Shown here one piece after another: positions 1 through 33,080 of a DNA stretch of 33,080 nucleotides. The DNA comes from Alphaproteobacteria bacterium (lineage in GTDB: Bacteria > Pseudomonadota > Alphaproteobacteria > Caedimonadales > UBA9215). How positions within the stretch are numbered: position 1 is the stretch's first letter; every line of letters begins with the position of its first letter. Both the position numbers and the translations under genes were made by a program. Below the pieces are notes generated by a model. That model was not told the origin of the DNA. It did not search any database and saw only the letters and a list, made by a program, of their open reading frames with translations. The stretch covers positions 1 through 33,080 of the forward strand of contig JAJRPZ010000050.1 in the NCBI GenBank assembly GCA_024280495.1. The letters are read 5' to 3'.

Positions 1-89
1 CCGTCCTCTCCGTCATCATCTTCAGCTTCTGCTGCCCACTGTGCCGCAAGTTCTTCGTCAGTTAATTCTTTCTCTTGGGCCTCAGCCAT
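1..89 (-). CDS. fliM: Flagellar motor switch protein FliM, N-terminal fragment (probable)
   Basis: The first 29 codons of a gene run off the left edge. The visible peptide starts MAEAQEKELTDEELAAQW and becomes very acidic (EDDDGED). The start codon is preceded by a good AGGAG ribosome-binding site at about 100-104. It lies 52 bases downstream of fliL on the same strand, and fliL-fliM is a common order in alphaproteobacteria, where FliM has an acidic N-terminal tail that binds phosphorylated CheY-type proteins. FliM forms the C-ring with FliG and FliN. Only the tail is visible, so the name rests mainly on position; FliN is the alternative. Confidence 0.5.
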   Translation of the reverse strand, partial: MAEAQEKELTDEELAAQWAAEAEDDDGED

Positions 90-141
90 TCTGTTTTAAC
101 TCCTGTTCATTTACTTTCCCCTTGTTGAAATCACTATATTA

Positions 142-732
142 TTATTGAATAACAAAAACCTGAAACAATACATCCATGACTTTTGCTGGTGCAGAAACAG
201 CATTTACTCGTTTTAAAAGCTCTTCCTTTAAACGTTGAGATCCCGCTGATCCTTCGAGGTCATCCACGCGCAACTCACGTAAATAGACCTGAAAAGAGTC
301 AATAATACGGGGCTTAATAAGATCAAGGGTTTTAATAGCTTCAGGATCATGGACTTCGAATTTCACGGCCAAACGTAAATAAGGTTTTCTTTTGGAACTA
401 CTAGTTTGAATATTCACCAACAATTCAGGCATTTCATAATAAGTAATATTTTCAGGAAGTTCGACCACTTCCTCAACTATTTCTTCAGCATGTTCATTTT
501 GAACACCATGATCATCCAAACCTATTAAACCACGGCCAAAAGAAGTGAAGAGTAAAACACCAGCAATGATAAGAATTACTAGGGTTGGAATACCAGCAAT
601 AAGCAAAATTTTAAGCATGCCACCAGATTTTTTAGTCTCATTGGTGTCTGTAGAAGTATCGGATTCCCCTGTTTTGACTTCTTCAGCTTCGGATACTGCT
701 TTATCATCAGCTTTTTTTTCTTCTTCAGCCAT
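142..732 (-). CDS. fliL: Flagellar basal body-associated protein FliL
   Basis: FliL is a single-pass inner-membrane protein that surrounds the stator at the flagellar motor and supports torque generation. This 196-residue protein has a charged, disordered N-terminus (about residues 1-38), one membrane segment (about 40-65) and a periplasmic domain. The latter shows the family pattern YYEMPELLVNIQ, then PYLRLAVKFEV and a C-terminal stretch ending in VLFQVFVIQ. Length is usual for the family. It precedes the probable fliM by 52 bases and is likely cotranscribed with it. Upstream lies a gap and then a BamE-like gene on the same strand. Confidence 0.93.
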   Translation of the reverse strand: MAEEEKKADDKAVSEAEEVKTGESDTSTDTNETKKSGGMLKILLIAGIPTLVILIIAGVLLFTSFGRGLIGLDDHGVQNEHAEEIVEEVVELPENITYYEMPELLVNIQTSSSKRKPYLRLAVKFEVHDPEAIKTLDLIKPRIIDSFQVYLRELRVDDLEGSAGSQRLKEELLKRVNAVSAPAKVMDVLFQVFVIQ

Positions 733-820
733 AACGGCTCTCTCCCTTTTATCTTCTTTTACTTAAGTCTAAACATTAAAAAAGGATTGGGCAAGGGGGC
801 ATAATTTAACTATTAAATTT

Positions 821-852
821 AACAAAAAATGGGAGTGTTTTTTTAACCACTC
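821..852 (-). terminator. Weak possible terminator after the bamE-like gene
   Basis: Read on the minus strand, GAGTG and CACTC form a 5-bp stem around a 10-base loop, followed by CCA and six T residues. It sits just after the BamE-like stop codon and before fliL. The stem is short, so termination may be partial and the flagellar genes downstream could receive read-through. Confidence 0.35.
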
Positions 853-864
853 TTATTGTATTGA

Positions 865-1341
865 TTATTTTGCTTTTTTATCACCTGCTTTTGCGATGCG
901 CCCAAAATTTGCAAAAACTTGTTGTAATAAAGGACGTTCTGCGACGGCATCAGGGGTGCGATTTTGCACTGGATTAATATCCTTCATATGAGGATCATGA
1001 TCTTCGATTTTCGTCACAATACCACCACTATCAAAAGTAATGGAAATAGTTTGTTTCTCTATGATTTTTGGAGGAAGAAAAGCAAAGTTTTCAAGTTTTT
1101 TAGAAACATAAAACCAAGTTTTGGGACCATATTGAGTCTCAAAAGTAGGACTGCCAATGGCTTTTAAGACGTCACTCTGTGTTGACGTCCCAATATTTAA
1201 TGCATGGATAATTTTTAAATCTGGAGCTTTTCCACGATAATGAACACGTTTCGAACATCCTGAAAGGCCCATGGACAGTATGGCAATCACGCTAACCAAC
1301 ACCATAGAATGCTTGTTAAGTTTAAAGGAAGAACGATCCAT
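865..1341 (-). CDS. bamE: BamE/SmpA-OmlA family outer-membrane assembly lipoprotein
   Basis: This is a likely small lipoprotein of the BAM complex that inserts beta-barrel proteins into the outer membrane. The 158-residue protein has a lipoprotein signal ending in the lipobox LSGC, with the acylated cysteine near residue 29. The BamE domain follows: IGTSTQSDVLKAIGSP (the G-x-S/T-x-x-x-V-x-x-x-x-G-S-P pattern), TWFYVSKKLENFAF, and a strand ISITFDSGGIVTKI. These match the usual BamE order. The C-terminal tail of about 40 residues is polar and lysine-rich. It stands alone between flagellar genes and is divergent from the large TPR gene; a run of nine C lies in the shared upstream region. Confidence 0.85.
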   Translation of the reverse strand: MDRSSFKLNKHSMVLVSVIAILSMGLSGCSKRVHYRGKAPDLKIIHALNIGTSTQSDVLKAIGSPTFETQYGPKTWFYVSKKLENFAFLPPKIIEKQTISITFDSGGIVTKIEDHDPHMKDINPVQNRTPDAVAERPLLQQVFANFGRIAKAGDKKAK

Positions 1342-1404
1342 GTCAAAAGCCTAAAAAAATTAATATGTATTATTTTTGCCATGCCAAAGAGTAACTGTCA
1401 ATGT

Positions 1405-1413
1405 CCCCCCCCC
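1405..1413. repeat. C9 homopolymer tract in the bamE / TPR-gene divergent spacer
   Basis: Nine consecutive C residues stand 64 bases upstream of the bamE-like start and about 90 bases upstream of the TPR-protein start. Such a run is conspicuous in A+T-rich DNA. A second C9 lies inside the TPR gene at 1626-1634. Length change in a spacer tract could alter promoter spacing; no promoter is clear enough here to say. Confidence 0.8.
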
Positions 1414-1502
1414 TTTGATTGAAAAATATCTTCAAAGAAGTATTGTTGATTTTCAAAAGATCATTACACTGAAAAGAAGCAAATGACGTTAACAGGGAAA
1501 AC

Positions 1503-4157
1503 ATGCAGACTTATAAGGTTTTTTACCGCCTTTTACATCACCTTTCGCCTTATTTAGCACAGGGGTTTGTCGCCGTCCTATTGTTTAATTCCCTTGCAAT
1601 TTCCAAAACAGACGCCATAAACATACCCCCCCCCAAACCATCCGTCACAAAAAATGAAGAAAAGAGAAAAGACAAGCCGAAACCAATCATAGAAAATTTT
1701 ATTGAAACCCAAGGTACGAAAATTAAAACCATACCATCTCTGACAAAACGAGATGATGCAAAAAAACTCTATCGCATAAAATTAGAATGGCCAGAAGCCA
1801 AAAAAGCGGCTCTTTTTTTTCATCGAGATGTCGGGTATATGATTTTCGATAAATTAGGTCGATTATCACCAGGCACTTTTCCCAACGATTTTTTTGATAC
1901 CATCAATATCATTCCCCATAAATCCGCCTTAATTATTAGGTTTACCCTAAAAGAAAATATCGATATACAATTAGCCCAATTCAATGACGAATGGATTATT
2001 CTCACAGGACCAATGAAAAACGAAATGCCAGGGCATTTATACCCCCTAAATCCAAGAAGCACCCCTGATCGGAAAACTATCTCTATTTCAAATGAAGGTA
2101 ACCAGAATGTCATCCATTTTAAAGACAGTAAAACCCAAGATCAATTTTATGTTATTCCTGATAGAAACAGAGGTATTGATATGCCTCAATCTCGGCTTTA
2201 TTTCGATATTTTAAAAACTTACCAAGGTATTGCACTTCATAACAAGGCGCCTAATGCTCTCATTATTACCATGGATAAAGTGCATCAAACTCTTATTTTG
2301 TCTCTAAGTACCGATATGCCTCTCGCCTCAAAAAAACCTAAAGGGCACATTTCAGGAAACATTCCCCCTTTGGTAGATCTCAGAAAATACGACATGGATC
2401 AAGATACATTTTTACAAGTCAAACGTACGTTACAAGACAAACTCAGCACCGAAAAAAAAACTGATAGACGATTATTACACATGGAAGAGCTCGCAAAATT
2501 TTATATGGCAAACGCCTTTTATTATGAAGCCGCAGGGATTTTAACCCTCATAAAAAAACAAGATCCAAATCATTTTTATAAATCAGATCCCCTTCTTTTA
2601 CTCTATGATCTCGCGCAAATTCTTTCCCATAATATTGATGATGATAAATTTAAAACCAACGGTGGTAATTTTAAGGGAGAACCCGAACGCAGTCTCGTTC
2701 TCGCTATTCACGAAAAACATTATGGGCATGATGGAATTGCCTTAAATCAATACATAGGTGCTTACAAAATTATTCAAAAGCTCCCCCCTCCCATGCGGAA
2801 TGATATTGCCCTTCAAGCATTTGATGCAGCCATTCACGCGGGGTTTAAAAAACCTATTTTTCAATCCCTTGTCTCAAAAAATATTCTTTCAAAACGAAAC
2901 TTGGACGCCTTTGCTTATAATCTAGCCCAGGCAAATAGAGCAACTGATTCTTCACTCAGCCTCACCGATACCTATTCAAAATTGACATTCTCCCCCAATA
3001 AACGTGTCGCTCTTTTGGCACGACTTGCCCTTCTGGATAAAAAAACCCAAAGCCTTAAAAGCCTAATCAAAGATCTAGAATCCCTTAAATTCACCTGGCG
3101 CGGTGACATTTTAGAACAAAAATTTTTGGCAACCCTTTCCGACTTATATAAAAAAAATAGTCAAAATGATGAAGCACTACGCTGTCTTCGTACTATTGCT
3201 GCACACCTATGGAAATTCGAAAAAAGTCATATTTACATAAAACTAGCAGAAGATCTTTTTTATAAATCATTCATGAAGATGGAGAATGAACCTCTTCTTA
3301 AACAATTGGGTTTTTACTACGAATTTGAAGATATCACCCCACGGGGATATCGCTATGGTGAAATTCTCATGCGGGTGACCAATTTATACATGAAAGTTGG
3401 ACTCAATAAAGAGGCTATTCATTCATTAGGTCGCCGCCTTGCCTTTTTGGTGTACGAACGCAAACGCCGAACCATTACCCTCGGCGAACATGATTTTTTG
3501 GCAAATATGACTTATAAACGCATGGCAGAGCTCTATATTCTCAATCACGAGTTTCAAAAATCGTTGACTTCATTACAAAGAATAAAACCTTTCACCGATG
3601 GTACCATTTCACCAGAAACTCTTTTGGCATTTACAAATGATTTAAAATTTCTTAAAGCAACGTCTCATGTACATTTATCAAAATTTGATAAAGCTCTTTT
3701 AGACCTTGGTACCCTTGATTCCATCAAAGCCAAAAGATTAAGGGCCGATATTTATATGAGCAAGAAAGATTGGGTTGGAGCCATTGGTGCCATTGGTGAT
3801 ATTCTTAAGACCATAAAGGATACTGCTTTGCATAAGAGTTATGAAACAGATGCTATTCTTGATATGGCTGTTGTCGCCTCTCAGCTTAAAAATGATGAAA
3901 TGACCCAGGCTCTTATTACTGAATACGCGGATAAATTAACGGATCCAGAAAAGCGTCAGGCTTTTAACATTATAACATCATCCCCTATTCTTATTAGTAT
4001 CAATAAAAAAAAATTAGAGGAACAAATCAATATTGCGGGACGTTATGAAAAACTCATGGACGGCATTAAAAAGGACATTATGACATCAGCCTGGGTGTCG
4101 GACGGCAAAATTGAATCCAAAATTAAATCCATTGGGACGAAAACGACCGTTAACTAA
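1503..4157 (+). CDS. Large exported TPR-type protein in the flagellar region
   Basis: The specific function is not recognised. The 884-residue protein has an N-terminal export segment (hydrophobic about residues 16-32) and a proline/lysine-rich linker. A beta-rich part follows at about 70-170, with RIKLEWPEAKKAALFFHRDVG and a later WIILTGPM, resembling AMIN-like or similar beta domains of alphaproteobacterial envelope proteins. From about residue 320 to the end it is helical and TPR-like (for example AKFYMANAFYYEAAGIL and KTLIDLES-type helix pairs). Similar large exported TPR proteins sit in flagellar clusters of Rhodospirillales as I recall them, so a periplasmic scaffold role at the motor is plausible but inferred. 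The start ATG follows AACAGGGAAAAC. A C9 tract interrupts codons 42-44. The stop overlaps the convergent fliP stop by 8 bases. Confidence 0.7.
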   Translation: MQTYKVFYRLLHHLSPYLAQGFVAVLLFNSLAISKTDAINIPPPKPSVTKNEEKRKDKPKPIIENFIETQGTKIKTIPSLTKRDDAKKLYRIKLEWPEAKKAALFFHRDVGYMIFDKLGRLSPGTFPNDFFDTINIIPHKSALIIRFTLKENIDIQLAQFNDEWIILTGPMKNEMPGHLYPLNPRSTPDRKTISISNEGNQNVIHFKDSKTQDQFYVIPDRNRGIDMPQSRLYFDILKTYQGIALHNKAPNALIITMDKVHQTLILSLSTDMPLASKKPKGHISGNIPPLVDLRKYDMDQDTFLQVKRTLQDKLSTEKKTDRRLLHMEELAKFYMANAFYYEAAGILTLIKKQDPNHFYKSDPLLLLYDLAQILSHNIDDDKFKTNGGNFKGEPERSLVLAIHEKHYGHDGIALNQYIGAYKIIQKLPPPMRNDIALQAFDAAIHAGFKKPIFQSLVSKNILSKRNLDAFAYNLAQANRATDSSLSLTDTYSKLTFSPNKRVALLARLALLDKKTQSLKSLIKDLESLKFTWRGDILEQKFLATLSDLYKKNSQNDEALRCLRTIAAHLWKFEKSHIYIKLAEDLFYKSFMKMENEPLLKQLGFYYEFEDITPRGYRYGEILMRVTNLYMKVGLNKEAIHSLGRRLAFLVYERKRRTITLGEHDFLANMTYKRMAELYILNHEFQKSLTSLQRIKPFTDGTISPETLLAFTNDLKFLKATSHVHLSKFDKALLDLGTLDSIKAKRLRADIYMSKKDWVGAIGAIGDILKTIKDTALHKSYETDAILDMAVVASQLKNDEMTQALITEYADKLTDPEKRQAFNIITSSPILISINKKKLEEQINIAGRYEKLMDGIKKDIMTSAWVSDGKIESKIKSIGTKTTVN
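1626..1634 (+). repeat. C9 homopolymer tract inside the TPR gene
   Basis: Nine C residues encode Pro-Pro-Pro at about codons 42-44, just after the export signal. Gain or loss of one base would shift the frame and end the protein soon after, leaving only a signal peptide. This is the classical form of a contingency tract. In the sequence as given the frame is open. Confidence 0.85.
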
Positions 4158-4986
4158 AACCACGAACCAAGCTCTGAACTATGAGATACCACCCGTCCAC
4201 CAGAACGAAAAAAATGATTTTAAAAGGCAAAGAAATCATCATAGGTGGCAACATCATCATTCCCATGGACATGAGAATTGAGGCGACAACCATGTCGATA
4301 ATCACAAAGGGTAGAAAAAGCAAAAATCCAATTTCAAAGGCTCGGCGAAGTTCACTGATCATAAAGGCTGGCACGAGGACTTTATAAGGAATTTCCTCCA
4401 CTTTTTCAATGGCTTCAAGTTTTGCGATGCCAGCAAAAAGCTCGAGCTCCTTCCCGCGGGTATTTTTACGCATAAACTCATGAAAGGGCTCAGCTATTTT
4501 CTTTAATGCCTCTTCTTCCGAAATAGATTCCGCCATAAGAGGTTTAAAGCCTTGTTCATAGGATTTCTCCAATGTTGGAGCCATAATAAAAAGGCTAAGA
4601 AACAACGCTAAACTCACCAAAATAGTATTGGGTGGCGATTGCTGCATCCCCAAAGCCGTCCTGAGAAAAGAAAAAACAACCACGAGGCGCGTAAATGAAG
4701 TGACCATTAATAAAATTGAGGGGGCCAAAGAAATAATGGTGATAAAAAGCGTAAATTGTATTAAACGCCCCGTAATACTTCCCTGGTCCTCTGATTCGCC
4801 CAGATTAAATGAAATACTTTGCGCATTTAACTCAGGCATCATAAATAAGACCACTGCCAAAGAAAACAGCACTAAAACAGCAAATTTTGCCATTTTTGAA
4901 ACGGGCATAAGGTCGATTAATAAATTTTTAAAAACCCATCGAGAACAGTTAAACTTCATTGTTGAGGGAGTCTTAGGAAGCATCAT
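4150..4986 (-). CDS. fliP: Flagellar type III export gate protein FliP
   Basis: FliP forms the core export-gate ring with FliQ and FliR in the inner membrane. Visible family motifs are LAPSILLMVTSFTRLVVVFS, RTALGMQQSPPN, LALFLSLFIMAP, a central region with REFMRK-type residues (HEFMRKNTRG), VPAFMISELRRAFEIGFLLF and the C-terminal GMMMLPPMMISLPFK and FVLVDGW. The frame is open up to 5037, but that start lies deep inside fliO. I chose the ATGATG at 4986, which overlaps the fliO end by 14 bases and has AGGGTG just upstream; this gives about 278 residues. A hydrophobic signal sequence (MAKFAVLVLFSLAVVLFMM) lies about 30 residues further in, so the n-region would be unusually long unless an inner ATG is used. 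Confidence 0.95.
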   Translation of the reverse strand: MMLPKTPSTMKFNCSRWVFKNLLIDLMPVSKMAKFAVLVLFSLAVVLFMMPELNAQSISFNLGESEDQGSITGRLIQFTLFITIISLAPSILLMVTSFTRLVVVFSFLRTALGMQQSPPNTILVSLALFLSLFIMAPTLEKSYEQGFKPLMAESISEEEALKKIAEPFHEFMRKNTRGKELELFAGIAKLEAIEKVEEIPYKVLVPAFMISELRRAFEIGFLLFLPFVIIDMVVASILMSMGMMMLPPMMISLPFKIIFFVLVDGWYLIVQSLVRGFS

Positions 4987-5272
4987 ATTTTTCACCCTGA
5001 ATATTTGTGTTCTTCTGATCAATGAGGAATCCTCCATTGGGGGTCAATGCAATCAAGTTTTCTTTACCACCCCACTGTACAACCATAATTTTTTGCTTAG
5101 CAGTCACATGGTTAACTTGGGACACAGTGATGCGATCTGATTGAGGCGTTAGTGCTCTTTTTTTTCCCTGTAAAAATTTTAATGTATAAACAAGAAGAAG
5201 CATAAGTCCAACGACAATTAAAAGACTGGCTCCAGCCTTTAAAAGAATCATGCTCGTCATCATGCTTTCCAT
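4973..5272 (-). CDS. fliO: Flagellar biosynthesis protein FliO
   Basis: FliO helps assemble the FliP ring of the flagellar export gate. This 99-residue protein has one membrane helix (about residues 10-32, SLLIVVGLMLLLVYTLKFL) followed by a small cytoplasmic domain. That domain shows the FliO pattern RITVSQVNHVTAKQKIMVVQ, then LIALTPNGGFLID, analogous to the usual 'VVEVGGKRLLLGVT' strands. A strong AGGGAGGT ribosome-binding site lies 7 bases before the ATG. It overlaps the fliP start on the same strand, suggesting translational coupling, and follows the 119-aa gene by 21 bases. Confidence 0.85.
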   Translation of the reverse strand: MESMMTSMILLKAGASLLIVVGLMLLLVYTLKFLQGKKRALTPQSDRITVSQVNHVTAKQKIMVVQWGGKENLIALTPNGGFLIDQKNTNIQGEKYDAS

Positions 5273-5293
5273 TATGGTACCTCCCTATTCTGG

Positions 5294-5653
5294 TTAATTA
5301 TAAGCGCCAGAAATTTTAGCATAAGCAACGGCAGTTTTTTCATGGTTCCTGATTTTAGTGAGTTGATCCTGATCCATTTTACTCAATTCAACAATTTTTT
5401 GCGTTAAATCTTCCAAGGCTTGAAAAAAATCAGTCATAAGGGGCGTTAGTTCCACTTTTTCTGCATTTGAAAAATCATCGATATCAACTGTGAAATTATT
5501 GTTTTTTTCAACGTAAAAGTTGATTTTGTCCATGGCTTTTTCCATGGCATCAGTTGAAAATAAAGTTTCTATATTTACGGCGCATTCTTTTGTTAAGTCC
5601 ACAGCTTCTTTAAGCATTATGAGATGCAATTGATAGTCGTTATTTTTCATCAT
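5294..5653 (-). CDS. Small helical protein of the flagellar operon, unknown
   Basis: I do not recognise this 119-residue protein for certain. It has no signal or membrane segment, is predicted mostly alpha-helical, and ends in KTAVAYAKISGAYN. A short helical soluble protein with a C-terminal aromatic/Gly-rich tail in a flagellar operon resembles FlgN/FliT-type export chaperones, but no diagnostic motif supports that. Its start (ATGATG) overlaps the end of csrA by 14 bases, and fliO follows after 21 bases, so it is almost certainly cotranscribed and coupled with both. Confidence 0.75.
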   Translation of the reverse strand: MMKNNDYQLHLIMLKEAVDLTKECAVNIETLFSTDAMEKAMDKINFYVEKNNNFTVDIDDFSNAEKVELTPLMTDFFQALEDLTQKIVELSKMDQDQLTKIRNHEKTAVAYAKISGAYN

Positions 5654-5876
5654 GAATATCCGATACTTTTTTTAAAAGTTCAAGAAGTTTAGTGCTATGA
5701 GCCGCCAATTTATTTTCATATTGGATGCGTTTGTAAACTTCTTCTCGGTGCACAGAAACGTCACGGGGAAAATCAATACCAAGCTTTACTGTTTTGCCAG
5801 TTACCTCGACAACTTTCACAGTAATATTATTAGCAATAACAACACTTTCACCTAACTTTCTGGCAATTTTCAACAC
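5640..5876 (-). CDS. csrA: Carbon storage regulator CsrA (GTG start proposed)
   Basis: CsrA is a small dimeric RNA-binding protein that represses or stabilises mRNAs at GGA motifs and often controls flagellar genes. Signature stretches are RKLGESVVIANNITVKVVEV, LGIDFPRDVSVHREEVYKRI, with the RNA-contacting arginine in VHREE. An ATG at 5915 would add 13 residues and displace strand 1. The GTG at 5876 instead gives MLKIARKLGES, which aligns without gaps to the canonical MLxLxRKxGES, and it has an AGGTGA ribosome-binding site 4-5 bases upstream; the ATG has none of note. The product is 78 residues, slightly long at the C-terminus. First gene of the csrA/119-aa/fliO/fliP group. Confidence 0.92.
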   Translation of the reverse strand: MLKIARKLGESVVIANNITVKVVEVTGKTVKLGIDFPRDVSVHREEVYKRIQYENKLAAHSTKLLELLKKVSDIHDEK

Positions 5877-6018
5877 GAGATCACCTGCACCTTTGATCTT
5901 ATTTTCAAAACTCATTACGAGTCTTTCTTTTTTATAAATATATCATGAATTAAATAAAATTTTACTCTTTATTAATATTTTTTTACAATTCTTTAAGAGA
6001 TTAGAGTGAGACTAATAA

Positions 6019-6423
6019 ATGAGTTTATATTCAACACCCCAAATAAAGCTTTTATTTCAAAAGCTTGAGCACCTTCAAGCACGACAAGAAACGGCATCGG
6101 ATAACATGGCGCGCTCTGGTGTGGCGGGAGAAAAAACCAAACAAGTCGAAGACTTCAAAAAATCTCTCAGGCGAAATCGCCCCTCAAAATCTATAAAAAC
6201 AACTAATTCAAGACACTTATCTGGAAATATCAAGGAAACAAAATTCAAAACATCCATTGCAAAAAAACAAGGAGAGCCAAGCATTACAGGCAACAGCATC
6301 AGTGCAGAAGAGCAACTTCTTGCCCTTAACGAAACTGGTACGGAATTTTTTCGCATGCGCCAAGTGAATAAAAATATAATAACCCGCGTTCGCCTCATTG
6401 CTGGTATAGGAAGTGGTAAATAA
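6019..6423 (+). CDS. flgB: Flagellar basal-body rod protein FlgB
   Basis: FlgB is a proximal rod subunit exported by the flagellar type III system. The 134-residue protein has the FlgB N-terminal helix pattern with LQARQETASDNMARSGVAG, equivalent to the usual 'R...NiANa.TPgy' motif, a poorly conserved lysine-rich middle, and the C-terminal helix with ETGTEFFRMRQVNKNIITRV. Length is normal. Its stop codon shares one base with the flgC start (TAATG), implying translational coupling. First gene of flgB-flgC-fliE, divergent from csrA. Confidence 0.9.
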   Translation: MSLYSTPQIKLLFQKLEHLQARQETASDNMARSGVAGEKTKQVEDFKKSLRRNRPSKSIKTTNSRHLSGNIKETKFKTSIAKKQGEPSITGNSISAEEQLLALNETGTEFFRMRQVNKNIITRVRLIAGIGSGK

Positions 6424-6902
6424 TGAAAAAGCACAGCTATTTTCTTTTTTTAATTTTTATGTTCCTTTTCTTAGGCAACAACACAGTTTTTGCAAGAATG
6501 GAAAGTAGAAATAGAGACGCTCTTTCAGGATCTCAACGAACATTAACCGACGCCATCAAAACCAATAATGTCCGTATGCGTGTTGCTGCTGAAAATATGG
6601 CTAATAGCCAAAGCGCTGGCTATGTCCCTAAAAAAGTATACGTTCAAGCAAAACGCAATAGAAAAACAAATGGGACCACAGTTCAAGTAAAAAAGATCAG
6701 TCGTGATAAATCCTTGATCAGCAAAAAACTTGACCCAACCCACCCAAAAGCCGATGCCAACGGTATGGTTGAAATGCCAAACATAAGCCCTTTGATGACC
6801 ATGATGGATATGCAACGCGCAAAATTGGAATCAGAACATGCCATGAAAAGCTATCAAATGACAACAGACATGCGCCACGCCACATTAAAAATGATGAATT
6901 AA
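6423..6902 (+). CDS. flgC: Flagellar basal-body rod protein FlgC with an N-terminal hydrophobic extension
   Basis: FlgC is a proximal rod subunit. The core begins near residue 38 with TDAIKTNNVRMRVAAENMAN, the rod-protein ANLAN-type motif, and ends with the family helix containing EMPNISPLMTMMDMQRAK and SYQMTTDMRHATLKMM. Unlike normal FlgC, the protein starts MKKHSYFLFLIFMFLFL...TVFA, a typical Sec-type signal with an A-x-A-like cleavage site near residue 24. The upstream AGGAAG ribosome-binding site supports this start, and the ATG shares a base with the flgB stop. An internal ATG at codon 26 (6498) would remove the signal but lacks a clear ribosome-binding site. Rod proteins normally use the flagellar exporter, so the signal is odd. 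Confidence 0.88.
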   Translation: MKKHSYFLFLIFMFLFLGNNTVFARMESRNRDALSGSQRTLTDAIKTNNVRMRVAAENMANSQSAGYVPKKVYVQAKRNRKTNGTTVQVKKISRDKSLISKKLDPTHPKADANGMVEMPNISPLMTMMDMQRAKLESEHAMKSYQMTTDMRHATLKMMN

Positions 6903-7006
6903 CAATTAGATAGGTAAAGAGAAAAAAGCCTTTGCTAAAAAACATTCCGAAAAGGAATATTATTTGTTAAACTGGAATCAATAGCTTTTAAAAAGTGAGT
7001 TTTTTT

Positions 7007-7312
7007 ATGTCAAATCAAATCAATAATATCTCTCCTTCCCCCTTTAACATAAGTGATGCAGGGAAATTTGGTTCGGAAAAAACAGGGTCTCTTTCTGGTG
7101 GTTTTGGTGATCTCGTAAAAGGCGTTGTGAAGGAAGCCGTTGATACATCCAGGGCTTCAGATAGTGCGTCCATTGCGGCTGCCAATGGCACCATAAATGA
7201 CCTTGAACTTGTTCGCGTTATGACCGAAGCAGAAATCAGCCTACAACGCTTCAAAACCGTTTATGAAGCAACGAAACAAAGTGTTGATAAGGTTTTAAAC
7301 ATGAATCTTTAA
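7007..7312 (+). CDS. fliE: Flagellar hook-basal body complex protein FliE
   Basis: FliE links the MS ring to the rod and is an early export substrate. The C-terminal two thirds match the family: FGDLVKGVVKEAVDTS, a short linker, then LELVRVMTEAEISLQRFKTV and VYEATKQSVDKVLNM. I chose the ATG at 7007 (101 residues) with GTGAG 7 bases upstream; a GTG at 6995 in the same frame would add four residues. It lies 104 bases after flgC, with a small hairpin (ATTCC/GGAAT, 6944-6958) in the gap, so it may have its own promoter. It converges on the response-regulator gene. Confidence 0.92.
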   Translation: MSNQINNISPSPFNISDAGKFGSEKTGSLSGGFGDLVKGVVKEAVDTSRASDSASIAAANGTINDLELVRVMTEAEISLQRFKTVYEATKQSVDKVLNMNL

Positions 7313-7314
7313 AT

Positions 7315-7338
7315 TATAGTCATTCCAAAAAGACTATA
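7315..7338. repeat. 24-bp remnant of the TATAG...CTATA palindromic element
   Basis: TATAGTCATTCCAAAAA, identical to the first 17 bases of the element at 8654-8760, is joined directly to GACTATA, its last 7 bases. The result is a 7-bp inverted repeat with a 10-base loop. It lies two bases after the fliE stop and contains the stop codon of the convergent response-regulator gene. It reads as an internally deleted copy, and could act as a weak bidirectional terminator. Confidence 0.8.
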
Positions 7339-7732
7339 GATTGTTTTTTTCCTTATCAATAATCTCATCAAGCTCTTTAAAATTCAGGGGTTTCACGAGA
7401 AACCCCTTAGCGCCAGAATTTTTTGCCTTTTGGATACTTTCTTGATCGCTATAGGCTGAAATAATATAGAATTTCACCTGTGGATAAAGAAAATTTGCCT
7501 TCAAGAGAAGCTCCAAGCCATTCATTTCTGGCATATTTAGATCGGAAATCACAAGATCAATGGGCGTTGTCTTTTTTTGCTCTGAAAGACTTTTAAGGGC
7601 CAGTAAGCCATTTCTTGCGAAACTCAATTTGATATCACCAGCCTTCACTGCGCGACGAAAACGTTGTTGAATTAGCATATCAAGATCAGGTTCATCATCA
7701 ACCATTAAAATATGTAACATGTGTGTGTTCAC
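7334..7732 (-). CDS. Single-domain response regulator (CheY-like receiver)
   Basis: The 132-residue protein is a receiver domain only. It shows VDDE with acidic D12-D13, the phosphoacceptor D64 in ISDLNMPEMNG, S92 in IISAYS and the conserved K114 in LVKPLNF. No output domain is present, so it must act by protein contact, for example on a motor, kinase or phosphodiesterase. The stop codon lies in the 24-bp repeat remnant. It is divergent from the MBL-fold gene (126-base spacer), and receiver domains are known next to or fused with this MBL family, so the two may form a signalling pair. No kinase gene is nearby. Confidence 0.93.
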   Translation of the reverse strand: MNTHMLHILMVDDEPDLDMLIQQRFRRAVKAGDIKLSFARNGLLALKSLSEQKKTTPIDLVISDLNMPEMNGLELLLKANFLYPQVKFYIISAYSDQESIQKAKNSGAKGFLVKPLNFKELDEIIDKEKNNL

Positions 7733-7858
7733 CTGTAAAATTATACAATTCTCTTTATAACACGCCCTTTAAAATTTTAAGAGTGCTCTTTCAAAATATC
7801 TAATAAAAAATAAATAAGATATATGGTACAATTAACTAAAAAATCAAGGTTATAAAAA

Positions 7859-8683
7859 ATGAAAGTTGATTTCTGGGGTGTGCGAGGCAGTCATACATGT
7901 TGGGGAGAAAAACATAACGCTATTGGTGGAAATACCTCTTGTATTTCAGTAAGTATTCAAGATGAAGAAATCCCTCTCATTTTTGATGCAGGATCTGGAC
8001 TCATTGACCTCGGGGAAGTTCTCAAAAATTCAACGGGACACTATCATATTTTTATAACGCACCCTCACCTCGATCATTTGTTGGGCCTTCCCTTCTTCAA
8101 GCCCCTATGGAATTATAAAAATAATATCACTTTACATGGACCACAAAACCTTGAATACATTGTATCAAAAATGATTTTAGCCCCTCCCCTTTTTTCCGTG
8201 CCCTTTAATAAAATTCCCGCGGACATTGGTTTTGAAACCATGGGGGAGTCACCGTTCCAAATGAGTGATTTCTTAATTGAAACCATAAACCTCAATCACC
8301 CTGGCGGTTCCATTGGGTATAAACTTACGTCTCAGGGGAAATCAATTTGCTATATTACGGATCACGAAACCAATAACCATGATCAAAAAACTCTCATGGA
8401 TTTTATCCACAAAACAGACCTTTTGATATTTGATTGCATGTATGACCCTCAAGATTTAAAAAATCATGAAGGCTGGGGGCATTCCAGCTGGAAAGAAGGG
8501 TGTGATTTAGCCAATGCGACAAGCATAAAAAACCTAGCTCTTTATCACTTGAGCCCCAACTACACAGATAAAGACCTTTTAGAAATGGAAAAGAAATCTA
8601 AGAAAGAATTTAATGGTGCTTTTTTAGCACGGGAAAAAACTTATTTTGACCTTTATAGTCATTCCAAAAAGGTTCCAGTCTAG
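7859..8683 (+). CDS. MBL-fold metal-dependent hydrolase (phosphodiesterase-like)
   Basis: The 274-residue protein is a metallo-beta-lactamase-fold enzyme of the kind opening GVRGS...GGNTSC. Metal ligands are visible: THPHLDH at 67-73 (HxHxDH), NHPGGSIGY near 147, and ITDHE near 170. FDAGSGL at 42-48 is also typical. Members resemble class II cyclic-nucleotide phosphodiesterases and RNase Z-like enzymes; the substrate is unknown. There is no signal peptide. The last nine residues (YSHSKKVPV) and the stop codon are encoded by the left end of a palindromic repeat that starts at 8654, so the original C-terminus was probably altered. Divergent from the response-regulator gene. Confidence 0.88.
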   Translation: MKVDFWGVRGSHTCWGEKHNAIGGNTSCISVSIQDEEIPLIFDAGSGLIDLGEVLKNSTGHYHIFITHPHLDHLLGLPFFKPLWNYKNNITLHGPQNLEYIVSKMILAPPLFSVPFNKIPADIGFETMGESPFQMSDFLIETINLNHPGGSIGYKLTSQGKSICYITDHETNNHDQKTLMDFIHKTDLLIFDCMYDPQDLKNHEGWGHSSWKEGCDLANATSIKNLALYHLSPNYTDKDLLEMEKKSKKEFNGAFLAREKTYFDLYSHSKKVPV

Positions 8684-8760
8684 GAGCGAGGGACCAACGT
8701 CTATAATTCATAGGCGCGGGAGTGATTAACGACGTCAGGAACCTTTTTGGAATGACTATA
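8654..8760. repeat. Palindromic element, copy 1 (perfect 23-bp arms)
   Basis: A 107-bp unit starts TATAGTCATTCC and ends GGAATGACTATA; the terminal 23 bases on each side (8654-8676 and 8738-8760) are perfect inverted repeats. The interior read on the minus strand contains CTATGAATTATAGACGT and then GTCCCT, closely matching the core of the copies at 10129 and 28088 (CTATAAGTTATAGCCGT..GTCCCT in the latter). It overlaps the 3' end of the MBL gene and ends 21 bases before hemH, so it may influence expression of both. Resembles a MITE or the palindromic elements of rickettsial genomes in size; the class is inferred. Confidence 0.88.
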
Positions 8761-8781
8761 TAAAAACAATGTATAAAAACA

Positions 8782-9825
8782 ATGTATAAAAAAACTATGA
8801 ATCATCCACATATACCCAATACAACTGATGAAAAAATTGGTGTTATTATCGTGAATCTCGGCACTCCCGATGAGTCTTCAACAAAGGCCGTGCGTCGCTA
8901 CCTCAAAGAATTTTTATCTGATCAACGCATTATTGCCCTTAATCCTTTATTATGGCAAATTATTTTACGCCTTTTAATTCTACCTTTTAGATCTTCTAAA
9001 ACAGCAAAAATTTATAAAAAAGTATGGCGTAACGATACCAATGAATCCCCTTTACGCTATTATACTAGGCGCCAAGCTGAACACCTAAAAGAACGTTTTA
9101 AAAACCATGATGGTATTATAGTTGATTACGCCATGCGTTATGGCAATCCCAGCCTTAGACTCGTCATTCATAACCTTCAAAAACGGGGATGTAATAAACT
9201 GGTAATTCTCCCCCTTTATCCTCAATATTCAGCCAGTACCACGGCTACGGTTAACGACGAAATATTCCGCGTTCTCATGAAAATGCGCTGGCAACCAACT
9301 GTGCGTATATGCCCCCCTTACGAAACTAATGTTCTTTATATAAAGGCCCTTAAAAACAGCATTCTTATACATTTAAAAAACATTGATTGGAAGCCTGACT
9401 ATCTCGTGGTTTCTTTTCATGGTATTCCCCTTGAATACGTAGAAAAAGGAGATCCCTATAAGGATTTTTGTGAAAGGACATTTAGGACACTTCAAAAAGA
9501 ATTACCAAAAAATACACCAAAATTAAAAATGACTTTTCAATCAAAGTTCGGTCCTAAAAAATGGCTTGAACCCTATACGGAAGAAACTTTAATAGATTTC
9601 GCAAATAAAGGTATTAAAAAAATTGCCATCATCGCGCCAGGGTTTGCAGCAGATTGCATAGAAACTCTCGAAGAATTACAAATAGAATGTGCGGAAATTT
9701 TCAAAAAATGCGGGGGCACACATTTTACTCAAATTCCTTGCAGCAATGATAGCGATGATGCCATTAACCTTTATGAATCTTTAATTCAAGAATCTCTTGG
9801 AAAGTGGGCTGAAAAAAACGCCTAA
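8782..9825 (+). CDS. hemH: Ferrochelatase HemH
   Basis: HemH inserts Fe2+ into protoporphyrin IX, the last step of heme synthesis. The 347-residue protein has VIIVNLGTPD near the N-terminus, VDYAMRYGNPS, LPLYPQYSASTTATV, the catalytic histidine H213 in VVSFHGIP, and the E294 motif PGFAADCIETLEEL. Length is typical. The start region is odd: the stretch TATAAAAACAATG is duplicated in tandem just upstream, and none of the candidate ATGs (8782, or 8797) has a recognisable ribosome-binding site. The palindromic element ends 21 bases before the start. A second heme gene, hemB, lies about 5 kb away. Confidence 0.96.
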   Translation: MYKKTMNHPHIPNTTDEKIGVIIVNLGTPDESSTKAVRRYLKEFLSDQRIIALNPLLWQIILRLLILPFRSSKTAKIYKKVWRNDTNESPLRYYTRRQAEHLKERFKNHDGIIVDYAMRYGNPSLRLVIHNLQKRGCNKLVILPLYPQYSASTTATVNDEIFRVLMKMRWQPTVRICPPYETNVLYIKALKNSILIHLKNIDWKPDYLVVSFHGIPLEYVEKGDPYKDFCERTFRTLQKELPKNTPKLKMTFQSKFGPKKWLEPYTEETLIDFANKGIKKIAIIAPGFAADCIETLEELQIECAEIFKKCGGTHFTQIPCSNDSDDAINLYESLIQESLGKWAEKNA

Positions 9826-9857
9826 ATGACGCACTTTATATATAATGAGACACTGAT

Positions 9858-9888
9858 AAAAAAGATCCCTGTAGGCGAACCTACAGGG
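9858..9888 (-). terminator. Intrinsic terminator of the small-RNA candidate
   Basis: On the minus strand CCCTGTAGG-TTCG-CCTACAGGG forms a perfect 9-bp stem closed by a UUCG tetraloop, followed by AT, C and six T residues. On the plus strand there is no T-run after the stem, so it acts chiefly on minus-strand transcripts, although it also lies 41 bases after hemH. Confidence 0.85.
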
Positions 9889-10010
9889 CAAGTACAGGGA
9901 GTGTGAATCTAGAAAACAGGAATAAACTAGACCCACGTATCATAAGCCATACACATAGCATATTGCTTACAACAAATTGTTTTAAAAAAAATCTTTAAAA
10001 CAGGTTACTC
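9858..10010 (-). ncRNA. Candidate small RNA, about 150 nt
   Basis: On the minus strand a near-consensus promoter (TTGACA, 17 bases, TATATA) is followed, about 150 bases later, by a strong intrinsic terminator, with no open reading frame of note between. Internal hairpins are possible, for example TCTAG/CTAGA around 9910-9932 and GTAAGC/GCTTAT around 9945-9970. It does not match tmRNA, RNase P or SRP RNA motifs that I know; 6S RNA is possible by size but its characteristic terminal stem is not evident. With hfq in the same window, an Hfq-linked regulator is a reasonable guess. Confidence 0.6.
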
Positions 10011-10014
10011 TGAA

Positions 10015-10043
10015 TATATAGATACGTTGTTTCGTTTTGTCAA
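10015..10043 (-). promoter_or_regulatory. Sigma-70-type promoter of the small-RNA candidate
   Basis: Minus strand: -35 TTGACA at 10043-10038, a 17-base spacer, and -10 TATATA at 10020-10015. The predicted start is near 10010. This is the best housekeeping-type promoter match noticed in the window. Confidence 0.7.
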
Positions 10044-10128
10044 CAGAAAAAAAAATTTTTCCTTAAAGAAAGATATTATTTTTTCTATTTCCCTTACCAA
10101 TAAGGGTTCCAGTTGAAATTCATAGAAT

Positions 10129-10233
10129 TATAGCTAATCATTTTTACGTTTACACTTTGTTGCTGCGCTTCTTTGCTATAAATATAGCCGTCGTCCCTTA
10201 CACCTCGTGCAAACAAAAAACTAATCAACTATA
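10129..10233. repeat. Palindromic element, copy 2
   Basis: A 105-bp unit begins TATAGCTAATCA and ends ATCAACTATA, with long imperfect inverted arms and an inner hairpin GCTATA-AA-TATAGC followed by GCCGTCGTCCCTTAC. It shares 37 identical bases at its left end (from 10127) and a closely similar remainder with copy 3 near 28088. It lies just beyond the 3' end of the lysine-rich exported-protein gene. Confidence 0.85.
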
Positions 10234-10253
10234 CAACCAATTCGAAAACCTCA

Positions 10254-11240
10254 CTAGGAACTTTTCGATTTAGCAAATTCTATGATGACTTCATTACCAG
10301 AGCGCCATCTTGCATATTCTTTGTCATGCTTATATTGACTTTTTAAAGTTTTTATAAATTCTTTAAATGCGCCTTTAGAAAGTTTTTTCAGAGCATCAGC
10401 CATTGTTTTAATACTGCGGGGTTTATCAAGGGATAATTCTTCAATTTTTTCCTTTGATGCTTTATTAATAAGCTCTAGGTATTTTTTTGCTACAACGGGA
10501 ATAATAACTTTTTCTATACGTTTTTTTGCCTGTGACTTCTTAGATCTTGTTAAGCTTTTGAAAAATGAAACGCCATGGTTGACTTTTTCTGAAAAAGCTG
10601 CAATGCCATATTCTTCGAATTTAACAAAAACAAGCTCAGGGTGCTTCTCACCAAGGAAGACAATTTTCCCAAAAAGAACGTGTTTTTTCTTATGGGGTAA
10701 AAGTGCAATTGATTTCATTTTAGCTTCAAACCTAATATCAATACCAAATTGACTGGCTGGACTTTCTTCTTTGTAATGACTGGATTTATTTTTCTTAGGA
10801 CTTCTATCATAGGCAAAATATTTGGATTGTTTACTGGCTACCTGTACATATTTACGTAAAAATTGATACAACTTTTGACCACCATCAACAATTTTATAGG
10901 AAACGCTACTTCCCTTAACGCCTTGTTCTTGACCTTTTTTATGTATGTACCAGACAACAGCCACAATTTTAGCTAAGTACTCTTGCCTTGCTGCACTTAC
11001 CTCTATTTCTTTCTCTGTTTTTTTAGACCCTCTCTTTTTTTTACCATTTTCTGAAACAAGTAAGGGAAGCACTTTAATGTCCGTAAGATTTCCTTTACCA
11101 TAAATGGCATTAACCACCCTACTTCCCTTATACACAAGACTTTCTTCTAGAGGGGTGGTCATTTTCTTTTTATATGACATAGCAGCAAAAGAAGTCGTTG
11201 AAAAACAAATTAAAAAGACAAAAATAAAGCTTTTTCTCAT
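10254..11240 (-). CDS. Lysine-rich exported protein, unknown function
   Basis: I do not recognise this 328-residue protein. It has a clean Sec signal (MRKSFIFVFLICFSTTSFAA, cleavage near residue 19-20), no further membrane segments, and an unusually high lysine content, with tracts such as NGKKKRGSKKTEKE and RSPKKNKSSH. The mature protein would be strongly basic. No catalytic motif is visible. The ATG has an AAGGAT ribosome-binding site. It stands alone between a repeat and lpd. A role in binding nucleic acid, polysaccharide or host components would fit a basic secreted protein, but this is speculation. Confidence 0.75.
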   Translation of the reverse strand: MRKSFIFVFLICFSTTSFAAMSYKKKMTTPLEESLVYKGSRVVNAIYGKGNLTDIKVLPLLVSENGKKKRGSKKTEKEIEVSAARQEYLAKIVAVVWYIHKKGQEQGVKGSSVSYKIVDGGQKLYQFLRKYVQVASKQSKYFAYDRSPKKNKSSHYKEESPASQFGIDIRFEAKMKSIALLPHKKKHVLFGKIVFLGEKHPELVFVKFEEYGIAAFSEKVNHGVSFFKSLTRSKKSQAKKRIEKVIIPVVAKKYLELINKASKEKIEELSLDKPRSIKTMADALKKLSKGAFKEFIKTLKSQYKHDKEYARWRSGNEVIIEFAKSKSS

Positions 11241-11323
11241 AGGGTAATCCTTTCATAATATACAAAAAGAATACTGTTAAAACATTAATAATGCCTTAAT
11301 AAAACGAGCGAAAACAGGTCTAA

Positions 11324-12754
11324 TTAAATATGAATGACTTGGTCATAAGCATCCAAGGTTGCTTCATGCATCATTTCAGACAATGTGGGATGTGGAAAAA
11401 TAGTTTGCATTAATTCTGCTTCGGTGGCTTCAAGGGTTAAGGCAATGGCAAATCCTTGAATCATTTCAGTGACCTCTGCTCCAACCAAATGTGCACCAAT
11501 AAAAGCTCCTGTTTTGGCATCAAAAATCGCTTTCATCATACCATTGGTTTCTCCCATGGCGATGGCCTTGCCGTTACCCACAAAGGAAAAGCGGCCAATC
11601 TTAACTTCTATTCCCTGTTCCTTTGCCTTTTTTTCCGTCAAGCCAATGCTGGCAATTTGAGGATGGGCATAGGTACATCCAGGAACCGCCCCTTTATTGA
11701 TGGGATGCGCCGTTAATGATCCTGATATTTTTTCAGCAACCATAACGCCTTCATGACTTGCTTTATGGGCGAGCCATGGGGCACCTGCGACATCACCGAT
11801 AGCATAAACACCAGGCTCGTGGGTTTGACCCCACTCATTGGTTTTGATTTGATTGCGTTCAACTTGAACATTTGTCGATTCAAGACCCAGGTCATCTGTA
11901 TTTCCGATAACGCCAATAGCCACAATCATACGGTCAAACTCTTGGGGAGTTCCGTCATTTTCATGATCAACGCCTAAAATCGTTGCCGTTAAAGCATCAT
12001 TGTTAATATTAATATTAGACACAGTCGCATTTTTATAAATCTTAAAACCCTGATTTATAAAAGATTTTTCAGCAAATTTTGAAATCTCATCATCTTCAGA
12101 CGGCAAGATACGATCTTGCATTTCAACAACAGTGACTTCTGACCCAAGCCCATTGTAAAAACTCGCAAATTCAATACCAATGGCGCCAGAGCCAACAACC
12201 AAAAGTTTTTTTGGCAGCTCCTTTGCCACCATAGCTTCTCTAGCACTCCAGACGATATCATTATTTTCATCAAGATCAGGAAGCTTTCTTGCACGAGCCC
12301 CCGTGGCAATTACAATATTTTTAGCCATAATTCTTGATTCTTTTTGATGGGCATCCCTAACAGAAATCACATGGGCATCAGCCTCTTTACCAGCAAAGGT
12401 CCCACGACCATTAATAACAGTTACTTTATTCTTTTTTAATAAGTGTTTCACACCACCAGCCAATTTTTCTGAAACGTCACGGCTACGCTTAATAATAGCC
12501 TTAAAATCAATATCGAGCTTAGCAACTTTGATACCAAATTCAGCGGCGTTTGTAATTGTTTGAAAAAGTTCTGATGAACGAAGAAGGGCTTTTGTAGGAA
12601 TGCAACCCCAATTCAAGCAAACGCCACCGAGGTGCTTTTCCTCAATCAAACCAACAGACAAGCCCAATTGAGCTGCACGAATTCCCGCCACATACCCACC
12701 AGGGCCTGCGCCCAAAATCACAACATCAAATTTTTTATTTATTTCGGTGGTCAT
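11324..12754 (-). CDS. lpd: Dihydrolipoyl dehydrogenase (E3)
   Basis: E3 is the FAD enzyme that reoxidises lipoyl groups of 2-oxoacid dehydrogenase complexes and transfers electrons to NAD+. The 476-residue protein has the FAD motif GAGPGGYVAG at 15-24, the redox disulfide C46-C51 in GGVCLNWGCIPTKA, an NAD-binding GSGAIGIEFA, the second FAD motif VYAIGDVAG, and the catalytic H455/E460 in FPHPTLSEMMHE. A GGAG ribosome-binding site precedes the ATG. It is not next to an acyltransferase gene; the pdhABC operon lies 9 kb away and probably uses this E3, possibly together with 2-oxoglutarate dehydrogenase. Confidence 0.96.
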   Translation of the reverse strand: MTTEINKKFDVVILGAGPGGYVAGIRAAQLGLSVGLIEEKHLGGVCLNWGCIPTKALLRSSELFQTITNAAEFGIKVAKLDIDFKAIIKRSRDVSEKLAGGVKHLLKKNKVTVINGRGTFAGKEADAHVISVRDAHQKESRIMAKNIVIATGARARKLPDLDENNDIVWSAREAMVAKELPKKLLVVGSGAIGIEFASFYNGLGSEVTVVEMQDRILPSEDDEISKFAEKSFINQGFKIYKNATVSNININNDALTATILGVDHENDGTPQEFDRMIVAIGVIGNTDDLGLESTNVQVERNQIKTNEWGQTHEPGVYAIGDVAGAPWLAHKASHEGVMVAEKISGSLTAHPINKGAVPGCTYAHPQIASIGLTEKKAKEQGIEVKIGRFSFVGNGKAIAMGETNGMMKAIFDAKTGAFIGAHLVGAEVTEMIQGFAIALTLEATEAELMQTIFPHPTLSEMMHEATLDAYDQVIHI

Positions 12755-12772
12755 ATGAAAATCTCCAGATAT

Positions 12773-12807
12773 AAAAAAAGGCTCGTATAATACAAATACA
12801 AGCCTTT
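12773..12807 (-). terminator. Intrinsic terminator after the RNA-helicase gene
   Basis: On the minus strand AAAGGCTTGT and ACGAGCCTTT form a stem around an 11-base loop, followed by a run of seven T residues. It separates the helicase gene from lpd, so lpd needs its own start of transcription in the short remaining spacer or read-through. Confidence 0.8.
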
Positions 12808-12853
12808 GGTTAAAGGGTAAAGAAAGATTTTTTAAAACCCGAAAATTAAATAA

Positions 12854-14116
12854 CTAAACTTTCATAAATGCCGGAATTGCCTCGCCGAAACCTTCGCAAG
12901 GACGACCAGAAAAAGAAAAATTTGTCACTTTTGTAGGTTTCCGATAGCCAATATCTTTGAAGGGATTAAACTCAAGCTCTTCTTTAGCATCAATGCGCTT
13001 TGCATCTTTGGGCATAAGATGTTTCATGGCTAAATATAATTTTGACATTTCACTGTCAACAAAAGTATAGGCCTTTCCCTTGTTTCCAGCACGGCCCGTG
13101 CGACCCACGCGATGTACGTAATCATCGGCATTTACGGGCACATCAAAATTAATAACATAAGGCATCAAGGCAACATCAATGCCACGCGCTGCGATATCGC
13201 TGGCGATTAAAAGGGATACTTTTTTGTCTTTAAAATCATTGAGCATCTCAACCCGTGCCCCCTGGGTCATATCACCATGCATGGCACCAGCGCTTATTTT
13301 ATAGCGTGCAAGAGATTTAGCCAAACCATCAACATCAATTTTTCGGTTACAAAAAATAATAGCTTGTTCTATTTTTTCCAGGCGAATTAATTCACGAAGG
13401 GCCGCCCGTTTTTCATGATCTTTACCTGCATTATAGATAAAGGCCTGCTCGACATTTTCAGCTGACTTATTTTCAGATTCAATTTCAATCTGTTTCGGAT
13501 TTTTAAGTATGCTGTCCACAAGCTTTTGAATGGGTTTAGCCATAGTTGCGGATAAACAAAGTTTTTGTGGATTGTTTTTTGCAGGCACGAGGCCAATGAT
13601 TTTTTCAATATCAGGTATAAACCCCATATCAAGCATGCGATCTGCTTCGTCAATGACGATCATAGAGATATCAAGAAAACTGGCATTACCACGTTCAAAA
13701 TGGTCCAGCAAACGCCCTGGCGTTGCTATAATAACGTCCGTTCCAGCTTTTAATGCTTTTTCTTGCAAGTAAGGAGATTCTCCACCAATCACAACTACAT
13801 AGGAAAAATCATCAATATATTTTCCCATGGAATCAAAACTTTCGGCAACTTGTTGTGCGAGTTCACGAGTGGGTACAAGAATTAAACCACGGGCCAATTT
13901 TGCACGTTTACGTGTTGAGCTGAGGATATCAAGAATAGGCAATGTATACGCAGCGGTCTTCCCTGATCCTGTTTGGGCAAGGGCACACACGTCTTTTCCC
14001 ATAAGTGCTTGGGGGATAACTTGTTCTTGAATCGGTGTCGGATTCGTAAAACCAAGATCTTTAAGTCCTTTAAGGACATTTTCTGAAAGAGGAAGATCCT
14101 CAAAAGTAACTGACAA
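12854..14116 (-). CDS. DEAD-box ATP-dependent RNA helicase, RhlE-like
   Basis: The enzyme unwinds short RNA duplexes in ribosome assembly or RNA decay. All motifs are present: Q motif (FTNPTPIQEQVIP), Walker A AQTGSGKT with K53, PTRELA, TPGR, DEAD at 156-159, SAT at 189-191, ARGID and HRVGRTGRAG. The C-terminal extension is short (about 60 residues) and lacks the basic tail of many RhlE proteins. The only start consistent with the conserved N-terminus is TTG at 14116, with no clear ribosome-binding site; no ATG or GTG precedes the Q motif in frame. RhlE versus DeaD/CsdA assignment is uncertain. Confidence 0.93.
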   Translation of the reverse strand: MSVTFEDLPLSENVLKGLKDLGFTNPTPIQEQVIPQALMGKDVCALAQTGSGKTAAYTLPILDILSSTRKRAKLARGLILVPTRELAQQVAESFDSMGKYIDDFSYVVVIGGESPYLQEKALKAGTDVIIATPGRLLDHFERGNASFLDISMIVIDEADRMLDMGFIPDIEKIIGLVPAKNNPQKLCLSATMAKPIQKLVDSILKNPKQIEIESENKSAENVEQAFIYNAGKDHEKRAALRELIRLEKIEQAIIFCNRKIDVDGLAKSLARYKISAGAMHGDMTQGARVEMLNDFKDKKVSLLIASDIAARGIDVALMPYVINFDVPVNADDYVHRVGRTGRAGNKGKAYTFVDSEMSKLYLAMKHLMPKDAKRIDAKEELEFNPFKDIGYRKPTKVTNFSFSGRPCEGFGEAIPAFMKV

Positions 14117-14208
14117 ATGAAATACTTTATAATAATGAATGTTAAATTAACGTTTCATATTTGGGGTTTTTCAGGTGAAATGTCAAGCTATTTAAAGCCA
14201 TTTTCCAA

Positions 14209-14478
14209 CTAAAGACCAAATTGACGGCGTAATTTTTCGTTTTGATCCCCTATATCTTCAACAAAAGTCTCTTTTTTTATTGTTTTTGACCGTTGATCAA
14301 CGAGGGGCTTTTCTTGAACTTGTTTTTTAAAAACGGGACGTTCTGGCACGGAATGAAGGGAGGGAAAAAGAGCCTCAGTATCGGTATCTTTTACTCTAAC
14401 TTTAGAACCAACGGAACATCCCAATAAGGAAATACTTATAGTAATCAAAAAGAAGGCATTTATTGTTTTTTTTAACAT
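14209..14478 (-). CDS. Small lipoprotein, unknown
   Basis: The 89-residue protein has a lipoprotein signal with lipobox LLGC, cysteine at 21. The mature part contains LFPSLHSVPERP, a phrase of the kind (P-x-L-x-x-V-P-x-R-P) seen in small alphaproteobacterial envelope lipoproteins, followed by a charged, probably disordered region. It starts 10 bases after the hemB stop and is likely cotranscribed with it. No function is known to me. Confidence 0.75.
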   Translation of the reverse strand: MLKKTINAFFLITISISLLGCSVGSKVRVKDTDTEALFPSLHSVPERPVFKKQVQEKPLVDQRSKTIKKETFVEDIGDQNEKLRRQFGL

Positions 14479-14488
14479 GATTTTTTCA

Positions 14489-15538
14489 CTAACTAGCAGA
14501 TTCGTAACCTAATTTTTCGTATTTTTTTTCAGCCAAATTTTCTGCCACTCTAACGGCACCATAAGTTATAATAGCATTAGAGCCAGCGCGCTTAAAACAC
14601 ATCATTGATTCCATAAGGGCTTCATCGAAATCAAAACACCCCTCTTTGGCAGCATAATAAAGCATAGCGTATTCTGCACTCACATGAAAAGATATAACGG
14701 GTAATTTAAAGGTTTCTTTTACCTGATGAACAATATCTAGGTAGTGCAAACCAGGCTTTATAATCACACTATCAGCCCCTTCTTGAACATCCATGGCTAC
14801 TTCGCGCAAGGCCTCATCGCTGTTGGCAGGATCCATTTGATACGTTTTCTTGTCAGCAATACCAAGACAATTTTTTGATCCCAAAGCATCACGAAAGGGA
14901 CCATATAAACAACTAGCATATTTTGCAGCATAGGACATTAATTGAACATGTTGGAAACCGTGTGTATCTAGAATTTCACGCAATGCGCCAATTCGCCCAT
15001 CCATCATTTCCGAGGGGGCGATAATATCAGCCCCTGCCCTTGCTTGTATGAGAGCGTGTTTTTTCAAGGCCTCAAGGGTTAAGTCATTATCAACTTCAGA
15101 TCCAATAATTAAGCCATCTTGACCATGATTAGTGTAAGGGTCCAAAGCAACATCGGTAATGATAGCAAGATTCGGAAATTTTTCTTTGATGGCATTAACG
15201 GCTTTACAAAGTAAACCTTTTTCATTAAAAGCTTCGCTAGCTTTAGAATCCCTTTTTAAAGGGTTAACTACAACAAAAAGCATAAGCATTTGAATGCCAA
15301 GGGAAGTAGCATACTTGAGTTCATTTAAAAGCTCCGCAATCAAATAACGTTTTACCCCTGGGAGTGCCTTAAAATTTGGCGACACGGATTCTTCACGGAT
15401 AAAAACGGGCCAAATAAGATTTGAAGATTTTAATGTATTTTCCGCCAACATATCCCTTGACCAAACCGTTGAGCGTGCGCGGCGCAAGCGTGTTTTTGGA
15501 AAAGAACCCGTTATTAGCGTTGTTTCTTTTTTAGGCAT
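14489..15538 (-). CDS. hemB: Delta-aminolevulinic acid dehydratase (porphobilinogen synthase) HemB
   Basis: HemB condenses two 5-aminolevulinate molecules into porphobilinogen, an early step of heme synthesis. The 349-residue protein has the Schiff-base lysines K206 (MSYAAKYAS) and K261 (SVIIKPG) and the family phrase RIGALREILD. The metal-site loop reads DVALDPYTNHGQDG, with Asp in place of the Cys ligands of zinc enzymes, so it belongs to the Mg-dependent type common in alphaproteobacteria. A lipoprotein gene follows after 10 bases. hemH is about 5 kb away on the other strand. Confidence 0.96.
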   Translation of the reverse strand: MPKKETTLITGSFPKTRLRRARSTVWSRDMLAENTLKSSNLIWPVFIREESVSPNFKALPGVKRYLIAELLNELKYATSLGIQMLMLFVVVNPLKRDSKASEAFNEKGLLCKAVNAIKEKFPNLAIITDVALDPYTNHGQDGLIIGSEVDNDLTLEALKKHALIQARAGADIIAPSEMMDGRIGALREILDTHGFQHVQLMSYAAKYASCLYGPFRDALGSKNCLGIADKKTYQMDPANSDEALREVAMDVQEGADSVIIKPGLHYLDIVHQVKETFKLPVISFHVSAEYAMLYYAAKEGCFDFDEALMESMMCFKRAGSNAIITYGAVRVAENLAEKKYEKLGYESAS

Positions 15539-15646
15539 TGATACCTTATTACTTTTTGAATTTAAATTCTTTCAACAGAGTATCAGGAGATAAGGCTTCT
15601 GCCAATGGAAAGCCCTATTAAAAATGCAATATCATATATAATAAAG

Positions 15647-15676
15647 AAAAAATCCGAGTTTTATAAAAGTCTCGGA
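15647..15676 (-). terminator. Intrinsic terminator after the small exported-protein gene
   Basis: On the minus strand TCCGAG and CTCGGA pair around a 12-base A/T loop and are followed by six T residues. It ends the transcript of the gene at 15712-16236 and insulates hemB, which lies beyond on the same strand. Confidence 0.75.
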
Positions 15677-15711
15677 ATTATTATCAACTAAAATTAGATT
15701 CTATTGGGTAA

Positions 15712-16236
15712 TTAATCAAAATTTCCAGACAATATTTTTTCTTTGAATTTCTTTAATGCTTGAACAAAAACTTTGGAGCGTGAGCCAGAGAACCTCGTCA
15801 GTAAACCAGCATATGAACTTTCTTCCATTTCACTTATAAGCCTATCTAACTCTTCAGGGCTTTCTCTAAATTCATATCCGTATCCTCCTAATTTATTTTC
15901 AATAATTGCATCTGCAAGAGCTGATACTCCCGGTGAGTTATGCTTTTTTTGACCATTTAAATCAGCGATACGTTTGAAAACATCATATAGTGAAACAATA
16001 TCAAGAGCATTAATTCGATTGTAGTTATAAAAAAAACCAGCTGGATTTTCAGGTAATCCCTCACTCCTTTCGTAGGCCTTCTTTAAGGTAGTGTCTTTAT
16101 TGTTATCATAAAAGTTTAACGTATTAATTGACCTCGTTATCATTTCTTCTTGCGAAACAATATCCGTTGCCGATGCGTAATTTGTTGAATAAGAAATTAT
16201 TGCAAAAACAATTAAAATTGATTTAAAATAATTCAT
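15712..16236 (-). CDS. Small exported protein, unknown
   Basis: I do not recognise this 174-residue protein. It begins with a Sec signal (MNYFKSILIVFAIISYSTNY...ASA) and continues as a polar, mostly helical protein with no clear motif. The frame is open upstream to a GTG at 16278, but the ATG at 16236 has a strong AAGGAG ribosome-binding site 8 bases upstream and puts the signal peptide at the true N-terminus, so I chose it. An intrinsic terminator follows. It stands alone between hemB and the TPR-secretin gene, in the A+T-rich style of the other exported orphan genes here. Confidence 0.75.
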   Translation of the reverse strand: MNYFKSILIVFAIISYSTNYASATDIVSQEEMITRSINTLNFYDNNKDTTLKKAYERSEGLPENPAGFFYNYNRINALDIVSLYDVFKRIADLNGQKKHNSPGVSALADAIIENKLGGYGYEFRESPEELDRLISEMEESSYAGLLTRFSGSRSKVFVQALKKFKEKILSGNFD

Positions 16237-16515
16237 AAAAAAACTCCTTTGCTTATTATTTAATTTTTCTTTTTTCACCTAAAACCAAACTCTACAACTT
16301 ATTCAAAATGCGAAATAAAGTTTTTGTTGTTTTTATTTTTTACAAACACTAACCATTTAAATATAGAACAAATACTTTAAGAAATTATTAAATAGTTGTT
16401 TTTTAATGATTACCAAAAAGGACTTTACAGAGGGGGGAATATAGTGTGAAATTATAACAAATTTAAATCAAAGTGATGTTTTTATACTTACTTTGAGGTA
16501 ATCAGGGAGTTTACA

Positions 16516-18471
16516 ATGGCTAATAGCCTTAATATTTCTTTAATCAAAAAAACTTCATCTACTCTTTTGATTGTCTCTTCACTCGTTCTCTTTGCCTCTG
16601 GTTGTAAAGATAAAAATTATAATACGAAAGCAGAACAAGCTCAAATTCACGAAGTAGCCTCCGTTGAAGAATTTTTAAAACGGAAACCTCAATCGGAAGA
16701 TGATGCCCTTATTGCAAAGGGGATGAAAGCTATTGTTGGTGGCGATCTTCAAACAGCGTCTAGGACTTTCAACCTCCTTTTGATTGATGCACCCCTTGAT
16801 GCGCATCTTCATGTATTAAATGCTATCACCTATGAACTTATGTCCGAGCAAAATAACATTGCAAAACTCTCTCTAGCCCAAGCTGGCTATGAACAAGCTC
16901 TAAAAATTGATCCCCATATGACCATTGCATCCTTACAACTGGGGCGCATTTCTGCAAAACAAAAAAACTATGTAATGGCACAGGAATATTTTGCAACGGT
17001 CCTCCTGGCCAATAGTCATAACACAGATGCTCATTATGAATTAGCAAGGGCGTCTTATCACCTTGGTGACCTTAAAACTGGCAGCATGAGTATTAATCAA
17101 GCCTTGAAGGCAGATTCTGAAAATCCTGGCTATTTGCGTGCAGCAGCCCTTATTTATGCCGCCCTTGGCGAGCAAGAACAAGCAAATCTTTATGTGGCAC
17201 GTTATTCAACTCTTGATATTAGCACCCGTCATAAAAAACACTTGGAACGCCGTGTTCACGATTGGGAAAACCTCCACAAATCGGGACGCCTTGTGGCACA
17301 GGCGGACTTAGAGGTGGATACAGTGAATGGAGATAAAGAAGAAAAAAAAACAACCACTACAACTACTAAAGGAGCTGCAGAGGAAGAGGTGGTAACTGAA
17401 GGAGAAGAAGAAGAAGAAGATGCCGCTGAAGCTGAAGAAGAAATTGAAAAAAAAATAAAAACGGCCCCAGAAGAAAAAAAGAAAGAAGGTCAAATCATTT
17501 GGGATGAGACAAGAGAAGGTATGATTGTTGTCGATGCTGTCATCATGCGCATTTCCGAAACAGGGACAACCCGCAAAGGCAATAACATCATGACAAACTT
17601 TCGCATGAACCTAACACCAGGCGATTTCACGAGAACAAGAGAAAAAAGTGATGATGGGAGGGGCGGTGGCATAACAAGAACTTCGGGCTACTCTGTAACT
17701 CAAGGACTTTCCTTTGGCGTCATCGAATACGCCCTTGATATTGCCAATTCCCGTGATCAATATGCGGAAATTATTGGCCGACCCAGCCTCACGGCCACCA
17801 TTGGACAAGAGGCAAAATTCACATCTGGTCGAGATCGTAAAGTCCTTGCTGAAGGTCAGTTTGGCGGCAACCTCACATCCACACCCATTGGTACAACCCT
17901 TCGTGTTAAGGTTATCAAATATGAAGGGGATTTTATTACCCTTATGGTTGAATTGATCGGAAGTAGCACTGAGCAAGGTGCGGCCTTTGGTAACAACACC
18001 ACTTCATTCGAAATCAATAAGGATTACGTTAAAACAGTTGTGAAAGTACGTGCTGGTGAAACTATTATGCTGGCGGGAATTACCCAAAGAGAATTGAGCA
18101 CTTCTAAAAGCGGTGTGCCAATTCTACAAAATATTCCCCTTATTCAATACTTTTTCTCAGAAGAAGTCTCCACCAGCGAACGAAAATCCGTTATGTATAT
18201 CCTCACGCCACGCAGCTATAGCGCAACAATAAAGACAACAAAACGATTTTTCGCCCGTGGTCAAGAATTTGGCAATCGCCCCAAACTCACAGAACTTGAA
18301 CTTCGCCATAAAGACTGGTATGACCCCAGCATAAATAATACGTTGATATTGACTCACCTTGGTAAGGTGTACAATGAGTTCCGCACGGGAGATCTTAACA
18401 AAATCAAATGGGGGCACTCGGATCAAGTGGATAAGCAATTGGCTTCTATTGCGAATTTCATGTACTTTTAA
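16516..18471 (+). CDS. TPR-secretin lipoprotein (type II/III secretion system secretin domain)
   Basis: The 651-residue protein starts with a lipoprotein signal (lipobox ASGC, cysteine near 30), then TPR-like helices (about 65-240, e.g. ALKIDPHMTIASLQLGRISA and AQEYFATVLLANS). A very acidic linker (about 270-325) follows, then a secretin C-terminal domain (about 340-580). That domain shows YALDIANSRDQYAEIIGRPS, GTTLRVKVIK, VVKVRAGETIMLAGI and the secretin hallmark SGVPILQNIPLIQYFF ... VMYILTPR. Secretins form outer-membrane rings for pili and type II/III secretion. The usual N0/N1 ring domains are absent and TPRs replace them. No other secretion or pilus genes are adjacent, so the partner system is unknown. 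The ribosome-binding site is AGGGAG. Confidence 0.85.
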   Translation: MANSLNISLIKKTSSTLLIVSSLVLFASGCKDKNYNTKAEQAQIHEVASVEEFLKRKPQSEDDALIAKGMKAIVGGDLQTASRTFNLLLIDAPLDAHLHVLNAITYELMSEQNNIAKLSLAQAGYEQALKIDPHMTIASLQLGRISAKQKNYVMAQEYFATVLLANSHNTDAHYELARASYHLGDLKTGSMSINQALKADSENPGYLRAAALIYAALGEQEQANLYVARYSTLDISTRHKKHLERRVHDWENLHKSGRLVAQADLEVDTVNGDKEEKKTTTTTTKGAAEEEVVTEGEEEEEDAAEAEEEIEKKIKTAPEEKKKEGQIIWDETREGMIVVDAVIMRISETGTTRKGNNIMTNFRMNLTPGDFTRTREKSDDGRGGGITRTSGYSVTQGLSFGVIEYALDIANSRDQYAEIIGRPSLTATIGQEAKFTSGRDRKVLAEGQFGGNLTSTPIGTTLRVKVIKYEGDFITLMVELIGSSTEQGAAFGNNTTSFEINKDYVKTVVKVRAGETIMLAGITQRELSTSKSGVPILQNIPLIQYFFSEEVSTSERKSVMYILTPRSYSATIKTTKRFFARGQEFGNRPKLTELELRHKDWYDPSINNTLILTHLGKVYNEFRTGDLNKIKWGHSDQVDKQLASIANFMYF

Positions 18472-18485
18472 ATGACGTCATTTAA
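18468..18485. repeat. 18-bp perfect palindrome spanning two stop codons
   Basis: TTAAATGACGTCATTTAA is a perfect palindrome without a loop. It contains the stop codon of the secretin gene on one strand and of uvrA on the other. Too symmetric to fold as a terminator hairpin with a loop in the centre, but it could bind a dimeric protein. The two stops being mirror images also explains much of the symmetry. Confidence 0.6.
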
Positions 18486-21331
18486 CTTTTTAAATAAGAT
18501 TTTAAATAGTTCCCCGTATAGCTTTCTTTGGTAGAAGCTATTTTCTCAGGGGTGCCAGTGGCAACTATTTTTCCACCACCAGTACCGCCTTCTGGACCAA
18601 TATCAATGATCCAATCTGCGGTTTTAATGACTTCTAGGTTATGTTCAATGACGATAATGGTATTCCCTTGATCCACGAGGGTATGTAATACTTCCAAAAG
18701 TTTTTTAACATCTTCAAAATGCAATCCCGTTGTGGGTTCATCCAAAATATAAAGGGTCTTTCCTGTTGCACGTTTTGCAAGTTCTTTGGACAGTTTCACA
18801 CGTTGTGCTTCTCCACCAGAAAGAGTCGTTGCTTGCTGACCTATTTTTATATAGGTCAACCCTACTTGACCAAGAGTAACTAGCTTATCTCGCACGCTTG
18901 GGATGGCCTCAAAAAATTGGATACCTTCTTCAACGGTCATATCCAATATGTCTGCAATGGATTTATCTTTAAATCTCACGTCTAAAGTTTCACGATTATA
19001 ACGTTTGCCGTGGCATTGATCACATTCCACATAAACATCTGGTAAAAAATGCATCTCAATTTTCAAGACACCATCCCCTCTACAAGCCTCACAACGCCCG
19101 CCTTTGACATTGAAGGAAAAGCGTCCAGGGGTGTAACCCCGTGCTTTTGATTCAGGAAGAGCCGAAAACCATTCACGAATGGGGGTAAACGCTCCCGTGT
19201 AAGTTGCTGGATTAGATCGAGGAGTACGACCAATAGGCGATTGATCAATATCGATAATTTTATCAATATATTCAACACCTTTAATGGCATCAGCTGGGCC
19301 TGGTTGTGCCTTGCCTCCATGCATTTGTTTGTTCAACGTTTTATAAAGAGTTTCAATAACAAGGGAAGATTTTCCCCCGCCCGATACCCCTGTTACGGCA
19401 ATCATTTTTCCAAGGGGAAAGTCAGCCGATATATTTTGAAGGTTATTGGCCGTAGCCCCCTTAACAGTAATTTTTTTACCTTTATGGCCAGAACGACGCT
19501 TTTTAGGCACGGCAATGCCATCATCACCTCGCAGATAACGACCCGTCACGCTATTTTTATTATTAATAACATCATGGGGCAATCCATGGGCAATGATCTC
19601 TCCGCCATGTATACCTGCTTTTGGTCCCATATCAATCAGGTAATCTGCCGCTCGAATGGTGTCTTCATCGTGTTCAACAACAATGACCGTATTATCAAGG
19701 TCTCGCAAACGACGTAAGGTCTTCAAAAGCCTGTCGTTATCCCGTTGGTGCAAACCTATGGAAGGTTCGTCAAGGACATACAAGACACCCGTGAGGCCTG
19801 ATCCAATTTGCGAGGCCAAACGAATACGCTGACTTTCTCCCCCACTTAAGGTACCCGAAGAACGCGCCAAAGTGAGGTATCCAAGGCCAACACTCAATAG
19901 GAAGCCAAGGCGTTCGTTAATTTCTTTTAAAATACGATGGGCAATATCTTTTTCTTTGGGACTGAGTGAGTCATTTAAAGCCAAAAACCAAGCAACGGCT
20001 TCTTCTACGGAAAGTTGTGTAATCTGGGAAATATTATGCTTGTCTATTTTTACACAAAGAGCTTCAACTTTTAATCGATCCCCATGACAACTTTCACAAA
20101 TATGCTCCAATTGATATTTCGCCATATTATCACGGCGCTTTGCGCTATCAGTATCTTTCCAGAGACGCTCAAGGTTTGGCAGAACCCCTTCAAAGGGTTT
20201 ATTATTTTTATAGCTATGGGATTTATCTTGAACCACCGTCTGAATTTTTTCAGAACCAGAACCATAAAGTAAGGCTTTCTGAGTTTTAGGGGATAAATCT
20301 TCAAAAGGTATTTTGGGGTCATCGCCGTAATGCTTGATAACGGACTCCATGAGCTGTTGATAATAAAAACCAAAGGCACTATCCCAAGGAGCAACGGCTC
20401 CTTCGTAAATGGATTTTGTGCGATCAGGTACACAGAGATCTTCGTCAAAAATAATTTTAACGCCAAGGCCGTCACAAGGACCGCAAGCTCCAAAAGGACT
20501 GTTAAAAGAAAAAAGCCGCGGTTCTATTTCATCCAAAGTAAACCCTGACTCTGGGCAAGAAAATTTTTCAGAAAAAGTTAAGATCTCTCCTGATTTTATA
20601 TTTTCCACATAAAGCAACCCATCTGAAATACCAAGGGCAGTTTCAATACTGTCGGCCAACCGTGTCTCTAGGTCAGGTTTAATGGCCACGCGGTCCACCA
20701 CTATTTCAATGGTATGTTTAAGTTTTTTATCAAGGGCTGGTGCGTCTTCAATCATGTGGAGAACTCCATCGATTTTAACGCGCTGAAAGCCTCTTTTTTT
20801 CATTTCAGCAATTTCTTTTTTATATTCACCTTTGCGACCACGAATAATAGGCGATAACAACAGTAATTTTGTACCTTTTTCAAGTTGCATCAACCGATCT
20901 ACCATTTGAGAAACCGTTTGGCTTTCAATGGGAAGACCCGTTGTGGGAGAATGCGCCACACCAACTCTGGCAAACAGCAATCGCATATAGTCATATATTT
21001 CCGTGACTGTTCCCACAATAGAACGGGGGTTTTTAGAGGTTGTTTTTTGTTCAATGGAAATGGCTGGTGAGAGCCCCTCGATGGAATCCACATCTGGTTT
21101 TTGCATCAACTCAAGAAATTGCCTGGCATAGGCTGAGAGACTTTCCACATAACGACGTTGCCCTTCAGCATAAATAGTATCAAAGGCCAAAGATGATTTC
21201 CCAGAGCCACTGAGTCCTGTGATCACAACCAATTTATTCTTAGGGATATCAATACTGATATTTTTAAGATTGTGTTCACGCGCGCCTTTAATGGAAATAT
21301 GGGTGGTGTTATGAGGAGAAATAGGGGCCAT
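18482..21331 (-). CDS. uvrA: Excinuclease ABC subunit A
   Basis: UvrA is the damage-sensing ATPase of nucleotide excision repair and loads UvrB. The 949-residue protein has both ABC halves: Walker [13 protein letters not shown] and [11 protein letters not shown], signatures [12 protein letters not shown] and [12 protein letters not shown], and [13 protein letters not shown] and [13 protein letters not shown]. The second zinc finger is intact (RCEACRGDG ... CDQCHG). The first is degenerate: CPESG replaces the usual CxxC, while [10 protein letters not shown] keeps the other pair, a variation I know from other alphaproteobacteria. It converges on the secretin gene with stops 10 bases apart. Confidence 0.97.
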
Positions 21332-21369
21332 AAAAAAAGCTCTTTTATATCATTTTGAAATTTGTGTTT

Positions 21370-21375
21370 ATTATA
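21370..21375 (-). promoter_or_regulatory. Possible -10 element for uvrA
   Basis: A perfect TATAAT on the minus strand lies about 40 bases upstream of the uvrA start. The matching -35 region is poor (TTCTTC with 17-base spacing), and no LexA-type operator was recognised. Confidence 0.4.
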
Positions 21376-21449
21376 GTGTAGTTCTAAAAAAAGAAGAATC
21401 AAAAATATCAATTGCCCCCTATGCTCGGTTCCTATAAGTTAGAGAGGTA

Positions 21450-21467
21450 TAGCTTTTTATAAAGCTA
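21450..21467 (+). promoter_or_regulatory. Hairpin in the pdhA leader
   Basis: TAGCTTT-TTAT-AAAGCTA is a perfect 7-bp stem with a 4-base loop, 45 bases before the pdhA start. It is not followed by a T-run, so it is not a terminator. Just upstream, TGCTCGGTTCCTATAAGTTA resembles part of the palindromic-element core (CTCC..GGCTATAAGTTATAG), possibly a decayed copy. Confidence 0.4.
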
Positions 21468-21511
21468 AGGTCCTGACTCTAAGCGTCACCCACAAGACAA
21501 CGGAAATTAAT

Positions 21512-22570
21512 ATGCCTTCACAAAAATCATCTACGGTCATGACAAAAAAAGAAAAACTTATGCAATATTATCGCGATATGCTTTTAATTCGCCGATTTGA
21601 AGAGCGAGCAGGTGCCCTTTATGGAGCAGGCGAAATCGCTGGTTTTTGTCACCTTTACATCGGTCAAGAAGCTGTAGTCGTAGGGATGCAGTCCGTTTTA
21701 TCCTATAAAGATAGCGTTATTACTGCCTACCGTGATCACGGACACATGTTGGCCTGTGGCATGGAACCAAACGGTGTGATGGCAGAACTCACTGGACGTA
21801 GCGGCGGCTATTCAAAAGGAAAAGGCGGATCTATGCATATGTTTTCTGCTGAAAAAAACTTTTATGGTGGCCATGGTATCGTGGGGGCACAAATCCCCCT
21901 TGGAGCAGGTCTTGCTTTTGCCCATAAATATCGCGAAGACGGCGGCCTTTGTGCCACATATTTCGGTGATGGATCTGCAAACCAAGGTCAAGTTTATGAA
22001 GCCTTTAACATGGCCTCCCTATGGAAACTACCGATTATTTTTATCATCGAAAACAATGGGTATGCCATGGGAACCTCTATCTCTAGACATGCTGCTGGTG
22101 GTGATTTATCCAAGCGCGGTGAAGCCTTTGGCATTACGGGACATAAAGTCAATGGTATGGATATTCTTGAGGTTATCAAATCTGGAAAAATGGCTGTTGA
22201 GCATGTACGATCGGGCAATGGTCCCATTCTTCTAGAGATGAATACTTATCGTTATCGGGGACATTCCATGTCTGATCCTGCAACGTATCGCCCTAAAGAA
22301 GAAGTCGATGACATGAAGTCCAATAAGGACCCCATAGAGGCTATAAAAAGTTTACTTGAAAGAGAACATGGCGTTAAAGCTGAGGACCTCAAAACCTTTG
22401 ACAAAGAAACTCGTGATATTTGTAAAAAGGCTGCTGAGTTTGCTCTTAATTCTCCTCTTCCAGATCCCAGTGAGCTTTATACGGATATTTTAATGAAAAC
22501 AAAACATGATAAAAAATTAACGCCTACCGTAGAAAAAACCAATTCTGCAACAAATGATATTAAGTGGTAA
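21512..22570 (+). CDS. pdhA: Pyruvate dehydrogenase E1 component, alpha subunit
   Basis: PdhA with PdhB decarboxylates pyruvate using thiamine diphosphate and passes the acetyl group to lipoyl-E2. The 352-residue protein has [32 protein letters not shown], the [17 protein letters not shown] region, the ThDP motif [20 protein letters not shown] ... ENN, and [15 protein letters not shown]. The ATG at 21512 has GGAAA upstream. First gene of pdhA-pdhB-pdhC; pdhB starts 11 bases after its stop. The lone E1 alpha/beta heterotetramer type (rather than AceE) is usual for alphaproteobacteria. Confidence 0.96.
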
Positions 22571-22581
22571 GGGATTCTCAC

Positions 22582-23577
22582 ATGACTCAAAAAATGACAC
22601 AAACCACGGTGAGAGAAGCTATTCGTGACGGCATGTCAGAAGAAATGCGCCTTGATAAAGACGTCTTCCTCATGGGCGAAGAAGTTGCAGAATACAATGG
22701 TGCTTATAAAGTAAGCCAAGGCATGCTGGAAGAATTTGGCGATAAACGCGTTATTGATACCCCCATCACTGAATATGGATTTTCTGGCATTGCCGTTGGT
22801 GCTGCTTATGCAGGTCTCAAACCCATTGTTGAATTTATGACTTTTAACTTTGCTATGCAGGCCATTGATCATATTATTAACAGTGCTGCCAAAACCCTTT
22901 ATATGTCTGGTGGCCAAATGGGATGCCCCATTGTTTTTCGTGGCCCCAATGGAGCTGCTGCTCGTGTTGGAGCTCAGCACTCACAATGTTTTGCCAGTTG
23001 GTATGCCCATTGTCCTGGCCTCAAGGTTGTAGCCCCCTACTCTGCAGCCGACGCCAAAGGCTTAATGAAAGCAGCCATTCGCGATCCAAATCCAGTGATT
23101 TTCCTTGAAAATGAACTTCTTTATGGAGAATCATTCCCTATGCCAGAAGAAGATGATCACATTGTTGAAATTGGTAAGGCTGCTGTCTTGCGTGAGGGAA
23201 CGGATGTCACTATTACTGCTTTTTCCCTCATGGTTGGACGCGCACTGGAAGCCGCAGAAGAACTTGCGAAGGAAGGTATCAGTGCTGAAATTATTGACTT
23301 ACGCACCATTCGTCCTCTGGATACTGCGACCATCATTACGTCTCTCAAAAAAACAAATCGTCTGGTGAGTCTTGAAGAAGGATGGCCTTTTGCAGGAATA
23401 GGAGCAGAGCTTGCTGCTTTGGGTCAAAAAGAAGCTTTTGATTATCTGGATGCACCCATTACACGTGTGACTGGCGAAGATGTGCCCATGCCTTATGCTA
23501 AAAACCTCGAAGATTTGGCCATTCCACAAGTCGCTCAAATTATTCAAGCCGTAAAGGGTGTTTGCTATAAAGAATAG
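22582..23577 (+). CDS. pdhB: Pyruvate dehydrogenase E1 component, beta subunit
   Basis: Partner of PdhA. The 331-residue protein starts at the ATG with AGGG upstream (a GTG at 22564 in frame overlaps pdhA and is unlikely). Features are [73 protein letters not shown] and the C-terminal [15 protein letters not shown]. It begins directly with the catalytic domain and lacks the N-terminal lipoyl domain carried by PdhB of several other alphaproteobacteria. Middle gene of the operon; pdhC follows after 59 bases. Confidence 0.96.
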
Positions 23578-23636
23578 ATGGACCTATAATGATAATTAAC
23601 TTAATATAAACCAAACATAAAAAACAAGAGACTTTC

Positions 23637-24938
23637 ATGCCCGTTCAAATTTTGATGCCAGCCCTCTCCCCAACCATGACCGAAGGTAACCTTGTAAAAT
23701 GGCACAAGAAAGAAGGAGAATCCGTCGAAATTGGCGATATTCTTGCGGAAATTGAAACGGATAAAGCAACAATGGAAGTCGAATCCGTTGAAGAAGGCAC
23801 TCTCGGTAAGATTATCATTCCAGAAGGCTCGGACGATGTTGCCGTGAACGAGTTAATAGCCATTCTTTTGGAAGAAGGTGAAGACGTTTCTGCAATGGAA
23901 GCCATGACCAGTGGTGCCTCAAGTATTGAGAGTTCAGTATCAGCACCAAAAGTTTCCGCCGCAGAACAGGAAAGAAAAATTTCGAAGCCTGACAGTAATA
24001 TATCACAAATCGATAACATACCCTCGTCGAAAAGTCGTATTTTCGCGACCCCTGTTGCAAAACGCATTGCTGCTGATAAAGGTCTTAATCTTTCTACTAT
24101 GCAAGGATCCGGTCCCCATGGTCGCATCATAAAAGCAGACGTTGAAAACGCAATAACATTTCCCACTGGACTGGCCACTGAACTGGAAAAAGCTCCTAAA
24201 ATATCCAATAATATTATTGGGGAAACCATGGCAGCCGATGAGCTATTTCCTTCTTATACAAAAGTTAAAACAAATAATATGCGCAAAGTCATTGCGAAAC
24301 GCTTGACCGAAGCTAAACAAACAGTACCGCATTTTTATCTTACAATTGACTGTCATATTGACGCCCTTTTAAAAGCACGATTACAAATGAATGACAATGT
24401 TGAAAAACATGAAAAAATATCTGTAAATGATTTCATTATTAAAGCCATGGCATGCGCCATGGGCGACGTTCCCAAAGCCAATGCATCCTGGGCTGGTGAC
24501 CATATAAAAATATATGATCGCGTTGATATTTCCGTTGCCGTTGCCATCGATGGTGGACTCGTTACACCAATTCTACGTGGTTCAGAGTTAAAATCTCTCG
24601 GAGCCTTATCCCAGGAAATAAAAAAACTGGCTACCCGTGCCCGTGAAGGGTCACTTAAACCCCAAGAATTTCAAGGTGGAACCGTTTCTCTTTCAAACCT
24701 GGGTATGTTTGGTATCAAAGAATTTTCTGCCGTTATTAATCCTCCACAAGGCTGTATCTTGGCCGTTGGTGCTGGTGAAAAACGCCCGATAATTAATAAT
24801 AAAGGAGACATTAGTGCTGCAACCGTAATGTCCTGTACTTTATCCGTTGATCACCGTGTGGTAGACGGCGCAATTGGGGCACAATTCCTCAAAGCATTCA
24901 AAAATTATATTGAAAACCCTGTGATGATGTTGAAATAA
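23637..24938 (+). CDS. pdhC: Pyruvate dehydrogenase E2, dihydrolipoamide acetyltransferase
   Basis: E2 forms the core of the complex and moves acetyl groups to CoA. The 433-residue protein has one lipoyl domain (1-75, lipoylated K43 in ETDKATMEVES), a linker, a peripheral subunit-binding domain (about 132-170, FATPVAKRIAADKGL ... GSGPHGRIIKADVE) and the catalytic domain (about 200-433) with H406 and D410 in SVDHRVVDGAIGAQF. A single lipoyl domain is usual for alphaproteobacterial E2. The E3 partner is probably lpd at 11324-12754. A methyltransferase-like gene starts 6 bases after the stop. Confidence 0.96.
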   Translation: MPVQILMPALSPTMTEGNLVKWHKKEGESVEIGDILAEIETDKATMEVESVEEGTLGKIIIPEGSDDVAVNELIAILLEEGEDVSAMEAMTSGASSIESSVSAPKVSAAEQERKISKPDSNISQIDNIPSSKSRIFATPVAKRIAADKGLNLSTMQGSGPHGRIIKADVENAITFPTGLATELEKAPKISNNIIGETMAADELFPSYTKVKTNNMRKVIAKRLTEAKQTVPHFYLTIDCHIDALLKARLQMNDNVEKHEKISVNDFIIKAMACAMGDVPKANASWAGDHIKIYDRVDISVAVAIDGGLVTPILRGSELKSLGALSQEIKKLATRAREGSLKPQEFQGGTVSLSNLGMFGIKEFSAVINPPQGCILAVGAGEKRPIINNKGDISAATVMSCTLSVDHRVVDGAIGAQFLKAFKNYIENPVMMLK

Positions 24939-24944
24939 AAAGGC

Positions 24945-25913
24945 ATGAATTTCAACTTAATTCTCCTTAGAAGATTCCTTAGAAAATTCAGTTATTTTCC
25001 CTTTTTCATGGTTTTATGTCTAACTATATATATGGATAAAGACGCCATTGCTGATTACGTTGATATAGAAACGTTAATGAAATACGCGCGGGACAATAAG
25101 TTAAAAACACCCAAACCTGATAAAGATGGGCGTTATCAAACTTTAAATAAACGGGGAACGACGACTCCTTACAGCAACTATTTTATTGATGAATTTGCTC
25201 GTTATGCTCAACACGGTAAAAAACGCGTTCTACAAATTGATGCAACTTTCGGACACCACACCATTAATGCCCTAGAGAAACCCATCTCAGAATTCATCAC
25301 AACTGACACATGCATTTCTCATCTTGCTATTACTGCCATGCGTATCCATAATCTCTTACCTGATGATCGTAGTTCTTCTGTAAAGTTCTTTCACGGCCCC
25401 TTTCCTAAGAGTTTTAAATATTTTAAAAGTAATAGCCTAGATGCCGTTTTGCTAAATCGCGTTCTTCATTATTACTCTCCAAAAGAACTCATTAAAACTA
25501 TGAAAGAGCTCCTGCGCGTTTTGAAACCTGGTGGACGTATTTATGTAATTGCCATAACGCCTTATGTAAATCGTTACAAGTCATTCATTCCTCTTTATAA
25601 ACAACGACTTATCTTAAAGCAGCAGTATCCAGGTTACTTGAATAATTTACGAAATTTTGCAGATCAAGAAGTAACGACACCTAATCAAATGAATCAGATT
25701 GAAGACGGGGCTTTTATCTTTTTCGATGCACAATTTATGTACCGTCTTCTTTCGGAGAATGGTTTCATTATTCGAAAATGCTATGAGTTTTCTTTAAGTC
25801 ATACCTCGGATATATGGCAATTGGATGGCCGTGAACTCGTTGGTGCCATTGCTCAAAAACCTTCTTCTCCCTCCTTTGAAGACCACCTCATTGCACACCA
25901 TAACGAATTTTAA
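24945..25913 (+). CDS. Methyltransferase-like protein with an N-terminal export signal
   Basis: The 322-residue protein contains a Rossmann-type class I methyltransferase fold. The glycine-rich SAM loop is atypical (VLQIDATFGHHTINAL instead of a D/E-x-G-x-G-x-G form), followed by the acidic strand EFITTDT, SLDAVLLNRVLHYYSPKELI and the post-motif LLRVLKPGGRIYVI. The N-terminus (RRFLRKFSYFPFFMVLCLTIY ... AIA) looks like a signal peptide, so the protein may be exported, which is odd because the periplasm has no SAM. It starts 6 bases after pdhC with AAAGG crowded against the ATG, so it is probably cotranscribed. Substrate unknown; loss of methyltransferase activity is possible. Confidence 0.75.
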   Translation: MNFNLILLRRFLRKFSYFPFFMVLCLTIYMDKDAIADYVDIETLMKYARDNKLKTPKPDKDGRYQTLNKRGTTTPYSNYFIDEFARYAQHGKKRVLQIDATFGHHTINALEKPISEFITTDTCISHLAITAMRIHNLLPDDRSSSVKFFHGPFPKSFKYFKSNSLDAVLLNRVLHYYSPKELIKTMKELLRVLKPGGRIYVIAITPYVNRYKSFIPLYKQRLILKQQYPGYLNNLRNFADQEVTTPNQMNQIEDGAFIFFDAQFMYRLLSENGFIIRKCYEFSLSHTSDIWQLDGRELVGAIAQKPSSPSFEDHLIAHHNEF

Positions 25914-25920
25914 TTTCTGA

Positions 25921-25950
25921 ATTTTGTTTTTTTTTACAAAAAAACAAAAT
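25921..25950. terminator. A/T hairpin at the end of the pdh operon
   Basis: ATTTTGTTTTTTT and AAAAAAACAAAAT pair perfectly over 13 bases around TTAC, 8 bases after the methyltransferase-like stop. The stem is almost all A-T and no T-run follows on the plus strand, so it is a weak terminator candidate at best. Confidence 0.4.
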
Positions 25951-26020
25951 GGTAATAGTTTATTAAGACTTAGCTCCCTAAACTTTATATTGTAATAATT
26001 AAAAATAAAAGAGCCTCCTC

Positions 26021-27649
26021 ATGAATAATGACTTATCAAAACGCTTAGATTTTCTGAAAATAGATTCAGATACCAGAAAAACCCTTGAAAAAAATCTTCC
26101 TCTTGTGGAAAAAAATTTCGAGCCTATTTTAGATAAATTTTATGATCACATTCTTTCATACCCCAATCTTTCAGAAAAATTTTCTGGAGATGTAGGTCCA
26201 ATTAAATTACGTCAAAAAGAACATTGGCAAAGCCTTTTTTCAGGTTCCTTTAACGATCAATATTATAAAAATGTAAAGCATATTGGTGATGTTCATTACC
26301 GTGTTCAACTCCAACCTCAATGGTATATTGGCGGGTATGCATTTGCCATGTGTGCCATTACTGATATGCTCGTTGATGAGTATCGAAAAAAACCAAAAGA
26401 ACTCAAAAAAGCACTCCATGCAGCCATAAAATCATCTTTACTTGATATGGATTTAGCACTTACCTCTTATATCGATGCAAATGCCACTGGTGAAATGCGC
26501 GATAAAGTGTCTACTATGACAAGCTCTATTACCCACGCTTTCAATTATTCCTCAGTTCAAATGGGTGAAAGCTCAAGACGCCTTGATGAAGTATCACTAA
26601 AAGTATCTGCATCTGTTAAAACTGTTAAAGAAGAATCCTTACATAATGTTGAAGCCGCCGAACATAATTCCGAAAAAATAGAAGCTGCTGTCAATACGTC
26701 TCGTGAACTTAGTGCTGCTATTAAGGAAATTGCCGATCAGGTTTCAAGGTCATCCACAATTACCAGTGAGGCCGTGGATAAAACCCAAATGGCTCAGCAA
26801 AAAATTGATGAGCTCGTCACCTGTGCGACAACTATCGGCGATGTTATTCAAATGATTAACAAAATTGCCTCACAAACAAATTTACTTGCTTTGAATGCAA
26901 CAATCGAAGCAGCACGAGCAGGAGATGCAGGTAAAGGATTTGCCGTTGTGGCATCAGAAGTCAAAAACCTTGCGAATCAAACGGAAAAAGCAACGGAAGA
27001 AATTACAAATCAAGTTACGGTTATTCAAGGAACTATCAATGATACGGTGGAACTCTTTAATTCCGTTGGTGGTACTGTCAATGAAATGAATGAAATTTCA
27101 ACCATTATCTCTGGTGCCGTTGAAGAACAAAATGCAGCAACTGCTGATATTGCTGCCAACATTGAAATTGTTGCTGCTGAATCAGAGAGCTCCAAAAAAC
27201 GCGCACTCGAAGTAAATGTCATTGCAGAACGTACGAGTAAATACGCAGATGAAATCACAGAAGTAGCAGGCAATGTAAAAAGTCAATTTGATAAATTACA
27301 CAAAACCCTTGGGGATATTGTAGGCGGTGCAAGGAGTATTGATCAACGTGCTGCAGAACGACAAAGTGCACAATTTAGTGCTTCTGCAGAATGTAATGGA
27401 ACTAATATTTCAGTCACCATCACTGATCTTTCAGAGACTGGCGCTAGGGTTAACTATGTTTCAGGATTCCAATTAGGGGCAGATTGCACCCTTAATATTG
27501 ATGTGCTGGGGCAAGTTAAGGGAAGTGTTGCACACATTAAAAATGGTCAGTACATCGGATTAAAACTGAACTTCTCAGGGGCCCAAATTGAAAAAATCAA
27601 AGCCATTTCACCAGCAGGCGGAGAAGATCAATTTACTTCGGCGGCTTAA
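26021..27649 (+). CDS. Globin-coupled chemoreceptor with C-terminal PilZ domain
   Basis: The 542-residue protein has three parts. A protoglobin/HemAT-type heme domain (about 10-155) carries the proximal-histidine region [20 protein letters not shown] (H92 the likely ligand). A methyl-accepting signalling domain (about 200-440) carries the hairpin [20 protein letters not shown] and [16 protein letters not shown] PilZ domain (about 447-540) carries RAAER and the (D/N)xSxxG motif TDLSETG, the c-di-GMP-binding signature. There are no membrane segments, so it is a cytoplasmic receptor that could sense O2 or another gas and be tuned by c-di-GMP, signalling to CheA. No che genes are in the window. 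A terminator follows. Confidence 0.93.
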
Positions 27650-27672
27650 TTTTATAAAACTTCACTCTCTCA

Positions 27673-27698
27673 ATACCCCTTTTCGGGGGTATTTTTTT
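27673..27698 (+). terminator. Intrinsic terminator of the globin-coupled receptor gene
   Basis: ATACCCC and GGGGTAT form a 7-bp stem with a short T-rich loop, followed directly by seven T residues. It ends the receptor transcript before hfq. Confidence 0.9.
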
Positions 27699-27793
27699 GC
27701 CAAAAAATAAATCAGTTAAAATCTTAGTCTTTATTAAGGAAAAATCCACTGCTCTCTGAGATAATTGTTTTAATAACAAAAACGGAGACCTCA

Positions 27794-28033
27794 ATGTCCG
27801 ATATAAAAAATAAAAATTTACAAGATACTTTTTTAAATACCGTTCGAAAAGAAAAGTCTGATGTGACTCTTTTTCTAGTAAATGGCGTTAAGCTTCAAGG
27901 TGTCATCACCTGGTTTGATAACTTTTCCGTCCTATTAAGGCGTGATGCCCATGCGCAACTGGTTTACAAACATGCAATTTCCACTATTATGCCCTTAAAT
28001 CCAGTTCAATTGTATGATGATGAAACACAATAA
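27794..28033 (+). CDS. hfq: RNA chaperone Hfq
   Basis: Hfq is a hexameric Sm-like protein that pairs small RNAs with mRNAs. The 79-residue protein has [40 protein letters not shown] (Sm1) and the YKHAISTI Sm2 motif with the conserved KH pair. Almost no acidic/disordered C-terminal tail is present, as usual for alphaproteobacteria. The ATG follows GGAGACCTCA. hflX lies downstream on the same strand, the classical hfq-hflX order, but a palindromic element occupies the gap. Confidence 0.97.
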
Positions 28034-28067
28034 AATCATTTTTTTCAAATGACTAACCATATATAAT

Positions 28068-28205
28068 AAAACTGGATCATTTAATATTATAGCTAATCAT
28101 TTTTACGTTTACACTTTGTTGCAGTGCTCCTTGGCTATAAGTTATAGCCGTCGTCCCTTACGCCTGGTGTAAACAAGAAACTAATAATCTCTAGGACCCA
28201 GTTTT
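28068..28205. repeat. Palindromic element, copy 3, between hfq and hflX
   Basis: The 105-base unit shared with copy 2 runs about 28088-28193. It starts TATAGCTAATCA, has arms GTTTACAC/GTGTAAAC and the inner hairpin GGCTATAAGTTATAGCC, then GTCGTCCCTTACGCC. Flanking it, AAAACTGGATC (28068-28078) and GACCCAGTTTT (28195-28205) form an outer inverted repeat with one mismatch. The right outer arm runs into T residues and into the hflX ribosome-binding region, so the whole structure may act as an attenuator between hfq and hflX. Left 37 bases (from 28086) are identical to copy 2. Confidence 0.85.
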
Positions 28206-28208
28206 TTT

Positions 28209-29507
28209 ATGCATCAAGTTTTTTTTGAAACAGCTCCCTCCCCCACCAAAACCTTTGTTCTGTACCCTCAAACAGTTGCACAAAAAAGACGGGGTATTAA
28301 GCCCGAAGCGCGTCTCGAGGAAGCTCGCTGTTTAGCCATAGCCATTCATCTTGATATTGTAGGATCAACGTGGATTTCTTTGAGGGAAATCAAACCAGCA
28401 ACCTTTATCGGTGGAGGCCTTATTGAAGAGCTCTCCATAGAACTCAAAGATAAAAATATTGAACTAGTGGTCATTGATGCTAACCTCAGTCCAGTACAGC
28501 AGCGTAATCTTGAGGAAAAATGGGACCTTAAAGTTATTGATAGAACTGGGTTAATTCTCGAAATTTTTGGAGAACGTGCAAATACAGCAGAGGGGCGCTT
28601 GCAAGTTGAACATGCCTCTCTTTCCTATGAGAAAAGCCGTCTTGTTCGGACCTGGACTCACCTTGAGCGGCAACGCGGTGGTACCTCTACAACGGGTGGG
28701 CCAGGAGAACGCCAATTGGAAATCGATAAACGCCTCTTGAATGAGCGTATTCATCGCATTGAACAAGACCTTGAAAAAGTTAAAAAACGCCGCGCCCTTC
28801 AACGGAAAAGCCGACAAAAAACCCCCTTTCCCATTGTGGCCCTTGTGGGCTATACAAACGCGGGAAAATCAACACTTTTCAATGCCCTGACAAAAGCTGA
28901 CGTCATGGCAGAAGATATGCTTTTTGCGACCCTAGATCCCACCATGCGACAAGTGCGCCTTCCCTCTGGGCGTGAAATAATTCTTTCAGATACAGTGGGA
29001 TTTATTTCAGACTTGCCAACGCAATTAATAGCTGCTTTTAGGGCGACCCTTGAAGAAGTTCAAGCTGCCGATTTGGTTTTACATATCAGGGATAGTCAAA
29101 ATCCCAATGAAAAGAGCCAAGCCGAAGATGTCCATCAGGTTTTAAAAAACCTTGGGGTGGACCATCAAAACCCTAATGTCTTCACTATTTTTAATAAAAT
29201 AGACCTATTGAATGCAGAAGAAAAACAAACAATTAAAGACTTAAATCGAGATGTATTTTTTGTTTCTGCCCTTGAAAAAGTTGGCCTAAACAGTATGTTG
29301 GTAGATATAGACACCTATTTTGATAGTTTCAACCTCAATCGCACCCTTGAAATTGAAGCACAAAATGGGAAAGCCCTTGCGTGGATTCATGCTCATTGCA
29401 CGGTTCTTTCGAGTGAACCCTCTGTTGATAACGAAGAGCTCATACTTTTAAATATAAAAATTTCTAGAAAGGCGATGCACCAGTATAAGAATCTTTTCAA
29501 AATTTAA
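28209..29507 (+). CDS. hflX: Ribosome-associated GTPase HflX
   Basis: HflX binds the 50S subunit and splits stalled ribosomes under stress. The 432-residue protein has the HflX N-terminal domain ([13 protein letters not shown] ... [10 protein letters not shown]), the glycine-rich [20 protein letters not shown] linker region, and GTPase motifs G1 GYTNAGKST near residue 214, DPTMRQV, G3 [10 protein letters not shown] and G4 NKID. The start ATG has AGGA about 12 bases upstream, in the edge of the palindromic element. Follows hfq, as in many proteobacteria. Confidence 0.96.
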
Positions 29508-29536
29508 ACTAAAAATTTTTTTATAACGAGTGAGTC

Positions 29537-29564
29537 TTGTCATTACTTCTTTTTTCAGTATGAT
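29537..29564 (+). promoter_or_regulatory. Promoter of the tRNA-Arg gene
   Basis: TTGTCA at 29537-29542, a 16-base spacer and TATGAT at 29559-29564 place the transcription start about six bases before the tRNA 5' end. Confidence 0.6.
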
Positions 29565-29576
29565 GATTTTGGACAT

Positions 29577-29653
29577 GCACCCGTAGCTCAGCTGGATAGA
29601 GCGTTGCCCTCCGAAGGCAAAGGTCAGGGGTTCAAATCCCTTCGGGTGCACCA
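29577..29653 (+). tRNA. tRNA-Arg (anticodon CCG)
   Basis: A full cloverleaf is visible: acceptor GCACCCG paired with CGGGTGC, D arm GCTC/GAGC, anticodon stem TTGCC/GGCAA with loop CTCCGAA (anticodon CCG, reading CGG), T arm AGGGG-TTCAAAT-CCCTT, discriminator A and an encoded CCA. The 77 nt are intact. An exported hydrolase gene of more A+T-rich style ends 20 bases beyond, in the position often occupied by acquired DNA. Confidence 0.95.
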
Positions 29654-29672
29654 CCTTAATCTTTTTTATTTA

Positions 29673-31973
29673 TTATACAGAACCCAAATGATCAACAAAA
29701 CTCATCCCTGTCACTTTTTTTCTTAAATTATTTTCTCGTTGTATTGAGTTTATTAATTTAGAAAATAAATATTCATTATCATTATCATTGTCTATGAAAA
29801 AAGGATTTCCCATATAAAATGAATTAACAAACAATTCATTTTCATTGCCAGCTTGAATTATTTTATTTTTGATATATGCCCTCAAATTCTCAGAAACATC
29901 GCTTAATTCAAAAATTGAAGAAATTTCAATGTCCATAATGTCTTCTACATAATAAATAAGCTTTGATAAGAAATCATTGACAGCATTATTAAAATTTTCT
30001 TCTGTTGCAATCACAAGATTTTTTTGATGCTGAATATGTTTTTTCAGATTATAGGGACTCTTAATAAATTCTAAAGTAGCATAAAGATTTTTGAAATATT
30101 TTTCAAGGGTATTATGCCCATCTTCGATCTCAGGAACTAAAGCTGCATTAATATTAGAAGTTTTATTAATTTTATATTTATCAATAACTGCCTCTTGATA
30201 AAGACAAAATCCTTCCGCAATAAATTTTTCATCTAAAGTTCTATCAGGATGAATTCGGCTTGAGAGAAAATCTAGGTGCATCCTATTAAGATCGCTTCCT
30301 TTAGGTGAAAGTGATTCAAAATCAAACATAAAATTCAAGATATTTTGAATGTAGGCGTTAAACTCATTTTCTTGATTTGGAATGAAATGGCCTTTGTAAT
30401 ATAATGCCTTTTCTTGTATATTTTCATCGTATAAACTTTTATTTCCTTTTTTTGAATAAAATAAACGTACCTTTTTGTTTGTTCTTTTCAAAGCATCATA
30501 AAAAACGATACTTTCCCTTGGATCAACGCAACAATCTCCCAAAGTATGCACTAAAAGAACCTTGGATTTTATTTTCTCAATGCCTGACTTAACTGAAAGA
30601 TAATCAGGATAATCTCTTGAATCATCAATGGTAATACTCCCATCATGACTAATGACACCATCTATATCATCTGGATAGAGCTCCGAATGTTTGATGGCAG
30701 TCCGCCCTCCAAAACTTCCTCCATAAATATAAAATGGCACATTGAGTTCATTGGGGATAGAATCATGAAAAGAAAAAGTGGTGTCTTTAAGTTTTTGAAT
30801 AGCCACATGTATTGCTTCATGAATGCAACCATGAAGGTCTTTATTCATCGATCCTTGAAATTTATTAAGGTAAAGTAAATTAGGCAAGAGCAATTTAACA
30901 ACAAGCACGCCTTTTTCTGAGAGCCTTTGCGTTAAGGCATAAACTTTTTTCACATTTTTTTCTGCAATAGTATGCTTTTCATTCATTTGAAGCCCCCCAT
31001 AAGCATATATAAAAACTGCACTTATATCATTAGATTCTAAATATGACTCAGAAGGAGTATACATTGTATAACCAATAGGGATACCATCTTGGGGTATTAC
31101 ACTAGGATAATTATTTTTTATTATTCCCCATTTATCTTGATCCTTTTCTGGAATACAGTTGAATTTTTCAGCAGAAAAAGGATCACCTTCACCACCTAAA
31201 GCAAGAGGAATAGTTATTTTTTTTCCCTTTAAAAACTGAGTAGAAGGCTTAAAATCATCGCTTATATACCCATCATTGTTAACAACCATTCTGTTTTTAG
31301 AAAAAATCGAATTATTATTTATATAAGAGGTGTCTATGATTTTTCTTTCTTTTCTACTATCACCTGGTATTTTTGGAAAAATCATAGAAGAAAAATCATC
31401 ATTACAGAAATGATTCAAAATATCATTTACATCATTTTTTAAATATACTTGACCATTTTTCCTTATCCTAGATGCCTTAAACTCATTGATGAAATTCTTA
31501 ATTAATCTATCATCACACCCTTCTGGATTTTTGTAAATTTCCGAAAGAATTGATTCAAAATGTGTAATAATGTCAAAACTCCTCTCAGGATCGAACATCA
31601 TAGAGTCAAATAAATTCTTCTTCCTCATAAAATTTAAAATATTTTTAAGAAGATCATTATGATAACCAAAAAATACACTTTGTCGAACATCGTCACGCCT
31701 TAAAAAATAACAAAACATATTAACGTATTGGGATGATAGTTCTTTATATTCATCGGATAATTTGTTTTCCATGGAAGAATTTTTGAAAAATGTTTCAATG
31801 CAATTATCTGCATCCATCATGTATTCAAATATTTTTTCTGGAAGGTGCTCATGACATATTCTATTATAAAGATTGTAATAAATTTCTTTTGCATCATCTT
31901 CTGTTGTTATACTTGAAGCATTGGCTGAAAAGCCCATAGCAACTACCAATGCAACATTAAATAAAATCTTCAT
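29673..31973 (-). CDS. Large exported alpha/beta-hydrolase (S9 peptidase-like), unknown substrate
   Basis: The 766-residue protein starts with a Sec signal (MKILFNVALVVAMGFSANA). The N-terminal half (about 20-280) is polar and unrecognised. About residues 280-560 form a serine-hydrolase fold: nucleophile elbow YGGSFGG near residue 420, an acidic candidate in HTLGDCCVD near 477 and a histidine in YKGHFIP near 528, arranged as in prolyl-oligopeptidase-family enzymes. A C-terminal helical part of about 200 residues follows, with no known motif. The ATG has a good AGGTG ribosome-binding site. It sits between a tRNA and a GNAT gene and is very A+T-rich, suggesting acquisition. An effector or digestive enzyme is plausible but not shown. 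Confidence 0.8.
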   Translation of the reverse strand: MKILFNVALVVAMGFSANASSITTEDDAKEIYYNLYNRICHEHLPEKIFEYMMDADNCIETFFKNSSMENKLSDEYKELSSQYVNMFCYFLRRDDVRQSVFFGYHNDLLKNILNFMRKKNLFDSMMFDPERSFDIITHFESILSEIYKNPEGCDDRLIKNFINEFKASRIRKNGQVYLKNDVNDILNHFCNDDFSSMIFPKIPGDSRKERKIIDTSYINNNSIFSKNRMVVNNDGYISDDFKPSTQFLKGKKITIPLALGGEGDPFSAEKFNCIPEKDQDKWGIIKNNYPSVIPQDGIPIGYTMYTPSESYLESNDISAVFIYAYGGLQMNEKHTIAEKNVKKVYALTQRLSEKGVLVVKLLLPNLLYLNKFQGSMNKDLHGCIHEAIHVAIQKLKDTTFSFHDSIPNELNVPFYIYGGSFGGRTAIKHSELYPDDIDGVISHDGSITIDDSRDYPDYLSVKSGIEKIKSKVLLVHTLGDCCVDPRESIVFYDALKRTNKKVRLFYSKKGNKSLYDENIQEKALYYKGHFIPNQENEFNAYIQNILNFMFDFESLSPKGSDLNRMHLDFLSSRIHPDRTLDEKFIAEGFCLYQEAVIDKYKINKTSNINAALVPEIEDGHNTLEKYFKNLYATLEFIKSPYNLKKHIQHQKNLVIATEENFNNAVNDFLSKLIYYVEDIMDIEISSIFELSDVSENLRAYIKNKIIQAGNENELFVNSFYMGNPFFIDNDNDNEYLFSKLINSIQRENNLRKKVTGMSFVDHLGSV

Positions 31974-31995
31974 AACACACCTTTTTTTTAATAGA

Positions 31996-32010
31996 ATAAT
32001 AGACTATTAT
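31996..32010. promoter_or_regulatory. Possible operator palindrome upstream of the exported hydrolase
   Basis: ATAATAG-A-CTATTAT is a perfect 7+1+7 palindrome 23 bases upstream of the hydrolase start. It may be an operator, but A/T-only palindromes are frequent in such DNA. Confidence 0.3.
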
Positions 32011-32123
32011 ACATATGATATTAAAATCTATTTTGTCAATAAAAAATACTAAAAAATTAACATCAACAGATAATGCTAAACTTAAAGTGGTGTTTACAGG
32101 TAACCTAAGTCTTTTTATACCCC

Positions 32124-32714
32124 CTAAGCACTTTTGGAGAGAGGAGGTGATTTTGAATGCTCGGCCCAATCGGTATCAAGAACGCCGAAATTACAAGCAT
32201 CGCGATATTCTCCTTTGCTATAAAGGGATGAACGAGACACTCCCTCTACTAAGAAACCTACTTTTTCAAGGCATCTGGCCGCCGATGGATTTCTATTGGT
32301 GCAATAGGCACGAATCCTCTTGGCGTTACAAATCTTAAAACCATAGTCAAGGATGGCACGGCCCGCTTCTGGAATAATGCCCTGTCCCCAAAAAGTATCG
32401 GATAAACCATAATGAAAACGCATACAGCGTTTTGACTTGGAATCCCAAGTCAAGCCGACGGTACCAATGAGCATTTCAGGATTTTCTTTTAAAGTAATTC
32501 CCCAAGGTTCTGGAATTTCATTTGCATAGCTCTCAAAAACATAATTTTCGATAAAATTGTGAGTTGCCTCCATGGAATCATGGGCATACCAAGATGTATT
32601 CAATGCTACCTCTTCATTGGATGCATATGCAAAAATTGAATCAGCATCGGATAACTCTATGGGACGCAAATACAAACGCTCTGTTTCTAAAATGGGGGGG
32701 CGCCAATCGCTCAT
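32124..32714 (-). CDS. GNAT-family N-acetyltransferase (RimJ/RimL-like)
   Basis: The 196-residue protein matches the RimJ/RimL type of acetyl-CoA-dependent N-acetyltransferase. It shows LETERLYLRPIELSDADSIF at the N-terminus, the HYGLSDTFWGQGIIPEA motif A with the Q/R-x-x-G-x-G/A-like acetyl-CoA loop, and the CLEKVGFLVEG motif B. These enzymes acetylate ribosomal protein N-termini or small amines; the actual substrate is unknown. A short C7 run falls in codons 6-8. It is a separate unit between the exported hydrolase and a small membrane-protein gene. Confidence 0.88.
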   Translation of the reverse strand: MSDWRPPILETERLYLRPIELSDADSIFAYASNEEVALNTSWYAHDSMEATHNFIENYVFESYANEIPEPWGITLKENPEMLIGTVGLTWDSKSKRCMRFHYGLSDTFWGQGIIPEAGRAILDYGFKICNAKRIRAYCTNRNPSAARCLEKVGFLVEGVSRSSLYSKGEYRDACNFGVLDTDWAEHSKSPPLSKSA

Positions 32715-32798
32715 GCTTTATTCCTTTATTAAGGTCATTAAATCTATTTCTAGTTATACAAATTTCTTCCTTAATAAACTCTTAACAATATCTCAAAT

Positions 32799-33080
32799 TC
32801 AATCATTTTCCCTGAAAAAAGAAGCCGCATCTTTAACCTTACTTCCCCTAGAAGATCCAAATTCAAAAGAGTACGCATCCTTGAGACAAGCTCCAAAAAT
32901 ACCTGCAATTGTAGAAATAATTCCCACGGCTTCTCCTGGAAGGTTCTCTCGAAAAAGGGATAAAGAAATCAGGCAAGAGAGCAATCCAAGGGCGGCACTG
33001 ATGACCATGATATCGGCGCGAATATTAGACCTGCCCGACGAAATGAATGCCATATCTCGATAACGAGCATCTTGACGATC
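32799..33080 (-). CDS. Small two-helix membrane protein, 5' end missing
   Basis: The frame is open to the right edge; an ATG at 33053 is possible but the reading continues upstream as DRQDARYRD, so the true start may lie outside. It has two hydrophobic helices (ADIMVISAALGLLSCLISLS and AVGIISTIAGIFGAC) and ends with SFEFGSSRGSKVKDAASF. The pattern recalls small conserved alphaproteobacterial or phage-associated membrane proteins (holin-like by size), but I cannot name it. Unknown function. Confidence 0.65.
   Translation of the reverse strand, partial: DRQDARYRDMAFISSGRSNIRADIMVISAALGLLSCLISLSLFRENLPGEAVGIISTIAGIFGACLKDAYSFEFGSSRGSKVKDAASFFREND

Follow-up and report, generated by a model that had tools for sequence, protein, structure and literature searches.

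Does the spacer between hemH (8782-9825, plus strand, PF00762) and a secreted-protein ORF (10254-11240, minus strand) encode a small RNA (sRNA) and, if so, how might this RNA act and to which known sRNAs is it related? The spacer lies in a window of 33,080 nucleotides (i.e. the whole stretch of DNA that was analysed) from an alphaproteobacterium, and the original prediction was of an orphan sRNA on the minus strand. To our knowledge, no sRNA has been studied in this small-genome lineage. The genome of the window (G000) was compared with two further genomes of the same genus (G001 and G002), with the other genomes of the order and with a sample of the class.

Transcription unit and conservation within the genus

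The predicted promoter was present on the minus strand, with TTGACA at 10043-10038, a spacer of 17 nt and TATATA at 10020-10015. The same element can be read in the alphaproteobacterial RpoD form (i.e. GTTGAC at 10044-10039, N17 and CTATAT at 10021-10016), and matches the RpoD consensus form given for alphaproteobacterial sRNA promoters (PMC8844928) except for the first base of the -35 box. A generic promoter scan missed this promoter because the scan demands a T at position 6 of the -10 box. Transcription would start near 10010-10007, giving a whole unit of 10044-9858. The expectation of about 150 transcribed bases without a gene was borne out, as no credible ORF was found inside the ~152-nt transcript; the longest internal ORFs encode 26-29 amino acids, differ between species and are not conserved, and a coding explanation was rejected on sequence grounds. 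The proposed 9-bp terminator with a UUCG loop and U6 was also found and is listed by the terminator scan. Its hairpin (CCCTGTAGG-TTCG-CCTACAGGG, 9888-9867) is followed by ATC and then T6 at 9863-9858, such that the U-run begins 3 nt past the stem. As a G-C pair closes the loop, this is not the extra-stable cUUCGg, and the terminator loops of G001 and G002 differ from UUCG. The coordinates of all features are collected in Table 1.

The promoter spacers of G001 and G002 contain an inverted repeat, GGGAAACATTCTCCC, between the -35 and -10 boxes (L002/L003), which is a possible operator. Only GAAACA of this repeat is retained in the window spacer (10022-10038).

Table 1. Features of the sRNA locus and the likely partner protein (window coordinates)
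Feature	Position	Strand	Basis
Promoter GTTGAC-N17-CTATAT, alphaproteobacterial RpoD form	10016..10044	minus	sequence; hexamers and spacing same in G001 and G002
sRNA transcript, ~152 nt, putative 5' end	9858..10009	minus	3/3 genus genomes; fold z -6.4
First copy of CCUGUUUU, mostly within 5' arm of hairpin 1	9997..10004	minus	invariant GUAACCUGUUUU
Hairpin 1, UGUUUUAAAGA/UUUUUAAAACA	9978..10002	minus	pairs kept 3/3; 4 pairs change one side
Hairpin 2, variable	9938..9974	minus	fold; genus comparison
Hairpin 3, stem held by compensatory changes	9903..9936	minus	5/10 pairs changed both sides
Hairpin-3 loop UUUAUUCCUGUUUU, proposed seed 1, complement AAAACAGGAAUAAA	9913..9926	minus	invariant 3/3; complement enriched upstream of ORFs
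Single-stranded CUCCCUGU, proposed seed 2 (anti-SD)	9894..9901	minus	common to MmgR, SorX and AbcR-like RNAs
ACUUG linker	9889..9893	minus	common to related sRNAs
Intrinsic terminator, 9-bp stem and U6	9858..9888	minus	sequence; listed by terminator scan
Hfq, likely partner protein	27794..28033	plus	PF17209, E 1e-31

Conservation in relatives had been suggested as a check, and the unit was found in both other genomes of the genus. The sequence from the -35 box to the U-run was conserved in all three, with scores of 203-213 bits using a covariance model of the window-type RNA (i.e. model R1). No convincing R1 match was observed in the other seven genomes of the order or, with stricter filters, outside the genus in the 385 sampled genomes of the class. 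A BLAST match in G005 (L004) and a covariance-model match (L235) were rejected, being AT-rich or 50-nt fragments. In G001, miaA and a GNAT gene lie downstream of the unit while G002 has a different downstream ORF, and EamA-etfA is found on the promoter side in both. As the neighbours differ among the three genomes, the sRNA unit is conserved on its own account.

Two further repeats were observed near the orthologues. A partial copy of the sRNA 3' end (i.e. CCCCCUAUCUUGCCCUGUAG to the terminator) occurs at G002:C102:7309-7479 (L242 1501-1671), 1.4 kb downstream of the sRNA and behind a 211-aa ORF. A long inverted repeat (TATTCAGTTTCGACGTGTGG ... CCACACGTCGAAACTGAATAA) adjoins the terminator of the G001 sRNA (L002 1380-1500) and is possibly a small mobile element.

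Promoter-like matches were no commoner in this region than in shuffles, as might be found if the AT-rich spacer held only chance promoter- and terminator-like sites, or the leader of a neighbouring gene, and no sRNA gene. The unit is, however, conserved in three species with compensatory changes, and the terminator faces hemH, which is on the opposite strand; the absence of a gene is extremely improbable. Promoter-to-terminator conservation in all three genomes, with a fold z-score of -6.39, agrees with the complete minus-strand unit that was predicted, and comparison of the sequences points to a real, conserved gene for a small regulatory RNA at 10044-9858.

Fold and invariant loops of the RNA

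The predicted fold of the transcript has an energy of -49.8 kcal/mol as compared to a mean of -28.2 kcal/mol for dinucleotide shuffles (0/200), and the orthologues in G001 and G002 exhibited z-scores of -6.8 and -8.9 versus shuffles. The fold consists of four hairpins in a chain. The length and strong promoter of the unit would suit 6S RNA, an idea raised in the original prediction, or another housekeeping RNA. 6S RNA forms one long hairpin with a central bubble, however, and the chain of four hairpins includes no single long bulged hairpin; Rfam gave no 6S, SRP, RNase P or tmRNA match here. The 6S explanation was rejected on these grounds, and a housekeeping RNA is scarcely credible.

In hairpin 3, five of the ten pairs were altered on both sides and yet all positions remained paired (100%) in the three genus genomes, a covariation signal that vanished in control slides. 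The 14-nt loop of this hairpin was identical in all three genomes. Such variation of stems around fixed loops suggests that the loop is the functional part. The sequence GUAACCUGUUUU at the 5' end of the RNA was likewise invariant in all three, while seed 2 was shortened to CUCCC in G002.

Repetition of the loop motif (i.e. CCUGUUUU twice, and a further copy, UUUAUUCCUGUUUA, in the loop of hairpin 2 in G002) could indicate a sponge for CsrA or Hfq in which the repeated loop is the protein-binding site, and a CsrA-like gene is present in the window at 5640-5915. CsrA sponges expose GGA in hairpin loops, however, whereas the sole GGA of this sRNA is in the terminator stem; lacking GGA loops, the RNA is no evident CsrA sponge. 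Furthermore, the motif is rich in pyrimidines, and its complement is an enriched Shine-Dalgarno (SD) variant (see below). The CsrA sponge was rejected on sequence grounds, and we regard a protein sponge of either type as very unlikely. The CsrA-like gene sits within a flagellar cluster.

Probable relationship to anti-Shine-Dalgarno sRNAs

An Rfam search with the window RNA yielded no family at its gathering score, in agreement with the lack of a recognised family in the original prediction. The description as an orphan holds in this formal respect, but not in the wider sense, as the RNA is conserved in the genus and its 3' module relates to anti-SD sRNAs. The best sub-threshold match was RF00519 (MmgR/ar8, 'suhB'), with 21.3 bits for the window and 30.9 bits for G001, both below the cut-off of 41 bits. 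This match covered the single-stranded CUCCCU..ACUU and the terminator. MmgR and SisA-D resemble the window RNA in having a hairpin, a C-rich single-stranded anti-SD stretch, ACUU and a Rho-independent terminator, which in the window RNA comes right after the C-rich stretch. The single-stranded 10-mer of SisA/ar8 (i.e. UUUCCUCCCU), which has been analysed by genetic dissection in SisA (PMC12559287), was absent past the hairpin, the counterparts being UUCACACUCCCU in the window (CUCCCU), UUUACCUCCCU in G001 (CCUCCCU) and CUCCC in G002, and the usual ar8 neighbour, an N-formylglutamate amidohydrolase gene, was not found beside any of these three copies. As compared to MmgR/SisA-D, the window RNA has roughly double the length, two more hairpins and an additional seed in the hairpin-3 loop.

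The AbcR sRNAs have two anti-SD seeds, one in a hairpin loop and one in a single strand, that have been dissected genetically (PMC5461406, PMC8844928). AbcR1 and AbcR2 (ar15) are 114-121 nt long, have a sigma-70 promoter of the same type as the window RNA, and share its layout of a loop seed (theirs M1 CUCCCA; PMC5461406) and a single-stranded seed (theirs M2 GUUCCC). CUCCCA is absent from the window hairpin loop, whose proposed seed is instead UUCCUGUUUU. A single-stranded second seed between hairpins is present in the window RNA, lying between hairpin 3 and the terminator; it differs from GUUCCC and sits just before the terminator. There was no Rfam match to ar15 or SorX (RF02784) for the window RNA, and neither the window copy nor its counterparts in G001 and G002 adjoin a LysR gene of the VtlR/LsrB type. 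Further marks of AbcR are its dependence on Hfq and the repression of mRNAs for ABC transporters. SorX resembles the window RNA in carrying CCUCCCUGU..A(A)CUUG immediately before the terminator. NfeR1/cuckoo RNAs (ar14), described from Rhizobiales families, are similar in their several hairpins, variable stems and repeated conserved loop seeds (two in G002), whereas the window loop seed is not of the CCUCC type and gave no Rfam match. Formal membership of ar8 or ar15 fails; the predicted working layout is the same.

When the relatives were scanned with RF00519, the remaining genomes of the order turned out to share a highly conserved RNA, consisting of a hairpin loop with CUCCCAG, single-stranded CCUCCCUGU, an A-rich spacer, ACUUG and a terminator. 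A model of this RNA (i.e. R2) detected it in all seven other genomes of the order and in 167 of the 385 class genomes, and gave no confident match in the three genomes of the genus; R1 and R2 RNAs were mutually exclusive across the genomes of the order. The R2 RNAs share A(A)CUUG and the preceding C-rich stretch with SorX and the window RNA but differ from the latter in that their hairpin 3 carries CUCCCAG and their hairpin 1 GCGCAA. They match SorX, suhB and BjrC1505 only below cut-off, and the R2 type seems to lack an Rfam family model. In a targeted scan, full-length R2 gave 14-15 bits on the genus copies (14.1 for the window), a score that was not used as proof of kinship because other genomic matches score higher.

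In G003, G005 and G009, the R2 RNA lies tail-to-tail with a TPR-secretin gene, a homologue of which is found in the window at 16516-18471. This window gene is 6.5 kb from the sRNA and abuts uvrA, leaving no room for an RNA. R2-type copies also occur divergent to LysR-type genes (G009:C64, G004:C24 and G005:C36; L302, L303 and L304), an arrangement that is reminiscent of AbcR/VtlR outside the Rhizobiales.

Two bridging RNAs join the window's loop type (UUCCUGUUU-type) with the R2-type 3' module (CUCCCUGU). One, in G004:C24, has the loop UCCUGUUUAAU followed by GUCUCCCUGUCAACUUG and a terminator, with a divergent LysR gene; the other, in G002:C79, has the loop UUCUUCCUGUUU followed by GCCUCCCUGU and a terminator. 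A 60-position model (i.e. R3) was built from nine of these other RNAs, with no window-type member included. With R3, the orthologue in G001 was the top match in 354 kb, at 28.8 bits (E 4e-5), and the window copy came joint second in 395 kb (15.3 bits, E 0.14; not significant alone). The combination of CUCCCUGU..ACUUG and a terminator was common to RNAs of the order and class. The 13-nt CTCCCTGT..ACTTG beside the terminator was present as a single copy in the G000 sample and likewise in the G001 sample; 800 kb of sequence from related genomes also gave one copy, which lay in the related sRNA. Searches of the order for the canonical TTTCCTCCCTNNACTT found no exact copy among the matches listed, with counts equal to the control, while AAAACAGGAATAAA with up to two mismatches occurred 87 times versus 68 in the control, a difference that is not informative alone.

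These results bear on whether the window RNA is instead a genuine but unrelated genus-specific sRNA, which would still act by SD occlusion and whose CUCCC..ACUUG likeness would be convergent, as selection for anti-SD seeds favours C-rich single strands. The window copy is not significant with RF00519, R2 or R3, hairpins 1 and 2 have no likeness elsewhere, and the locus shares no synteny with those RNAs of the order that neighbour secretin or LysR genes, all of which favour separate origins. Against this stand the top R3 rank of the G001 orthologue, the recurrence of the rare 13-nt sequence beside the terminator of a related sRNA, the bridging RNAs in G004 and G002, and the mutually exclusive distribution of R1 and R2. 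We consider an unrelated RNA unlikely. A common origin of the window RNA and the R2-type RNAs is likely from these sequence relationships, and the window RNA is most likely a divergent member of, or a close analogue to, the alphaproteobacterial anti-SD sRNAs.

Seed complementarity and proposed mechanism

For each 8-mer of the sRNA, occurrences of its complement were counted across 395 kb of G000 in the 25 nt that precede each ORF, with ORF starts picked irrespective of the SD. The strongest enrichment fell precisely on the complements of both CCUGUUUU copies and of the 8-mers that overlap them; AAACAGGA was observed 10 times versus 0.25 expected and AAAACAGG 11 times versus 0.47 expected. AACAGGA and AAACAGG ranked second and third among all upstream 7-mers in G000, and the loop complement AAAACAGGA was among the most over-represented motifs upstream of its genes. 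The same motif was enriched, more weakly, in G001 and G002 and absent in the first control sample. AAACAGG was present at 21 of 634 starts in the genus as compared to 5 of 637 in six related genomes that lack the RNA (P = 0.0013, Fisher test). The 3' end of the 16S rRNA is the normal GGATCACCTCCTTT, leaving the AAAAC flank unexplained by ribosome pairing. The excess concerns one particular SD variant and not SDs in general. The SD context of AAAACAGGA is itself unusually frequent in G000, with AAC before AGGA 15 times versus 2.5 expected (L145-L164).

Permutations of the loop around its UCCU core matched equal or greater numbers of gene starts, such that the real loop was not favoured; many starts are matched because poly-U permutations fit AAAGGAAA and A-rich SDs are common. 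In G007, which is without the RNA, AAACAGGA-ATG occurred 25 times per 1.3 Mb, as high as the 19 per 1.14 Mb of G000. A genome-wide comparison of AAACAGGAN{3,9}ATG with AACAAGGAN{3,9}ATG was higher in the genus and equally high in G007. Predicted targets were mostly housekeeping genes, of which only tpiA and cytochrome b561 recurred in a second genome of the genus, with no clear excess. ComM was rejected as a recurring target, the match being internal to the gene.

The reading that we favour, with a probability of about 0.7, is of a trans-acting, Hfq-assisted sRNA that would be transcribed independently from its RpoD promoter and occlude SDs with two seeds, as a divergent, genus-restricted relative of MmgR, SorX and AbcR-like RNAs with a rewritten loop seed. 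The computed results behind it are a conserved transcription unit with a stable fold and covarying pairs, a loop identical in the three genomes, a 3' module in common with other sRNAs, and loop complements in excess at gene starts of G000; from these we infer that the RNA is transcribed, binds Hfq and represses its predicted targets, and that it shares descent with those sRNAs. Hfq, encoded in the same window as originally pointed out, would most likely bind the RNA via its U-tailed terminator. The loop seed may then pair with ribosome-binding sites carrying AAAACAGGAA, and the single-stranded CUCCCUGU before the terminator with SD sequences; masking of these sites in trans would block translation of the target mRNAs. 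A broader role is possible but doubtful, namely that the RNA arose by replacement of the CUCCC seed of an AbcR/SorX-like RNA and is a broad translational regulator, with a seed that co-evolved with the genus-specific SD variant AAAACAGGA and tunes a few percent of the proteome, including housekeeping genes with this variant (nrdR, dksA, tpiA, an IHF-like gene and others).

If the favoured reading of an SD-occluding sRNA is right, this locus would clearly illustrate how an alphaproteobacterial anti-SD sRNA has had its loop seed rewritten and yet retained its promoter, its 3' module and the architecture of its stems, and the co-evolution of sRNA seeds with the ribosome-binding sites of a genome would become directly testable. 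A further outcome of the analysis is a very widespread sRNA of the Alphaproteobacteria (i.e. R2), for which no model in Rfam reaches threshold.
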